Source: an uncultured Ignavibacteria bacterium (lineage in GTDB: Bacteria; Bacteroidota; Ignavibacteria; Kapaibacteriales; UBA2268). From it: a DNA stretch of 64,000 nucleotides. The notes below the pieces were generated by a model, which worked only from the letters and a program-made list of their open reading frames with translations, made no database searches and had not been told where the DNA came from. Within the stretch, counting starts at the first letter, position 1. Every line of letters begins with the position of its first letter. Of the stretch, positions 1 through 64,000 are shown in pieces. The DNA lies in the NCBI GenBank assembly GCA_903862655.1, contig CAIOZA010000136.1, positions 1-64,000 on the forward strand. Reading direction: 5' to 3'. A program made the translations under genes and the position numbers.

Positions 1-33
1 AAATTAAAATTTTATTTATAATCTAAAAGTTGA

Positions 34-41
34 TATTTTTG
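34..41 (+). promoter_or_regulatory. Candidate -7 element TATTTTTG upstream of the SAM hydrolase gene
   Basis: TATTTTTG matches the Bacteroidota -7 consensus TAnnTTTG and ends 26 bases before the ATG at 68. No convincing TTG box is seen at the expected distance, and AT-rich DNA makes chance matches common. Confidence 0.3.
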
Positions 42-67
42 TTATTTCGTATTTATGAATTTAAGAA

Positions 68-883
68 ATGACCAAACCATTAATCGTTTTAACCACCGAT
101 TTCGGAACAAAAGATAATTTTGTAGGAATAATGAAAGGTGTAATTCTAGGTATATCCCCAGAAGCACAGATCGTAGATCTAATGCACGAAATACAACCAC
201 AAAATTTCAAACAAGCTAGTTTTTTATTGTCAGTCTCTATAGATTATTTTCCTAAGGGAACAATATTTCTATCAATAGTTGATCCTGGTGTTGGCACTGC
301 AAGAAATGCTATAGTCGTATTAACAGAAAAATATACATTTATTGCACCTGATAACGGGTTACTTACATATGTTCTTCAAAAACACAAGCCTATCGCAATT
401 TATTCAATATCTAACAAGCAATATCAATTGGATCATATCAGTGCAACATTTCATGGTCGCGATATTTTCGCACCAGTAGCCTCACATATAGCAAATGGCA
501 TAGATGTTAAAACAATTGGTGATAGAATTAGTCCAATAAGTCTGATCACTATACAAGATCCAAAGTGTTTTCTTGATGGCCAGCATATTTGGCATGGAGA
601 AATAATGCATATTGATCGGTTTGGAAACTTAATTACGTCCCTAAAAGCATCAACACTGGGAATCAGTACTGTAGAATTCCCTAAACAGAATTTAAGATGG
701 AGTGTTGAATCTGCCAATTTGAAAATTAAATTTCTTAGCCAAACATTTGCTGATGTAGATTTAGGACAATTCCTTGCCTATATTGGTAGTTATGGATATA
801 TTGAAATAGGGGTCAGAGATGGAAATGCTGCAGAAAAGTCTGGGCTCACAATTGAACAGAGTGTATATGTTTACAAGTTTTAA
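68..883 (+). CDS. S-adenosyl-L-methionine hydrolase (adenosine-forming), DUF62 family
   Basis: This 271-residue protein belongs to the DUF62/SAM hydroxide adenosyltransferase family, relatives of the fluorinase and chlorinase. These enzymes use water to split SAM into adenosine and methionine. The N-terminus LTTDFGTKDNFVG and the DPGVGT, APDNGLL and FHGRDIFAP blocks are family hallmarks. The Asp-Arg-His set that activates water in hydrolases maps to D72, R79 and H129, which favours hydrolase over halogenase. The protein has no signal peptide and should be cytosolic. It is transcribed alone, since the next gene is convergent. The family call is firm; the cellular role (SAM turnover) is inferred. 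Confidence 0.88.
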   Translation: MTKPLIVLTTDFGTKDNFVGIMKGVILGISPEAQIVDLMHEIQPQNFKQASFLLSVSIDYFPKGTIFLSIVDPGVGTARNAIVVLTEKYTFIAPDNGLLTYVLQKHKPIAIYSISNKQYQLDHISATFHGRDIFAPVASHIANGIDVKTIGDRISPISLITIQDPKCFLDGQHIWHGEIMHIDRFGNLITSLKASTLGISTVEFPKQNLRWSVESANLKIKFLSQTFADVDLGQFLAYIGSYGYIEIGVRDGNAAEKSGLTIEQSVYVYKF

Positions 884-1096
884 TTATAATTGTGAAGTTT
901 GTCGAATTGTCGAAAAAAATAAAAAGATACATATTTTATCTTCATGTATTTTAAATAGTTCGTATTTCATCCTTTAACACGGCATGCTTATCACTTCATA
1001 GGTTTCAGGCAAAACATATCCAATAAGCTATAAGTAATCAGTAGAACCTATTTATTGTTCCTAATCCTGGTGAAATAAATATATTTAGTCGATTTT

Positions 1097-2443
1097 TTAA
1101 AAGCCAAGCTCCATTAAATAACGATTAATCTCAATTGTGTAAATATTTTCCGATTGACCATACCACTTACCCTCAGGAACAAATATTATTTCACCATAAG
1201 TTTCTGGCTTTAGTCTATCCAAAACCGATGATGTTATTTGAGATTCTTCTTCAAGTCGATACTCATTATCAATATCATGGTAAACAGATGTGAATCCCAT
1301 TCTAGTATAAGAATTCTTATCTACAGGTGCACTTTCGAACCCAAATAAGATAAATGGAATTTTAAGCTTAATATTATATCCGCTGTCTCGTGGCGATGAT
1401 GAAATTCTGATATTCTTTATCGCTTCTTTTTGATAGGACTCAAGATCTTGAGTTGAGCTGACTTCGCTAATGAAAGCACGCTTATCTAAAAAATCACCTG
1501 GAAATATTTTTATATTATAAAGTTCTTTCCCTTCCTCAGTTCTAAATTGTACTCTATCTCCCGAAACCTTTGCAAATCTGTTGGCATCCAGAGCTGACTG
1601 ACTTAAATCAAACCACAGCTCAAAATAATCCGCTAAACAACCATCACAATTCAGTGGTATGAAAATATCATCTTTTACATTAAGTGTAATATAAAGATTC
1701 TCATTATCATAAGCTGATTTAATGCTATACGAAGCATCTGAAATACCTTTCCAATACCATGCTCCGGCTATAACGAAATCAACATCATTTGCTTCGGCTT
1801 GATCGGAAAAGCCACTATAGATTGTTCTTCCACGTTTATAACATGGTACAGATAGATACTTAGCCTTTAATCCTGTTCGATTATTAGTTAAAAGCTGATA
1901 TTTTTCAGTTCCAATCAAAGATTGATAATTAATATATGATTCATTAGTATATTTATCAATACGTTTTGTGTGGAAATCATCAACCATAAATAAATTTCCA
2001 TCCTTAAGCCTGTACCCTTTAATCGTCCAATCAAACTGCTTATGTTTTTGTGTAATATAACATGTATTCGATCTTATTACAACACCTACTTCTAGTGGCA
2101 ATTCAAAAAAATCAAATGGTAATTGAGAAACAAATGATAGATATCCATCTATATCGACAAACTGATAAACCTGCACAACTTTCTTTTTATCTGATGTTAC
2201 TTTTACAGCAAAAGCTACATCATTAATACCATCTCCGGAAAAATCACCAACATCCCAGCCCCAAATAGCATAGGAACTTCCCTGAGGCATCTTTTTCTCC
2301 AGATCAGATATCATCTCTGAGTCAAAATAATATTCAAGTTTTTTTGATAATTCCTGAAATTTCATGCCTGCCTGAGAACGAACCTCAGATAAGGAAATTA
2401 CAAATGTAATAATTGCGATTATTGAGAATTTGACAACATACAT
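1097..2443 (-). CDS. Exported protein with an FG-GAP-like segment and a C-terminal CBM9-like domain
   Basis: A 448-residue protein with an N-terminal signal peptide (hydrophobic residues 5-20, cleavage likely around residue 24). Residues 64-78 (DVGDFSGDGINDVAF) resemble an FG-GAP or VCBS calcium loop. The C-terminal half, from about residue 215, looks like the carbohydrate-binding family 9-like fold found in secreted enzymes of this group, with LYITLNVKDD at 250-259 and DYFELWFDLS at 272-281. No catalytic domain is visible, so it probably binds glycans or acts as a surface protein. It starts one base after the stop of the PfkB gene (TAATATG), so it is the last gene of that operon. Ligand and partner are unknown. 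Confidence 0.6.
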   Translation of the reverse strand: MYVVKFSIIAIITFVISLSEVRSQAGMKFQELSKKLEYYFDSEMISDLEKKMPQGSSYAIWGWDVGDFSGDGINDVAFAVKVTSDKKKVVQVYQFVDIDGYLSFVSQLPFDFFELPLEVGVVIRSNTCYITQKHKQFDWTIKGYRLKDGNLFMVDDFHTKRIDKYTNESYINYQSLIGTEKYQLLTNNRTGLKAKYLSVPCYKRGRTIYSGFSDQAEANDVDFVIAGAWYWKGISDASYSIKSAYDNENLYITLNVKDDIFIPLNCDGCLADYFELWFDLSQSALDANRFAKVSGDRVQFRTEEGKELYNIKIFPGDFLDKRAFISEVSSTQDLESYQKEAIKNIRISSSPRDSGYNIKLKIPFILFGFESAPVDKNSYTRMGFTSVYHDIDNEYRLEEESQITSSVLDRLKPETYGEIIFVPEGKWYGQSENIYTIEINRYLMELGF

Positions 2444-2444
2444 A

Positions 2445-3446
2445 TTATGCTTTATCTAATAATTCATATAATTCGTTTTTTAGTGCAATATGGTCATAGT
2501 TTAGCCTTGCACCCAATTGGGATACAATTTTAGCCGATGCAAATGAACCAAGATGTCCTGCTTTCAGAGGTGAATTATTAACAATTAATTCATATAGAAA
2601 TGCCCCGGCATACATATCTCCAGCACCTGTAGAATCCACTGGACTTGCTGGGTAGGAGGGTATTCTGAATTTTTCTCCATTGTACTTTATCAAAGATCCA
2701 TTTGCTCCAAGAGTGACTACTACATTTGGAACCATTTCTTCGAGCTTAGCAAATGCGATATTAAAATCATGTTCACCAGTGAATGATAATGCTTCATTTT
2801 CGTTACAAAATATCAGATCTGATTGCATAACAACGTCATGCAATTTATCTTTATAATATGTAGTTATAAATCCATCGGAAAAAGTTAAAGCAATTTTTGT
2901 TTTATTATTCTTAGCGATTTCTATGGATTTGTAAATGGCATTTGTGCTATCTTCAGCTGTAAATTTATAGCCTTCTAAATATAACCATTCTGAAGTTGCA
3001 ATCATTTCATTATTTAAATTTTCAGGCTTAAACTTACCTGTTGCTCCTAACGATGTACACATTGTTCGTTCACTATCTGGAGTAATCATAACCAGGCATG
3101 TACCGGTGGGATCGGATTGTAAATGATTTGCATGTAAATCGATACCAATTTCTCGGAACTCATTTGCATAAAAATACCCAAGTTCATCATCTCCAAGTAG
3201 AGACATATAACAGGTTTTACCACCAAATTTTGAAAATGCAATGATTGTATTTGCTGCAGAACCACCGCTACAAAGGTTTCTATTTACATTTTTTAATTCA
3301 TTCAAATATTTTAACTGCTCATCAATGTCTGTTAAAATCATTTCTCCTTTTTTTAGGATTAATTTATTGATGATATAGTCATCTACATTAACTTGTATAT
3401 CAACAAGGCTGTTTCCTAAACCACACAGATTATATTTTTTGTTCAT
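2445..3446 (-). CDS. PfkB-family carbohydrate/nucleoside kinase (adenosine-kinase-like)
   Basis: A 333-residue ribokinase-fold kinase. It has the N-terminal GNSLVDI start, the GGSAANT substrate loop at 61-67 and the DSTGAGD anion-hole motif at 271-277, whose last Asp is the catalytic base. The pattern GLGN-LVDI with SLLGDDELG is typical of the adenosine-kinase-like PfkB clade that acts on adenosine, other nucleosides or sugars; the exact substrate cannot be read from sequence. The start overlaps the end of ddl by 17 bases and the stop lies one base before the CBM9-like gene, implying one transcript. It may salvage adenosine released by the SAM hydrolase at 68-883, but that link is only inferred. 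Confidence 0.82.
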   Translation of the reverse strand: MNKKYNLCGLGNSLVDIQVNVDDYIINKLILKKGEMILTDIDEQLKYLNELKNVNRNLCSGGSAANTIIAFSKFGGKTCYMSLLGDDELGYFYANEFREIGIDLHANHLQSDPTGTCLVMITPDSERTMCTSLGATGKFKPENLNNEMIATSEWLYLEGYKFTAEDSTNAIYKSIEIAKNNKTKIALTFSDGFITTYYKDKLHDVVMQSDLIFCNENEALSFTGEHDFNIAFAKLEEMVPNVVVTLGANGSLIKYNGEKFRIPSYPASPVDSTGAGDMYAGAFLYELIVNNSPLKAGHLGSFASAKIVSQLGARLNYDHIALKNELYELLDKA

Positions 3447-4464
3447 TTTTTTTCTCCATAGCTATGTCTAAAATATGTTGGCAAAGTTCTGGAAACTCAA
3501 TTCCAAGTTCTTTGGCAGCCATTGGTACAAGAGATGTTGACGTAAATCCCGGAACTGTATTCATCTCCATTATATAGGGTTGTCCTTCTTCACTAAGACG
3601 AAAATCAGCTCGGGCAAATCCTGAGCAACCAAGTTCAATAAAAGCTGTTTCTGCAATACCTTTTGTAAACTCTTCTATGTCCTCGGAAATATCAGCAGGA
3701 CAGATGTAAAGTGATTTACCCTTTGTATATTTGTTAGTATAGTCGTAAAATCCTTCTTGAGGTGCAATTTCAATAATTGGAAGTGCTTCTTCACCTATAA
3801 TGCCAACCGTAATTTCTCTACCCTCGATAAACTGTTCAATTAATGCTATGTTGGAATATTCCAAGGCTTCAACCATAGCCTGATTAATATCATCCAGGTT
3901 TCCATCAGAAATGATTTTGACTCCAACAGATGAGCCCTGATCATTTGGCTTTACTACAAGTTTTGATCCAAGTTCAGCACGAACAGTTGCGAGAAATTCA
4001 TAGTTACCAACTTCCTTTTTGCGTGCAATAATCCATGGAGGAGTCATTATTCCAGTTGCATTAAAGATCAGTTTTGAAGCAATTTTATCAATCGACAGAG
4101 CACTTGCCTTCACATTTGATCCTGTATATGGAATACCCCTGCATTCAAGTAATGCTTGTATTTTGCCGTCTTCTCCGTTAATGCCGTGAAGAACAAGGAA
4201 GGCTACCTCAATATTGTCAAAAATAGATGAATTAATACAATCTATCAGATTACGAAGAGGAAAATTACTCCATTCACTCTTTGTAGGCGCTCTGTTGGGA
4301 ATGTCTATATTATCTATATCCACGATACAATCTGCGCCCAATGCCGGGTCGATAGGATATACATTATGTCCTAAAGTACGTAAAGCTTGAACTACAGCCT
4401 TTCCACCATTCATTGAAACAAATCTTTCAGGAGAAATTCCTCCAAATAATACTGCGATATTCAT
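3430..4464 (-). CDS. ddl: D-alanine--D-alanine ligase
   Basis: A 344-residue ATP-grasp ligase that makes the D-Ala-D-Ala dipeptide for peptidoglycan precursors in the cytosol. Visible family blocks are LFGGISPER at the N-terminus, HGINGEDG at 93-100, YTGSN at 113-117, the ATP-binding KPNDQGSSVGV at 172-182, and the metal-binding region with E300 and N302 followed by PGFTSTS. Length is a little over the usual 300-330 residues. It lies between the UDG gene (39-base gap) and the PfkB gene (17-base overlap). A TAATTTG sequence at 4476-4482 sits just upstream of the ATG and could give a short-leader internal promoter, though this is weak. Confidence 0.95.
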   Translation of the reverse strand: MNIAVLFGGISPERFVSMNGGKAVVQALRTLGHNVYPIDPALGADCIVDIDNIDIPNRAPTKSEWSNFPLRNLIDCINSSIFDNIEVAFLVLHGINGEDGKIQALLECRGIPYTGSNVKASALSIDKIASKLIFNATGIMTPPWIIARKKEVGNYEFLATVRAELGSKLVVKPNDQGSSVGVKIISDGNLDDINQAMVEALEYSNIALIEQFIEGREITVGIIGEEALPIIEIAPQEGFYDYTNKYTKGKSLYICPADISEDIEEFTKGIAETAFIELGCSGFARADFRLSEEGQPYIMEMNTVPGFTSTSLVPMAAKELGIEFPELCQHILDIAMEKKNEQKI

Positions 4465-4503
4465 TTTTCCTCTAACAAATTAATATTTAAAAACCTTCAA
4501 CTC

Positions 4504-5298
4504 TTAATCCTTAATGTTATTTAAATGCTCATCAAGTAATTTTTTAAGAAATTTCATATCTTCCCAAACATCTCTCTTAAGATTGGGATTGTACAACAAA
4601 GCTGCAGGATGATATGTTACAAGCATTTTTATGCCATGAAATTCTAATAATTTGCCTCTAGTGTCTGCCATTCTTACTTTAGTGTTAGTAAGTGATTCAA
4701 CAGCTGTTGCTCCAAGAGCAACGATATAAACTGGTTTTATTATATCAATCTGCTTGAGTAAATAAGGTAAGCAGGAATCAACCTCATCGCTGATAGGAGC
4801 CCGATTCTTAGGAGGTCTGCATTTAACAATATTACATATATAAACATCCTCTCTGGTGAGCCCAATAGATTCAATAATTTTGGATAATAATTGCCCGGCT
4901 CTTCCAACAAAAGGGAGTCCTTGTTCATCTTCATCAGCACCTGGTGCCTCGCCGATTATCATGATGTTAGCTTCAGGATTACCGGAACCAAAAACGAAAT
5001 TCTTTCTTGTCTGTCCCAGCCCACATTTCAAACAATCCTTGGCTATAGTGTGGAATTCTATTAATGTCTGAGCATGTTTCCATAATCCATTATCTGGAAC
5101 AATGTTATCTATCAATTCATTTCTTTCGGTAAAATCAACATTTTCATTAATGGGTACTGATCCATTGTAAATTTGTTCTTGAATAGTAATCTCGGGATTC
5201 CCTGTAATAGAAATAATCTCATCAATATAGAGTGTTGTCCCCATCAATTGTTGAGATTCAAGATATTGGATAACTTTATTGGTTAAATCAGTAGCCAA
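4504..5298 (-). CDS. Uracil-DNA glycosylase, family 4 type (Fe-S)
   Basis: The protein removes uracil from DNA in base excision repair. It shows motif GEAPGADEDEQGLPFVG, the GRAGQLL block, ALGATA and the C-terminal YHPAALL histidine motif. Four cysteines fit the family 4/5 4Fe-4S cluster: a CxxC pair (CLKC) and a later C-x15-C pair. No ATG lies near the expected N-terminus. I chose TTG at 5298 (reading ATDLTNKVIQYLES), giving 264 residues. A TTG at 5346 adds 16 unlikely hydrophobic residues, and the first ATG at 5247 would trim a helix. The N-terminus is about 80 residues longer than in minimal family 4 enzymes. It heads the ddl operon. Confidence 0.85.
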   Translation of the reverse strand: MATDLTNKVIQYLESQQLMGTTLYIDEIISITGNPEITIQEQIYNGSVPINENVDFTERNELIDNIVPDNGLWKHAQTLIEFHTIAKDCLKCGLGQTRKNFVFGSGNPEANIMIIGEAPGADEDEQGLPFVGRAGQLLSKIIESIGLTREDVYICNIVKCRPPKNRAPISDEVDSCLPYLLKQIDIIKPVYIVALGATAVESLTNTKVRMADTRGKLLEFHGIKMLVTYHPAALLYNPNLKRDVWEDMKFLKKLLDEHLNNIKD

Positions 5299-5337
5299 AT
5301 TTATATAATAAACAAATTTAAAAATCTTACAAAAATA
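5296..5337 (-). promoter_or_regulatory. Cluster of three candidate -7 elements upstream of the UDG operon
   Basis: On the minus strand there are TATTTTTG (5330-5337), TAAATTTG (5313-5320) and TAAATTTG (5296-5303), all matching TAnnTTTG. The first would give a leader of about 27 bases to the TTG start at 5298; the last overlaps that start codon. No clear -33 box was found for any of them. Confidence 0.3.
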
Positions 5338-5436
5338 AGTCGGCAAAAACTTGTAAACAACTATTTAAAAACAATGTTAATAAATATTTATTTCAAAGCA
5401 GCGTCGATTCCATTTTCATTCTTATAAAAGTTTAAC

Positions 5437-5922
5437 ATGAACAAGTCAACCAAAGATAGATTATTGGAGAACTATTCCAAAGCATATATCCAAGTCATTA
5501 CTGCTATTAGCGAATTTCCAAAAGAAATGTGGAATTATAAGCCTACGCCAGATAGATGGAGTATTCAGGAAATATTAATTCATATTGCAGACTCAGAAGT
5601 GAATTCTTATTCAAGATGCAGAAAAATCATCTCTGAACCAGGAACTAAAATCTATACTTATGACCAGGATAGATGGTCAGAAAAACTTCGATATAATGAA
5701 ACAAATCATGAAGATGCTCTTGCATTGTTCAAATATTTAAGAAAATTAACGGTTAATTTGATTAAAGAATTGCCTGAAGAATTCTGGAAATTATCGGTTA
5801 TACATGATGAATATGGTGAATATACATTAGAAAGGTGGTTGGAAATATACGAACCTCATATTCCCGATCATATTAATCAGATGAAAAAAGTTTACGAGAT
5901 ATGGAAATCTAATAAGAATTAG
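5437..5922 (+). CDS. DinB-fold (YfiT/DinB_2-like) putative metal-dependent protein
   Basis: A 161-residue all-helical protein of the DinB/YfiT superfamily. The motif KPTPDRWSIQEILIHIADSE is typical of DinB_2 members, and three histidines in the usual places (H49, H141, H145) could bind a divalent metal. Members include thiol transferases and hydrolases of unknown substrate, so no reaction is assigned. It is a single gene convergent with the tatA operon, with only 6 bases between the stops and no obvious terminator. The fold call is good; the function is open. Confidence 0.75.
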   Translation: MNKSTKDRLLENYSKAYIQVITAISEFPKEMWNYKPTPDRWSIQEILIHIADSEVNSYSRCRKIISEPGTKIYTYDQDRWSEKLRYNETNHEDALALFKYLRKLTVNLIKELPEEFWKLSVIHDEYGEYTLERWLEIYEPHIPDHINQMKKVYEIWKSNKN

Positions 5923-5928
5923 AGCAGC

Positions 5929-6231
5929 TTAACTTAAATTTTCTTTCTGGTCTGGATTCTCAATGTTTCTAGTAGGAGATAAAGAGACTGAAGATACATC
6001 CTCAATTGGTTGAGGAGGAAATTTAACAGCAGGCACGGTGCCTATATCAGAAACTTTGTTGATATCTGTTTGAATATCATTTATCTGACTTTGGAATTGT
6101 GCTTGAGCCTGTTTGACTTTCTGCATACCCTTACCTATCATTTGAGCAATTTCGGGGATCTTCTTTGGTCCAAAAAGCATCAATATTGCAAAAACAATCA
6201 GTAGTAATTCTCCGCCTCCAACATCAAACAT
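5929..6231 (-). CDS. tatA: TatA/TatE-like twin-arginine translocase subunit (longer paralogue)
   Basis: A 100-residue protein with one N-terminal transmembrane helix (about residues 8-20) followed by LFGPKKIPEIAQMIGKGM, the FGxKKxPE hinge and amphipathic helix of TatA/TatB. A polar, Gln-rich tail follows. It would form the pore-like part of the Tat pathway for folded, cofactor-containing proteins. It lies 14 bases downstream of a second, shorter TatA. The longer tail and the Gln/Lys-rich helix could mean a TatB-like role, but the sequence does not decide it. No tatC is present in the window. Confidence 0.88.
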   Translation of the reverse strand: MFDVGGGELLLIVFAILMLFGPKKIPEIAQMIGKGMQKVKQAQAQFQSQINDIQTDINKVSDIGTVPAVKFPPQPIEDVSSVSLSPTRNIENPDQKENLS

Positions 6232-6245
6232 ATCGCACCGCTGAT

Positions 6246-6431
6246 TTAGTTGGATTTAGGCTGATTTTCGTTCAATTTCTGTGGATCTTCGCTTTCCAAC
6301 GTAGATGCCTTTTTAAATTCCTTTATGCCAGATCCTAATCCTTTCATCAGTTCAGGGATTTTCTTTGCTCCAAATAGAAGTAAAATGGCAATCATTATAA
6401 TCATTATTTCAGGTGTGCCTAAACCAAACAT
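6246..6431 (-). CDS. tatA: TatA-like twin-arginine translocase subunit (short paralogue)
   Basis: A 61-residue protein with a single membrane helix (about residues 8-20), then [24 protein letters not shown], the classic TatA hinge and amphipathic helix, and a short charged tail. It sits 15 bases after purQ and 14 before the longer TatA paralogue, all on the minus strand, so the two are likely co-expressed. A short acidic-tailed TatA paired with a longer one suggests division of labour, but which acts as TatB-like partner is not clear from sequence. Confidence 0.92.
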
Positions 6432-6446
6432 ATATGCTCCTTAATA

Positions 6447-7139
6447 TTATTTCAAATTATTCAATATTGATTCAAATATTCCCAACCCATCATTACATCC
6501 TAATATTGAGTCGCTGTATCTTTCAGGGTGCGGCATCATACCTAATACATTGCCATTTGCATTTAATATACCGGCAATGTTCTTCACGGAACCATTAGGG
6601 TTAGAAGACTCCACGATTTCACCAACTTCGTTACAATATTTAAATGCAATTCTATCATCATCTTCCAATTTTTTTATAACATCATCCTCTGCAAAGAAAT
6701 TACCTTCACCATGCGCGATAGGAATCCTTAAAATTTTCTCTATCTCTAAGTTAGACGTAAATACAGACTTAGTATTTATTGTTTTAAGAAATGTATCTTT
6801 ACAGATGAATGACAAATTTTGATTTCTTAATAGTGCACCAGGTAGTAAACCTGACTCAGTAAGGATCTGGAATCCATTACAAATACCGATAACATAACCA
6901 CCCTTGCTCGCAAAATTTACAACTTCCTTCATGAGAGGAGAAAATCGGGCAATAGCTCCACATCTTAGGTAATCGCCATAAGAAAAACCACCAGGAAGAA
7001 TCACACAGTCAATTCCATCAGGAATTGATGTGTCCTTATGCCAAAGAAAATGGGCTTTCTCGCCCAAATTTTTTGAAACAGCATGGTAAGCATCGTGGTC
7101 GCAGTTAGAACCCGGGAAAACAACTACTGCAAATTTCAT
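6447..7139 (-). CDS. purQ: Phosphoribosylformylglycinamidine synthase subunit PurQ
   Basis: A 230-residue class I glutamine amidotransferase that supplies ammonia for the fourth step of purine synthesis. The nucleophile lies in GICNGFQ (about residues 93-99) and the His/Glu of the triad in MMPHPERY near the C-terminus. The N-terminal VVFPGSNCDHD is specific to PurQ rather than other amidotransferases. It follows purS by 22 bases. Together they imply the three-subunit PurS/PurQ/PurL enzyme, but no purL is in the window, so it must be elsewhere. Confidence 0.96.
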   Translation of the reverse strand: MKFAVVVFPGSNCDHDAYHAVSKNLGEKAHFLWHKDTSIPDGIDCVILPGGFSYGDYLRCGAIARFSPLMKEVVNFASKGGYVIGICNGFQILTESGLLPGALLRNQNLSFICKDTFLKTINTKSVFTSNLEIEKILRIPIAHGEGNFFAEDDVIKKLEDDDRIAFKYCNEVGEIVESSNPNGSVKNIAGILNANGNVLGMMPHPERYSDSILGCNDGLGIFESILNNLK

Positions 7140-7161
7140 TTTATGTCCAATAATTTAATCG

Positions 7162-7410
7162 TTATATAATAATAATTTCAAAATCCTCAATAATAGGATT
7201 AGCAATTAGCTTCTTGCAAGCTTCTGTAACAATTGAATGAGCTATTTCTGGGGTATCTGCCTCAACAGTCAACTCGACATACTTACCGATTCTGACGTTC
7301 GAGATCATATATAGTTCTATTGAATTGAGAGCGTGTTCAACTGTTTTACCCTGAACGTCAAGAATACCTTTTCTTAATGTAATTTTAACTGAACCATTGT
7401 ATTTATTCAT
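7162..7410 (-). CDS. purS: Phosphoribosylformylglycinamidine synthase subunit PurS
   Basis: An 82-residue small alpha/beta protein with the PurS pattern: VKITLRKGILDVQGKTVEHAL, then VRIGKYVEL and a final CxKLIANPIIEDF. PurS bridges PurQ and small PurL so that ammonia can pass between active sites. Length and motifs fit the family well. It lies 42 bases after pssA and 22 before purQ. Confidence 0.95.
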   Translation of the reverse strand: MNKYNGSVKITLRKGILDVQGKTVEHALNSIELYMISNVRIGKYVELTVEADTPEIAHSIVTEACKKLIANPIIEDFEIIII

Positions 7411-7452
7411 AATATCTTTACCTTCAAGTTGGAGTTTTCTAATTTAAAAAAT

Positions 7453-8187
7453 CTATTCGTCATCAAAAGTCGATTCTTTTTTCTTCTTCAAAAATAAAAT
7501 TAAATGTCTGATTGTACTTGCAACTACATAAAAAACCATAAATGGAAATATTGCTACGCCTTTTGTTATTATACAAGCAACAAGACCAATCACAAAAATA
7601 CTGAAAATAATTGGTTTTTCTTTTATAGATTTTAATGATGGTTTAGGTAGATTATGAAATTTAATTCTTGATACCATTAGTAATGAAGTTGCAATTGTTA
7701 CTATGAATATCATATACGGTTTATATATTTCAGGTATAGCATTTGTCTGATGAAAATATACAATATAGGATATGATCATGAAAGCCCCTGAGGGAATAGC
7801 TAAACCAGTGAAGAATTTTTTATCTTCAAGTGAAGTCAGCTGAACATTGAATCGAGCTAGTCTGCTAACTCCAGCTAGAGCAGGGAAGGAAGCCAAAAGG
7901 ATACCAATTTCATGAAACTGATAAAAATAAACAGTATAAAGCATGAAAGCTGGAGCTACGCCAAACGAAACAGCATCGCACAACGAATCCAGTTCTACCC
8001 CAAATTCACTTGCAGCTTTTAGCAATCTGGCTACTAGTCCATCAAGTAAATCAAATATTGCAGCTATTAAAATAAACCCGGCAGCTTTATTGATCTCTCC
8101 CATTGATATATGTACAATAGCAGAGAATCCCATGAAAAGATTCATTAGGGTGAAAAGGTTAGGAACTAGTGAACGTGTTACTCTCAT
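7453..8187 (-). CDS. pssA: CDP-diacylglycerol--serine O-phosphatidyltransferase
   Basis: A 244-residue polytopic membrane enzyme that makes phosphatidylserine from CDP-diacylglycerol and serine, the first step to phosphatidylethanolamine. The CDP-alcohol phosphotransferase signature DGxxAR(x8)GxxxDxxxD is present in DGLVARLLKAASEFGVELD followed by SLCDAVSFGVAPA (about residues 48-80). Several hydrophobic helices follow, ending in a Lys-rich cytosolic tail. The N-terminal RSLVPNLFTLMNLFMG is typical of type II PssA. It heads the pssA-purS-purQ-tatA-tatA gene run. No psd is in the window. Confidence 0.92.
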   Translation of the reverse strand: MRVTRSLVPNLFTLMNLFMGFSAIVHISMGEINKAAGFILIAAIFDLLDGLVARLLKAASEFGVELDSLCDAVSFGVAPAFMLYTVYFYQFHEIGILLASFPALAGVSRLARFNVQLTSLEDKKFFTGLAIPSGAFMIISYIVYFHQTNAIPEIYKPYMIFIVTIATSLLMVSRIKFHNLPKPSLKSIKEKPIIFSIFVIGLVACIITKGVAIFPFMVFYVVASTIRHLILFLKKKKESTFDDE

Positions 8188-8208
8188 TAATCGTAATTAG
8201 CAAAAAAA

Positions 8209-8216
8209 CAAATTTA
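8209..8216 (-). promoter_or_regulatory. Candidate -7 element TAAATTTG upstream of pssA
   Basis: TAAATTTG on the minus strand lies 21 bases upstream of the pssA ATG at 8187 and matches TAnnTTTG. No clear -33 box is seen at 19-20 bases. Confidence 0.3.
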
Positions 8217-8278
8217 AGCAAAAATAGTGATAGGTTATTATTATTTTTATGAAATGGGTAAATCATATTTAATTTATG

Positions 8279-8920
8279 TTAAAGAACTCTGCGAAAACCT
8301 GCCAAATGGCTTTGGAAGTAACTATCTTTAAGGTTTTGTCTGATTACTCCTTTTGAAGTAGAAGCGTGAATCATTTCGCCATTACCTAGATAAATACCAA
8401 CATGATTAATTCTTTTATTGTCCTTGAAGAAAATCAAATCTCCAGCTATTGCGTCACCAAGTGAGATTTCTATTCCAGTTTGGTACTGTTCAGATGAGGT
8501 TCTTGGGAGTGAAATGCCGATTGTTGTGAAAACTGTCTGAACAAAACCGGAACAATCAAAGCAATCCCCGTCAGTATTCCCTCCATAACAATATCGTGTT
8601 CCTAAATAGTTAAAAGCATTGTTAACGATTTTTGATTGCATCAAATTTAACTCTGAATAATTGTAACTATTATTTGACGAGTTATTTTTAGACAGTGAAC
8701 TATTGGTAGCTGTTTTATCGGGTTGATCTTTGTTACTTGAAGAAGTAAATCTTAACGTTGATTGACAAGACGAGAATAGACTTAGTAAACATAATAATAA
8801 ACTTATGTTTAAACAATGAGTATGAAAATCTTTATGATGAGATAAATTAACAAAAATTGATCTTTTCTGGTTCAATCCTAGCTTTGTATTTATCATAATC
8901 TTTATTTTTATCAGAGTCAT
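8279..8920 (-). CDS. NlpC/P60-family cell-wall peptidase, predicted lipoprotein
   Basis: The protein has an NlpC/P60 domain from about residue 93 to the end. The catalytic Cys is in FDCSGF (C123) and the His in INHVGIYLGNG (H173). Such enzymes cut peptide stems of peptidoglycan. A hydrophobic stretch ending LFSSC (C52) looks like a lipobox, so it is probably a lipoprotein with a Ser/Asn-rich linker. The start is uncertain. The ATG at 8920 gives an unusually long n-region, and a TTG at 8875 gives a more normal signal peptide. The longer form overlaps a small ORF (8847-9014) in another frame. Confidence 0.82.
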   Translation of the reverse strand: MTLIKIKIMINTKLGLNQKRSIFVNLSHHKDFHTHCLNISLLLCLLSLFSSCQSTLRFTSSSNKDQPDKTATNSSLSKNNSSNNSYNYSELNLMQSKIVNNAFNYLGTRYCYGGNTDGDCFDCSGFVQTVFTTIGISLPRTSSEQYQTGIEISLGDAIAGDLIFFKDNKRINHVGIYLGNGEMIHASTSKGVIRQNLKDSYFQSHLAGFRRVL

Positions 8921-9014
8921 ATTTTTTAATTGTATTAATCGCTCTAGGACTAATTAGTGCTAATGTTGCAGTACCTAGCAACAGAATTCCGAGTTTAATG
9001 AAATTTGATTTCAT
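8847..9014 (-). CDS. Possible 55-residue single-helix membrane protein
   Basis: An ATG at 9014 opens a 55-codon frame. It encodes a basic N-terminus (MKSNFIKLG), a hydrophobic helix (about residues 8-22) and a highly charged Lys/Asp/Tyr tail. AATCTTATG with a weak GAGGAAT-type purine stretch precedes it. It overlaps the start of the NlpC/P60 ORF by up to 74 bases, which would be relieved if that gene starts at 8875 or later. No family is recognised. The otherwise empty upstream region and the signal-anchor-like composition make it plausible but unproven. Confidence 0.35.
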   Translation of the reverse strand: MKSNFIKLGILLLGTATLALISPRAINTIKKYDSDKNKDYDKYKARIEPEKINFC

Positions 9015-9194
9015 AAGATTCCTCTATAAACAAATTAAATAGTATTTTTAAAATATCAAAATTTATGCCATGAAGTCTATAATTTTATCAAATATCAACT
9101 TTCCTGACTTAAGTTATACTATCGTCTGATAAATTCGAACCTAAAGCTTTAAAGTAAAATAATTAGTCAATACCATTAAATTTTTAGTTTGATG

Positions 9195-9226
9195 TTTGTT
9201 CTATTAAAAATTTATTAATAATTTGC
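9195..9226 (+). promoter_or_regulatory. Candidate Bacteroidota-type promoter of aconitase
   Basis: TTTG at 9195-9198 and TAATTTGC at 9219-9226 are separated by 20 bases. This resembles TTTG-N19/20-TAnnTTTGC except that the -7 element is one base short. A 44-base gap leads to the ATG at 9271, which has GGAG as ribosome binding site. Confidence 0.45.
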
Positions 9227-9270
9227 AAATCTTCATATAGTTAACACATCAAATCAATTTGGAGTAGATA

Positions 9271-11538
9271 ATGATATTTGACATCGAAATGCTTAGAGCG
9301 CATTATGCAACTTTTGCAAAAAAAGTTGATTCGGCTAGAGAAGTTATTGGGAAGCCAATGTTACTGGCTGAAAAGATCCTATATGCGCATTTATTTAATG
9401 ATGAAACTTTAAGGGAGTTCAAACGCGGCGGAGACTATGTAGATTTCAAGCCTGACCGTGTAGCAATGCAGGATGCGACTGCACAAATGGCACTATTACA
9501 GTTCATGTCTGCTGGAAGACCTCAGACTGCAGTTCCCTCAACAGTACATTGTGATCATTTAATCATTGCCAAAGATGGTGCAAAAGCAGATTTGACAAAT
9601 TCTCTTGATTTGAACAAAGAAGTATTCGATTTCCTATCTTCGGTCTCTAACAAATATGGAATTGGTTTTTGGAAACCGGGAGCTGGAATTATTCATCAGG
9701 TCATTTTAGAAAATTATGCTTTCCCAGGCGGAATGATGATTGGTACAGATTCACATACTGTTAATGCTGGTGGATTAGGCATGATCGCCATAGGAGTTGG
9801 CGGTGCTGATGCTGTTGATGTAATGTCAGGTATGGCATGGGAATTAAAATTCCCTAAATTCATTGGAGTCAAACTTACAGGCAAATTAAGTGGATGGACA
9901 TCAGCAAAAGATGTCATTCTTAAGGTAGCCGGAATTTTAACAGTAAAGGGTGGAACAGGAGCTATTGTTGAATACTTTGGCGATGGTGCCTCAACTATTT
10001 CATGCACAGGAAAAGGTACAATTTGCAATATGGGTGCTGAAATCGGAGCTACAACATCTGTTTTTGGTTTTGATGATAAGATGTATGATTATCTTAATTC
10101 AACTAGCCGTTCAGAAATTGCTGTTTTAGCAGATTCAATTAAAGAATACTTAACTGGAGATGATGAAGTTTACTCTAATCCCGAAAAATATTTTGATCAG
10201 GTTATTGAAATCAATCTTTCAGAATTAGAACCTCATATAAATGGTCCGTTCACACCTGATCTTGCAACTCCAATCTCAAAATTTGCAGAAGCTGTAAGAG
10301 CTAACAACTGGCCCGAAAAACTTGATGTTGGTCTGATTGGATCATGTACAAATTCAAGTTATGAGGACATTTCTAGAGCTGCTTCACTTGCAAAACAAGC
10401 AGTTAATAAAAAACTGAAAGTTAAATCTGATTTCACTATTACTCCGGGCTCAGAATTAGTTAGATACACCATCGAAAGAGATGGTTTCATTAACATCTTC
10501 GAACAAATTGGTGGTGTAGTTCTGTCTAATGCTTGTGGTCCTTGTATTGGTCAATGGGCACGAAAGGATGCAGATAAACTTGGTCCTAATTCAATTATTA
10601 CTTCTTTCAACAGAAATTTTATTAAAAGAAATGATGGTAATCCTAACACACATGGTTTTGTTGCTTCACCTGAAATGGTTACAGCATTAGCAATTGCTGG
10701 ATCGTTAACATTCAATCCTTTGAAAGATAAATTAATCAATGAAGACGGAATCGAAATACAACTCGAAGAACCAAAGGGTAATGAATTACCACCAAATGGC
10801 TTTTCTGTTGAGGATCTTGGATATCAGGCTCCAGCTGAAAATGGCAGTACAGTTCAGATAGTTGTTAATCCTGAATCAAATAGATTACAATTACTTGAAT
10901 CATTCGCTGAATGGAATGGTAGTGACATTAAAGGTCTAAAACTACTGATCAAAGCAAAAGGAAAATGCACAACAGATCATATTTCAATGGCAGGTCCATG
11001 GTTAAAATTCAGAGGACACCTTGACAATATCTCTAACAATATGCTCACAGGAGCCGTTAACTTTTACAACGAAAAAACAAATGAAGTCAAAAATCAGCTG
11101 ACAGGAAAGTACGAAGGAGTACCCGATACTCAGCGACAGTATAAATCTGCCGGCATTGGTTCAATAGTTGTTGGAGACGAAAATTACGGCGAGGGCTCTT
11201 CTAGAGAGCATGCCGCAATGGAACCACGACATTTGGGCGTAAGAGCAATACTTGTTAAATCATTTGCCAGAATTCATGAGACTAATCTAAAAAAACAAGG
11301 TATGCTTGGACTTACCTTTGCGAATAAAGAAGACTATAACAAGATTCTCGAAGACGATATATTTGATATTGACGGATTAACAACATTTGCTCCTAATGTA
11401 CCATTGACACTGGTTATTCATCATCATGACGGAAATTCAGAAAGCATTAAAGTCAACCATAGTTATAATGAATCCCAAATTGAATGGTTTAAAGCTGGTT
11501 CAGCATTGAATATAATTAAAAGAGAGTTTACTAAATAA
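9271..11538 (+). CDS. Aconitate hydratase (mitochondrial-type)
   Basis: A 755-residue aconitase that interconverts citrate and isocitrate in the TCA cycle. The three 4Fe-4S ligand cysteines are in GSCTNSS and ACGPCIGQW. The C-terminal swivel domain carries [18 protein letters not shown] and the substrate-binding [12 protein letters not shown]. Length and the N-terminal form resemble the mitochondrial-type aconitases common in Bacteroidota rather than the 890-residue AcnA. It is monocistronic, with a candidate promoter at 9195-9226, an SD (TTGGAGTAGATAATG) and a strong terminator at 11559. The Fe-S cluster would be supplied by the SUF system nearby. Confidence 0.95.
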
Positions 11539-11558
11539 TTTTTGAAGTTTATGAAATG

Positions 11559-11593
11559 AAGGACTGTCTAGGTTTCACTGACAGTCCTTTTTT
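11559..11593. terminator. Rho-independent terminator between aconitase and the DUF45 gene
   Basis: A perfect 10-bp stem, AAGGACTGTC / GACAGTCCTT, with an 11-base loop, followed by six T on the plus strand and preceded by A-rich sequence. It lies between two convergent genes (stops at 11538 and 11592) and can serve both. Confidence 0.85.
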
Positions 11594-12281
11594 ATATTTG
11601 ATACATATCAGAACTTTTATTAAGCCATTTTTCAGCTTTTTTATAATTAGGACAATGTTGGAGAACGAGATCCCAGAATTTATATGAATGATTCAAATGC
11701 TTAGTATGTGAAAGCTCGTGAATAATGATATATTCTATTATAAACTCTGGTAATAGAATCAATCTCCATGTCAAATTTATTATCTTTTTGGAATTGCATG
11801 ATCCCCACCTTTTGGTTGCGCCATTAATTTTAATTTGATTAAACGACAAGCCTGTTTTAGTTGCAATCTCCTCTATTCTTTTGGGGAGAAACATTTCCGC
11901 TTGAGATTTGTACCAAACTGAGAATAATTTCTTTGCAGAATTTCTGTATTTACTGTCCATAGAAAACTCTTTTCCATCGAAATTAAACGCATAATCAAAA
12001 CCTGATATGAGTTTTAATGGATAGGGTTTACCTAGATAAAAGAAATTTTCACCTGTTACAAAAAATTTCTCCTTTAACTGCTTCTTCTTCTCTAGAATCT
12101 CAGTTGTTTTCCTATTAATCCAATCACGTTTCTCAAGAATAAATGCATTTATATCCTGCATTGAAGCTTTTATTGGGGCACGAACAGTAATCTTAGCATC
12201 TTTGTTAATGATTATTGATATTGTTCTGCGCTTTGATCTTACTAATTCATCTATTTGAATAACATCATCAAATAATGTCAT
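11592..12281 (-). CDS. YgjP/DUF45-family (M48-like) metallopeptidase
   Basis: A 229-residue protein of the YgjP/DUF45 family, related to SprT-like zinc peptidases. The zinc motif HELSHTKHLNHS (HExxH plus downstream His) follows the membrane-like helix LPEFIIEYIII. The preceding RWGSCNSKKIINLTWRL block is the family signature. The substrate of bacterial members is poorly known, though some act with restriction or DNA-repair loci. The ATG overlaps the mutS stop by one base, so it is translationally coupled to mutS. Confidence 0.85.
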   Translation of the reverse strand: MTLFDDVIQIDELVRSKRRTISIIINKDAKITVRAPIKASMQDINAFILEKRDWINRKTTEILEKKKQLKEKFFVTGENFFYLGKPYPLKLISGFDYAFNFDGKEFSMDSKYRNSAKKLFSVWYKSQAEMFLPKRIEEIATKTGLSFNQIKINGATKRWGSCNSKKIINLTWRLILLPEFIIEYIIIHELSHTKHLNHSYKFWDLVLQHCPNYKKAEKWLNKSSDMYQI

Positions 12282-14920
12282 TATTTTGATTTTCCCTTCT
12301 TGATGTCCTTCTGCATTTCAAATAATATTTGCAGAGCCTCAACCGGAGTCAACGAATTGATATTTAAACTTAGTAATTTATCTCTAAGAAAATCATCTCT
12401 TATTTCAAATATTGCAAGCTGCTCAGGTAGTGGTCGAACATGTTTAGTTAGAATCTTTTCGGTATTTATACTCTTTGTAGAATCAGAGTCAGTACTTAGC
12501 TCCTCAAGATTTTGCATAATGTCATTTGCTCGATTGATAATCTCATTGGGAAGACCTGCCATTTGCGCAACATGAATACCAAATGAATGATCACTACCAC
12601 CAGGAAGTACCTTGTGTGTAAATATCAGTTTGGTTCCGGTTTCAAGAACATCAACTTTATAATTGGCAATATTTTCATATCTTGTTGCTAATTCGTTTAG
12701 TTCGTGGTAGTGGGTAGCGAATAATGTTTTTGAACCTATCACATTGTGAATATATTCTGTAATTGCCCAAGCAATAGCGATACCATCGAATGTTGCTGTG
12801 CCTCTGCCAATTTCATCCAAAAGAATAAGACTTCGTGCTGAAGCATTATTCATTATATTTGCAGCTTCCTGCATTTCAATAAGGAATGTGCTTTCTCCGG
12901 CTGTTATATTGTCTTGAGCACCTACTCTGGTAAATATTCTATCAACTATCCCAAATGTCGCTGATTTCGCAGGAACAAAGCAGCCTATTTGTCCTAAATA
13001 TACAATCAATCCAACTTGACGTAAGTAACATGATTTTCCGGCCATATTTGGCCCAGTTATTATATGAACCATTTCGCTTTCCGGATTGAGTGTTGTTGGA
13101 TTTGATTGAAAGGATTCACCAATAGGAAGTAATCGTTCCACAACTGGATGTCGCCCATCTTCAATATATAAATTCTTAGATTCATCAATAACAGGTTCGA
13201 CATAATTATACTCTGTCGAAACAACTGCAAAACTATTCAAACAATCGATTTGTGATAAAATATAAGCATTTTGTTGAATTTCAATTGTTTTAGATGAAAT
13301 TTTAATCAAAAGTTCTGAAAATAGATTCTGCTCGATTTCATTAATTTTCTCTTCAGCACTAAGAATTTTCTGTTCGAACTGTTTTAATTCATTTGTGATG
13401 TACCGTTCAGCATTGGTTAGTGTTTGCTTTCTATCATAATCATCGGGAACCTTAGTTCTGTTTGCATGTGAAATCTCAATATAATAACCGAAAACACCAT
13501 TATATGCAACTTTAAGAGTAGAAATTCCTGTTCTTGTTCTCTCATTCTCCTGAAACTGAGTTATCCATTTTTTACCGTTATATTTTGCCTCAATATATTC
13601 ATCCAATTCATTATTAAAACCTTGTTTAAATATAGAACCGGAGCCAATATGCGTAGAAGGTTCTTCAAGAATTGTTTCATTGATTAATAAACACAATTCA
13701 GTTAAAGGATTTAATTCATTGCTCAATTCATCAAGAGTTTTAGAGTTAAGTGTTAAAATTAATTCAATTACCGTTGGAATTTTTTTAAGGCTAAGTCGAA
13801 GAGCAATAAGATCGCGGGGATTGGCTTTACCGGCGCAAATTCTTGAAATTATACGTTCAATATCTCCGATTTCGGATAATTGGGATTTAAAGGAATTTTG
13901 TTTCTCTGAGTTAATAATTGCTCTTACGGCTTCCAAACGGTCATTTATCTTTGACAAGTTTATAAGAGGACGAGATAACCATTTTTTAAATAATCTGCCT
14001 CCCATTGGTGTTGAAGTTTTGTCCAGAATACTAATTAAAGACCCATCCCTTCCTGTGTCAGACATGGAGTAAGTGATTTCCAGATTGCGCCGAGTACTGT
14101 AATCTAAACTCATATATTCAGATGGATTATAGACATATATTCCGGTAATCTGTTCAATTCTGCCTTTCTGAGTATCTTTGATATAACTTAGAAGACTACC
14201 GGCAGCAGCTAAAGCAAGAGTGTAGTTTTCAATACCAAAACCTTTGAGACTTTGTGTGCCAAAGTGTCCAAGTAAAGCTTCTCTGGAGAATTCAACATCG
14301 AACATCCAATTCTCCAGCTTTGTAATCGCAGGTTTATTGCTAACATTATCAATGATTTCTTGAATCTCGATTTTTTGAGATTTATTTATTATTATCTCAG
14401 AAGGAGTGAGCGATTCCAGAACATTTGCGAGTAATGAATATTCTATTTCACTTACAAAAAATTCACCTGTAGAGATATCTAAACATGCTATTCCAGCTGA
14501 CCAAGCAGAATTAATTTTTCCAAGATTCAAAGATAATAAATAGTTATTCTTTTTTGTGTCTAATAGTTTGTCATAAAGAACAGCTCCTGGAGTGATAACT
14601 TCAACGACATCACGTTTAACTATCCCTTTAGCTTTTTTAGGGTCTTCAGTTTGCTCGCAAACAGCAACTCTGTAACCTGCCCGGACGAGCTTGGGTAAAT
14701 AATTATCGAGTTGATGATGGGGGAAACCAGCCAATGGCATGTTGCCAGCAGCTCCGTTGTTTCTTTTGGTCAGAGTAATGCCGCAAACTGAAGCAGTGAT
14801 TTTGGCATCCTCATTGAATGTTTCAAAAAAATCTCCTAGCCGGAATAACAAAACTGTATCCGGATATTTATTTTTGATACTATTATATTGTTTGATTAAC
14901 GGTGTTTCTTTTTCGTTCAT
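12281..14920 (-). CDS. mutS: DNA mismatch repair protein MutS
   Basis: An 879-residue MutS1 protein that recognises base mismatches and recruits MutL. The mismatch-reading Phe-x-Glu is F31-F32-E33 in RLGDFFETF. The ATPase core has Walker A (TGPNMAGKS), the signature STFLIEMQEAANIM, and Walker B LILLDEIGRGT, then THYHEL. Length is standard for the family and domain order is intact. The downstream metallopeptidase gene overlaps its stop. A TAAATTTG element lies about 38 bases upstream. Confidence 0.97.
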   Translation of the reverse strand: MNEKETPLIKQYNSIKNKYPDTVLLFRLGDFFETFNEDAKITASVCGITLTKRNNGAAGNMPLAGFPHHQLDNYLPKLVRAGYRVAVCEQTEDPKKAKGIVKRDVVEVITPGAVLYDKLLDTKKNNYLLSLNLGKINSAWSAGIACLDISTGEFFVSEIEYSLLANVLESLTPSEIIINKSQKIEIQEIIDNVSNKPAITKLENWMFDVEFSREALLGHFGTQSLKGFGIENYTLALAAAGSLLSYIKDTQKGRIEQITGIYVYNPSEYMSLDYSTRRNLEITYSMSDTGRDGSLISILDKTSTPMGGRLFKKWLSRPLINLSKINDRLEAVRAIINSEKQNSFKSQLSEIGDIERIISRICAGKANPRDLIALRLSLKKIPTVIELILTLNSKTLDELSNELNPLTELCLLINETILEEPSTHIGSGSIFKQGFNNELDEYIEAKYNGKKWITQFQENERTRTGISTLKVAYNGVFGYYIEISHANRTKVPDDYDRKQTLTNAERYITNELKQFEQKILSAEEKINEIEQNLFSELLIKISSKTIEIQQNAYILSQIDCLNSFAVVSTEYNYVEPVIDESKNLYIEDGRHPVVERLLPIGESFQSNPTTLNPESEMVHIITGPNMAGKSCYLRQVGLIVYLGQIGCFVPAKSATFGIVDRIFTRVGAQDNITAGESTFLIEMQEAANIMNNASARSLILLDEIGRGTATFDGIAIAWAITEYIHNVIGSKTLFATHYHELNELATRYENIANYKVDVLETGTKLIFTHKVLPGGSDHSFGIHVAQMAGLPNEIINRANDIMQNLEELSTDSDSTKSINTEKILTKHVRPLPEQLAIFEIRDDFLRDKLLSLNINSLTPVEALQILFEMQKDIKKGKSK

Positions 14921-14957
14921 CTTTGTTGTTTTAATTACTTTTTCATAAATCTATTTA

Positions 14958-14965
14958 CAAATTTA
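14958..14965 (-). promoter_or_regulatory. Candidate -7 element TAAATTTG upstream of mutS
   Basis: Minus-strand TAAATTTG, 37 bases from the mutS ATG, matches TAnnTTTG. No -33 TTG is present at normal spacing, so support is only partial. Confidence 0.3.
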
Positions 14966-15067
14966 ACTCAAAAGAATTGTGAAATAAAAGAAATTCAAAT
15001 AGGATAACAATAGTCTTATTTTAATGTCGTCGTAAATTATGATTTTGATTAATAATTGAAAAAGCTA

Positions 15068-15523
15068 ATGCTGAAACTATCTAAGAAAGTCGAATACGGT
15101 ATTTTGGCTACCCAATATATTGCAACAAAAAATGGTGAAACTGTCTCTGCAAAAGAAATCGCAGAAAGGATGGAATTATCCTTCGACTTTTTATCTAAAA
15201 CTTTGCAAGCTTTGATGAAAAATGGAATCATATCTTCACAACAGGGAATTCATGGTGGATATAAGTTGTCAAAATCACCGGATCAGATTTCTCTAACTGA
15301 TATTATTCATTCATTAGAGGAAAGAATTACTATTGTTAATTGCCTTTCACCAGGTGACGAATCATGTGACAAGATGGATAATTGTACTCTGCGGAATCCA
15401 TTCCATGTTATTCAGCTAAAGATTGATGATCTTTTTACTGAAATGACTATTCAGCATTTATTACCTAATAATGACAAATTATACTCTCTGGATTTGAGTA
15501 TTAAAGGAACACCAAATGGCTAA
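15068..15523 (+). CDS. Rrf2-family Fe-S-sensing regulator of the SUF operon
   Basis: A winged-helix Rrf2 regulator, 151 residues from the ATG at 15068 (an upstream TTG at 15056 is less likely). The DNA-binding helix region [20 protein letters not shown] is followed by the wing [12 protein letters not shown]. Three cysteines at 92, 100 and 106 match the cluster-binding loop of IscR/SufR-like proteins (IscR uses 92, 98, 104). It overlaps the sufB start by 8 bases, so it is co-translated with the operon. By analogy with IscR it probably represses or tunes its own operon according to Fe-S supply. No palindromic operator is obvious upstream. Confidence 0.88.
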
Positions 15524-16964
15524 AGACAATGAATTATTAGACAACATAACATCACAAGACTATAAATATGGTTTTGTTACAGATATTGAACAAGAATTTG
15601 CACCTAAAGGATTGAATGAAGATACAGTAAGGTTCATTTCAAACAAGAAAGAAGAACCAGAATTTATGCTAAAATGGAGATTAAAAGCATATAATTATTG
15701 GTTGACTTTGAAAGAACCGACATGGCCAAATTTGCATTATCCTCCGATAAATTATCAGGATTCTTACTATTTTGCTGCCCCAAAAAATTCAGATAATAAA
15801 CCAAAATCTCTCGATGAAATTGATCCTGAAATTCGTAAAACTTTCGAAAAGCTTGGGATTCCACTTGGCGAACAGCAGAGACTTTCCGGAATTGCAGTTG
15901 ATGCTGTTATGGATAGTATATCTGTAGCCACTACTTTCAAAGATAAGTTGAATGATCTTGGAATTATATTCTGTTCCATGAGTGAAGCAATTCGTAAGCA
16001 TCCGGAATTAGTAGAGAAATATCTTGGATCTGTCGTTCCAATTACCGATAATTATTTTGCAGCATTGAACTCAGCCGTATTCAGCGATGGATCATTCTGC
16101 TACATTCCAAAAGGTGTTAGATGTCCAATGGAACTATCTACATATTTCAGAATAAATGCTTCTGAAACAGGACAATTCGAACGCACACTTATCATCGCCG
16201 ATGAAGGTTCTTATGTAAGCTATCTTGAAGGATGTACAGCACCAATCAGAGATGAAAATCAACTCCATGCTGCTGTTGTCGAGCTTATTATTCATAAGAA
16301 TGCTGAAATTAAGTATTCGACTGTTCAAAACTGGTATCCTGGTGATAAGAATGGTAAGGGTGGAATATATAATTTTGTTACAAAAAGAAGTATTTGCCTG
16401 GGAGAAAATGCAAAAGTATCATGGACACAAGTAGAAACCGGTTCTGCTATAACTTGGAAATATCCAAGTTGTATTTTAAAAGGTGATAATTCAGTTGGTG
16501 AATTCTATTCTGTTGCTGTTACTAACAATTACCAGCAGGCTGATACAGGAACAAAGATGATACATTTGGGCAAAAATACTAAAAGCAGAATTGTCTCTAA
16601 GGGAATTTCTACTGGCAAAGGACAAAACAGTTATAGAGGGTTGGTATCAATCAACAAAAAAGCATCTAATTCAAAAAACTATTCTCAATGTGACTCATTG
16701 CTTCTTGGCGACAAATGCGGTGCTCATACTTTTCCCTATATCGAAGTAAAAAATAAAACCTCAACTGTCGAACATGAAGCAACTACATCTAAAATCTCGG
16801 ATGATATTATGTTCTACTGTAATCAGAGAGGCATTTCAACTGAAGATGCAATTGGAATGATCGTAAATGGTTTCAGTCGTGAGGTCTTAAATCAACTACC
16901 GATGGAATTTGCAGTTGAAGCTCAAAAACTCCTGGCAATAAGCCTAGAAGGTAGTGTAGGTTAG
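15516..16964 (+). CDS. sufB: Fe-S cluster scaffold protein SufB
   Basis: A 482-residue SufB that, in the SufBC2D complex, accepts sulfur and builds Fe-S clusters. The core shows [39 protein letters not shown], and the C-terminal [18 protein letters not shown] containing the conserved Cys. Its length and motifs are typical of long SufB (about 470-490 residues). It begins within the 3' end of the rrf2 gene, and sufC follows after 26 bases. Confidence 0.97.
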
Positions 16965-16990
16965 TAATAAAATATTCTAAAGGAAAATTA

Positions 16991-17752
16991 ATGTCAATGC
17001 TAAAAATTGAAAATCTAAGTGTAAACGTTGCCGATAAATCAATTCTAAGGGGTCTTAATTTAGAAGTGAATGCCGGCGAGATACACGCAATCATGGGCCC
17101 AAATGGTACAGGTAAAAGTACATTGGCTAATGTTATGGCAGGTCGTTCTGGTTATGATATTCTTGAAGGTAAAATCGAATTCGATGGTCAGAATTTAATG
17201 GATATGTCACCTGAAGAACGGTCACGTTCTGGGCTTTTTCTTGCTTTCCAATATCCTGTTGAAATACCGGGTGTATCGAATGCTAACTTTATGAAAACTG
17301 CTGTAAATGAAACACGTAAAGCCAGACAACTTGAACCACTTGACGCTATGGATTTTCTCACTATGATGCGTGAAAGAGCAAAACTTGTTGAGATGGAAAG
17401 TAGCTTTTTGAATAGATCTGTGAATGAAGGTTTCTCAGGTGGAGAAAAAAAGAGAAATGAAATTTTTCAGATGGCAATGCTTGAACCAAAACTAGCCGTT
17501 CTTGATGAAACAGATTCGGGGTTAGACATTGACGCTCTTAAAATTGTATCAAATGGTGTAAATATTCTTAGAAATGAAAATAATGCATTTATTGTCATAA
17601 CTCATTATCAAAGACTTTTGTCCTATATTGTTCCTGATTTCGTTCATGTCATGTTTGATGGCAGGATAGTTAAATCCGGAGGTAAAGAACTAGCTATCAA
17701 ACTTGAAGAGAATGGCTATGATTGGATAAAACAGGAAATTAACGGTTATTGA
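16991..17752 (+). CDS. sufC: Fe-S assembly ATPase SufC
   Basis: A 253-residue ABC-type ATPase that drives conformational change of SufB-SufD. Walker A is GPNGTGKST (about residues 36-44), the signature is FSGGEKKRNE, and Walker B is LAVLDETDSGLDIDALK. The GxSGGEKKRNEI form is diagnostic for SufC among ABC proteins. No membrane segment is present, consistent with a cytosolic complex. It sits between sufB and sufD. Confidence 0.97.
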   Translation: MSMLKIENLSVNVADKSILRGLNLEVNAGEIHAIMGPNGTGKSTLANVMAGRSGYDILEGKIEFDGQNLMDMSPEERSRSGLFLAFQYPVEIPGVSNANFMKTAVNETRKARQLEPLDAMDFLTMMRERAKLVEMESSFLNRSVNEGFSGGEKKRNEIFQMAMLEPKLAVLDETDSGLDIDALKIVSNGVNILRNENNAFIVITHYQRLLSYIVPDFVHVMFDGRIVKSGGKELAIKLEENGYDWIKQEINGY

Positions 17753-17789
17753 TTTTAATATTTTGAAATTTTACCTGATAGAATAAATA

Positions 17790-19115
17790 ATGAACAAAGA
17801 ATTTAGAAAAAAAGCAGAACAGGTTTTTGAAAATAATGCTCAGTTATCCCATGGGAAACTCATTGAAGAGCAATTAAGAGCCAGTGCTTTTCAATTATTT
17901 CTTGAAAATGGTTTTCCCAATAAGAAACAAGAAGACTGGAAATATACAAACCTGAATTTTCTCAACAATATTGAATTTGAATTTTCTGAACAATTGAATG
18001 ATTCTGATCTTGAATCAAAACAAATAAACGACTTTCTGCTGAGCAAAAATAATGAATTTCTACTAGTCTTTGTCAATGGATTTTTTAGCAAAAAATTGTC
18101 AAATCTACATCTTGACGGGTATGATAACATTATTATAGGATCATTAATTGATGCTGTTCAATTCGATAAAAATTATCATAATTTTCTTGGTTCTTCTCTT
18201 GATAAATTAAATGATGGTTTCACACTTTTCAATACTTCCTTTTTCAGGGATGGAGCATTTGTATATATACCAGAAAATTTCATTCTTGATAAACCAATAC
18301 ACGTTCTGCATATTTCTGATGCCAGACATAATACATTTATTTCTAATCAAAGGAATTTGATTCTTGCGAGTAATGGAGCTCAAGTAAAGATTATTGAAAC
18401 AAGTTATCAGATAGGTGATAAGCCATCATTTTATAATACAATAACAGAGATATTCGCTGATACTGACTCTGTTGTTGATTATTATAAGTATCAAAATGAA
18501 GAAAAAGAATTGTATTATATTGGCACTACACAGATTGTGCAATTTGCTAATTCAGTTTTAAATAGTTCAACATTTACTCTCAGACCACATTTTGTTAGAA
18601 ATAACTTAAATTCTTTAATAAATGGTGATTACTGTGAATCTAATTTCAAAGGGTTTTATTTTTTAAATAATAACGAATTTGCGGATAATCATACATTAGC
18701 AGATCATGCTTCACCAAATAGTAATAGTAATGAAGTTTATAGAGGTATTATTAATGATACTGCTACTGCCGTTTTCAATGGTAAAATACTTGTTAGACCT
18801 GATGCCCAGAAAACAAATGCCTATCAATCAAATAAAAATATTCTACTATCCGATGAAGCAACTCTAAATACTAAGCCTCAGCTAGAAATCTTTGCAGATG
18901 ATGTTAAATGCAGCCATGGTGCAACATCAGGAACAATAGATGAAGAATCTTTATTTTATCTTCGTTCCAGAGGTATTTCAGAAGCTATTGCACGTTCATT
19001 ATTACTTAGTGCATTTGCTGATGAATTAATAAATGAAATAAAAATACCTGAGCTAAAGATAAAAATTAAGAATCAAATATCAAAAAGTTTGAATATACCA
19101 GAATTTATTGTTTAA
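17790..19115 (+). CDS. sufD: Fe-S assembly protein SufD
   Basis: A 441-residue partner of SufB, with a poorly conserved N-terminal half and a beta-helix core. The C-terminal block DVKCSHGATSGTIDEESLFYLRSRGIS gives the SufD-type conserved Cys/His near the SufB interface. The N-terminal KQEDWKYTNLN is also a SufD hallmark. It is required for iron entry into the complex in characterised systems. Gaps of 37 and 31 bases to sufC and sufS fit one operon. Confidence 0.94.
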   Translation: MNKEFRKKAEQVFENNAQLSHGKLIEEQLRASAFQLFLENGFPNKKQEDWKYTNLNFLNNIEFEFSEQLNDSDLESKQINDFLLSKNNEFLLVFVNGFFSKKLSNLHLDGYDNIIIGSLIDAVQFDKNYHNFLGSSLDKLNDGFTLFNTSFFRDGAFVYIPENFILDKPIHVLHISDARHNTFISNQRNLILASNGAQVKIIETSYQIGDKPSFYNTITEIFADTDSVVDYYKYQNEEKELYYIGTTQIVQFANSVLNSSTFTLRPHFVRNNLNSLINGDYCESNFKGFYFLNNNEFADNHTLADHASPNSNSNEVYRGIINDTATAVFNGKILVRPDAQKTNAYQSNKNILLSDEATLNTKPQLEIFADDVKCSHGATSGTIDEESLFYLRSRGISEAIARSLLLSAFADELINEIKIPELKIKIKNQISKSLNIPEFIV

Positions 19116-19146
19116 GAAAATTAAGAATTGAAAAGAGTGGTCGAAA

Positions 19147-20400
19147 TTGGATAAATTAATATTTGAAATTACTGAACAGAAAAAATTTGATATTAACCTG
19201 ATTAGGAAGGACTTTCCTATTCTATTCAGATCGGTACACGGTAAACCTCTCGTTTATTTCGATAATGCCGCTACCACACAAAAGCCACAATCCGTTATTG
19301 ACACTCTTAAGAACTTTTACACTCATTTAAATAGCAATATTCATCGAGGAGTTCACTATTTGAGTGATGCTGCAACGAGTGAGTATGAATGTGCTAGAAA
19401 AATTGTCCAAAATTATATTAATGCAAAAAGTACAGAAGAAATTATTTATACTAGGGGTACTACAGAATCTATTAATCTTGTTGCCAGCTCTTATGGCAGA
19501 AAATTTCTTAATGCAGGTGATGAGATTCTAGTTTCTTATATGGAACATCATGCTAATATCATTCCTTGGCAACAGTTGTGTGAAGAGAGAGGTTGTATAC
19601 TTAAAGTTATTCCTATTGAGGATAATGGAGAACTGATGCTATCAGAACTCGATAACTTATTAACATCTAAAACTAAACTTGTCTCTCTTGTCCACATTTC
19701 AAATTCGTTAGGAACAATTAATCCAATAAAGAAAATCATTGATAAAGTTCATTCTGTTGGTTCTAAAATACTAATTGATGCCGCACAATCAATACAACAT
19801 TTTCCTATTGATGTACAAGCTTTAGATTGTGATTTTTTGGCTTTTTCAGGACACAAGATATACGGTCCAACCGGAATTGGAGTTTTATATGGCAAAAAAG
19901 AAATGTTAGATTCTATGCCTCCATATCAAACTGGAGGAGATATGATTAGAACAGTCTCATTCGAGAAAACTACATTCAATGATTTGCCTTGGAAATTTGA
20001 AGCAGGGACTCCTAATATTGCCGGAGCAATAGGATTAGGAGTAGCAGTTAGGTATATTCAGACATTAGGACTCGAGCAGATTGCCAAACAGGAAAATTCA
20101 CTATTAAACTACGCAACAGAATCTTTAAAGCAATTTTCTGAGATACAAATAATTGGAACTTCGACTAATAAAGCATCAGTCGTTTCCTTTGTGATTGATA
20201 ATATTCATCCACATGATGTCGGTACATTATTAGATAGAGACGGTATCGCTATTAGGACTGGGCACCATTGCACCCAGCCGGTAATGCGTAGATTTGGTGT
20301 GCCGGCAACCTCAAGAGTATCTTTTGCATTTTACAATACCAAAGAAGAGATAGACGTTTTTACAAATTCGTTAAAAAAAGTTTTAATGATGTTTAGATAA
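19147..20400 (+). CDS. sufS: Cysteine desulfurase SufS
   Basis: A 417-residue PLP-dependent group II cysteine desulfurase, which mobilises sulfur from cysteine for the SUF scaffold. The PLP lysine is in FSGHKIYGPTG and the persulfide Cys in TGHHCTQP. The N-terminal IRKDFPIL and YFDNAATTQKP blocks are complete. The start is a TTG at 19147; an in-frame stop lies 18 bases upstream and no ATG precedes the conserved region. sufU follows directly, as in SufS-SufU systems where SufU takes the sulfur. Confidence 0.95.
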   Translation: MDKLIFEITEQKKFDINLIRKDFPILFRSVHGKPLVYFDNAATTQKPQSVIDTLKNFYTHLNSNIHRGVHYLSDAATSEYECARKIVQNYINAKSTEEIIYTRGTTESINLVASSYGRKFLNAGDEILVSYMEHHANIIPWQQLCEERGCILKVIPIEDNGELMLSELDNLLTSKTKLVSLVHISNSLGTINPIKKIIDKVHSVGSKILIDAAQSIQHFPIDVQALDCDFLAFSGHKIYGPTGIGVLYGKKEMLDSMPPYQTGGDMIRTVSFEKTTFNDLPWKFEAGTPNIAGAIGLGVAVRYIQTLGLEQIAKQENSLLNYATESLKQFSEIQIIGTSTNKASVVSFVIDNIHPHDVGTLLDRDGIAIRTGHHCTQPVMRRFGVPATSRVSFAFYNTKEEIDVFTNSLKKVLMMFR

Positions 20401-20403
20401 GAT

Positions 20404-20862
20404 ATGAATGAATTAGATGAATTATATAAACAAGTTATACTGGATCACAACAAAAGCCCTAGAAACTTTGGGATCTTAAATGTATACACTCATCATGCTG
20501 AAGGTCATAATCCTCTTTGTGGAGATGAAATTGACCTCACTGTTCAGGTTGAAAATAATGTAATTAAAGAAGTTAAATTCGAAGGTGCCGGGTGTGCTAT
20601 CTCCAAAGCTTCTGCATCCATAATGACTACCTTGATCAAAGGAAAGACTATTGAAGAAGCAAAAATATTGGTAGATGAGTTTAGGGAAATTGTTACAAGA
20701 GATCCTGATGATGAAATTGATACATTAAATTTAGGAAAACTAGCCGTCTTTTGTGGAGTACGTGAATTTCCAGCAAGAGTAAAATGTGCAAGCCTTGCAT
20801 GGCATACATTAAATAATGCGCTTGATTCTGCAGAAAATAAAGTAAAAATTGAGAAAAAATAA
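20404..20862 (+). CDS. sufU: SufU-type sulfurtransferase / Fe-S assembly protein
   Basis: A 152-residue protein with the three conserved cysteines of the IscU/SufU fold, in NPLCGDEI, GAGCAISKAS and RVKCASLAWH. The short insert between the second and third Cys and the position next to sufS favour SufU, which relays sulfur from SufS through a zinc-bound Cys, over a housekeeping IscU scaffold. The following gene starts at the last base of its stop codon (TAATG). Confidence 0.94.
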   Translation: MNELDELYKQVILDHNKSPRNFGILNVYTHHAEGHNPLCGDEIDLTVQVENNVIKEVKFEGAGCAISKASASIMTTLIKGKTIEEAKILVDEFREIVTRDPDDEIDTLNLGKLAVFCGVREFPARVKCASLAWHTLNNALDSAENKVKIEKK

Positions 20863-21173
20863 TGAATTTAGAACAATTAAAAGAGCAGGTAATAAGAGTT
20901 ATTAAAACTGTATTCGATCCTGAATTACCGGTGGACATCTGGGAATTAGGTTTAATATATGACATTCAGATTACAGAAGAAAGAGATGTTGTCGTTCTAA
21001 TGTCATTAACGGCTCCCAATTGCCCTGAGGCTGTTGGCTTACCCATTGAAGTCGAAGAGAAGATTAAACAGATCCCTGAAGTAAATGATGCCAAAGTCAT
21101 GCTTACATTTGAACCACCCTGGGATAAAGACAGGTTGAGCGATGTAGCAAGATTTGAGTTAGGTTTGTTTTAA
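20862..21173 (+). CDS. sufT: SufT / MIP18-like (DUF59) Fe-S maturation protein
   Basis: A 103-residue DUF59 protein. The block DPELPVDIWELGLIYDI and the cysteine motif LTAPNCPEAVGLP are diagnostic. Such proteins (SufT, and the eukaryotic MIP18/Cia2) assist Fe-S maturation of target proteins. It is translationally coupled to sufU by a one-base overlap, and the ferredoxin gene begins 5 bases after its stop. Confidence 0.93.
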   Translation: MNLEQLKEQVIRVIKTVFDPELPVDIWELGLIYDIQITEERDVVVLMSLTAPNCPEAVGLPIEVEEKIKQIPEVNDAKVMLTFEPPWDKDRLSDVARFELGLF

Positions 21174-21177
21174 CATT

Positions 21178-21456
21178 ATGTACCATAAATCAGTAAAAAT
21201 AAAAGTATATAACGAGATTCATACAGTCTCGATTGAGCCCGATGAAACGATATTAACATCTACCTTAAGGGAAGGTCATGATCCACCCTTTAGTTGTCAG
21301 ATCGGTGCATGCGGGACTTGCAGGGCAACTCTCATAAGTGGTTCTGTTGAAATGGATGATCGAGATGCTTTGACTGAAAAAGAGATTGAAATGGGGTACA
21401 TCTTAACCTGTCAGGCTCACCCTACTTCAGAAGATGTTTATGTAGATTTTGATTAA
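21178..21456 (+). CDS. Small 2Fe-2S (plant-type) ferredoxin in the SUF operon
   Basis: A 92-residue stand-alone 2Fe-2S ferredoxin. The four cluster cysteines are in FSCQIGACGTCRATL (C-x4-C-x2-C) and YILTCQAHP. The sequence resembles the ferredoxin domain of phenol hydroxylase- or PaaE-type reductases more than adrenodoxin-like IscX-associated ferredoxins. In this position it could supply electrons for cluster reduction or sulfur release during SUF assembly; this is inferred from context only. Confidence 0.9.
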   Translation: MYHKSVKIKVYNEIHTVSIEPDETILTSTLREGHDPPFSCQIGACGTCRATLISGSVEMDDRDALTEKEIEMGYILTCQAHPTSEDVYVDFD

Positions 21457-21501
21457 CAGCATTAATAAATTAAATTTAAATACTTATAAAGGATACCAAA
21501 A

Positions 21502-21897
21502 ATGAGTACAGCATTTGCAGAAAATCTAGTAGATTTCGAAAGAATTCCAACTGGAATTGATGGCACAAGTAATGAAGACGAAATCATTATTACAAGTAAA
21601 GCTCTGGAAATGATAGGAGCTATTAGAGAAGAAAACAGTGTTCCAAGTGATTATTTCCTGCGTATTGGTACTAGAGGTGGTGGTTGTTCAGGAATGTCCT
21701 ATACCCTTGGCTTCGATTCAGAAATTAATAGCGAAGTTGATAGAAATTTCAAAACAGAAAAAGTAAATCTTGTGGTTGATTCTAAAAGTTTATTTTATTT
21801 GATGGGAGTTACTTTAGATTTCGTTGAAGGACCAGATGGTAGTGGATTTGTTTTCCATAATCCAAATAACGCACATACATGCGGGTGCCATGGTTGA
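21502..21897 (+). CDS. sufA: A-type Fe-S carrier protein (SufA/IscA family)
   Basis: A 131-residue HesB/IscA/SufA-type carrier that passes clusters to client enzymes. Conserved cysteines are in RGGGCSGMSYTLGF and the C-terminal CGCHG. The family's usual length is 105-125 residues; here about 20 extra N-terminal residues lack a recognised domain. It closes the SUF operon, 45 bases after the ferredoxin gene, with an SD (AAGGATACC) upstream. Confidence 0.93.
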   Translation: MSTAFAENLVDFERIPTGIDGTSNEDEIIITSKALEMIGAIREENSVPSDYFLRIGTRGGGCSGMSYTLGFDSEINSEVDRNFKTEKVNLVVDSKSLFYLMGVTLDFVEGPDGSGFVFHNPNNAHTCGCHG

Positions 21898-21994
21898 TTT
21901 TTATAGTTGACTCGATTTAAAAGGACAATAGAAGCTCCTAATAAAAAGACGCTATTTTATTTATATTTTAACATTTTCAAAATAGGAGATAATT

Positions 21995-22570
21995 ATGAAA
22001 TTTGAACTTCCTGAACTACCTTTTCCAAAGGATTCCTTGGCTCCAATTATATCTGAAGAAACTTTGGATTACCATTGGGGCAAGCACCATGCTGCTTATG
22101 TAAATAATTTGAATAACCTCGTTCATGGAACTGAATTCGAAGGAATGACTCTAGAAGAAATTATAAAAAAATCTCAGGCTGGTATTTTTAATAACTCAGC
22201 TCAGATTTGGAATCATACATTCTTCTGGAATTGTTTGTCACCAAATGGTGGTGGTACACCTACTGGAAATGTTCTTAAAGCCATTGAGGAGAACTTCGGT
22301 ACATTTGATGACTTTAAGACAAATTTCTCTGCTTCAGCAACCACGTTGTTTGGTGCAGGTTGGGCATGGCTTGTTAAAACTTCTGATGGAAAACTTGAAA
22401 TTGTACAGACTAGCAATGCAGGAACACCCTTAACAACCGATAAAAAACCCATTCTCACTCTTGATGTTTGGGAGCATGCTTATTATATCGATTATAGAAA
22501 CGCTAGACCAAAATTTATTGAGAAATTCTGGGAGATTGTTAATTGGGACCATGTTGCCAAGCTAATATAA
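21995..22570 (+). CDS. sodB: Superoxide dismutase, Fe type
   Basis: A 191-residue Fe/Mn superoxide dismutase that detoxifies superoxide in the cytosol. The four metal ligands lie in LDYHWGKHH, NHTFFWN, and the C-terminal DVWEHAYYIDY. The pattern AQIWNHTFFWNCLSP together with GWAWLVK favours the Fe enzyme. A strong SD (AGGAGATAATTATG) precedes it and an inverted repeat follows at 22580. Its place after the SUF operon fits protection of Fe-S clusters, though it appears to be a separate unit. Confidence 0.95.
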   Translation: MKFELPELPFPKDSLAPIISEETLDYHWGKHHAAYVNNLNNLVHGTEFEGMTLEEIIKKSQAGIFNNSAQIWNHTFFWNCLSPNGGGTPTGNVLKAIEENFGTFDDFKTNFSASATTLFGAGWAWLVKTSDGKLEIVQTSNAGTPLTTDKKPILTLDVWEHAYYIDYRNARPKFIEKFWEIVNWDHVAKLI

Positions 22571-22579
22571 ATCTTCATA

Positions 22580-22612
22580 TCAGGGCTAAGTGAAACAAAG
22601 ATTTAGCCCTGA
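22580..22612 (+). terminator. Inverted repeat after sodB, probable terminator
   Basis: TCAGGGCTAA / TTAGCCCTGA makes a 10-bp stem with a 13-base loop 10 bases past the sodB stop. It is followed by AAATTTATT rather than a clean T run, so termination may be partial. Confidence 0.6.
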
Positions 22613-22676
22613 AATTTATTCCAAAATATCTTTTTCAAATATTCTTCTTATTCTTTTTAAAAAATTTGGTTTACCC

Positions 22677-23303
22677 ATGATTGGAATATTTCCTTTGGGG
22701 ATGGTTTTGTTTCCTGAATCAATTGTTAAATTACATATCTTCGAGGAAAGATATAAATATTTAATAAGTGATTGCATTGAGGCTAAATCTGAATTTGGTC
22801 TTTCTCCAATTATTTCCTCAAAGATTCAGAATGTTGGTTGTACAGCGAGTATCATTGATATTGTAAAAAGATATGATAATGGTAAATTAGACATTCTTAT
22901 AAAGGGTAATATCCGGTACAACCTTGTAGATTATAAAATTGGTGATAGATTGTATTATGAAGCAGATATCATTTTATTCAGAGAAGAAGATGGATACCCT
23001 GAAACAGAACTGATAGTAGGTTGTCTGAATATTTATAACCAGATTTCTGAAGAAATCAAATCCCTACAAATTGAAAAGATAGATATCAATAAACTTATTA
23101 GCAAAGTCCCATCTTTTATATTTGCTCAGAAATCAGGTTTGACAATGGAGCAAAAATATTTCGTACTCCAATTAACATCAGAAAATGATAGGCTTGAGTA
23201 TATATTCAACCATCTGATAAAGATGGAGCCTTACCTGAAAGAAAACGAATATATTAGTAAAATTATCCAGAACGATGGATATTCCAAGTCAAGGATGTAT
23301 TAA
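22677..23303 (+). CDS. Lon N-terminal (substrate-binding) domain protein
   Basis: The ATG at 22677 gives a 208-residue protein; an upstream GTG at 22590 lies inside the sodB hairpin and is unlikely. The N-terminal IFPLGMVLFPESIVKLHIFEERYK is typical of the Lon substrate-binding (LAN) domain, without AAA or protease domains. Such stand-alone proteins are widespread but have no settled function; a role in protein quality control is only suggested. It ends one base before the likely folP start (TAATATG), so the two are coupled. Confidence 0.8.
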   Translation: MIGIFPLGMVLFPESIVKLHIFEERYKYLISDCIEAKSEFGLSPIISSKIQNVGCTASIIDIVKRYDNGKLDILIKGNIRYNLVDYKIGDRLYYEADIILFREEDGYPETELIVGCLNIYNQISEEIKSLQIEKIDINKLISKVPSFIFAQKSGLTMEQKYFVLQLTSENDRLEYIFNHLIKMEPYLKENEYISKIIQNDGYSKSRMY

Positions 23304-23304
23304 T

Positions 23305-24108
23305 ATGGAGAATCGACAATTCCCTAAAATAATGGGTATTCTAAATGTCACTCCTGATTCATTTTCTGACGGAGGACAATTCAGTTCATTCAACTCAGCA
23401 TTGGATAGAGCGCTAGAAATGATATCTGAAGGAGTTGATATTATTGATATCGGTGGTGAGAGTACACGTCCAGGTTCATTGCCTGTTTCAGTCAATGTCG
23501 AGATAAAAAGAGTAATTCCTTTAATTGAAGCTCTTAGATTTCATAATGTTTCTACAAAAATATCGATAGATACCACAAAATATGAAGTTGCTAAATTAGC
23601 TATTGAAGCTGGAGCAGATATAATCAATGATATAAGTGGATTAGAAAATGATGTTAGACTAGCAGAATTGGTATCGACTAACAATAAGGGATTAATTTTG
23701 ATGCACATGCAGCAAAAGCCATTGACTATGCAGTTAAATCCAAATTATGATGATGTTGTTCAAGACGTCCATGATTTTCTTGAATCAAAAGTTAAGATAG
23801 CACAGGAAGCTAGTGTGAAGGAAATTATTATTGATATTGGAATAGGATTCGGAAAAACTCTTGAACAAAATCTATCACTATTAAAAAATATAAACAGTTT
23901 TGAAGATTTGGGTTGCGAAATTCTTGTTGGTATTTCTAGAAAGAATTTTCTTGGTAAACTGTTGAATATAGACATACCGCAAGATAGGGATATTGCTACT
24001 ACTATACTGCATTCAATTCTTCTAACCAAAAATATTAATATTATACGTGTTCACAACGTTAAGCTGATCAATCAACTCAAAATACTCAGTAAAAGCATTA
24101 ATTTTTGA
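23305..24108 (+). CDS. folP: Dihydropteroate synthase
   Basis: This TIM-barrel enzyme joins pABA to the pterin pyrophosphate in folate synthesis. It shows all loops: GILNVTPDSFSDGG, GGESTRPGS, DTTKYEVA, INDISG, LMHMQ, DIGIGFGK and GISRK. From the ATG at 23305 it has 267 residues, a usual length; a start at 23275 would overlap the preceding gene by 29 bases. It is convergent with the M16 protease gene, with only 5 bases between stops. Confidence 0.95.
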   Translation: MENRQFPKIMGILNVTPDSFSDGGQFSSFNSALDRALEMISEGVDIIDIGGESTRPGSLPVSVNVEIKRVIPLIEALRFHNVSTKISIDTTKYEVAKLAIEAGADIINDISGLENDVRLAELVSTNNKGLILMHMQQKPLTMQLNPNYDDVVQDVHDFLESKVKIAQEASVKEIIIDIGIGFGKTLEQNLSLLKNINSFEDLGCEILVGISRKNFLGKLLNIDIPQDRDIATTILHSILLTKNINIIRVHNVKLINQLKILSKSINF

Positions 24109-24113
24109 TAATC

Positions 24114-25382
24114 CTATGCCATTGGCAATACGTCGATCCTTACTAGCTTCTGCAAATCCAGATATTCAATTGCAAACTCCGACAACTCTTGAATTGTTAT
24201 CTTCTTGTAATTATCAAGTAGAGAATATACTCTTTCCGGATCATTCCAAAAAAGCATTTGTGTTGAGGCTATATCAGCCAAACCAGATGAATACTGAATT
24301 TCATAAGCAGTCTGAGTTGGTAACTGATTTATTGTTTTATTTAATTCCTCCTGATTAGGTGGTGAAACAACGAATGAGCTAATAATTCTTATCAATTCAT
24401 TATTAAGTGAATCTGCAGTCGTCTCTGTGTCATTGGCTATCGCATAGAAAATCAGCAAAGATGTATCTTCACGTTTATCGACATAGGCTCCTACTGAAGA
24501 TGCAATTTGTGATGATTCTACAAGATCACAAAATAGTCTGGAACTTCTTCCACCTCCAGCAATATTAGCAATAATATCAGCCAAATAAACTTTATCATCC
24601 TTAAATCCTGGAATATGGAATGTATTGAATACTGCCGTTAATGGAACTGAATCAAGATATGAAGCCCTTGTATTTGAAAGTTGTTGACTGGATGAAAAAT
24701 TTAATGTATTGTTTCTACGATTGGATGCTGGTATATTTCCAAAATATTTTTGAACAAATTTAATAGCATTTGAACTGTCAAATTTTCCGCAAATACTAAT
24801 GCAGGCGTTATCTGGACAATAAAATCTACTATAAAAATCCTTAAGTTCATCTAATTCTACTGACTCAACATTTTCAATTGATCCATGTACTTCCCAAGAA
24901 TATGGTGATGATTTGGAAAATGCATTTACCGCAAGCAATTCTCTCCAACGACCGTATGGCTGATCGAATACAGTCTGTCTGATTTCTTCTGTTACGACTT
25001 TTTTTTGAGTATCAAGTGAATGTTGATTTACAGAAAATTCCAGCATTCTGTCCGACTCAAGCCAGAGTCCTAGCTCTAGTTGATTAGTTGGTAAAGTCAT
25101 TGTGTATGCTGTCATATCAAAAGTTGTATAAGCATTATTGGTACCACCTGCCAATGTACAAATCTTATCAAAGTCTCCTTTTTTTATATTCTTTGATCCT
25201 TCGAACATTAAATGTTCAAAAAGATGTGCCATACCTGTCTTGCCAGGTATCTCACTTCTTGATCCAACTTTATATGAAAGATTAATACTCACTGTGTTAA
25301 TATCTGTTCTGTCAATTAGAACAAGTTTTAACCCATTAGTTAGGGTTTCAGATTTTATATTTATATATTTATTCAAATTCAT
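24114..25382 (-). CDS. M16-family zinc peptidase
   Basis: A 422-residue pitrilysin/M16B protease. The inverted zinc motif HLFEH lies at 53-57 and the third ligand Glu in VVTEEIRQ about 75 residues later. It has one active and one inactive half, as usual for M16B proteins of 410-430 residues. No signal peptide is seen, so it is probably cytosolic, unlike the exported homologues. It is a single gene with no partner M16 gene beside it. Confidence 0.9.
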   Translation of the reverse strand: MNLNKYINIKSETLTNGLKLVLIDRTDINTVSINLSYKVGSRSEIPGKTGMAHLFEHLMFEGSKNIKKGDFDKICTLAGGTNNAYTTFDMTAYTMTLPTNQLELGLWLESDRMLEFSVNQHSLDTQKKVVTEEIRQTVFDQPYGRWRELLAVNAFSKSSPYSWEVHGSIENVESVELDELKDFYSRFYCPDNACISICGKFDSSNAIKFVQKYFGNIPASNRRNNTLNFSSSQQLSNTRASYLDSVPLTAVFNTFHIPGFKDDKVYLADIIANIAGGGRSSRLFCDLVESSQIASSVGAYVDKREDTSLLIFYAIANDTETTADSLNNELIRIISSFVVSPPNQEELNKTINQLPTQTAYEIQYSSGLADIASTQMLFWNDPERVYSLLDNYKKITIQELSEFAIEYLDLQKLVRIDVLPMA

Positions 25383-25462
25383 AAGGCATCATTATTTTTA
25401 TTAAATAAAATATTTAATTCACAAAATTGAAAAATAAATTTCAATTTTTCAAAGGATTTAAG

Positions 25463-25470
25463 TAATTTGC
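25463..25470 (+). promoter_or_regulatory. Candidate short -7 element TAATTTGC upstream of the EF-G paralogue
   Basis: TAATTTGC lies 57 bases upstream of the ATG at 25528. It is the same one-base-short variant of TAnnTTTGC seen before aconitase. Only a TTTC is present 20 bases upstream as a possible -33 box. Confidence 0.3.
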
Positions 25471-25527
25471 ATTTCTATGTAAAAACGGAGATTTGTTATA
25501 AACTAAATTTGTGAACGGAGTTTTTCA

Positions 25528-27660
25528 ATGAACGTCTATGAGCCAAAAAATATTCGAAACATAGCTGTTATGGGGCATGCCGGATCCGGTAAAACCACAT
25601 TAGCTGAAGCATTTCTATTCGAAACAGGAGCTATTACTCGCCGTGGCACCATCGAAGAAGGAAATACTCAATCGGATTACCATGAATTAGAACATGAACG
25701 CAACAGTTCAATTTTTTCCACTCTTCTTTATACTGAATGGAACAACATTAAAATTAATTTAATTGATACTCCTGGTTATGACGATTATGTCGGAGATTTA
25801 ATAGCAGCAACTAGCGTTGTTGATGCTGGACTTATTAATGTTAATGCACATAATGGTATTGAAGTCGGAACAGAAAATGCATGGTTTTACTCTCAAAGGA
25901 ATAATATTCCAGTTTTCTTTGTTCTTAATAAACTTGATGATGACCAAGCCCATTTTGATGAGACCTTTGAATCATTAAAAGAAATATTTTCAAGAAAAGC
26001 AACTGTTGTCCAATATCCCTTACAAACCGGTTCAGGATTTAATTCAATAATTGATATTCTTACTATGTCATTATATGAGTATTCTGCTAATGGAGAAAAA
26101 CCGACTAAGAAAGTAATTCCTGAATCTGAAAAAAGCAAAGTCGAAGGCTATAGAAGTGAATTGATCGATACAATTGCTGAAACAGATGAAGATTTAATGA
26201 ATACATATTTTGAAAATGGTGTATTGACTGATGAAGAGCTTGTTCTAGGTTTTAAAAAAGCCTTTATTCAAAGACAGATATTTCCAATTTTCTGCTCATC
26301 ATCCAAAAATAATATCGGAACTGATGGCTTATTAACTTTCATTAAAGATGTTTGTCCTTCACCACTGGATCTGCTGGGTAAAGAGCAGGAAGATGGCTCA
26401 TTTACACCATATAATCCAATTAGTCCGACATCACTTTTTGTTTTCAAAATGAGTTCCGAAGCTCATCTTGGTGACATGACATTCTTCAAAGTTGTGACTG
26501 GTAAATTATCTGCAGGTTTAGACCTGATTAACGAGCAGAAATCAACAGCCGAAAGGTTCAATCAGGTCTATTGTATACGCGGGAAGAATAGAACTGAAGT
26601 TCCTTCTATGTTGGCTGGAGATATCGGTGCAACTGTTAAACTTAAGAGCACTCAAATTAATCATACATTACATGAAAAAGCATTCAATGTAAATTATAAA
26701 AAAATTGAATATCCAAATTCTAGAGTAAGAGTATCGGTTGTTCCTAAAACTAAAGGCGAAGAGGAAAAAATCGGAATATCTCTTCACAATCTTCATTTAG
26801 AAGACCCTACATTGGTAGTAGAACATTCACAGGAACTCCGTCAAATTATTCTTCATGCACAAGGTGAATTGCATTTAGCTGCTGCTAAATGGAGAATGGA
26901 ACATAGATACAAAGTTGAAGCAGAATATGTAGAACCTAGAGTTCCTTACCGTGAGACAATACAGAAACAAGTAAGGGGTATGTACAGACATAAAAAACAA
27001 TCTGGTGGTGCCGGGCAGTTTGCAGAGGTGCATATGATCATAGAACCATGGTATGAAGGTGCTCCATACGCTAGCGATGTAACTGTTAGAGGAAAAGAAT
27101 TGCATGATCTTGAATGGGGTGGTAAGCTTGAATTTGTTAATTGTATCGTAGGTGGAGTTATTGATCAGAGATTCTTACCTGCTATCCTAAAAGGAGTAAT
27201 GGAAAAAATGACAATTGGCCCATTAACTGGATCTTATGTCCGCGATATTAGGATTTACGTCCATGATGGTAAGATGCATCCTGTAGATTCAAACGAAGCT
27301 GCTTTTAAAACTGCTGGTATGATGGCATTTAAAGAAAATTTTGTAAGTGCTGATCCAAAGGTTCTAGAGCCTATTTTCAACGTAGAAATTAAAGTTCCCG
27401 AAGATTTTGTTGGTGACGTCATGAGTGATCTACCTACAAGGCGTGGTTTAATTTTAGGTATAGATACTGAAGGTAGATATCAGAAGATCAAAGCTAGAAT
27501 GCCCATGGCTGAATTAGATAAATATGCCACTGCACTTCGTTCAATGACTCAGGCAAGAGCAAGCCACACACAGGTCTTGGCTGAGTATCAGGCTGTTCCA
27601 GCTAGTGTACAGTTGAAGTTAATTGATGACTTCAAGAAGAGATCTGAAGAATCGGAATAA
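25528..27660 (+). CDS. EF-G paralogue (elongation factor G-like GTPase, EF-G2 type)
   Basis: A 710-residue five-domain translational GTPase. The P-loop is GHAGSGKTT instead of the GHIDHGKTT of canonical EF-G, with G3 as DTPGYDDYVGD and G4 as NKLD. These changes mark the EF-G2/FusA2-type paralogue rather than the main translocase. Domain IV contains YRETI and SGGAGQFAEV, as in EF-G. Characterised paralogues may act in ribosome recycling or be poorly active; the role here is unknown. It is monocistronic, ending in a strong terminator. A canonical fusA should exist elsewhere. Confidence 0.9.
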   Translation: MNVYEPKNIRNIAVMGHAGSGKTTLAEAFLFETGAITRRGTIEEGNTQSDYHELEHERNSSIFSTLLYTEWNNIKINLIDTPGYDDYVGDLIAATSVVDAGLINVNAHNGIEVGTENAWFYSQRNNIPVFFVLNKLDDDQAHFDETFESLKEIFSRKATVVQYPLQTGSGFNSIIDILTMSLYEYSANGEKPTKKVIPESEKSKVEGYRSELIDTIAETDEDLMNTYFENGVLTDEELVLGFKKAFIQRQIFPIFCSSSKNNIGTDGLLTFIKDVCPSPLDLLGKEQEDGSFTPYNPISPTSLFVFKMSSEAHLGDMTFFKVVTGKLSAGLDLINEQKSTAERFNQVYCIRGKNRTEVPSMLAGDIGATVKLKSTQINHTLHEKAFNVNYKKIEYPNSRVRVSVVPKTKGEEEKIGISLHNLHLEDPTLVVEHSQELRQIILHAQGELHLAAAKWRMEHRYKVEAEYVEPRVPYRETIQKQVRGMYRHKKQSGGAGQFAEVHMIIEPWYEGAPYASDVTVRGKELHDLEWGGKLEFVNCIVGGVIDQRFLPAILKGVMEKMTIGPLTGSYVRDIRIYVHDGKMHPVDSNEAAFKTAGMMAFKENFVSADPKVLEPIFNVEIKVPEDFVGDVMSDLPTRRGLILGIDTEGRYQKIKARMPMAELDKYATALRSMTQARASHTQVLAEYQAVPASVQLKLIDDFKKRSEESE

Positions 27661-27717
27661 ATTCTGTTTATAGAATTAGTTTATACTCGCACTGAGTTAG
27701 TTTCAGTGTAGATTACA

Positions 27718-27752
27718 AAAAAAGAGGTTGGATAAATCCCAACCTCTTTTTT
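27718..27752. terminator. Rho-independent terminator after the EF-G paralogue
   Basis: AAAAAAGAGGTTGG pairs with CCAACCTCTTTTTT in a 14-bp stem with a 7-base loop. Flanked by A and T runs, it can serve both the EF-G gene and the convergent cytochrome gene. Confidence 0.88.
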
Positions 27753-27770
27753 CTATTATTTTCAAAATTA

Positions 27771-28310
27771 CTATTTTCCCTCATCTGCCTCATTACCATT
27801 CACAATTGACCATGCTCCGGTTACTTGGTCAAGTTTATGGCAATGAGTACATTCTCCACCAAAAACAGATAAATATATGTTATTATTTCCACCACTCAAA
27901 TGAATAACATGCATCAAACGTGAAAAGGGGAGAGCAGTTTTCATTGACTTACCATGGCATTTGTTGCATACTTCCGGTATTGATGCTTGTCCATCTACAC
28001 TTGAAGGGTGCTTTCCTTTTAATGTTATTCCTTCAGGAGCAGATGCCTGATATTTTGCTAAAGCTTCATCAGGGATTTTTTCTTTCCATTCGCTAAGGAT
28101 TGTGCTTAAACGAACATCCATCTTTCGATCTGGGAAATTCTTGTGACAGCTTACGCAGCTATGAGGAAACGAGTCTACAGCACTTATGCCTGGAATGGCT
28201 CTCATCTTTGGCTCTGATATTGTGTCCTGAGAGTATGCATAATAAAAAAATATGCTTAAACAAATAACAAAAGTTGGAATTAAAGTATAATAGTATAATT
28301 TCGATCGCAT
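27771..28310 (-). CDS. Triheme c-type cytochrome, membrane-anchored or periplasmic
   Basis: A 179-residue protein with an N-terminal hydrophobic signal or anchor (about residues 8-27) and three CxxCH heme-attachment sites: CVSCH at 52-56, CNKCH at 115-119 and CTHCH at 154-158. Additional histidines (H100, H134, H137) may act as distal heme ligands. It resembles small NapC-associated or multiheme electron carriers but no specific family is clear. It would be exported and matured by the Ccm/Ccs system. It is a single gene in a terminator-bounded slot; its redox partner is not in the window. Confidence 0.82.
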   Translation of the reverse strand: MRSKLYYYTLIPTFVICLSIFFYYAYSQDTISEPKMRAIPGISAVDSFPHSCVSCHKNFPDRKMDVRLSTILSEWKEKIPDEALAKYQASAPEGITLKGKHPSSVDGQASIPEVCNKCHGKSMKTALPFSRLMHVIHLSGGNNNIYLSVFGGECTHCHKLDQVTGAWSIVNGNEADEGK

Positions 28311-28490
28311 AACAAACTCCTCAAATGTTTAAAATAGTAGTATTAAGATTTAATCAAATTTTAATTATTTCTTCAAAAATATTGTTATTAAATTAGATAT
28401 CAAAATAAATTCTCAATCATTTTTTGTAATTTGCTTTCGATTTTGAATAAATCTTTTAATACGTTGATAATTATTTAATCTAAAGTTGTG

Positions 28491-29336
28491 ATGGAAGATA
28501 TAACAAAATATAAAGCTCAGATGCTGGATACGAATACCAGACAAAGGAATTATTATGAATTTGAGACTACTACAAACTTCAAACATGGAGGAAATGTAGC
28601 AACAGCTCTTTGGGATAAACTTCGTAACTACCAGTATCGAATGCTTGAAGAAATTGGTTTAACAGATCAGATATATGAATTACATAAAGAATGGATGGGA
28701 GATCTCACCAATAAAAAAGTTCTTGACTTAGGATGCCATACAGGTAACATTCTTTCAGAATATATAGCAAAAAATGCCAAAGAATACTATGCCGTCGATC
28801 TTAGTAGTTCTGCTTTGCTCCAACTTCAAGGAACATTAGCTGATGCTGGTATAAATTCCGGCCATTTCATCTCTGTAGATATTTTATCGGATTCTTTCTC
28901 AGAAAGAGATTTTGATATTATCTATGCAAAAGACATATTTCACCATTTCAAGTACATCGAGGTTTTTCTTGAGAGATTACAGAAAATCACAAAACTAGGT
29001 GGATCAATCATAACTTTTGACCCTTTAAATACGTACCTGCCGATGAAAATATTCAGATATTTTTATAGATTTCTTCAAAAGGACAAAGACTGGGAGTTTC
29101 CTTTTACAAAACAAACAGTTTCTTTGATTCAAAAATATTTTGACATAATTAATTCTGCTGGTACTATGGGTAAAACAAAGAAGGCATTTCTTTTGTATGT
29201 TTTTTCAAAGAAAACTGCTATAACCAAAAGCAAAGACTGGCAATACCAGGATTTATATAATACATCTATAGCTTCCTCATCTTTTTGGAGTTTTCTTGGT
29301 GTTGCTTTACACTTGAAAAATTCAAAAGAAAGTTAA
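28491..29336 (+). CDS. Class I SAM-dependent methyltransferase
   Basis: A 281-residue Rossmann-fold methyltransferase. The SAM motif I is VLDLGCHTGN (about residue 77), followed by an acidic YAVDLSSSAL (motif II) and FDIIYAKDIFHHF. The ATG at 28491 is preferred to the overlapping GTG at 28488. The acceptor is unknown; the general fold resembles UbiE or small-molecule methyltransferases. TAATTTGC at 28427-28434 may be its promoter, but no -33 box is seen. Confidence 0.82.
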   Translation: MEDITKYKAQMLDTNTRQRNYYEFETTTNFKHGGNVATALWDKLRNYQYRMLEEIGLTDQIYELHKEWMGDLTNKKVLDLGCHTGNILSEYIAKNAKEYYAVDLSSSALLQLQGTLADAGINSGHFISVDILSDSFSERDFDIIYAKDIFHHFKYIEVFLERLQKITKLGGSIITFDPLNTYLPMKIFRYFYRFLQKDKDWEFPFTKQTVSLIQKYFDIINSAGTMGKTKKAFLLYVFSKKTAITKSKDWQYQDLYNTSIASSSFWSFLGVALHLKNSKES

Positions 29337-29421
29337 TAATATCAATAATCTTTATCTATTAGCTTTTGTTTGGCTTTTCGTTTAACTTTGGTAAAATAAG
29401 AATTCAAATTTTTCAAATTCT

Positions 29422-30180
29422 ATGAAGATTGTATTTCATAATAAGTATTTTGATTCAACCTATACAAATGATTGTGCATCTGTAAATGGTCGCATGGAAT
29501 CAATCATGGATGTTTTGAAAAAAGAACAGAATTATGAAATAATTTCACCCAATAAAGCAGATCTTTTCGATATTCTCGATGTTCACGAAAAGGAATATGT
29601 GGATACCGTCTTTAGGCAAAATAAACTATATAAGATGGCACTCCTTTCAGCAGGGGGTGCCATTTTAGCTGCTGAAACCGGATTCGATTCAGAACCTGCT
29701 TTTGCATGTGTTAGACCGCCGGGACATCATGCATATAAAAATGAAGCCTGGGGATATTGTCACTTCTGTAATATGGCAATTGCACTTACAAAACTCAGAA
29801 AGCAAAAGAAGATAAATTCTGCATTCATTCTTGACTTTGATGCGCATACGGGTGATGGAACTAAGGACTGCCTCAAGGATTGGAAGGAAGTTAAGATACT
29901 TAATCCAATGTCAGAACCTGATAAGTATATTGATGAAATTGAAACTTTCATAAAAGATATAGATTATGTCGATATTATAGCCGTATCGGCTGGTTTCGAT
30001 TCCTACCATTTGGATGTTGGAGGCAAACTTCAGACTTTCGATTTCTATAACATTGGTAGAATTATGAAAAACTTGTCAATAAGAATGGGCCATGGAAGAA
30101 GGTTCGCTGTGCTTGAAGGAGGATATTATCTTCCTGATCTTGGAAAAAATGTTCTGGCATTTTGCCATGGTTTTGAATAG
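29422..30180 (+). CDS. Histone-deacetylase-family amidohydrolase
   Basis: A 252-residue arginase-fold zinc deacetylase. The catalytic His pair lies in RPPGHHAY (H102-H103), the Zn-binding D140 and H142 in ILDFDAHTGDG, and the further motif is VSAGFDSYHLD. It is shorter than the 310-375 residues of typical acetoin-utilisation AcuC or acetylpolyamine amidohydrolases, mostly through shorter loops. Bacterial members remove acetyl groups from polyamines or proteins. It is followed 17 bases later by a GNAT acetyltransferase, an attractive acetylation/deacetylation pair, but this is inferred. Confidence 0.85.
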   Translation: MKIVFHNKYFDSTYTNDCASVNGRMESIMDVLKKEQNYEIISPNKADLFDILDVHEKEYVDTVFRQNKLYKMALLSAGGAILAAETGFDSEPAFACVRPPGHHAYKNEAWGYCHFCNMAIALTKLRKQKKINSAFILDFDAHTGDGTKDCLKDWKEVKILNPMSEPDKYIDEIETFIKDIDYVDIIAVSAGFDSYHLDVGGKLQTFDFYNIGRIMKNLSIRMGHGRRFAVLEGGYYLPDLGKNVLAFCHGFE

Positions 30181-30197
30181 AATTATTAAATATTGAA

Positions 30198-30521
30198 ATG
30201 AAAAAGAATTTATCAATTACTTTAGACAAGAGTCAGTTAAATAACGAAGCGTATGATTGGATGAATATCTCGATTGACGACGAAAGGGTAGGAAAGGCAC
30301 GATGCAAGATCAGCGGAGATTCAATCACAATTTATTCGGTTAATATTTTTCCTGAATTTCAGGGAAAGGGATATGGCAAGTATTTCGTTGATGAATGTAA
30401 GATTCAATACAAACAGTTGATTGCTGATCGTGTCAGGTTCACTGCTATAGGCTTTTGGGATAAAATGAAATTTGTTAAAGTGACGGACGATACCTGGATT
30501 TTTACAAAAGAAAAAAAATAG
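30198..30521 (+). CDS. Small GNAT-family acetyltransferase
   Basis: A 107-residue protein with the acetyl-CoA motif FPEFQGKGYGKYFVD (about residues 51-65) and the strand before it (ITIYSVNIF). It is a minimal GNAT domain, below the usual 140-160 residues, lacking part of the N-terminal motif C region. Substrate unknown. It lies 17 bases after the deacetylase-like gene and 24 before the TfoX-N gene, in one likely operon. Confidence 0.75.
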   Translation: MKKNLSITLDKSQLNNEAYDWMNISIDDERVGKARCKISGDSITIYSVNIFPEFQGKGYGKYFVDECKIQYKQLIADRVRFTAIGFWDKMKFVKVTDDTWIFTKEKK

Positions 30522-30545
30522 AAATTATCTTTATAAGGAATCATT

Positions 30546-30893
30546 ATGGCTTATAGTGAGGAACTTGAGTTTAGAATACAAAAAATTCTAGATCAGAAAA
30601 ATATTCAATTCGAGGCAAAGAAAATGATGGGAGGTATCTGCTATATAGTAGATGGGAAGATGCTTGCTGGTATTGTCAAAGATAAACTAATGGCACGAAT
30701 TGATCCTGAAATTTATGAAGAATCAATAAGCAAAAAAGGTTGCTCCGAGATGGACTTCACTGGCAGACCAATGAAAGGTTATGTATTCGTTGAAGAAGAA
30801 GGTATAGAATATGATCACGAACTTTCCTACTGGCTACAACTCTGTCTTGACTATAATCCTAAATCAAAAGCCACAAAGAAGAAAACGAAATAA
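30546..30893 (+). CDS. TfoX N-terminal domain protein
   Basis: A 115-residue protein consisting of the TfoX-N domain alone (KKMMGGICYIVDGKMLAGIV and the MARIDPEIYEE segment), with a Lys-rich tail. In TfoX, the full-length protein regulates competence; isolated N-domains are common in soil and water bacteria, often with no link to competence. No C-terminal domain or competence genes are beside it. An SD (AAGGAATC) precedes the ATG. Confidence 0.85.
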   Translation: MAYSEELEFRIQKILDQKNIQFEAKKMMGGICYIVDGKMLAGIVKDKLMARIDPEIYEESISKKGCSEMDFTGRPMKGYVFVEEEGIEYDHELSYWLQLCLDYNPKSKATKKKTK

Positions 30894-31320
30894 TAGAATA
30901 ATCTGAATTTTCTTCTTCATTGGCTTTGTATCAAACTATGCATTAGGCTAAAATCATATTTGTCAACTATTTCAATAATTTCTCTCAACTAGACTACTCA
31001 AATTTTGTAGAATGGAATATCAAAAATCAGAATACATTCAGTTAAAAAATTTATGTATAAAACTGTTATATCCTATTCTAATTTGATTTTGCTTGGAATA
31101 TGCCATCTGAATCGATGAATCAGTATTGATATATTACAATACTTTTTTATCAATTTGATGAGAAAATATTCGGTATTTCTGACATGATTACCAATAGAGC
31201 AACTAGATGATAATTCTGAATTGATTTTGTCATTTCTGTTTGCTCGTAGTCCATTGAAAAAGATAAATAATAAAAAAAAACCTTCATAATCTTTTGAATT
31301 ACAAAGGTCTTATTGAAATG
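30894..31320. other. Intergenic stretch with no gene seen
   Basis: About 430 AT-rich bases between the TfoX-N gene and tRNA-Pro. A 60-codon minus-strand frame at 31150-31332 runs into the tRNA and looks spurious. I see no convincing hairpin, repeat or conserved element. Confidence 0.5.
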
Positions 31321-31395
31321 TCGGCGTGACAAGATTTGAACTTGCGGCCCCTACTACCCCAAAGTAGTGCGCTAACCGGGCTGCGCTACACGCCG
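31321..31395 (-). tRNA. tRNA-Pro (anticodon GGG)
   Basis: Minus-strand cloverleaf of 75 bases. The acceptor stem CGGCGTG/CACGCCG pairs perfectly with discriminator A. The anticodon arm CTACT-TTGGGGT-AGTAG gives GGG for proline. The T arm is GCAAG-TTCAAAT-CTTGT. CCA is not encoded. Confidence 0.95.
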
Positions 31396-31408
31396 AAATA
31401 ACAGATTA

Positions 31409-31439
31409 CAAAAATACGTCATATTCGCTTATTTTCCAA
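31409..31439 (-). promoter_or_regulatory. Bacteroidota-type promoter of tRNA-Pro
   Basis: On the minus strand TTG (31437-31439), a 20-base spacer and TATTTTTG (31409-31416) fit the TTG-N19/20-TAnnTTTG form. Transcription would start a few bases before the tRNA 5' end at 31395. Confidence 0.65.
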
Positions 31440-31583
31440 TTTTTTATTGAATATACCGGTCACATCATCTGGTTATATTCATTGCCTTAATGTATAATTA
31501 AAATAAATCATGCCTAAGAACGATGTTAACATCGACTAATTTTAAAATTATTTAATCATAATCATTTAAAAACTGGAGAAAAT

Positions 31584-31808
31584 ATGCCATCCTATATATA
31601 CAAATGCGTCAAATGTGAGGCTAAATATGAAGTCATTTCAAAGTCCGCAGAGTTTGCTGAAGAGATAATGTGTCCTACATGCGGATCTGAAAAACAGAAG
31701 CGTGTTATGACAACTACAAACTTTGCTACCGTTTCATCTAAATCAAGTTCGTGTCAATGTGGAACATCTGAGGAAAAATTATCAGAATGTGTTTGCGGAG
31801 CTAATTGA
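31584..31808 (+). CDS. FmdB-family zinc-ribbon protein
   Basis: A 74-residue FmdB-type protein. The N-terminal zinc ribbon starts MPSYIYKCVKC and pairs with CPTCG, separated by about 24 residues. The C-terminal part adds a second Cys-rich tail (CQCGT, CVCGA) which may bind a further metal or be disordered. FmdB-family function is not established; it is often a small regulatory or metal-binding protein. An SD (CTGGAGAAAATATG) precedes the start. It is followed by a hairpin shared with the convergent atpG. Confidence 0.85.
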   Translation: MPSYIYKCVKCEAKYEVISKSAEFAEEIMCPTCGSEKQKRVMTTTNFATVSSKSSSCQCGTSEEKLSECVCGAN

Positions 31809-31822
31809 TCTACTCCAAAAAA

Positions 31823-31850
31823 AAAGGACAACTTCTGGTTGTCCTTTCTT
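31823..31850. terminator. Bidirectional terminator between the FmdB gene and atpG
   Basis: AAAGGACAAC / GTTGTCCTTT forms a 10-bp stem with a 5-base loop, with an A run before and T-rich sequence after. It lies between the convergent stops at 31808 and 31866. Confidence 0.8.
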
Positions 31851-31865
31851 TAAATTAAATGTATT

Positions 31866-32753
31866 CTAACCTTTTTGTGCGTTAGCGCCACCAACGATTT
31901 CTAACATTTCTCGTGTTATAGTAGCCTGTCTTTCTTTGTTAAATACGAGTTCAAGATACTGAACCAGATCCTTGGCATTCTTAGTCGCATTTTCCATAGC
32001 CATACGCCTAGATGCCTGTTCAGCTGCATTCGATTCAAGAAGAGTTCGCCACAGTTGAATGTCGATATGACGGGGGAGAAGCTCGTCAAGAATATCCTTT
32101 TGATTTGGTTCGAATATATAGTCAATATTAAACTTAGTTTTGTTTGCATCACTCACATGTTGCTCTAAGGGTAATAATGTAATTGTCGATGGAATCTGCA
32201 CTAACAGGTTCTTAAACATATTGAAGGAAATGATTACTTTATCAATTCTACCTTCGGTAAATTCATTAGTCAAATAATCTGTAATCTCTTTTGCATTCTC
32301 AAATTGTAATGAATGAAATATCTGAGGAAATGATTTCAATAAAGAAGCAGTAGGATTCTTAAATGATGCTGCTGCTTTCTTACCAAGAGGAATAAGATGT
32401 ATATTTGCATTAGGGTACTCTTTTTTTAATTCATCATTTATTAATCTGTTTGTAGATCTGAAAATAGCCGTATTAAAACTGCCACATAATCCACGATCTC
32501 CAGCTATCACAACAACAGCAATATTTTTGATATTTTTTCTTTTTTCGAGAAGAGGATGAGAGTAGTTCTCGCCAATTGAATCAACAAGATTCATAAGAAT
32601 ATCCCCAAGCTTAGCAGCAAAAGGTCTTGCGGCAAGAATAGCATCCTGTGCTCTTTTTAGCTTTGCCGTTGAAACCATCTTCATCGCCTGAGTAATCTTC
32701 GCTGTGTTGTTAACTGCTGAGATTCTGCGTCTTATATCTCTTAAAGTAGCCAT
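31866..32753 (-). CDS. atpG: ATP synthase gamma subunit
   Basis: A 295-residue central-stalk subunit. The N-terminal MATLRDIRRRISAVNNTAKITQAMKMV and C-terminal ARRMAMENATKNA plus ITREMLEIVGGA helices form the rotor coiled coil. Length is normal. It is the last gene of the atp operon, but it is separated from atpA by the hldD gene (25 bases after hldD). No atpD or atpC follows; beta and epsilon must be encoded elsewhere. Confidence 0.97.
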   Translation of the reverse strand: MATLRDIRRRISAVNNTAKITQAMKMVSTAKLKRAQDAILAARPFAAKLGDILMNLVDSIGENYSHPLLEKRKNIKNIAVVVIAGDRGLCGSFNTAIFRSTNRLINDELKKEYPNANIHLIPLGKKAAASFKNPTASLLKSFPQIFHSLQFENAKEITDYLTNEFTEGRIDKVIISFNMFKNLLVQIPSTITLLPLEQHVSDANKTKFNIDYIFEPNQKDILDELLPRHIDIQLWRTLLESNAAEQASRRMAMENATKNAKDLVQYLELVFNKERQATITREMLEIVGGANAQKG

Positions 32754-32778
32754 CTATTAATTCCTGTCAAAAAAATAA

Positions 32779-33747
32779 TTATAAATGCTTCCAGGGTTTC
32801 ATCAAGTAATTCTTCACATAATCATCAATCGAGTCTTCTAAAGTTCCAAAGTTCATCGGAAATAGATTAGCTTCGAACTTTTCCATTTGGGCTTGAGTAA
32901 AGTTCTGATACTGATTAATTAAATTATCAGGCATGTCAATATAATTAATATTTGGATCTTTACCCATTGATCTGAATACAGCACTTACCAAGTCATTCCA
33001 ACTTCTTGGTTTACCGGTACCCATATTGTAAATACCAGTGTATTTCTCAGTTTCCTGCAATTTCCATAAAACATTAACTACATCCTTAACGTAAATAAAA
33101 TCACGCTTTTGACCACCGTCTCCGAATTCAATAGCATTGGATTTATATAATTTAACTTCACCGGTTTCTAAAATCTGATTAAATGATCTATAAACCATAG
33201 AAGCCATCTCATCCTTGTGGTATTCATTTGGACCAAAAACATTAAAGAATTTTAATCCGACGAATTCCTTGTCCAAACGATTGTCGATCAACCATAAATC
33301 AAACAGATGTTTAGATAGCCCATAAGGGTTCAGTGGCCTTAAGTCATCAAATAAGGAATCATTGTAGCCATTGGATCCATCGCCGTATGTAGCGGCACTA
33401 CTGGCATAAATAAATCTAACGTCATTTTCAGCGGCAAACCTTGCAAGTTCAATGCTGTAATTTAGATTATTGCTCATTATATAATCAACATTTGTCTCTG
33501 TTGTTGTTGAGCAAGCACCCATGTGAATTATGGTACTGATAGAATTTCTTAAATCTGTATCGAATCTGATCTTTTCAAGAAACTCGTTCTTATGAAAAAG
33601 TCTGTGGAATTTCTTTCCCACAAGATTTTTCCATTTATCTTCGGTTCCCATCCGATCAACAACAATGATATTGCTCTTGCCATTATCGTTGAATTTTTTT
33701 AGTATACAGGAACCAATAAAACCGGCTCCGCCTGTTATTACAATCAT
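32779..33747 (-). CDS. hldD: ADP-L-glycero-D-manno-heptose 6-epimerase
   Basis: A 322-residue extended short-chain dehydrogenase that makes ADP-L-glycero-D-manno-heptose for the LPS inner core. The NAD(P)-binding GGAGFIGS is at 6-13, the catalytic Tyr and Lys are in NPYGLSKHLFD, and the VDRMGTEDKWKNL and GDGGQKRDFIYVKD segments are typical of RfaD/HldD. It is wedged between atpA and atpG: its ATG overlaps the atpA stop (TAATG) and it is 25 bases from atpG. It appears intact and no other LPS genes are nearby. Confidence 0.94.
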   Translation of the reverse strand: MIVITGGAGFIGSCILKKFNDNGKSNIIVVDRMGTEDKWKNLVGKKFHRLFHKNEFLEKIRFDTDLRNSISTIIHMGACSTTTETNVDYIMSNNLNYSIELARFAAENDVRFIYASSAATYGDGSNGYNDSLFDDLRPLNPYGLSKHLFDLWLIDNRLDKEFVGLKFFNVFGPNEYHKDEMASMVYRSFNQILETGEVKLYKSNAIEFGDGGQKRDFIYVKDVVNVLWKLQETEKYTGIYNMGTGKPRSWNDLVSAVFRSMGKDPNINYIDMPDNLINQYQNFTQAQMEKFEANLFPMNFGTLEDSIDDYVKNYLMKPWKHL

Positions 33748-35306
33748 TATTTAATATTATGAGTGTTTTTAAATATAATTACAAAACTATCAGCTGCTTC
33801 TTTTAAAAGCTTAGAAATATCATCAGTTAATTCCTTTTTATTGGAAATCAAATTTTGAAGTTCTAAATAATTATTATCTAAATATTCAAAAAATTCTTTT
33901 TCAAAATCGGCTAATACTTCGACATCGAACTCATCTAGGTAACCATGGGTTGCTGTCCATATCAAAGCTATCTGTTTATTAACCGGGAGAGGAACGAACT
34001 GCTTTTGTTTCAATATTTCAGTTAATCTCGCACCACGACGTAATTGCTGTTGTGTTGATTTATCAAGATCAGAACCAAATTTAGCAAATGATTCCAATTC
34101 ACGATATTGAGCTAATTCAAGTTTTAAAGGACCAGCTACCTTTTTCATGGCTTTTATCTGAGCATTACCACCAACACGAGATACCGATATACCAACGTTC
34201 ATTGCGGGACGGATACCAGCGTTAAACAAGTTTGGTTCTAGATATATCTGACCGTCAGTTATAGAAATAACATTAGTTGGAATATAAGCAGCAACGTCAC
34301 CGGCTTGTGTTTCGATAACAGGTAAAGCTGTAAGTGTACCGCCACCCATAGCATCAGAGAATTTAGCGGCTCTTTCCAGTAATCTTGAATGGAGATAGAA
34401 GATATCACCGGGATAAGCTTCACGACCTGGTGGACGTCTCAACAGTAATGATACCTGGCGATAAGCTGCGGCTTGCTTTGAAAGATCATCATAAATAACC
34501 AAAGCATCCATTCCATTGTCACGGAAGTATTCACCCATTGAACATCCACAATATGGCGCAATATACTGCATAGCTGCTGGATCAGAAGCATTAGCTGCAA
34601 CAATAATTGTATATTCGAGAGCACCGAATTGTTCAAGATAAGAAACAACATTTGCTACAGTCGATCCCTTTTGCCCGATAGCTACATAAATACAATAGAC
34701 AGGACGAATATTATTTGCCTTTGCTTCGGCTGAGTGAGTATATTTCTGATTGATAATTGCATCAAGAGCAATAGCCGTTTTACCAGTTTGTCTGTCACCA
34801 ATTATCAATTCACGTTGCCCACGACCTATTGGAATCAAAGCATCAACAACCTTCATACCTGTTTGAAGGGGCTCTTTAACAGGCTGACGGAAAATCACAC
34901 CAGGAGCTTTTCTTTCGATTGGAAAGAACTGAGTTGTGTTAATCTCACCTTTATTATCGATTGGAATACCAATTGGATTTACAACTCTACCGAGTAGTTC
35001 CCTGCCAACCGGTACCGATGCAATTTTCTTTGTACGGCGGACTGTATCGCCTTCTTTAACTAAACTGTCATCACCAAGTAACATAACTCCGACATTATCT
35101 TCTTCAAGATTCAGAACCATGCCAAATACATCGTTGGGAAACTCAACAAGCTCTGATACCATAACTTTTGTTAAGCCATAAATGCGAGCAACACCATCAC
35201 CAACTTGAAGTACGGTACCTACTTCATATATATCAGCCTCATTTTCAAAACCTGACAGCTGTCGTCTTAAAATTGCAGAAATTTCTTCTGGACGTACATC
35301 AACCAT
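33747..35306 (-). CDS. atpA: ATP synthase alpha subunit
   Basis: A 519-residue non-catalytic nucleotide-binding subunit of F1. The Walker A is [13 protein letters not shown], and the characteristic region is [33 protein letters not shown]. Family length is about 500-525. Its stop overlaps the hldD start by one base. The gene starts 46 bases after atpH. Confidence 0.98.
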
Positions 35307-35352
35307 ACATTAACCTCATCACGAATTTATATTTTTAATAATGTTTTTCAAT

Positions 35353-35892
35353 TTAATTTCTTGAAAGCTGATTAAACAGATTTTCAAGTTGACTTTTTAA
35401 ACTTGCATCATAAACCCAATCTTCAATCTTAATCATTATGCCACCTTTTATATCAGCTTCAGTAATGAAAGTAGGTATTATCTCCATCCTTATGTTTGCT
35501 GCAATTTTTGCTAATACTTTGGCTCTGATTTCATCAGTAAGCTCTATAGCCGATATGATATCAACCTTCTGTTTTTTATTCAGCTTTAGGTATTGTAATT
35601 CGTATTGAGCTATAATATCTAAAAGTAATTCACTACGACCTTTGGTAACTAGAAAAGTTATAAAATTTAAAGCCATTCTATCTATATGATCTTTAAAAAG
35701 CTCAGTTACTATAGCTTTTTTCTTTGCTTCAGGAACTACTGGGCTTTTTAGAAAAGTCTTTAATTCTTTAGATTTTGATACTATTTCTTCAACAACTTTA
35801 AAATCATTGAATAACTTATCTGTTAGCTTATCAGCGATTGCAGTTTCTATAATCGCTCTAGCATATCTATATGATACTTTTTGTTCAGTCAT
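35353..35892 (-). CDS. atpH: ATP synthase delta subunit
   Basis: A 179-residue peripheral-stalk subunit (OSCP). The six-helix N-terminal domain begins VSYRYARAIIETA and the C-terminal block contains KADIKGGIMIKIEDWVYDASLKSQL, as in family members (GGxxIxxGDxxxDxS). It connects F1 alpha/beta to the b subunit. It follows atpF by 12 bases. Confidence 0.94.
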   Translation of the reverse strand: MTEQKVSYRYARAIIETAIADKLTDKLFNDFKVVEEIVSKSKELKTFLKSPVVPEAKKKAIVTELFKDHIDRMALNFITFLVTKGRSELLLDIIAQYELQYLKLNKKQKVDIISAIELTDEIRAKVLAKIAANIRMEIIPTFITEADIKGGIMIKIEDWVYDASLKSQLENLFNQLSRN

Positions 35893-35904
35893 TTCTATTC
35901 AATT

Positions 35905-36399
35905 TTAGTTTTTAGGAAGTTTTTCAATATGTAATTCAACCAATTTTATGTGCTTTTCCTTGTCAAGTGTTTCACCTAGTAATTTTTCTGTAGCGATAAC
36001 TACAAGACCAGCTACTTCTGATCTGAGAGCAAGAATAGCGGATTCTTTACTTCTTTCAATTTCTTTTGTTGCTTCATCTACTTTTTGTCTTTTTAATCTT
36101 TCTGCTTCTTCCGATGCTTTATGGATTAATTCCTCTGCTTGTACTCGGGCTTTATGAATGATTTCACCCATTTCTTTCTGAACAGTCTGAAGCTTATTCT
36201 GACTTTCTAATAGTAGACTTTGAGCCTCAAGATTTGCTTTTGTTGCATTGTTAATCTCATCACGAATTCCAGCTTCTCTGGAACGAATTCCATTTAATAT
36301 TGGTTTAACACCAAATTTAATTAACAATACTAAAAGTAGAAAAAAGTTAATCAGAGTCCAAATCATTAACCCTGGCGATACATTTAACACATTTTCCAT
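35905..36399 (-). CDS. atpF: ATP synthase b subunit
   Basis: A 164-residue protein with an N-terminal membrane helix (about residues 10-30) and a long, charged coiled coil, the stator stalk of F0F1. Motifs such as VKPILNGIRSREAGIRDEI and the Ala/Lys/Glu-rich helix are typical. It is separated from atpE by 151 bases that contain a GC-rich hairpin (36515-36540). Confidence 0.95.
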   Translation of the reverse strand: MENVLNVSPGLMIWTLINFFLLLVLLIKFGVKPILNGIRSREAGIRDEINNATKANLEAQSLLLESQNKLQTVQKEMGEIIHKARVQAEELIHKASEEAERLKRQKVDEATKEIERSKESAILALRSEVAGLVVIATEKLLGETLDKEKHIKLVELHIEKLPKN

Positions 36400-36514
36400 T
36401 TTTTATTGAACCTTATTTATTCTTAAAATTATTTTTAAATTAAATTTTTACAGTATGGTCTTTTTCATGAATGTAAGATACAACCGTGAAAAAGATCAAA
36501 ATGAAATAAATAAC

Positions 36515-36540
36515 TGGGACCGGAGATAAAGCCGGTCCCA
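36515..36540 (-). other. GC-rich hairpin between atpE and atpF
   Basis: TGGGACCGG / CCGGTCCCA forms a perfect 9-bp stem with an 8-base loop, located 10 bases after the atpE stop in an otherwise AT-rich operon. The sequence after it on the transcript is T-rich but not a clean run. It may be a partial terminator or an mRNA-stabilising structure. Confidence 0.6.
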
Positions 36541-36550
36541 ATATCATAAA

Positions 36551-36775
36551 CTACTTAACTGCGAGCAAGATGCAAATAACCAACGAAAATAAAGCAACTC
36601 CTTCAATAAGTGCTGCAGCAATAATCATTGTTGTTCTCGAATCTCCCATAGCTTCTGGTTGGCGAGCACCAGCTTCTAAAGCAGCCACTGCCAATTTGCC
36701 AATGCCTAGTCCAGCACCTATTACAGAAATACCTGCACCAAGTCCGGCTCCCAAGTGAGCTAAGTTAATATCCAT
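36551..36775 (-). CDS. atpE: ATP synthase c subunit
   Basis: A 74-residue hairpin proteolipid forming the c-ring. It shows the polar loop ARQPEA (37-42) and the ion-binding carboxylate E58 in ALIEGVALFS. The Na+-type signature (ES after the Glu, and Gln in helix 1) is missing, which suggests proton coupling. It has a strong SD (AGGAGG) and a stable hairpin after it, as if c-subunit output were boosted. Confidence 0.96.
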   Translation of the reverse strand: MDINLAHLGAGLGAGISVIGAGLGIGKLAVAALEAGARQPEAMGDSRTTMIIAAALIEGVALFSLVICILLAVK

Positions 36776-36825
36776 CTAAACCTCCTATTGTAAAAAAAAA
36801 TATAAAAAAAGAACAATTTTTCGTT

Positions 36826-37923
36826 TTAATGAGCGTGCTCAGTATGACCTTCAGATTTATGATCTCCCATTCCAACTCCAGTGAATACGGCTGTAAGTAT
36901 TGTGAAAATATATGCCTGAAGGAAAGCTACAAGTATTTCAAGACAATACATAAAGATCGAGAAAAATACTGATACCGGAGCAACTGCTAGAGTCCTAAAG
37001 TAAAATATCAATCCCACTAATGACAAAAGAACAACGTGTCCAGCTGTCATATTTGCAAAGAGACGAACTGTAAGAGCAAATGGCTTCGTAAAAATAGATA
37101 GAATTTCGATAGGTATCATAATCGGAAGAAGCCACCATGGGGCGCCACCTGTTAAATGCTTTAAAAAAGATAAAATTCCAATCTCTTTGATAATTGTATA
37201 ATTAATAACAAACAGTGAACACAATGCAAGCGCGGCTGTTGTGCCTAACGCACCTGTAGCAGAATGTCCACCTGGCATTAATCCGATAATATTCATAGCA
37301 AGAATAAAAAAGAAAAGGACTACGAAATAAGGAAGAAGCCTGTCAGTAATATGCTTTCCTCCGAGATTCGGTCCAATAATGTCATCCCTAATAAAAATAA
37401 CTGAGGCTTCTATTAAATTCTGAATTCCTTTGGGTTCCCTTTGTTTAGTCTTTTTATATGCACGTCCAACTTTCGTAAAAATAAAAATCAGTAGGATCAT
37501 TGCTAACCATTGAAAACAAACTAGACTCGTGATAGACATATCAAGTGTAGGTGCTTGTTCATTAGAAGATTTTACTAATTTATGTGATTTATGATCAATT
37601 TTAAAAATTCCCTGTTTAGACATTGCCTCTACAGAGGAATAAGTATGAAAACCAGCTTCTTTGTCATAAATAATAACTGGAAGAGAGGCAATATGATAAT
37701 GGAAAAATGTTAGATCTCTATGTTCTCCAAGGCTTTTTAGTAAAGTTGGGAAAACTTCAGTTGGTGGAACATTGCCATCTGAAGAATGTGCATTGCTTGC
37801 TGTTTGTACTTCATTTGGTTCCTGATTTATATGTTTCTGGGTACTATCGTTACCACCTGTATGTAATTCACTATTGGCATTATTGTTCTCAGCTAAAAAA
37901 GTTTCAGTACCAGCTTTTGACAT
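36826..37923 (-). CDS. atpB: ATP synthase a subunit, with long N-terminal extension
   Basis: A 365-residue F0 a subunit. The conserved helix ALTVRLFANMTAGHVVL carries the essential Arg and the GLMPGGHSATGAL block lies before it. The first ~130 residues are hydrophilic, Asn/His-rich and without a signal peptide, far more than the short N-terminus of E. coli AtpB. The C-terminus is His-rich (GDHKSEGHTEHAH). Long AtpB proteins occur in Bacteroidota and Chlorobiota. It lies 9 bases after the small AtpI-like gene and 50 before atpE. Confidence 0.94.
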   Translation of the reverse strand: MSKAGTETFLAENNNANSELHTGGNDSTQKHINQEPNEVQTASNAHSSDGNVPPTEVFPTLLKSLGEHRDLTFFHYHIASLPVIIYDKEAGFHTYSSVEAMSKQGIFKIDHKSHKLVKSSNEQAPTLDMSITSLVCFQWLAMILLIFIFTKVGRAYKKTKQREPKGIQNLIEASVIFIRDDIIGPNLGGKHITDRLLPYFVVLFFFILAMNIIGLMPGGHSATGALGTTAALALCSLFVINYTIIKEIGILSFLKHLTGGAPWWLLPIMIPIEILSIFTKPFALTVRLFANMTAGHVVLLSLVGLIFYFRTLAVAPVSVFFSIFMYCLEILVAFLQAYIFTILTAVFTGVGMGDHKSEGHTEHAH

Positions 37924-37932
37924 AAATTCCCT

Positions 37933-38238
37933 TTATTTGTTTTTTTTATTGTGCAAATTTAAAAAATTTACTCGATTATTTAGATATAATATTTCGACAA
38001 AAATTAAAATAAATGTAGAAAAAACGAAACTTATCGCAAAATTGAACTGATTAAGTACATAATATTTAATCAGTATGAATACAATTATTGCAATTATGAA
38101 GTATCTAATAGCGAATGAACCCAGTATAATATTATTGAAAGAACTTAGAGGTTTGGATAAAGCTAACCTTGCAGAAATGAGTCCTGCCGCAAAGTTAAGG
38201 ATGGTTAATGCTAACGCAGAAATGATAGAAATATCCAT
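37933..38238 (-). CDS. Small four-helix membrane protein, AtpI-like
   Basis: A 101-residue, strongly hydrophobic protein with about four predicted membrane helices and a basic C-terminal tail (NLHNKKNK). Position between the AtpZ-like gene (5 bases) and atpB (9 bases) and its topology match the ATP synthase protein I family, which helps assemble the c-ring. The sequence match to AtpI is weak, so the name rests mainly on context. Confidence 0.6.
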   Translation of the reverse strand: MDISIISALALTILNFAAGLISARLALSKPLSSFNNIILGSFAIRYFIIAIIVFILIKYYVLNQFNFAISFVFSTFILIFVEILYLNNRVNFLNLHNKKNK

Positions 38239-38243
38239 TAGTG

Positions 38244-38474
38244 TTATTTTTTTTCTTTAGTTAAATTCAGTACTGTTCTTATAAAACTATACATACCAGC
38301 AGCTACTCCAAACAACGAACAAATAACAATTAGCCAAGGCGATGTATGAAATTTACCATCGAGCCACCAGCCAAGTAAAACCATCAGAAGAATCGTTATG
38401 GCCATTTGCCAGCCAAGGTTCAAATATGGACCTAGTTCTTTAGATATATCCTTTCTGCTTTTTGGACTATACAT
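38244..38474 (-). CDS. AtpZ/AtpI-family F0F1 ATPase accessory protein
   Basis: A 76-residue two-helix membrane protein with the family pattern LGWQMAITILLMVLLGWWLDGKF and a second helix at SLFGVAAGMYSFIRTV. AtpZ/AtpI proteins lie upstream of atpB in many bacteria and assist c-ring assembly or Mg2+ import for the synthase. Its ATG overlaps the stop of the enoyl-CoA hydratase gene (TAATG), so it is coupled to that gene. Confidence 0.82.
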   Translation of the reverse strand: MYSPKSRKDISKELGPYLNLGWQMAITILLMVLLGWWLDGKFHTSPWLIVICSLFGVAAGMYSFIRTVLNLTKEKK

Positions 38475-39256
38475 TATTTCCCACTGAATTCGGCTTTCCT
38501 TTTTTCTAAAAATGCTGAAGTACCTTCTTTAAAGTCATCTGTTCCGCATATCTCTCCGAATTTTCTAGATTCATAAAGTAATCCATCAGAAATGCTTAAA
38601 GAATCAGACATTATAATCGAATCGATTGCTGCAGAAACAGCTAATTGACCTTTTGATAAAATAATATTTACAAATTCTATGACTTTGGTCATAAGTTCAG
38701 CTTGTTCATAAACACCATTTACTAATCCAATTCTTAAGGCTTCTTCGGCATTTATGTTATTCCCTGTGCAAATCATTTCTATAGCTTTTGCTCTTCCTAC
38801 AATTCTAGTTAATCGTTGAGTACCACCATATCCAGGTAGAATACCTAGGTTTACTTCAGGTTGTCCAAATTTTGCATTAGTTGATGCAAATCTGATATGG
38901 CATGCTAGAGTAAGTTCACATCCACCACCAAGTGCAAAACCATTCACAGCGGCTATAACTGGAACTCTAAGATTTTCTAATCTGTGCATTATTTTAGATC
39001 CAAATTCTGAGAATAATTTTCCTGAAAATTGATCACACTCATTCAATTCTGATATATCAGCTCCAGCTGCAAAAGCCTTTTCACCAGAACCAGTTAAGAT
39101 CACAGCTTTTATTGAAGAGTCTAATTCAATTTCTGAAATTGCTTCCTCAATATCCTCAAATATTTGCCGATTTAAAGCATTTAATTTATCAGGTCTGTTA
39201 AGTGTTATCTTTGCTATGTTATCTAATCTTTCGAAAATAATTGATGAGTAAGGCAT
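38474..39256 (-). CDS. Enoyl-CoA hydratase/isomerase family protein
   Basis: A 260-residue crotonase-fold protein. It has the oxyanion-hole segments KAFAAGADISEL and NGFALGGGCELTLACHIRFAS, and the conserved Glu in FGQPEVNLGILPGYGGTQRL. It likely hydrates enoyl-CoA in beta-oxidation or a related pathway. It is the first gene transcribed toward the atp operon and overlaps the AtpZ-like gene by one base, an unusual but possibly chance arrangement. Substrate is unknown. Confidence 0.92.
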   Translation of the reverse strand: MPYSSIIFERLDNIAKITLNRPDKLNALNRQIFEDIEEAISEIELDSSIKAVILTGSGEKAFAAGADISELNECDQFSGKLFSEFGSKIMHRLENLRVPVIAAVNGFALGGGCELTLACHIRFASTNAKFGQPEVNLGILPGYGGTQRLTRIVGRAKAIEMICTGNNINAEEALRIGLVNGVYEQAELMTKVIEFVNIILSKGQLAVSAAIDSIIMSDSLSISDGLLYESRKFGEICGTDDFKEGTSAFLEKRKAEFSGK

Positions 39257-39324
39257 ATAGACTCCTGGTAATGTATCTGAAATTTTATTACTAATTTTTA
39301 ATTCATTTAGAATTTAATTATGTA

Positions 39325-39333
39325 TAAGTTTGC
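39325..39333 (+). promoter_or_regulatory. Candidate -7 element TAAGTTTGC upstream of the NAGPA-domain gene
   Basis: TAAGTTTGC matches TAnnTTTGC exactly and lies 27 bases before the ATG at 39361. No clear TTG box appears 19-20 bases upstream. Confidence 0.35.
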
Positions 39334-39360
39334 AATTTAAAAAATATTCGATTATTCTTG

Positions 39361-40869
39361 ATGAAAAATTATTGGATCAATAAATATACGCTTATTTATT
39401 TTTTAATGTTCTTTTTGATTTTTTCCGGGGAAAATTCTCAGTTAAATTCTAAAACAGTTCATAAGAAAAAGCAAACTATTACTGGATCAAAGTCCAAGGC
39501 AAAAAATATAACTTTAAAAACAACAAAAAAATCAAGTGCAAAAGATCTTAAGAAAAAGAAAAAATCTAAACGAAAAGCCAGATATTCTCCTCCCATATCA
39601 ATGTCCTACCCATCAAGCTTTGATGTAGTTAAGGATACTGTGCTTAGTGATGGGGTTAACTACCGTGTTATTCTTTATGGTAGTAAGTACAAACATAAAA
39701 TTCATTTGCTTGATATTGATCTATATACTGAAAACATTCAGTTGGATATTTTAAAAGGTCATGGCATTTATCATGGCTTAGAGAAATTGCATAATATGGT
39801 TGGAAACTATAATTCAACACATATGGATTCAATTCTAGGTGCGATAAATGGAAATTTTTGGAGAGCTTATACAAATCATCCAATTGGTCCTTTGATAATA
39901 AATGGTGAAGTACTTGAAATGATTACTCATAAGCAATGGACTTCAGGATTATTTGATAAGGAGAATAATCTTTTTATCGATAATTTTTTCATGCATTGTG
40001 AAGTACTTAAGGGGAATAGAATACAATTTGAAGTTGATATGGTTAACAGAAGAAAAGATTCATCAGCGATAGTACTGTATAACAAGTTCACAGGTTCCTC
40101 TGTTTCATATATTACAGTCAACGACTATATACAAGATCTGAATACAATGATAGAGGATGCTCAAATTGAACAGGAAATGCTTGATTCCACTGATCTGGTA
40201 ATTGATTCCACAAAAATGATGCAGGAGATATTTCATACAAAAACAATTTCAGCTATTGAATTTAATTTCAATAAAATTGCTTTAAAGTATATGGAACCAC
40301 CAGCAGTAAATAAAAATGTTAAATGTATAGTAATAAATTATGATATTGGTATTCTACCTATGCCGGATAATGGATGTATCATTTCATTTGGAAATAATTT
40401 TGACTTGACAAAAATTCCTAGAATAGGGGATACAGTTACTCTTAAGTTTACCACTAATTTTTATCAGGATGTCGAATTTTATAATGCTGTTTGTGGTACA
40501 CCAAGGTTGGTAAGAAATAACATTGCAAAGCATGAGGCAATGGAAGAAGGTTCAAGAGGAAAACGATTTATTTCAATGCAATTGCCACGAACAGCCATCG
40601 GCACTAATGAAGGAAAAGACAGACTTTTTCTTGTTTGCGTAGAAGGTTCATCTAGAGGTGCAAGGATAGCAGGAGCAAGCCTTCAACAATTATCTTTAAT
40701 AATGAAAAAACTAGGTGCACATGATGCTATGAATCTTGATGGTGGAGGATCTTCAATTATGATTATTAACAATAAAAATGTTCTTGTACCAGGAAGACCA
40801 GATGCATCGAGAAGATTATCTGTAGGAATAGGAATATCTAAAAGAAAAGAAAGTAAAATTGTAAAATAA
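39361..40869 (+). CDS. Exported phosphodiester glycosidase (NAGPA domain) protein
   Basis: A 502-residue protein from the ATG at 39361 (a TTG three bases upstream is less likely). It has a signal peptide (hydrophobic residues about 8-22), a Lys/Ser-rich linker (about 30-75) and a NAGPA domain whose signature NLDGGGSS lies near the C-terminus, after RTAIGTNEGKDRLFLVCVEG. NAGPA enzymes cleave sugar phosphodiester caps, in bacteria on teichoic- or envelope-linked glycans. Its stop codon abuts the stop of the convergent DUF1343 gene, another wall-sugar enzyme. Confidence 0.85.
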   Translation: MKNYWINKYTLIYFLMFFLIFSGENSQLNSKTVHKKKQTITGSKSKAKNITLKTTKKSSAKDLKKKKKSKRKARYSPPISMSYPSSFDVVKDTVLSDGVNYRVILYGSKYKHKIHLLDIDLYTENIQLDILKGHGIYHGLEKLHNMVGNYNSTHMDSILGAINGNFWRAYTNHPIGPLIINGEVLEMITHKQWTSGLFDKENNLFIDNFFMHCEVLKGNRIQFEVDMVNRRKDSSAIVLYNKFTGSSVSYITVNDYIQDLNTMIEDAQIEQEMLDSTDLVIDSTKMMQEIFHTKTISAIEFNFNKIALKYMEPPAVNKNVKCIVINYDIGILPMPDNGCIISFGNNFDLTKIPRIGDTVTLKFTTNFYQDVEFYNAVCGTPRLVRNNIAKHEAMEEGSRGKRFISMQLPRTAIGTNEGKDRLFLVCVEGSSRGARIAGASLQQLSLIMKKLGAHDAMNLDGGGSSIMIINNKNVLVPGRPDASRRLSVGIGISKRKESKIVK

Positions 40870-42087
40870 TCAATAAAGTAAGTATTTATTTCTTATTTGA
40901 CTGAATGATTGAAGTCCCTTGTGAATTAAATCCATTAGATCATTTTCATTCGAACTATTAAAAATTGCTTCGAATAATTTCTTACTTCCTGTAACTTTTT
41001 CGAACATTATTTTTCTCTCTTTGCTAACCTTCGATTTATCAAATAATGATGGTTGTAACTCCCTGAGTTTGAAGAATAGTCTTATGCCGGAAGAATAGGG
41101 GAGAAATCCATTGTCATATTCAAATTGTAATTTTAAACCTGAGACACCTCCCTTGAGTATTGGTTCAAGTTTTACACCAGGTAGATCAAGCTGATGAGCA
41201 ATTTTCTCAAGATTAAAAATCTCGATTTTCCCAACAAATTGAAATGGTAATTGTGAACCTAACCCTATCTGGAAAATTCCGAGCTCACCAAATATTCCAG
41301 TCATAGCACAACCGCGTATGGCATTAACAGTTGGTATATTTGGTGAGGTTGGAGTCCATTTGATTTCTGTATCCTCCCAAACCATCCATCGTTTCCAGTT
41401 TTCCATTTGTATGACAGATAAATTGCATTTTCTTGGCTTAACTTCCTTGTCCTTTGGCAACCATCCTTCTTCGTTGATCATGTAGCATAATTCACCTATA
41501 GTACAGCCATGAATATAAGGCACAGGAATAATTCCCACGAAAGAATATAAAGTAGAATCAATTACATTTCCGTCAACAATCATTCCGCTTAAAGGATTAG
41601 GTCTGTCAAGAATGACTATTGGAATTCCCCATTCGGCACATGCATCCATCATTTTATAAATTGTACTGATATATGTATAGGATCGGATTCCAATATCTTG
41701 AAGATCAACAACTATCATGTCTATATTGTCAAGCTGGTACTTAAGTGGGCGACGGTTTGAACCATAAAGAGAATAAACGTTGATCCCAAAGAGTGTGTCA
41801 TTTGAAACACTTTTACCAGCTGAAACCCATGTTTTGAAGCCATGTTCGGGTGCAAAAATAGCATTAACTTTACATTTGCCAGATTTTACAAATTCTTCTA
41901 CAGTGAGTGTCCCCTTTGAGGATCTTCCTGCATTGTTAGAAAGAATCCCAATGCGCTTGTTTTTAAAGAAATCAAAATTGTTTTCAATTACAAGGTCGAT
42001 ACCTAATTTGACCTTCTCTTTTTCAAGTGTGAGGGCATTGTAAGTATAAAAGAAAAAAACTAAAAAAACTGAAAAATATTTTAACAT
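40870..42087 (-). CDS. DUF1343 protein (NamZ-like exo-beta-N-acetylmuramidase)
   Basis: A 405-residue exported protein from the ATG at 42087, with a signal peptide (MLKYFSVFLVFFFY). It belongs to DUF1343; characterised NamZ enzymes release MurNAc from the non-reducing end of peptidoglycan fragments. Matching blocks are GILSNNAGR, FAPEHGF, DNIDMIVVDLQDIGIRSYTYIST and DRPNPLSG. A TTG at 42117 would add ten residues before the signal peptide and overlap a promoter-like TATTTTTG, so I reject it. It abuts the NAGPA gene tail to tail. Confidence 0.88.
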   Translation of the reverse strand: MLKYFSVFLVFFFYTYNALTLEKEKVKLGIDLVIENNFDFFKNKRIGILSNNAGRSSKGTLTVEEFVKSGKCKVNAIFAPEHGFKTWVSAGKSVSNDTLFGINVYSLYGSNRRPLKYQLDNIDMIVVDLQDIGIRSYTYISTIYKMMDACAEWGIPIVILDRPNPLSGMIVDGNVIDSTLYSFVGIIPVPYIHGCTIGELCYMINEEGWLPKDKEVKPRKCNLSVIQMENWKRWMVWEDTEIKWTPTSPNIPTVNAIRGCAMTGIFGELGIFQIGLGSQLPFQFVGKIEIFNLEKIAHQLDLPGVKLEPILKGGVSGLKLQFEYDNGFLPYSSGIRLFFKLRELQPSLFDKSKVSKERKIMFEKVTGSKKLFEAIFNSSNENDLMDLIHKGLQSFSQIRNKYLLY

Positions 42088-42114
42088 TAAGTATCTTGAA
42101 TTATTCAAACCGTA

Positions 42115-42122
42115 CAAAAATA
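42115..42122 (-). promoter_or_regulatory. Candidate -7 element TATTTTTG upstream of the DUF1343 gene
   Basis: Minus-strand TATTTTTG lies 27 bases upstream of the chosen ATG at 42087. It lacks a matched -33 box. Confidence 0.3.
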
Positions 42123-42138
42123 TGAAAATTCTTGATTG

Positions 42139-43299
42139 CTAATTTCCGAATTTATTATATGGCTTTTTAATTAGTTCATTTGCTTCATTATTAGAGCCTT
42201 GATAATCCTTCCATGAGGCTACTTTCTTATACTGCTTAACAGCCAAATCTCTTTTACCCTGGATGTCATAAATTTTACCAATTTTTAGATTTGTCATTAT
42301 CATGAAGCCAGACATTTCAGTGTCTATTTTTCTGCTTGATTCGTCACATTTATAAAAATACTTCAGAGCAAGGTCATTTCTTGCCTGCATCATCAAAGCA
42401 GTACCAATATAATAGAGAGCTTCACGAGCAGTTTGGACATCATACCCTGGTTGATTGTCCATGTATCGGAGTAAGATATTTCTCCATACTTTCTCAAATT
42501 TTTCTGTATCCCATACACTGACATAACATCGCCCAAGATACCTGTGAAACATAGCATTATTAGGATACTTTTGATTAAGTTGCTCTGCAAGTATTAGTGC
42601 AGAATTTGCATCTTTTTCGAAATCATAGAAAATCTGCATTAATATATACTTTGCTTCAATATTAGCATAGCGGGCATATCTTGAAGCTGCTTGAAGTTGT
42701 AATTTTCCAATTGATTTGTCACCTTTCGGGGCAAAAACTATTAAAGGTTTTATTGCAGGATATTGTTCAGGCAGAGCGGCTGCAAAGTAATTATAAATTC
42801 CGGTTCCTAGCATTATATCATGATTGTTCGGAGCTACATTGTAACATTTCAGAAGTATATCAAAGCCGTTATATCCATCATTAGCAGCTTTAAACCAACT
42901 TTTTCGAATAGCATAAAATCTTCCGCGATATCCAAGGGCACCTCCTTTAAAAAAAAGTGCAGAGATATCGAGAGGATTTTTTTGTAATAAATCCTCGCAT
43001 ACAAGTATTACTTTGTCAATTTTGTTTAGAAAAAGCTGATCATAGGATTCTGTGTTTCTATAAGTTGATATTTTCCACCAAATCACCATAGCATCCAGAA
43101 AATATCCAGCTGGGTTTGTCGGATATTTATCGATTACCTTTTTAAATGTCTCTTCGGCATTGCTGAACTGAACATTATAAATATAATCAGAACCTATTTT
43201 AATAAGGCTGTCTGCATCAGTTTTTAATATGGGCCACTGAGCATTAGTTTTAAATATAGAACAAAATATTAGGAAGATAATGGTTATATGTATTTTCAT
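42139..43299 (-). CDS. Exported tetratricopeptide-repeat protein
   Basis: A 386-residue protein with a signal peptide (IIFLIFCSIFKTNAQ) and helical repeats with TPR character: YNVQFSNAEETFKKVIDKYPTNPAGYF, LALKYFYKCDESSRKI and DLAVKQYKKVASWKDY. TPR arrays mediate protein contacts; a periplasmic scaffolding or envelope role is likely. It lies 51 bases upstream of the DUF1343 start in the same direction, and 19 bases after the CPBP gene. No specific family is recognised. Confidence 0.72.
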   Translation of the reverse strand: MKIHITIIFLIFCSIFKTNAQWPILKTDADSLIKIGSDYIYNVQFSNAEETFKKVIDKYPTNPAGYFLDAMVIWWKISTYRNTESYDQLFLNKIDKVILVCEDLLQKNPLDISALFFKGGALGYRGRFYAIRKSWFKAANDGYNGFDILLKCYNVAPNNHDIMLGTGIYNYFAAALPEQYPAIKPLIVFAPKGDKSIGKLQLQAASRYARYANIEAKYILMQIFYDFEKDANSALILAEQLNQKYPNNAMFHRYLGRCYVSVWDTEKFEKVWRNILLRYMDNQPGYDVQTAREALYYIGTALMMQARNDLALKYFYKCDESSRKIDTEMSGFMIMTNLKIGKIYDIQGKRDLAVKQYKKVASWKDYQGSNNEANELIKKPYNKFGN

Positions 43300-43318
43300 A
43301 AATGGACTTTTTATTAAA

Positions 43319-44227
43319 TTAATTATTTAATTGAGACGAAGAAATTGTCCTTTTATGTGTATTAACAAAAGAAGAATAATCTCTAATTAAAAGTTTAGAT
43401 GATATGATTGGAGAAAGGTATAATCTTTTAGAAAGAAAAAGAATATTTAGAAGCAGTATCCATGTTACAATTATGCCACCTTCAAACCCATATAAACCTC
43501 CTGTTAGAATGTCAGGAATGGAATAATGCGAAAATGCAATTATACTAATTTTCTCATTCATACCGCTTAATGGAGCACCAATAAATAATGCGAGAAATAA
43601 ATTCCAGTAGAAATGAAAAAGAGAAGAAAAAATTATTGATCTTGTCAATAGAAATATGACCGAAAAAAGAATACCCGCCATAAAAGTATTCAAAGAGGCA
43701 ACAACAGAAAAGTTCGGGTTAAAAAAATGAGCAGATGAAAAGGCTAAACTGGTTAGAAAAATTGAAAATGTGCTTCCAAATTTATCCTCAATTGCTTGGA
43801 AAATTATACCTCGAAAAAATGATTCTTCAATAAATGCGATTAAAATAAAGTTGTATATTAGAGCGATGAGGGAGAAGAAGTTAGGTTGCGAAAATGTAGT
43901 TACGTTACTAAAAGACAAACAAATAACTGCTAGAATAATAGTATTAGTAATACCAGTTAATAACAGAATTAGATGATTTTTCAATTGATCTTTTTTGAAA
44001 ACATTAAAGAATCCAAAATAATACCATTTTGAATTTATTCTAAAGAATTCAATAAATGTTGATATGCCTTGAAGTACTAATGCGATAATTAAATTAAAAT
44101 TAGAAAGAATAAACGTATTCTCAAAATTCATAAAAGCATAAAAAAGCAAAAAACAAATTGAGCAAAATAAAACAATACGAATCCACCACTCGTTTAAAAG
44201 CATATTGAATTGAGAGGACCATATCAT
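43319..44227 (-). CDS. CPBP-family intramembrane metalloprotease
   Basis: A 302-residue polytopic protein with seven or eight helices. The CPBP motifs are EESFFR at 134-139, the H167 in SSAHFFN, and HFYWN at 205-209, which form the intramembrane active site. Bacterial members process prenylated peptides or bacteriocin self-immunity factors; the substrate here is unknown. It lies 13 bases from the HicB-like gene and upstream of the TPR gene, in a likely operon. Confidence 0.85.
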   Translation of the reverse strand: MIWSSQFNMLLNEWWIRIVLFCSICFLLFYAFMNFENTFILSNFNLIIALVLQGISTFIEFFRINSKWYYFGFFNVFKKDQLKNHLILLLTGITNTIILAVICLSFSNVTTFSQPNFFSLIALIYNFILIAFIEESFFRGIIFQAIEDKFGSTFSIFLTSLAFSSAHFFNPNFSVVASLNTFMAGILFSVIFLLTRSIIFSSLFHFYWNLFLALFIGAPLSGMNEKISIIAFSHYSIPDILTGGLYGFEGGIIVTWILLLNILFLSKRLYLSPIISSKLLIRDYSSFVNTHKRTISSSQLNN

Positions 44228-44240
44228 GATTTGAAGTACT

Positions 44241-44432
44241 TTATGAATTTTTTAAGTTTTGAATATACTGTTCGATATACTCGTTCATCATATTTCTCAC
44301 TTCTTCATGTTCTGTCCCAACCATCATGTGGTTAAGCTGTGGGCAATACGATGCGTAATCATTTTCACCACGACGTCTAATAAGAATTTCATAATCGTTA
44401 ATATCTGAACTTGACGATAAAACTGCTGACAT
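44241..44432 (-). CDS. HicB-like small protein
   Basis: A 63-residue protein whose core YEILIRRRGENDYASYCPQLNHMMVGTEHEEVRNMMNEYIE resembles the partial RNase H-like fold of HicB antitoxins. It lacks a DNA-binding C-terminus and no HicA toxin is beside it, so it is not a normal toxin-antitoxin module. It may be a free-standing HicB-fold protein, which is common in bacteria. An SD (AGGAGTTTTAAAATG) precedes the start. Confidence 0.62.
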   Translation of the reverse strand: MSAVLSSSSDINDYEILIRRRGENDYASYCPQLNHMMVGTEHEEVRNMMNEYIEQYIQNLKNS

Positions 44433-44496
44433 TTTAAAACTCCTGATGTGTAAAACCTATAATAAGACTATTTAGTCAAAAAATAATTTGGATTAA

Positions 44497-46503
44497 GTGA
44501 ATAAATTATTGAAAATTGTAATTCTTAAATCGTTTCATTATGAATTAATTGATTTTCTAATGATTTTACAAAAAGAATTACAAAAGGCAATTGCAATACC
44601 CAAATCTATTTTACTTAAAAAAATAGCTGCTAAACTATTAGGTAAAGCTAATTTTCTTAAAGAAAAAAGTTTAAACATTAATTTCAAAAATAAATTCAAA
44701 TTGACTCTAGCTAATCAATTCAAACTACCATCAATCAATTTACTCTCAAAATATGAGGATCAAATCCTTGAACTTGGGAACCAATTTTTAAAACATGAAT
44801 TTAATCTTCTTGGATCTGGTTTTGTTGATGTTACTTTTAAAAGTAAATCCGATTCACGAATAGACTGGAATCGAGACTTTATTTCGAATTACCGTTGGGA
44901 TAGTACTAAGTTATCAAAAGAATTAATATATGGTGAAATTAAAGGAGTTGATGTCAAAGTACCTTGGGAGCTTGGCAGGTTGCAATTCCTACCAATATTT
45001 ATCTACTCTGCTTCAATTGAAAACTCAAAACTTAAGGAAATTGAAAGGGATAATTATTTACGAGAATTTCAGAATATAATATTTGACTTTGTCGTATCAA
45101 ACCCGGTTGGTTATGGAATTCAATGGAAATCTCCAATGGATTGCTCAATAAGACTTATCAATATCCTGGTTGCATTGGATTTATCACTGCCATTTCATGG
45201 ATATTTTGATACTGAATTTTTTGAAATGATTAATAAAACAATTGCTGAACACACAGAATATGTTCTTAACAATCTTGAATGGAATAATGGGCTAAGGGGT
45301 AATCATTATTTATTTGACCTTGCCTCCATTATATTTTCAATGTGTTATACCGAAGTGAATGAGGCTTCATCGAAATTACTTAAATCAACAATTAACGAAT
45401 TTATAAAAGAAATAGATTATCAGTTCAATGAAGATGGAAGCAATTTCGAAGCATCCATACCATATCATTTTTTTACCTCAGAATTAGTGTTCCATATTTT
45501 CAATCTGTTAATAGGGTATTTTCAGTTTGAAATTTCTGAAAAGCTAAAGATCAAAATATCCCAAATTTATAATTTCTGCAAGGATAGTATTTTACCAAAC
45601 GGAGATATTATACAAATCGGAGATAATGACTCTGGTTGTTTGTTGAAACTTCTTCCTTTCGAACATTGTTGTGAAGAGTATTTATTCAAAGCACATGTTC
45701 TATCATTGATAAATTCGCAGAAATATCAACAAGATAAAATCAATTCAGATGAATTTTACGAGTCAATATTATCCTCCAGATTGAGCTTGACTACTAGAGA
45801 TAACCCAAAATATTCTGAACAAATTATTTTAAATAAGTTTAGTGATTTTGGAATATATTTATTCAAATCAAATGATATTAATCTTCAAATAAGATGTGGC
45901 AATGTCGGACAAATGGGGAAGGGAGGCCATTCTCATAATGATCAGTTATCGTTTACTTTTTTTTATAAAGGATACCTATTCATTACGGATCCTGGTACAT
46001 TTTGCTATACCTCTGACAGAACAGCAAGAAACAAATTCAGATCGACTGATTATCATAATGCATTAAGTATGATTGGTGAAGAACCAAATGCATTATGGTC
46101 AAAGACATCAGATGATTTATTTTGGTTAATAAATAGGGCAAGACCAGAAGTAATTCAAGTAAATGACAATATTTTTGAAGGAAAACACAAAGGTTTTGGA
46201 AGCATTTATTCAAGAAAATTTAAAATATCAAAAAACAAGATTGAAATAGCTGAAAGTTTTAAAATCATTAATCAAATGACACTTAATTTACATTTGCATC
46301 CAGATGTGAAAATTGATAAATTCGATAATAACATAAAACTGACACAAGATGATATTAGCATAAATATAAATCTTCCAGATCAGAACTATTCAATAGAGAA
46401 TTATGAATATTCTCCTGCCTATGGTGTTATTCAACCTTCCCAAAGAATTAGAATTTCAATAGATGAAGAAATCTACTTATGGTCAATTAACCTAAAGAAT
46501 TGA
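44497..46503 (+). CDS. Heparinase II/III-family polysaccharide lyase-like protein
   Basis: A 668-residue protein with an N-terminal (alpha/alpha) toroid region and a C-terminal heparinase II/III beta-sandwich domain. The toroid carries ENSNLKE-like helices and NHYLFDLASIIF. The catalytic region is GGHSHNDQLSFTFFYKGYLFITDPGT, followed by YHNALSMIGEEPN. It is annotated in polysaccharide biosynthesis loci as well as degradation. No signal peptide is apparent. A GTG starts at 44497; TAATTTG at 44484-44490 directly before it would imply a near-leaderless mRNA. Its 3' end overlaps the ROK kinase gene by 12 bases. Confidence 0.82.
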   Translation: MNKLLKIVILKSFHYELIDFLMILQKELQKAIAIPKSILLKKIAAKLLGKANFLKEKSLNINFKNKFKLTLANQFKLPSINLLSKYEDQILELGNQFLKHEFNLLGSGFVDVTFKSKSDSRIDWNRDFISNYRWDSTKLSKELIYGEIKGVDVKVPWELGRLQFLPIFIYSASIENSKLKEIERDNYLREFQNIIFDFVVSNPVGYGIQWKSPMDCSIRLINILVALDLSLPFHGYFDTEFFEMINKTIAEHTEYVLNNLEWNNGLRGNHYLFDLASIIFSMCYTEVNEASSKLLKSTINEFIKEIDYQFNEDGSNFEASIPYHFFTSELVFHIFNLLIGYFQFEISEKLKIKISQIYNFCKDSILPNGDIIQIGDNDSGCLLKLLPFEHCCEEYLFKAHVLSLINSQKYQQDKINSDEFYESILSSRLSLTTRDNPKYSEQIILNKFSDFGIYLFKSNDINLQIRCGNVGQMGKGGHSHNDQLSFTFFYKGYLFITDPGTFCYTSDRTARNKFRSTDYHNALSMIGEEPNALWSKTSDDLFWLINRARPEVIQVNDNIFEGKHKGFGSIYSRKFKISKNKIEIAESFKIINQMTLNLHLHPDVKIDKFDNNIKLTQDDISININLPDQNYSIENYEYSPAYGVIQPSQRIRISIDEEIYLWSINLKN

Positions 46504-47421
46504 CTTGCCAAGTAAAGCCGCACCTACAATACCAGCATCTTTTGTAAAAAATGCCTTCACTATTTGGGCTGTACTAGCTATTGTCGGCAAAGCTCTTTCT
46601 CTTATGGTTTCTAGTGCAGTATCGAGTAGTAAGGGATGTGCCAATGAAATGCCACCACCAACAATAACTAATCTTAGATCAAGGAAATTTAAAGCTGAAG
46701 TTAATCCAATGCCTAAGGTATAGCCAATCTGTTTAAATATCTCGATAGCCGCCGGGTCATTTTGTTGAGCGGCTTCAGAAACAAAATATGGGTCTGGTCG
46801 GCCATATTTGTGTAAAAGTGAATCTGGAAATTGTTTTATTAATTGAGTACCAAGTGCTGTTATTTGATTTCTACCAACATATTCTTCAAGTACTCCCGTT
46901 CGGAATGGCATTTTGCTATTTAAAGGAGCATTGAAATCAATAATCATGTGTCCAATTTCTCCAGCTCCCATGGCTTCGCCCTTGAAAATTTTTCTGTCAA
47001 GTATTATAGCTCCTCCTACACCAGTTCCAAGTGTGACGTACAGAAAATTATTAGCTAATTTTCCGGCACCAAGCTCTAATTCTGCAATAGCGGCAACATT
47101 AGCATCATTATCTACAATGCATGGTAAAGAGAATAGATTTTGAAGGAATTTACCTAATGGAATGTCGATCCATTCAGGTAAATTTGGTGATATTTTAACT
47201 GTGCCTTCATTCTCAATAATTCCTGGAATTCCGACACCTATTGACTTAATAGCAGGATATTTTTCAAGAATAGTTGAAATTGTTCTCTTTAATGAATTTA
47301 AAACATAATCTAAACCTTTTGAGGCATGAGTTGCCTGACTCTGCTGAAAAATTAAATTGCCATCTTTGTCGATTACACCTGCTTTGAGGTTAGTCCCGCC
47401 TAAATCTATTCCAATATACAT
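46492..47421 (-). CDS. ROK-family sugar kinase lacking the zinc-binding motif
   Basis: A 309-residue ROK kinase. The phosphate-1 motif GIDLGGTNLKAGV and the phosphate-2 VGVGIPGIIENEG are intact, as is DNDANVAAIAELELGAG. Usual ROK kinases then carry CxCGxxGCxE as a zinc knuckle, but here the segment reads NAPLNSKMPFRTGVLEEY with no cysteines. It may be a glucokinase or amino-sugar kinase. It is convergent with the heparinase-like gene with a 12-base overlap of coding ends. Confidence 0.86.
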   Translation of the reverse strand: MYIGIDLGGTNLKAGVIDKDGNLIFQQSQATHASKGLDYVLNSLKRTISTILEKYPAIKSIGVGIPGIIENEGTVKISPNLPEWIDIPLGKFLQNLFSLPCIVDNDANVAAIAELELGAGKLANNFLYVTLGTGVGGAIILDRKIFKGEAMGAGEIGHMIIDFNAPLNSKMPFRTGVLEEYVGRNQITALGTQLIKQFPDSLLHKYGRPDPYFVSEAAQQNDPAAIEIFKQIGYTLGIGLTSALNFLDLRLVIVGGGISLAHPLLLDTALETIRERALPTIASTAQIVKAFFTKDAGIVGAALLGKSIL

Positions 47422-47502
47422 AATTATTTTTTTCTTTTCAAGTTTAACATAAATAAAAAAGGGGTTTCCCCCAGTTTTATTGTAAAAAATATAATATTTT
47501 TA

Positions 47503-47814
47503 CTATTTGTCAGTAACAATATAAATTTGCTCACCAGGTTTAGTCATTCCATAATGAACTCTTGCAATTCTTTCAATTTCAACTGAATCATGTTGAAGTA
47601 TATCAATTTTTCTTTTCAATGAATCTCGAAGTGAATTCTGTATTGATATTTTCCCCGTTATGTTTTTTTTGGTTAGAATAAGATCAACTCTTTTGAGTAA
47701 GCCATATTCAGAAAATAAAAAAATCACAGCAACAATAATAATAATAGATAATTTTAAAATTCTACCTTTATTTTTTAAATAAAAATTGAGGAACGAATTT
47801 AAAAATTTTAACAT
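47503..47814 (-). CDS. FtsB/DivIC-like septum formation initiator protein
   Basis: A 103-residue bitopic protein with a short basic cytosolic tail, one membrane helix (IIIIVAVIFLFSEYGLL) and a short coiled coil ending IERIARVHYGMTKPGEQIYIV, the FtsB/DivIC signature. It would take part in the FtsB-FtsL-FtsQ complex of the divisome. I take the ATG at 47814, which lies in TAATATG after the glycine dehydrogenase stop; a GTG at 47826 would overlap that gene by 11 bases. Confidence 0.82.
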   Translation of the reverse strand: MLKFLNSFLNFYLKNKGRILKLSIIIIVAVIFLFSEYGLLKRVDLILTKKNITGKISIQNSLRDSLKRKIDILQHDSVEIERIARVHYGMTKPGEQIYIVTDK

Positions 47815-47815
47815 A

Positions 47816-49153
47816 TTATTTAACACTTTTCAAAAAATTGACAAATTCATCCATTTCTTCTTTTGTCCTTTTTTCGGTAACGGCTACTAACAATCCCTTA
47901 TTATATCCATCAATTGTAGAAGTGTCTATACCCGGCAAGAATCCAAGTTTGTAACCCTCAGATACAATTCTTGATGGTTCAACCGAAGTATTAACAAGGA
48001 ATTCTCTGAAAAATGGTTTGTTATTCATTAAACTAAAGCCTGGAATTTTGCATATTTCAGAAGCTAAGTATATTGCTTTTTTGTTTGATTGTTCTGCTAC
48101 TTCCTGAATACCTTGCTTACCCATCGTCTCGAGATAAACAGTTGCTGTAAGCATGTACAGTCCCTGATTAGTACAGATGTTTGACGTTGCCTTCTCTCTT
48201 TTGATTTGCTGTTCACGTGTCTGAAGAGTAAGAACATAACATCTTCTACCTTCTGAATCTTGTGTTACACCAGATAAACGTCCGGGTAATTTTCTAACAA
48301 ATTCATTTTTGGTTGCAAATATTCCAAGATAAGGTCCGCCATTACTCAATGGGATACCCAATGGTTGACCTTCTCCGACAACAATATCTGCATTATACTC
48401 ACCAGGAGTTTTTAGTAGTCCTAACGAGAATGGGCAAGAAGAAGCAATAAGAAGTGCTTTTGTGGAATGAGTAATTTTTTCAATCTCTTCTACTTCTTCT
48501 AGATTACCATAGAAATTAGGATGTTGAACAATAACTGCGGATGTTTTTTCATTGATTGCATTCTTCAGTGCTTCAAGATCACATGTTCCGTCATCTGATA
48601 TGAATGTTTTGAAAGTAAACTTTCTGCCAACACACATTGTCTTTATAACTTCATAGTTATAAGGATTAATTGTGCCTGCAATAAGGAATTCTATATTTCT
48701 GTTGTGAGCATTTGCCATTAAACATGCTTCAGCTAGTGCAGTTCCACCATCGTATAGTGATGCATTAGAAACATCCATTCCTGTTAATGCACAAATCATA
48801 GACTGGAATTCATACATTGCCTGCAAAGTACCTTGTGAAACCTCTGCTTGATAAGGTGTATAAGCTGTTTTGAACTCAGATCTGCTGGTAATCATTCCTA
48901 TAACCGATGGAATGAAATGGTCATAAGCTCCACCACCCATAAAACAAATATGTGAGGAGGAAGTAATGTTATCTTTAGAATATTTTTCTAATAATTGCAG
49001 AACTTCCAGTTCAGATAATCTATTATACATATCAAGGGGGGTTTTTAGTCTTATTTCTTCTGGAATATTTGTAATTAATTCTTCGAAAGATGAGACTCCG
49101 ATTGCGGTAAGCATTTCTTTTTGTTCATTATCTGTATTAGGTACGAAAGCCAT
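47816..49153 (-). CDS. gcvPA: Glycine dehydrogenase (decarboxylating) subunit 1
   Basis: A 445-residue protein corresponding to the N-terminal half of the glycine cleavage P-protein, as in two-subunit bacteria. The N-terminal FVPNTDNEQKEMLTAIGV and FMGGGAYDHFIP blocks, and the GEGQPLGIPLSNGGPYLG segment, are diagnostic. It decarboxylates glycine with subunit 2, which carries the PLP lysine. gcvPB is not adjacent, nor are gcvT or gcvH in the window. The FtsB-like gene follows with essentially no gap. Confidence 0.94.
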   Translation of the reverse strand: MAFVPNTDNEQKEMLTAIGVSSFEELITNIPEEIRLKTPLDMYNRLSELEVLQLLEKYSKDNITSSSHICFMGGGAYDHFIPSVIGMITSRSEFKTAYTPYQAEVSQGTLQAMYEFQSMICALTGMDVSNASLYDGGTALAEACLMANAHNRNIEFLIAGTINPYNYEVIKTMCVGRKFTFKTFISDDGTCDLEALKNAINEKTSAVIVQHPNFYGNLEEVEEIEKITHSTKALLIASSCPFSLGLLKTPGEYNADIVVGEGQPLGIPLSNGGPYLGIFATKNEFVRKLPGRLSGVTQDSEGRRCYVLTLQTREQQIKREKATSNICTNQGLYMLTATVYLETMGKQGIQEVAEQSNKKAIYLASEICKIPGFSLMNNKPFFREFLVNTSVEPSRIVSEGYKLGFLPGIDTSTIDGYNKGLLVAVTEKRTKEEMDEFVNFLKSVK

Positions 49154-49329
49154 TCAGTAACTCCTTATTTCAATTTGTTTTTTTATAAATGTCAAAATCA
49201 AGATTGTTAATTTATGGGTAATTAAATTTCTATGCAATTTTTTATAAATAATCTTTAAAATATGTCGATTAGTGAAATGATTATTTAGATAAAAAAAACA
49301 TATTAAATAAAATATCGTTTAAAGATTAA

Positions 49330-50373
<1,044 letters not shown>

Positions 50374-50386
50374 TCAAAATTAAATT

Positions 50387-50414
50387 CCGGCTCTTATTTC
50401 TAAGAGCCGGTTTT
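50387..50414 (+). terminator. Terminator-like hairpin between gap and pgk
   Basis: CCGGCTCTTA / TAAGAGCCGG makes a 10-bp stem with a 4-base TTTC loop, followed by TTTTCT. It lies 13 bases after the gap stop and 35 before pgk, so it may end most transcripts or attenuate pgk. Confidence 0.8.
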
Positions 50415-50449
50415 CTATCAAATTAATTCTAATTTTTTAAGGTGATAAA

Positions 50450-51640
50450 ATGATTAAATATTTAGATGAAGCACTATTTACAAATAAGAATGTTCTTATA
50501 AGAGTTGATTTCAATGTTCCTCTTGATGAAAATTGCAAAGTAACAGATGACACAAGAATCAGAGAATCATTAAAGACCATTGACAAAGTAATTGATGATG
50601 GTGGATTACCAATTTTAATGTCACATTTGGGAAGACCTAAAGGTGAAAAGAATCTGAAATATTCATTGAAACCAGTTGCGGATTATTTAACAAATGTCTT
50701 TGGCTATAATGTTATTTTTGCTAAGGATTGTATTGGAGAAATTCCTCGAAAATGTATCAAGGATTCAAATATGGGTGATATTATTCTTCTTGAAAATCTT
50801 AGATTTTACAAAGAAGAAGAAAAAAATGATATGATTTTTGCGGAAAAACTAGCATTCCTCGGAGATGTTTATATAAATGATGCTTTTGGAACTGCGCACA
50901 GAGCTCATGCAAGTACATTTGCAGTTGCCTCATTTTTCCAGGAAAAATATGCCGGTTATCTTCTCGAAGCCGAAATAAATTATCTGGGTAAAGCAGTCGC
51001 CAATCCTAAGAAGCCATTTTTAGCAATTCTGGGAGGTGCAAAAATTTCGGGAAAAATTGATGTTATTACTAATCTTCTCGACAAATGTGATACTATCCTT
51101 GTCGGTGGTGGTATGATGTTCACATTCTTCAAAGCTATGGGATTTGAGATTGGAAAATCTCTTTTGGAGGAAGACAAAATTATTTTAGCTAAGGAGATAC
51201 TTGACAAAGCAGCCAAGAAGAATATTAATTTAATATTACCTGTTGATGTGGTTGTTGCTGATAGGTTTGATAACGATGCAGAAACAAGAATTGCTAAAAG
51301 TTCGGATATATTAGCTAGCGAAATTGGAATGGATATTGGACCAGAAACAATCCAAATTTATACAAATGAAATTCTAAAATCAAAAACCATCGTTTGGAAT
51401 GGTCCAATGGGCGTTTTCGAAATGGCAAACTTTGCAAAAGGAACACTTTCAGTTGCAGAGGCATTAGCTCAAGCAACAAGTACCGGAGCCATTACTATTG
51501 TTGGAGGTGGAGATTCTGTGGCTGCTATAAATCAAATGAAATTAAACACGAAAGTCTCTCATGTTTCAACAGGTGGGGGAGCTTCATTGGAATATTTAGA
51601 AGGTAAAGAACTTCCGGGAATTTCTGCCCTTGAAATTTAA
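50450..51640 (+). CDS. pgk: Phosphoglycerate kinase
   Basis: A 396-residue two-domain kinase that makes ATP and 3-phosphoglycerate. The N-terminal VLIRVDFNVPLDE and SHLGRPKG bind the substrate, and the C-terminal GGGDSVAAI and WNGPMGVFE bind ATP. Length is standard. It follows gap in the classic gap-pgk order, with an SD (AAGGTGATAAAATG). A hairpin follows at 51696. Confidence 0.98.
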   Translation: MIKYLDEALFTNKNVLIRVDFNVPLDENCKVTDDTRIRESLKTIDKVIDDGGLPILMSHLGRPKGEKNLKYSLKPVADYLTNVFGYNVIFAKDCIGEIPRKCIKDSNMGDIILLENLRFYKEEEKNDMIFAEKLAFLGDVYINDAFGTAHRAHASTFAVASFFQEKYAGYLLEAEINYLGKAVANPKKPFLAILGGAKISGKIDVITNLLDKCDTILVGGGMMFTFFKAMGFEIGKSLLEEDKIILAKEILDKAAKKNINLILPVDVVVADRFDNDAETRIAKSSDILASEIGMDIGPETIQIYTNEILKSKTIVWNGPMGVFEMANFAKGTLSVAEALAQATSTGAITIVGGGDSVAAINQMKLNTKVSHVSTGGGASLEYLEGKELPGISALEI

Positions 51641-51695
51641 AGTTTGCTCCAATCCATCCGATAATCCTTAATAGTAAAATTGATATATTAAATTA

Positions 51696-51719
51696 ACATC
51701 TCCTTTTCGGAGGAGATGT
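51696..51719 (+). other. Hairpin after pgk
   Basis: ACATCTCCT / AGGAGATGT forms a 9-bp stem with a 6-base loop, 56 bases past the pgk stop and 25 before the next ATG. There is no T run after it, so it may be a stabilising or weakly terminating structure. Confidence 0.45.
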
Positions 51720-51743
51720 ATAAAAAATAGCTCGGATTAAAAA

Positions 51744-52127
51744 ATGAATGCTAAAATTGAATATGAATCACATTTTAAATTGCTCAAGTTAATTGTTAAT
51801 TACATTAACGACCTAATTCCATTGATTGAAGATAAAAATGACTTGAGTGATTCTGTTAATTATTCAGTAAAAACTATTTTCGATTTTGTGGAAAAAGTAG
51901 TTGAAACTCTCCCAAACATGTTTAGCGCTCAAGGTGACCCTCAGGTTATAAAGCGTGAACTTTTAGTTTCAATTCGTAAAGTGAATAAATGTTGGAGTAA
52001 TTCAAAGATTAGTATTTTTGAATTTGAAGCATGTTGGGATGAATTTAACTTTTGGTGGTATGAATTCATTCGTACATATTATCACATGGAAAAGCTCAAA
52101 AAGAGTATCTTTGTTTCCTTGAACTAG
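51744..52127 (+). CDS. Hypothetical helical protein
   Basis: A 127-residue acidic protein, predicted mostly helical and rich in aromatic residues near the C-terminus (CWDEFNFWWYEFIRTYYH). No signal peptide or membrane helix is seen. I do not recognise a family. It follows pgk by about 100 bases and precedes the rhomboid gene; neither neighbour suggests a role. The frame and codon use look normal, so it is probably a real gene. Confidence 0.65.
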   Translation: MNAKIEYESHFKLLKLIVNYINDLIPLIEDKNDLSDSVNYSVKTIFDFVEKVVETLPNMFSAQGDPQVIKRELLVSIRKVNKCWSNSKISIFEFEACWDEFNFWWYEFIRTYYHMEKLKKSIFVSLN

Positions 52128-52211
52128 AAATGTCTATTTATTCAACATTGCACAATATTTGAATGCTATTCGTCTAGCACCCTTTAAAAATGACTAATGG
52201 GTATTAGATAA

Positions 52212-53111
52212 ATGAACCGATTCGGACGATTCACAATGTTCCCGCCAGTAATAAAAGCTCTGGTAATCATTAATGTTGTAATATTTTTACTTGAAATCTT
52301 CATTTTAAGATTCTATACTATTGATTCAATTAGTCTGGATAGAATATTCAATTATTATTTCGCTTTATCTCCAATTGAAACAGGTAGATTCTATATTTGG
52401 CAATTAATCACCTATCAATTTATTCACGATACCGGTGGTATCGTACATATCTTCTTCAATTTGTTTGCACTTTGGATGTTTGGAGTTGAACTAGAACATC
52501 TATGGGGCTCAAAGAAATTCACATTGTTTTATATAATTAGTGGTATTGGTGCTGGTTTAACTCAAATGCTATTTTCATCACTAACAGGTTCATCAGCCTC
52601 CACTATTGGTGCCAGTGGTGCCATTTATGGTATCCTAATAGGATTTGGTATGACATTTCCCGACCGACCAATTTTTATGTTTCCTTTTTTTATTCCTATT
52701 CCTGCAAAATTCTTTGTTCTCATTTACATCGGTTTAGCATTGCTTATGGGAATGACATCTGACGGTAATGTTGCTCATTTTGCACATTTAGGTGGAGCAG
52801 CTACTGGATTCTTGCTTTTCAAATTCGGTGATAAGGTTGGTTTATTTGCGTTTTTCAATAAACTTTTCAAACGAAAACAGCCGTTAGCTAACGCTTTTAA
52901 TGAACAAAATGTTCATGGTATTTGGGAAGCTAATAAGCCTGCCAAAACCTATTCGTCTCCAGCACCTACCTACAAATTCCATGTTGATGGTGAGAATATT
53001 TCTCAAGAGGTTATTGACTCAATTCTTGATAAAATATCAGCTTCCGGTTACCAAAATCTAACCGATAAAGAGAAAAAGATACTATTTGAAATTAGTCAGA
53101 AATTAAAATAA
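52212..53111 (+). CDS. Rhomboid-family intramembrane serine protease
   Basis: A 299-residue protein with six or so membrane helices in the N-terminal 215 residues. The catalytic Ser lies in GASGAIYGI and the His in HFAHLGGAATGF; HIFFNLFALWMFG supplies the conserved Asn. A soluble C-terminal tail of about 80 residues, ending in a short helical DKEKKILFEI motif, is typical of bacterial rhomboids in this group. It cleaves membrane proteins in the bilayer; targets are unknown. ispG follows after 18 bases. Confidence 0.9.
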   Translation: MNRFGRFTMFPPVIKALVIINVVIFLLEIFILRFYTIDSISLDRIFNYYFALSPIETGRFYIWQLITYQFIHDTGGIVHIFFNLFALWMFGVELEHLWGSKKFTLFYIISGIGAGLTQMLFSSLTGSSASTIGASGAIYGILIGFGMTFPDRPIFMFPFFIPIPAKFFVLIYIGLALLMGMTSDGNVAHFAHLGGAATGFLLFKFGDKVGLFAFFNKLFKRKQPLANAFNEQNVHGIWEANKPAKTYSSPAPTYKFHVDGENISQEVIDSILDKISASGYQNLTDKEKKILFEISQKLK

Positions 53112-53129
53112 AAAGTTTAGATATAAGAG

Positions 53130-54215
53130 ATGAATATGAGTACAGAAAATAAATTTTCAAGAAGAAAGACAAGAAAGCTATTTATTGGCAATATTCCAAT
53201 TGGCGGCGATTCACCTATATCTGTTCAAACAATGAGTAAAACTAAAACTTCAGATGTTGAAGCTACAGTCAAGCAAATATTGAGATGTCAGGAAGCAGGT
53301 GCCGATATTGTTCGAGTAACGGTTAATGATGCAGAAGCGGCAGATGCAATAAAGGAAATTGTCAAAGGTGTTACTCTACCAATCGTTGCTGATATTCATT
53401 TTAATCATATATTTGCTTTGAAATCACTTGAAGCAGGGGTAGCAAAGGTTAGGATTAATCCTGGTAATATCGGCAATAAAGATAGAATCAGAGAAGTATT
53501 AATGTTGGCAAAAGATAAGGGGATACCAATTAGAATTGGCGTCAATTCCGGTTCATTAGAAAAAGATATTCTTGAAAAATATAAATATCCTACGGCTGAA
53601 GCTCTATATGAAAGTGCAATGCGACACGTAGGTTTTGCTTCTGAATTCAACTTTGAAGATCTAATTATTTCAGTAAAATCAACCAATGTCAATTTGATGA
53701 TCAATGCTTACAGACTTCTTTCTGAGCGAACTGATTTTCCTCTTCATCTTGGAGTAACCGAAGCCGGAAGAGCAGGGGTAGGTACTATTAAATCAGCAGT
53801 TGGTATAGGTACTCTGTTAGCCGAAGGTATCGGAGATACAATACGAGTATCGTTAACTGATGAACCAGAAAAGGAGATCGAGGTTGGTAAGGAAATTCTT
53901 AGAACTCTTGGTTTATCACAGCGAACTGTCGAAATTATCTCCTGTCCAACATGCGGTAGGGTAGAGGTAGACCTTTTTAAAATAACTGAAAAACTTGAAA
54001 ATAGACTTAAGAATATCAAGAAACCAGTTAAGATATCCGTGCTTGGTTGTGCTGTCAATGGTCCTGGCGAAGCCAGAGAATCAGATATTGGAATTGCTGC
54101 TGGTAAGAATAGCGGGATTTTGTATTTGAATGGCGAAATAATTAGAAAAGTAAAAGAAGATGAAATAGTAGATGCTGTTTATGAGGAAGTAATGAAGTTT
54201 CAACCTAAAGAATAA
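53130..54215 (+). CDS. ispG: 4-hydroxy-3-methylbut-2-en-1-yl diphosphate synthase
   Basis: A 361-residue Fe-S enzyme of the MEP isoprenoid pathway. The TIM barrel begins with VQTMSKTKTSD and VADIHFNHIFAL. The cluster-binding cysteines are in SCPTCGRVEVD and LGCAVNGPGEA, and depend on the SUF system. Family length is 350-400 for the bacterial form. It follows the rhomboid gene closely and is convergent with the gamma carbonic anhydrase gene. Confidence 0.96.
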   Translation: MNMSTENKFSRRKTRKLFIGNIPIGGDSPISVQTMSKTKTSDVEATVKQILRCQEAGADIVRVTVNDAEAADAIKEIVKGVTLPIVADIHFNHIFALKSLEAGVAKVRINPGNIGNKDRIREVLMLAKDKGIPIRIGVNSGSLEKDILEKYKYPTAEALYESAMRHVGFASEFNFEDLIISVKSTNVNLMINAYRLLSERTDFPLHLGVTEAGRAGVGTIKSAVGIGTLLAEGIGDTIRVSLTDEPEKEIEVGKEILRTLGLSQRTVEIISCPTCGRVEVDLFKITEKLENRLKNIKKPVKISVLGCAVNGPGEARESDIGIAAGKNSGILYLNGEIIRKVKEDEIVDAVYEEVMKFQPKE

Positions 54216-54326
54216 TATCTCTTATAAAGCTAAATACTGAATCAAGTCAGTCCAATAATATTTATTGAACCTTTTTGATAGTTGTAACAATTTTGATGAA
54301 TAATGAAGAAAAGATTTCCATCATTT

Positions 54327-54346
54327 GTTAACAACATGTTGATAAC
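54327..54346. repeat. Near-perfect 20-bp palindrome in a convergent intergenic region
   Basis: GTTAACAACATGTTGATAAC: 9 of 10 base pairs match between the arms, with perfect CAACATGTTG in the centre. It lies between the ends of ispG (54215) and the gamma carbonic anhydrase gene (54415), 3' to both. Confidence 0.6.
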
Positions 54347-54358
54347 ATAATTAGAACT

Positions 54359-54380
54359 GGCTAATTGGTTGCTAATTGGC
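54359..54380. repeat. Short direct repeat GCTAATTGG
   Basis: GCTAATTGG occurs twice (54360-54368 and 54371-54379) 11 bases apart, just after the 20-bp palindrome in the same convergent gap. Function is unknown and chance is possible. Confidence 0.4.
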
Positions 54381-54414
54381 TATTAAGCAAAATATTAAGA
54401 ATAATATCTCAGGA

Positions 54415-54957
54415 TTATTTTAACTGTGACCTATAATCATTAATATATTTCAGATACTTACCCGCTATTCCAGTGAATTTATTTAGTTCTTCCGGATAAA
54501 ATTCCTTAATGATTTTGGCTGGAACTCCAGCAACAAGTGTTCCAGATGGTACAACAAAATTTTCTTTTACTAGTGATCCGGCAGCGACTACCGAATTGGT
54601 TTCAATTATGGAACCATCCAGGCAAATTGCACCAATTCCAATAAGACACGAATCCTGAAGAGTACAGCCGTGTAACGTAACTGAATGCCCAACGGAAACG
54701 TCATTACCTATGATCAAAGGATAAAAATCATTCGTTACGTGAAGCATTGACATATCTTGTATATTTGTTCTTTTACCGATTTTGATGAAATGCACATCAC
54801 CGCGTATAACTGTGTTATACCATATTGAGCAATCTTCATCTATTTCTACATCACCTATAATTCTTACTCCATAACATGTGAACGCAGATGGATGCAATTT
54901 GGGGGTTATCCCATTATATGTTATAATTGTTGCATTATTGCCAGATTCATACAGCAT
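54415..54957 (-). CDS. Gamma-carbonic anhydrase-like protein (left-handed beta-helix)
   Basis: A 180-residue YrdA/CaiE-type protein with hexapeptide repeats. The zinc ligands of gamma carbonic anhydrases lie in LHVTNDF, GHSVTLHGCTL, giving three histidines. It is therefore likely a metal-binding gamma-CA homologue, though some relatives have no measurable activity. It is a single gene. Confidence 0.88.
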   Translation of the reverse strand: MLYESGNNATIITYNGITPKLHPSAFTCYGVRIIGDVEIDEDCSIWYNTVIRGDVHFIKIGKRTNIQDMSMLHVTNDFYPLIIGNDVSVGHSVTLHGCTLQDSCLIGIGAICLDGSIIETNSVVAAGSLVKENFVVPSGTLVAGVPAKIIKEFYPEELNKFTGIAGKYLKYINDYRSQLK

Positions 54958-55087
54958 AATTGACCTTTTATATTTATTTTAAGAAAAGAAAAAATAAATT
55001 TAGTTAAATTTTTCTTAAAAATTGACGATTATATGCAACACATACAAATATTTTCAATCAGATTTTATAACATATTCTGAGGTTCTA

Positions 55088-55591
55088 ATGAGCATCGATA
55101 AAATCAAAACGTCTGAAAATCTTGTTTCAGATGAATTATTACAGCTAGTCAGTTTTAATATTGGGGACGAAGAGTTTGGAGTTGATATCCTGAAAGTTCA
55201 GGAAATTAACCGTATGGTACAAGTTACCAGAGTTCCAAACACACCTGATTATGTTCTTGGAGTAATTAATTTAAGAGGAAAAGTAATCCCCATAATTGAT
55301 ATGCGCAATAGATTGGGAATGGCTACAAAGGAATTTGATAAAGATACAAGAATTGTAATAGTTGAGATAGAATTAAAAGTCATAGGTTTTGTGGTCGACG
55401 CCGTCAGCGAAGTTATTCGAATAAATAAAAGTATAACTGAACCACCACCTCCAATGGTAGCTGGAATCGATTCAGAATACATTACTGCTATAGGAAAACT
55501 TGAAGACAGATTGTTGATTCTTCTTGATCTTCGCAAAATTCTTACAGAAGAAGATCACAAATCATTAGGTGATTTAGACAATACAGACTAA
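55088..55591 (+). CDS. CheW-type chemotaxis adaptor
   Basis: A 167-residue CheW from the ATG at 55088 (a TTG start at 55022 is less likely). The core reads QLVSFNIGDEEFGVDILKVQEINR and GVINLRGKVIPIIDMR, then DAVSEVIRI, all characteristic of CheW. CheW links chemoreceptors to CheA, but no CheA, MCP, CheY or flagellar genes are in the window. A terminator at 55736 ends the unit. Confidence 0.9.
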   Translation: MSIDKIKTSENLVSDELLQLVSFNIGDEEFGVDILKVQEINRMVQVTRVPNTPDYVLGVINLRGKVIPIIDMRNRLGMATKEFDKDTRIVIVEIELKVIGFVVDAVSEVIRINKSITEPPPPMVAGIDSEYITAIGKLEDRLLILLDLRKILTEEDHKSLGDLDNTD

Positions 55592-55735
55592 TTTTAATTC
55601 TTAACGAAATGAAAAATCCTGTATAGATACAATTTCTAGATTATTCACAATTGAAATAATTCAAGATGATAAAGCCGTATTGAATTATAAAAATTACTTT
55701 ACGCCTAAAGTTTCTTTAAAATACAATTCAAATTG

Positions 55736-55775
55736 AAAAACTCATCAATAAGCCAATTTACTGATGAGTTTTTTT
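55736..55775. terminator. Rho-independent terminator after cheW
   Basis: AAAAACTCATCA pairs with TGATGAGTTTTT in a 12-bp stem with a 14-base loop and a following T run. It is located between cheW and the convergent nuoF. Confidence 0.85.
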
Positions 55776-55839
55776 CTAATTTACTTTATCATAATTTCAA
55801 TATTTGAATAACAATGAAGTATGTTGATAATCCCTGAAA

Positions 55840-57171
55840 TTAAATATTTTCAACCAACATGTTTCTTGTATTAAGTTTTCCATGAACAACATTTTGAGGG
55901 ACAAAGGTTCTTGATTGCTTGACATGTTTTTCAAACTCAGACCTGAATTTGGTTACAAAACCTCTAACAGGCCATGCAGCAGCGTCTCCAAGAGCGCAGA
56001 TAGTATTGCCTTCGATATTATTCGAAACTGATACTAATAAATCCAGATCTCGAGAACTAGCCTCACCATTATAAATTCTTTTTAGAATTTTTTCAAGCCA
56101 ACCACAGCCTTCGCGGCAAGGAGTACACTGCCCGCAAGATTCATGATGGTAAAAATGTGCAATTCTTAAAGTCAATTTGACTAAGTCTGTATCTTCATCC
56201 ATAACCATTATACCACCTGTGCCGATATGAGTGCCAAAAGGTTTCAATGATTCTTCGTCCATCATTATACCATCAATTTCATCGCCCCTTAAGGGAGGCA
56301 TTGATGATCCGCCTGGTATAACAGCCTTAATTTTTTTATTTCCTGGAATTCCACCACAAACATCATAAATGATATCAGTCAAGAGAGTTCCAGTAGGAAG
56401 CTCATAAACACCAGGTTTATTTATATGACCCGAAACACCAAAAAGGAGAGTTCCTGGATGTTTGGATGCTCCAATTTTCGAATAATTTTCTGCACCTATT
56501 CTGAAAATCTGTGGTACTGTTGCAATGGTCTCTATGTTGTTTACAGTAGTTGGCATGCCCCACAAGCCTTTTTGAGCAGGGAATGGTGGTTTTACCCTGG
56601 GGTATCCGCGATCTCCCTCTAATGAAGACATTAGAGCAGTTTCTTCACCACATACATAAGCTCCGGCTCCCTTATGAAGATAAATATCAATAGAATAATC
56701 ATTCCCAAATGTTTTAGCCATATTTGATCCGATAAAACCTTTTTCGTAGGCTTCATCAATAGCTTTCTGCATGAGGTCGACCCATTTGTGGTATTCGCCT
56801 CGAATGTAAATGTATGCAGCTTTAATATTCATGGCATAACCAGCAATCATAATACCTTCAATTAGCTGTTGTGGGTTATGTTCAAAGATTTGTCGATCTT
56901 TAAATGAACCAGGCTCTGATTCGTCGCCATTGACAGCTAAATACTTAGGTTTATCAGTTCCTTTAGGCATAAATGACCATTTTAATCCGGTAGGAAAACA
57001 TGCTCCACCGCGTCCTCTTAAACCCGATTTTTTCACTTCATTTGTCACTCCATCAGGGGATAAAGAAATCGCTCTTTTGTATCCCTCATAGCCACCATTT
57101 GCAATATAAATGTTGATATCTGACAGATTATCAATTTCGGGTAATAGAATTTTTTGGAAATTTGGTATCAT
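55840..57171 (-). CDS. nuoF: NADH-quinone oxidoreductase subunit NuoF
   Basis: A 443-residue flavoprotein, the NADH-oxidising subunit of complex I or of NADH-linked hydrogenases. The NADH/FMN site is GRGGACFPTGLKWS, and the FMN region AGAYVCGEETALMSSLEG. The 4Fe-4S ligands are in ESCGQCTPCREG plus NTICALGDAA. No nuoE, nuoG or other nuo genes are near; the gene is flanked by valS and cheW. The length (443) fits NuoF without additional fused domains. Confidence 0.93.
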   Translation of the reverse strand: MIPNFQKILLPEIDNLSDINIYIANGGYEGYKRAISLSPDGVTNEVKKSGLRGRGGACFPTGLKWSFMPKGTDKPKYLAVNGDESEPGSFKDRQIFEHNPQQLIEGIMIAGYAMNIKAAYIYIRGEYHKWVDLMQKAIDEAYEKGFIGSNMAKTFGNDYSIDIYLHKGAGAYVCGEETALMSSLEGDRGYPRVKPPFPAQKGLWGMPTTVNNIETIATVPQIFRIGAENYSKIGASKHPGTLLFGVSGHINKPGVYELPTGTLLTDIIYDVCGGIPGNKKIKAVIPGGSSMPPLRGDEIDGIMMDEESLKPFGTHIGTGGIMVMDEDTDLVKLTLRIAHFYHHESCGQCTPCREGCGWLEKILKRIYNGEASSRDLDLLVSVSNNIEGNTICALGDAAAWPVRGFVTKFRSEFEKHVKQSRTFVPQNVVHGKLNTRNMLVENI

Positions 57172-57216
57172 AATTATCTCAATTGAATTGTAAATTTTTG
57201 TTTAAAAATAATAATT

Positions 57217-59910
57217 CTAATTCAAACTTTCAAGATTTGTTTTATTTTTAATTAATGTTTCTTTCATACTTTCAAGTTTTTCCTTCTCATAAGCTATAAC
57301 ACTCGGAGGAGCCTTATCTACAAAATTCGAATTGCTTAGCTTAGCCTCGGAGCCTTTGATGTTCCTTTCAAATCTCTCGATTTCTTTAAGTAATCGCTCT
57401 TTTTCCTTAGCTGTATCGACATTTCCTTCAAGTATCAAATAAATTTCAATGTCTCTTACAACTGAAGCTATTGTATTTTCTCCTTTTGTATAATTAGTAA
57501 TTATATCTAAATTTGAAGCTCTGGCAAAATTTGAAATAACTTTTTTTAATTCGTTTAGAAGAACCAGTAAGCTTTCATTTTGAGTAGCAATGATTAATGG
57601 AATTTTAACCGAGTGATTAATATTAAGTTCAGATCTTAATTTGCGAATTTCTTCAATAAGTTTTTGGAATAACGATATACTACTTTCAATATCAGAATCA
57701 ATCATACTTTTATCTGCAATTGGATAATCCAACTGGCTTATACTAACAACATCGCTAACTTTATTTGTCAGATGGTATATTTCTTCTGATATGAATGGCA
57801 TTATTGGATGAATCAGCTTTAAAATATCATCATAAATTTTTAATGCAAAATTTACTAATCTTGATTTATAGGCATCATTATCGGAATCGTAGAACTGAAT
57901 TTTAAAAATTTCTACGTACCAATCACAGAAATCTCTCCAGATAAAATCGTATAAAATCTTAGAATAATCATTAACTTTAAAATCATTCAAAGCTTTGTCG
58001 ATTTCGTCAATTGTTGTATTGAATCTTGATAAAATCCATTTATCTGCTGTTGATAGAATATCAAGTGAGTTGTCATCAATAGTTGTCAATTCTGATTTTT
58101 TCATCAATAAGAATCTACCAGCATTCCAAATTTTATTTGCGAAGTTTCGGCCTATTTCCATTGAAGGTATGTCTTGAGCCGTAACATCGACATCCATCTT
58201 AACATCTTGGCCAAGAGGTGAAAGATAAAGCATAGTGAATCGAACTGCATCAGCGCCGTATTTTTTTATTATTTCAAGCGGATCAGGAGAATTACCAAGT
58301 GATTTGGACAGTTTTCTTCCAATACCATCTCGAATAGTACTTGTAAAATAGACATTTTTAAAAGGAACTTGATCGATGAATTTCTCATTTGCAATAATCA
58401 TTCTTGCCACCCAGAAGAATATAATATCTGGGGCTGTAACCAATAGGTCTGTAGCCATGAACTTTTTCATATCGGAGGTGGAATCCTTAGTACCATCTTC
58501 CATCCATCTCATTGTTGTAAGGGGCCATAACCACGATGAAAACCAAGTATCTAGAACATCACTATCTTGCACTAAGGGATGATCCATTGTCAATCCCATT
58601 TTAGTCCTTGCTTCAGATTCGTCATGTGCTGCAACAAATTTACCTTCTGTGGTATAGTAAACTGGAATACGATGTCCCCACCATAACTGACGAGATATAC
58701 ACCAATCCCGAATATTTGTCATCCAATGTTCATATGTTTTTATCCAATGATTTGGATGAAACTTTACTTCACCATCTATAACTACTTTCAAAGCTTTCTG
58801 AGCAAGAGGCTGCATTTTAACAAACCATTGGTCTGAAAGATATGGTTCTACTGGCTCTCCACCACGTTGCGAGAAGCCTACATTATGTGAATAATCTTCA
58901 ATTTTTTCTATAAGGTCAAATTCTTTTAGCTTTGATATTATGCTTTTCCTTGCTTCAAACCTGTCAACTCCATTATATTCTCCTGTAATCTCATTCAAAG
59001 TTCCATTTGGGTTTATTGAATTTATCATTTGTAAATTATGGAGTAAACCAACTTCAAAGTCATTAGTATCATGAGCCGGAGTAATCTTGACACAACCTGT
59101 TCCAAATGCTGGATCGGCATAATCATCAGCAATAATTGATATTTCTCTATTAACCAATGGAACAATAACTTTAAGACCAATTAAATGTTTGAATCGTTCA
59201 TCATTTGGATTAACAGCCACTGCGACATCACCAAAAATTGTTTCAGGTCTGACTGTTGCAACTGACAAATATTCTCTGGGATTATCAACAAATCTATATC
59301 GCATAGTGTACAAATGTTCGTTTACTTCCCGAAATTCAACTTCCTCATCGGACAAAGCTGTTTGTGAAAGGGGAGACCAGTTTATAATTCTTTTCCCTTT
59401 ATAAATTAGTCCCTCATCAAACAATTGGATAAAAACTTCTTTAACAGCATTTGATGCGTGATCATCTAATGTAAAAATTGTTCTTGACCAGTCACAGGAT
59501 ATACCTAATGTTTTTAATTGTTTGATGATTATTTCACCATATTTTTCTTTCCAGTCCCATACATGTTCTAGAAACTTTTCTCTTCCTAGATCATGTCTCG
59601 AAATATTTTTTGATTGAAGTTCCTTTTCTACTCTTGCTTGAGTTGCAATACCTGCATGGTCAGTACCTGGAAACCAGCAAACTTCAAAACCCTGCATTCT
59701 TTTTCTTCTTATATAGAGATCCTGTAAGGTATGATTCAAAACATGGCCAAAATGGAGTATACCTGTTACATTTGGAGGAGGCATCAAGATTGAATATGAT
59801 GGTTTATCTGATTTATTATCAGCTTTGTAGATGTTGTTATTTTGCCATATATCATACCATTTTGATTCGGCAACCTTAGGTTCATATGTTTTTGGAAATT
59901 CGTCTATCAT
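57217..59910 (-). CDS. valS: Valyl-tRNA synthetase
   Basis: A class I tRNA synthetase of 897 residues from the ATG at 59910 (an upstream ATG at 59937 adds nine unlikely hydrophobic residues). HIGH appears as HFGH in PPPNVTGILHFGHVLNH and KMSKS as KLSKSLGN. The CP1 editing domain has TVRPETIFGDVAVAV. A C-terminal coiled coil ends the protein. It lies 45 bases upstream of nuoF in the same direction. Confidence 0.97.
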   Translation of the reverse strand: MIDEFPKTYEPKVAESKWYDIWQNNNIYKADNKSDKPSYSILMPPPNVTGILHFGHVLNHTLQDLYIRRKRMQGFEVCWFPGTDHAGIATQARVEKELQSKNISRHDLGREKFLEHVWDWKEKYGEIIIKQLKTLGISCDWSRTIFTLDDHASNAVKEVFIQLFDEGLIYKGKRIINWSPLSQTALSDEEVEFREVNEHLYTMRYRFVDNPREYLSVATVRPETIFGDVAVAVNPNDERFKHLIGLKVIVPLVNREISIIADDYADPAFGTGCVKITPAHDTNDFEVGLLHNLQMINSINPNGTLNEITGEYNGVDRFEARKSIISKLKEFDLIEKIEDYSHNVGFSQRGGEPVEPYLSDQWFVKMQPLAQKALKVVIDGEVKFHPNHWIKTYEHWMTNIRDWCISRQLWWGHRIPVYYTTEGKFVAAHDESEARTKMGLTMDHPLVQDSDVLDTWFSSWLWPLTTMRWMEDGTKDSTSDMKKFMATDLLVTAPDIIFFWVARMIIANEKFIDQVPFKNVYFTSTIRDGIGRKLSKSLGNSPDPLEIIKKYGADAVRFTMLYLSPLGQDVKMDVDVTAQDIPSMEIGRNFANKIWNAGRFLLMKKSELTTIDDNSLDILSTADKWILSRFNTTIDEIDKALNDFKVNDYSKILYDFIWRDFCDWYVEIFKIQFYDSDNDAYKSRLVNFALKIYDDILKLIHPIMPFISEEIYHLTNKVSDVVSISQLDYPIADKSMIDSDIESSISLFQKLIEEIRKLRSELNINHSVKIPLIIATQNESLLVLLNELKKVISNFARASNLDIITNYTKGENTIASVVRDIEIYLILEGNVDTAKEKERLLKEIERFERNIKGSEAKLSNSNFVDKAPPSVIAYEKEKLESMKETLIKNKTNLESLN

Positions 59911-60077
59911 AATTATAACAATATTTGTAAACAGCAAAGATTAAAGAACATCAAAATTAATAATTTTTAGTGTATTTACATAATTAGAGTGCCTTTATAA
60001 GAAAATTAATCATTTTAACCAACATCCCAAAAAATATTTAATAATTCTTGTAACAAAAAGTGGAGTAATAGCATTAC

Positions 60078-60085
60078 TATTTTTG
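60078..60085 (+). promoter_or_regulatory. Candidate -7 element TATTTTTG upstream of the T9SS cargo gene
   Basis: TATTTTTG matches TAnnTTTG and lies about 60 bases before the ATG at 60146. A TTG at 60048-60050 is 27 bases upstream, longer than the ideal 19-20. Confidence 0.3.
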
Positions 60086-60145
60086 TATCACAGGAAAACA
60101 AATTTTAAAATTATTCTAAAATTTAAACATCATTTCGGAGGTAAT

Positions 60146-62716
60146 ATGAAAAGAACTATTATGACATTGATTGCAGTGTTGGGATTTATTGGATGCCTTA
60201 GCACAGCAATCGCGCAACAAGAGAAGCCTCTTCCACCAACTGATTTTTCGATGACAAAAATGTCTGATGGTAAAGATGGAACAACTTTTCTTCTAAAATT
60301 CAAAGTTGCCCAACAGGGAACTGTACCTAACGCTTTTCAGGTATATCAGGCACCAGGCAAAACCGATAGTAAAACAAATTTCAGAGTTATCAGGTCAATG
60401 AATGCTGAGCATAACAACACTGAATATAGTTTTATTATGGCATTTGGACCAGGTCAATCTTCATTCTTTGTGACTTCTGGTCTAAAACAAAATGGTGCTT
60501 TTCTTGAAAGTGATCCTAGCAATTTTGTATATCTGACAGTAGAAGGCAACAACCAACAAATGATTAACATCGTTTCAAAACCTGAACATGACGGAAAAGC
60601 AATAACTGATACTGTATGGCAGTATCAGTTGAAAGCTGAAGCTAACTTTCAAACAACAATTAATTATGCATTTGATGGTACAGTTCCTGATGGCTTGACA
60701 ATTGATCAGTCAACAGGTTTAGTCTCATGGACACCAACAACACTTGGTGTTTTTGAATTCAAGGTAAAAGCATATTCTGTAGAATCACCAAATATATTTG
60801 CAATTCAGCCATTGAGAATAACTGTTGTCAATAGTGATGACGGAAAGCCACCTGTAGCTTGTGCAAAAATCAATGGTGTTATCAAATTTGAAGATGGTAC
60901 CACTGCAACCGAAGGAGAAATTAAGATTTGGTTAGTTTTAAATAAGGTACCACAACGTATTCTTTTCGAAGCAAAAATTGGTGTTGATGGCACTTATTCA
61001 ATAGATGTTCCAACTGGCGATTATATAGTTATGGCCGAAGGAAGTACGTTTTTTAGAAAATACTGGGAAAATACTAACGAATTAAAAGATGCTATTGTTA
61101 TTTCTGTAGCTTGTAGTACGAAAACTGAAATCAATCTAACAGTTATTAAAAGAACAGATGATAAGCATCCAGTACCTTGCTCTAAAATTAGTGGTACAAT
61201 TAAATTTGATGACACTACACCTGTAACAGCTGGTTTTGTAAAAGCATGGGTTGTTAATAACAGCAATAAAGATTATCCAAAATTTGATGCAAAAATTGCT
61301 CAGGATGGTTCTTATTCATTAGACGTTCCTGCGGGTAATTATATACTTATGGTTGACGGTCCGTCTTTCTTAAGAGAATATTGGGAGAATACAAACGATA
61401 TTAAAGCAGCTACCACAATTACAGTTGCTTGCAACACAACAAACGAGTTCAATTTCGCAGTAACAAAGAAAGTAGAACCAGTTAAATACAAAGTCTCGGG
61501 TACCGTTATTGATGCAGCAACTAATGCTCCATTGCTCGCAGTAGTTGGATTCACTCCAAATGGCAATAATGGGAATGGAATTGATAATAGAAATCTTTCA
61601 GTCAGAACTGACAAAGATGGTAAATATACTATTGAATTATCTAATGCCTTCACTTATACAGCATTTGCAAGACCTGCTGAAATCGGTATGGGATATTATG
61701 GACAATATTTTGATCATGTATCAAGTGTTCTTGAAGCTTCAACATTGGTTTTATCAGCTGACAGAACAGATATAAATTTCGGATTAGTTTCTGTACAAAC
61801 AGGCGAAAAAGGTAAATTAAGTGGTGTTGTACTTGATTCAAATAAAATTGGATTGGTCTCACAGGTAGTTGCGTACTTAATAGATTCTCAAAATAATAGC
61901 GATAAGAAATTTATTTATAAAGTGACTGCAACTTCAGACGCAAACGGCAACTTTACTCTCGATAATCTTGTATATGGAAATTATGTAATTTTCTCAGCAC
62001 CTGATATCAAAGATTGGATTCCAGGATACCTTGTTGATGGAAAAATTGTCAGCAAAAGCTGGAAGGATGCAACTGTTGTGGTTATCGACATAGCTGAAAA
62101 CGGATCAATTACTGTCAATCATGCTGCAAAACATGAACATGGTATAGCACATATCAAAGGTAGAGTTAAAGAAGGTCATCATCAGTTATTTAATGCTAAT
62201 GGTAATTCTAATTTAGTTGACACTTATGTCCCCGGAACAGTACTCTATGTATATTCAAGCTCAGGTGAAGTAATTGATTTCGCAATTGCAGATGCTGACG
62301 GAAATTATTTAATGCAGGGTTTGAGCGAAGGTACAAACACATTGCTGGCTGATAAAGTCGGATATGATCCTTCTATAACCAACGTAACTACTGATTATAA
62401 AGCAAACCGCGATGTTACAGCTGATGTTCTCTTGCTTGCTCAAGTTGAAGCCAGTGTCAACGATATTATAACAATAGGAGTTTCTGTCTATCCTAATCCA
62501 GCAAATGATGTGGTCAATGTGCAGCTCGCAGAGAATTCAAATGTAACTTCAGTCGAATTAATTGATTTATCAGGAGCATTCAGGGTACAGCCAGCCTATA
62601 ATCTTTCAAATGGAATTGTCACAATTCAGCTAAATGAATTAGGAACAGGAATCTATCTGATGAGTATTGAAACAGGGAACTCATCAATAAGAGTGCCAGT
62701 CGTAATAGCTCGTTAA
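60146..62716 (+). CDS. Large secreted surface protein with a type IX secretion sorting domain
   Basis: An 856-residue protein from the ATG at 60146, with a good SD (CGGAGGTAATATG) and a signal peptide (MTLIAVLGFIGCLSTAIAQ). The order is: an N-terminal beta domain, a putative Ig domain (GLTIDQSTGLVSWTPTTLGVF), two ~105-residue repeats with paired Cys (CAKINGVIKFEDG... and CSKISGTIKFDDT...), carboxypeptidase-regulatory-like domains (YKVSGTVIDAATNAPL, GKLSGVVLDSN, AHIKGRVKEG), and a Por-type T9SS tail (VSVYPNPANDVVNV ... GIYLMSIETG). It is probably attached to or released from the cell surface; the ligand is unknown. Confidence 0.85.
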   Translation: MKRTIMTLIAVLGFIGCLSTAIAQQEKPLPPTDFSMTKMSDGKDGTTFLLKFKVAQQGTVPNAFQVYQAPGKTDSKTNFRVIRSMNAEHNNTEYSFIMAFGPGQSSFFVTSGLKQNGAFLESDPSNFVYLTVEGNNQQMINIVSKPEHDGKAITDTVWQYQLKAEANFQTTINYAFDGTVPDGLTIDQSTGLVSWTPTTLGVFEFKVKAYSVESPNIFAIQPLRITVVNSDDGKPPVACAKINGVIKFEDGTTATEGEIKIWLVLNKVPQRILFEAKIGVDGTYSIDVPTGDYIVMAEGSTFFRKYWENTNELKDAIVISVACSTKTEINLTVIKRTDDKHPVPCSKISGTIKFDDTTPVTAGFVKAWVVNNSNKDYPKFDAKIAQDGSYSLDVPAGNYILMVDGPSFLREYWENTNDIKAATTITVACNTTNEFNFAVTKKVEPVKYKVSGTVIDAATNAPLLAVVGFTPNGNNGNGIDNRNLSVRTDKDGKYTIELSNAFTYTAFARPAEIGMGYYGQYFDHVSSVLEASTLVLSADRTDINFGLVSVQTGEKGKLSGVVLDSNKIGLVSQVVAYLIDSQNNSDKKFIYKVTATSDANGNFTLDNLVYGNYVIFSAPDIKDWIPGYLVDGKIVSKSWKDATVVVIDIAENGSITVNHAAKHEHGIAHIKGRVKEGHHQLFNANGNSNLVDTYVPGTVLYVYSSSGEVIDFAIADADGNYLMQGLSEGTNTLLADKVGYDPSITNVTTDYKANRDVTADVLLLAQVEASVNDIITIGVSVYPNPANDVVNVQLAENSNVTSVELIDLSGAFRVQPAYNLSNGIVTIQLNELGTGIYLMSIETGNSSIRVPVVIAR

Positions 62717-62734
62717 TCGAACGATAATTTAAGA

Positions 62735-62770
62735 ATTGCCACCTGTACAGAGCGGGTGGCATTTCTTTTT
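62735..62770 (+). terminator. Terminator after the T9SS cargo gene
   Basis: TGCCACC / GGTGGCA makes a 7-bp GC-rich stem with an 11-base loop, then TTTCTTTTT. It lies 18 bases past the stop at 62716. Confidence 0.75.
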
Positions 62771-62782
62771 GTGCTTACAGCA

Positions 62783-62813
62783 TTGTTAAAATCAAATTTA
62801 TTCGTAAATTTGC
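62783..62813 (+). promoter_or_regulatory. Bacteroidota-type promoter of tRNA-Leu
   Basis: TTG (62783-62785), a 19-base spacer and TAAATTTGC (62805-62813) match TTG-N19-TAnnTTTGC closely. The tRNA 5' end follows 13 bases later. Confidence 0.65.
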
Positions 62814-62826
62814 AGACTATCATCAA

Positions 62827-62910
62827 GCCCGGATGGCGAAATTGGCAGACGCGCTACATTCAGGGTGTAGTGAGGGCAACCTCGTGCAAGTTCAAGTCTT
62901 GTTCCGGGCA
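62827..62910 (+). tRNA. tRNA-Leu (anticodon CAG)
   Basis: An 84-base class II tRNA. The acceptor GCCCGGA/TCCGGGC pairs perfectly with discriminator A. The anticodon arm CTACA-TTCAGGG-TGTAG gives CAG. A long variable arm and the T arm GCAAG-TTCAAGT-CTTGT complete it. CCA is not encoded. Confidence 0.96.
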
Positions 62911-62918
62911 CTTACTTA

Positions 62919-62950
62919 AAAAATAAGACAGTTACGACTGTCTTATTTTA
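62919..62950 (+). terminator. Terminator after tRNA-Leu
   Basis: AAAATAAGACAGT / ACTGTCTTATTTT forms a 13-bp stem with a TACG loop, 10 bases after the tRNA. Confidence 0.8.
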
Positions 62951-62977
62951 GCTTTTAGCATACCCTAATTTATATGT

Positions 62978-62997
62978 CCACGTACACCCCACGTACA
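62978..62997. repeat. Tandem direct repeat CCACGTACA
   Basis: CCACGTACA occurs at 62978-62986 and again at 62989-62997, 11 bases apart (CCACGTACAcCCCACGTACA pattern). It lies about 70 bases downstream of tRNA-Leu, in the gap before an unrecognised ORF. Confidence 0.55.
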
Positions 62998-63142
62998 AAT
63001 CTGAAATAGTTTCAAAAAAGCGTAGTTCTGAACACACTATCAAGGGACGTTAGAATTTTAAAAATAAACATTCATGCAAACAATTATATTTATGATATTA
63101 TTAAATAATCAGTTATTTTTATTTTTTTTAAAATAAGAAAAC

Positions 63143-64000
63143 ATGGAAGATATTCATTTAATTAATTTAGATGTTGTAGTTGAATTAGCAATCCGTAAGT
63201 TCGGAGAAAGTTACCTATCTTTTTATGACAAATCTTTTAACGAACAATCAGTAAGAGAAATTAAAATTTTTATTGATGATTTTCATTTATTCTCTGTTAA
63301 AAAACTGGAAAAGTTAAATCCCTTCCAAAAAAATAATCCACTTTATATTACTTATATCTATAGACAATTTTTGAACTACCATTCTAATGATAAGAATTCT
63401 ATCGTTGAGGAAATATTTTCTGATATTTTCGAAAAAATAGTTATAAATAATTTTATATTAGTTTCAAGCGAAAATATTGAAACCGATGATAATAACATTG
63501 AATTATCAATGACATTGTTGCGTGAATCATCAATGAATTTTTTTATTAAAGAACGACTGTCCGAATTATTGGTATTGGTAGCTGAAAATTATTTGTCAGA
63601 AACAACTAATAAAGAAGAATTTATAGTTAATAGCTACCTAACATCATTTAAAGAAAACCTCTTCGAAACATTCCCACCTGTTAGAGATACAAAGTATTTT
63701 GATTTTTGTGTTGTCGAAACAATTTATAATTTTGAAGATATACTTATTGATTGTGTGCCTTCCTCATTTAGTAAAATATTTACCAATTCAATTTGGACTG
63801 AAATACAGATTCCTGCAGAACTTGTAAAATTAATAAGAGTTCATCGAAAAAGAATCAATGAATTAATCTTGAAAAAAAGTATTGAAGAATCTCTGATGCA
63901 TAAGTATGGCAGAGAAATAGGAAATTTAAATAAAAAAAGTTTAACTCAGAAGGTAATTAAAGAAATAAAACAAATTTTCACCACCATGTCTATTGAAATA
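63143..64000 (+). CDS. Unrecognised protein, truncated by the window end
   Basis: An ATG at 63143 opens a frame of 286 codons that stays open to base 64000, so the C-terminus is missing. The visible part is rich in Lys, Ile, Asn, Phe and Glu, predicted mostly helical, with no signal peptide or membrane helix. A basic stretch follows VKLIRVHRKRINEL near residue 235. I do not recognise a family. The gene is even more AT-rich than its neighbours and lies downstream of tRNA-Leu, a common integration spot, so it could belong to an acquired region. No integrase is visible in the window. Confidence 0.7.
   Translation, partial: MEDIHLINLDVVVELAIRKFGESYLSFYDKSFNEQSVREIKIFIDDFHLFSVKKLEKLNPFQKNNPLYITYIYRQFLNYHSNDKNSIVEEIFSDIFEKIVINNFILVSSENIETDDNNIELSMTLLRESSMNFFIKERLSELLVLVAENYLSETTNKEEFIVNSYLTSFKENLFETFPPVRDTKYFDFCVVETIYNFEDILIDCVPSSFSKIFTNSIWTEIQIPAELVKLIRVHRKRINELILKKSIEESLMHKYGREIGNLNKKSLTQKVIKEIKQIFTTMSIEI

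Follow-up and report, generated by a model that had tools for sequence, protein, structure and literature searches.

The ring of the ATP synthase holds about ten c subunits per complex. How about ten c subunits for every a subunit are obtained from one operon is an old question, and the answers so far have been RNA processing, in one Clostridium, and largely translation, to which older work on the E. coli c-subunit level points.

In Clostridium cellulolyticum, Ccel_0267, which encodes the c subunit within the F-type ATPase operon, carries a 3' stem-loop and has processing sites at both ends, its transcript stands at 3-5-fold the level of the flanking genes', and no U run follows 28 of the 33 stem-loops of selective RNA processing and stabilisation (SRPS) described there (PMC4423207). 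For the cellulolytic clostridia, a second report presents stem-loops with weak U-tracts behind the binding-protein genes of ABC importers as partial internal terminators, and adds that stability also matters (PMC9045158). A report on M. tuberculosis gives RPKM values of 456 for atpE, 205 for atpF and 190 for atpD (PMC3207917). An E. coli ribosome-profiling study reports that, on the shared operon mRNA, depth on atpE is more than 10-fold that on the single-copy subunits, and also mentions a higher mRNA depth on atpE (PMC4378010). The ATP synthase operon of Methanococcus maripaludis is reported to lack an internal terminator (PMC10450193).

The window analysed here is a stretch of 64,000 nucleotides from an uncultured Ignavibacteria bacterium, and its atp operon is encoded on the minus strand. 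The features of the operon are as follows, in the direction of transcription.

38474-38244, minus strand: AtpI-like protein gene (ORF table and Pfam)
38238-37933, minus strand: small protein gene (ORF table)
37923-36826, minus strand: atpB (ORF table and Pfam)
36551..36775, minus strand: atpE, the c subunit, 74 aa, upstream of the main hairpin (Pfam ATP-synt_C, E 8.5e-17)
36513..36542, minus strand: main hairpin, 11-bp stem and 8-nt loop CUUUAUCU, -18.8 kcal/mol (fold and hairpin scans)
36503..36512, minus strand: U-rich tail TATTTATTTC, directly 3' of the main stem (terminator-like scan and sequence)
36456..36498, minus strand: second, weaker inverted repeat TGATCTTTTTCACG ... CATGAAAAAGACCA (fold of the gap)
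35905..36399, minus strand: atpF, the b subunit, the next gene after the main hairpin (Pfam ATP-synt_B, E 3e-25)
35892-35353, minus strand: atpH (ORF table)
35306-33747, minus strand: atpA (ORF table)
33747-32779, minus strand: epimerase-family gene (ORF table and Pfam)
32753-31866, minus strand: atpG, last in the run (ORF table)
31819..31851, minus strand: hairpin after atpG with a run of 9 T, taken as the window's own reference for what an ordinary intrinsic terminator looks like

According to the ORF table, the successive intergenic gaps measure 5, 9, 50 (atpB-atpE), 151 (atpE-atpF), 12 (atpF-atpH) and 46 nt (atpH-atpA). The gap between atpE and atpF is therefore the longest of the run, and the spacing of about 5-50 bases against 151 described in the sequence-only reading is borne out. 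Two other features of the operon may be recorded. The gene at 32779-33747, of the NAD-dependent epimerase family, is placed between atpA and atpG and overlaps the end of atpA by 1 base. AtpB has 365 aa, of which the Pfam match spans 136-348 only, with an N-terminal part of about 130 aa that has no assigned role.

The perfect 9-bp stem TGGGACCGG/CCGGTCCCA that had been reported at 36515-36540, just past the atpE stop, is present exactly as described. Because the operon is on the minus strand, the RNA form is read as 36542-36513, where two further outermost pairs, A-U and U.G, extend the stem to 11 pairs, seven of which are G-C. This hairpin begins 8 nt past the TAG stop of atpE, and atpF starts 113 nt downstream of the stem. 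The atpE-atpF gap folds at -34.9 kcal/mol, in comparison with -20.7 (sd 3.2) for its shuffles, which yields z = -4.46, with none of 200 shuffles folding as well. A scan of the window for gapless hairpins, covering both strands, gave 17 with -13 kcal/mol or lower, among which the main hairpin ranks third; six shuffled windows, scanned on one strand each, contained no hairpin at -18.5 kcal/mol. The strongest gapless hairpin of the window, with 16 pairs and -21.8 kcal/mol, is found at 29631-29667, inside the ORF at 29422-30180 on the plus strand. The second inverted repeat of the gap, at 36498-36456, on which the sequence-only reading is silent, begins a few bases past the T-rich tail of the main stem. 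Between positions 31000 and 39500, a tRNA is the only feature that reaches the gathering score of an Rfam family (release 15). The exact arms of the main hairpin occur at a single place in the 4.07-Mb assembly, and this exact-match search rules against a REP-like repeated palindrome or mobile repeat.

Taken singly, the window's hairpin looks ordinary and belongs to a known kind. As with the SRPS of C. cellulolyticum, a stable 3' stem-loop lies directly behind the c-subunit gene, which is needed in excess, inside an F-type ATPase operon whose downstream genes stay in the operon. Unlike that case, which belongs to another phylum and for which processing sites, northern blots and transcript ratios were obtained, the window's hairpin is known from sequence alone. 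The partial terminators of the clostridial ABC importers likewise combine a GC-rich stem and a short or interrupted U-rich tail with a position behind a gene needed in excess, yet they concern other genes in another phylum and their efficiency was measured, whereas here the comparison is one of sequences. With Rho-independent terminators the hairpin shares a GC-rich stem followed by a T-rich stretch, and its 11 pairs and loop of 8 fall within their pattern of at least 5 GC-rich pairs and a short loop; in contrast to them, it has no T run longer than 3 and the operon continues past it. The tail TATTTATTTC has 6 T in its first 8 bases and is broken by A, whereas the hairpin at the end of the operon is followed by nine T, and this difference fits read-through at atpE.

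The E. coli atp operon poses the same stoichiometry problem with the same gene order, but there atpE and atpF are 61 nt apart, structure in the 100 nt past atpE is modest (z = -1.76), and ribosome density on atpE is high. Such modest structure together with high ribosome depth, and the reported lack of an internal terminator in the Methanococcus operon, argue against a general rule. As annotated, the gap is 137 nt in an Enterococcus faecalis record, with z = -3.29, and 40 nt in a Fusobacterium record.

Given a stem placed behind atpE and an interrupted U-rich tail, both the stopping of RNA polymerase and the blocking of 3' exonucleases are possible. We consider that the window's hairpin is probably a cis-acting 3'-end element of the atpE mRNA, a leaky terminator, a 3' protection or both, that gives an excess of c subunit. 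RNA polymerase would sometimes stop at the hairpin, termination being leaky with so weak a U-rich tail, and/or the long operon mRNA would be cut downstream and trimmed back to the stem by 3' exonucleases. By both routes, a short and stable mRNA whose 3' end lies just past atpE would accumulate beside the full operon mRNA, and synthesis of c would exceed that of b, delta, alpha and the other subunits, in line with the need for about ten c per ring. The short mRNA and the c excess are drawn from the published precedents.

Relatives of the window were then compared for structure behind atpE, the nearest of them belonging to other genera than the window's. The gene atpE was located in 57 of 60 relatives and gaps were read in 55; L018 and L057 gave no atpF at that reading, and L018 was added later. 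The median gaps are 51.5 nt for atpB-atpE, 96 nt for atpE-atpF, 7 nt for atpF-atpH and 29 nt for atpH-atpA, with a few gaps overstated because some Ignavibacterium-like atpF starts were probably set too far downstream. The structure test folded the 100 nt after each of these four upstream genes (atpE, atpB, atpF and atpH) against 60 dinucleotide shuffles each, and loci identical in sequence where atpE ends entered the count a single time.

In the window's order, z <= -2 is reached after atpE in 43 of 56 loci, in comparison with 3/55 after atpB, 1/54 after atpF and 1/42 after atpH, and the mean z is -3.35 for atpE over the 56 non-identical loci, 0.51 for atpB, -0.15 for atpF and 0.04 for atpH. 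The phylum sample presents the same threshold in 51/85 loci after atpE, against 3/85 after atpB, 7/85 after atpF and 19/75 after atpH, so that some structure is found after atpH too. For a mixed set of named loci, the corresponding values are 28/75, 4/75, 9/73 and 13/63. When paired within loci, z after atpE lies below z after atpB in 114 of 130 (p = 6e-19). These values indicate that the structure belongs chiefly to the position behind atpE, though it is not universal. Gaps shorter than 40 nt seldom reach z <= -2 (0/3 in the order, 3/19 among the named loci and 3/17 in the phylum sample).

The sequence-only reading had named a stem absent from close relatives as a refutation of its proposal, a criterion that does not fit the case as phrased. 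As to sequence, the stem is indeed absent: by eye, the relatives' gaps share nothing with the window's stem, even in the nearest genomes, where AtpE is 90-92% identical. Most of the gaps read do, however, hold a long stem of their own soon past the atpE stop, so a different strong hairpin stands in the place of the window's. The lack of shared sequence, and the 13 of 56 order loci that fall short of z <= -2 after atpE, are what a palindrome of chance or mobile origin, having no function in the operon, would lead one to expect. Such an origin is nonetheless very improbable, in view of the single exact copy in the assembly, the z of -4.46, a recurrence at the atpE gap far above that at the other three places, and stems that covary in other lineages.

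The element also varies over short distances. L008 and L009 belong to one genus, and a 16-pair hairpin lies behind atpE in one of the two while nothing notable does in the other, which shows that the element can be gained or lost quickly. In family f27, presumably Bacteroidales, gaps of 9-25 nt hold no hairpin in the nine loci read (L175 and L187 had no readable gap), and an excess of c is thus possible without one. Compensatory change was assessed in eight genome pairs, namely seven same-genus pairs of the window's order and the near-identical L014/L059. Over all gap helices, these present 10 two-sided and 14 one-sided changes that keep pairing, and 53 broken pairs. For the main gapless hairpin only, 60 pairs are the same, 9 have one-sided and 4 two-sided changes, 21 are broken and 16 gapped, a count in which a minor stem was picked for L003/L004, the real stem being bulged.

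The tails bear on a further explanation, according to which the hairpin is an ordinary intrinsic terminator inside the operon and the downstream genes are transcribed from an internal promoter. The consensus terminator scan does classify the main hairpin as terminator-like, with the most G-C pairs among the 8 found, and six of the first eight bases of its tail are T. Among significant hairpins, at least 5 T occur in the 8 bases downstream in 23/36 of the phylum sample, 16/41 of the order and 7/19 of the named loci, in comparison with 4/36, 9/41 and 1/19 in the 8 bases upstream. Yet the longest T run of the window's tail is 3 where the operon's end has 9, and TTTTT within -3 to +9 of the stem end is limited to 4/41 significant hairpins in the order, 4/36 in the phylum sample and 2/19 among the named loci. 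Promoter-like sites in the region number 31, against 34.2 (sd 5.9) in shuffles, and none is listed on the minus strand within the gap, both by a sigma-70 pattern only that may not fit the phylum. An ordinary terminator with an internal promoter is therefore quite unlikely. The T counts indicate that some members resemble weak terminators and others plain stems.

Elsewhere in the phylum, hairpins of fixed form recur behind atpE. In family f25, presumably Flavobacteriaceae to judge by genome traits, and in some other families (f17, f22, f29 and f30), a fixed GGUUG loop, mostly as AAC-GGUUG-GUU, sits on stems that change fully.

Loci with the GGUUG-loop hairpin behind atpE: L221-L228, L142, L169, L172, L232-L261

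Alignment A1 used 14 of the 15 sequences found, L176 being left out. The loop is GGUUG in 13 of its 14 rows and GAUUG in the remaining one, and two-sided changes occur at 15 of 16 pairs. The covariation score is 0.844; shuffles give 0.228 (sd 0.036), and sliding the partners gives no more than 0.261. Applied to 296 genomes of the phylum, covariance model R1 yielded a match at E <= 1e-5 in 35, one per genome. The 30 best of these 35 were inspected, 18 of them from genomes outside model building, and in every one the loop lies 22-40 nt past the atpE stop; two of the remaining five (G066 and G080) lie elsewhere than behind atpE. In the 18 new sequences GGUUG is present throughout, the heptamer CGGTTGG is invariant, and two-sided changes are found at 12 of 14 pairs, in an alignment that was found with the model and leans towards it.

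With the threshold relaxed to E <= 0.01 in 40 chosen genomes, 22 had a match, the best one being behind atpE in 17 and elsewhere in 5 (G024, G066, G126, G130 and G134, with E from 1e-6 to 4e-3). At this threshold the model missed G134's own post-atpE hairpin, even though that hairpin is one of its rows (L171), and six of the 40 genomes had further weak matches elsewhere. In 8 genomes, the 11-mer AACGGTTGGTT by itself occurs no more often than its backward control, hence only the whole hairpin is informative.

Family f20, presumably Chitinophagaceae or a neighbour, has a second form, made of a stem, a 3x3 internal loop and a GC-NNA[G/A]G-GC tip; of 30 genomes taken from the family, 28 have it.

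Loci with the GC-NNAGG-GC hairpin behind atpE: L139, L182, L189, L215, L263-L290 except L268 and L270

Alignment A3 used 29 of the 30 sequences listed, L290 being left out; 10 of 12 pairs covary and the two tip pairs are invariant. Model R2 at E <= 1e-5 matched 11 of the 296 genomes once each, all of them from f20 (two outside model building), and all 11 matches are behind atpE. Judged by these paired changes, the post-atpE hairpin elsewhere in the phylum is a true RNA motif. A search of Rfam 15 with 20 phylum loci returned only a tRNA at E <= 1.

The partial terminator or stabilising stem by which the sequence-only reading had sought to explain c being raised over b, delta and alpha is thus a plausible proposal, better supported than its author could know, and it is partly supported as it stands. 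The position-specific structure, the covarying equivalents in two other lineages and the C. cellulolyticum case (PMC4423207) speak for it, while the c-excess part would hold by analogy. The recurrence of hairpins at the same spot in many relatives suggests that they may help make enough c subunit.

The same motifs bring in another reading, in which the hairpin is a regulatory site: a protein or small RNA bound to it would switch atpF and the later genes, or c synthesis, with assembly state or energy need. Loops that stay fixed while stems change, as GGUUG does in f25 and the other families and GC-NNA[G/A]G-GC does in f20, are unneeded by a plain end-protecting stem, and a single match per genome at E <= 1e-5 (35/296 for R1 and 11/296 for R2) is in keeping with such a site. 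Since the fixed loops of f25 and f20 exceed the needs of a passive stem, they suggest a binding partner there, as a lead rather than a result. The search for a conserved partner of the GGUUG loop within 700 nt returned none, however; complementary CAACC sites have no fixed place, their largest bin holding 13 matches among 30 loci, inside atpE. The window's own family has no fixed loop by eye, and the window genome has neither an R1 match at E <= 0.01, its loop being CUUUAUCU instead of GGUUG, nor an R2 match at E <= 1e-5. We know of no binding factor for post-atpE hairpins, and for the window's hairpin a regulatory site is a possible but rather unlikely account next to the 3'-end element.

A wider form of this idea, offered tentatively and with more doubt than conviction, is that Bacteroidota and their relatives share a family of hairpins at the 3' end of the c-subunit mRNA, by which ATP synthase assembly is gauged. 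In this family the stem would drift, and the tip would be a lineage-fixed putative binding site (GGUUG, GC-NNAGG-GC, or a plain stem in the window's family) for a putative RNA-binding protein or small RNA that sets the level of c relative to the rest. No description of the phylum-wide placement or of the two loop motifs was found in the open-licence literature, which is weak evidence of absence. A hairpin kept at one gap through much of the phylum, with lineage-specific loops for which the loci searched returned no Rfam match, would make an RNA-level answer to the stoichiometry question general, and directly testable in culturable members.

A third recurrent post-atpE form, whose core reads CCGATTGCGGC or CCGTCTGCAG and whose tails are short and T-rich, is present in the f21 loci among L140-L168, a family that we assume to be Chlorobiaceae.
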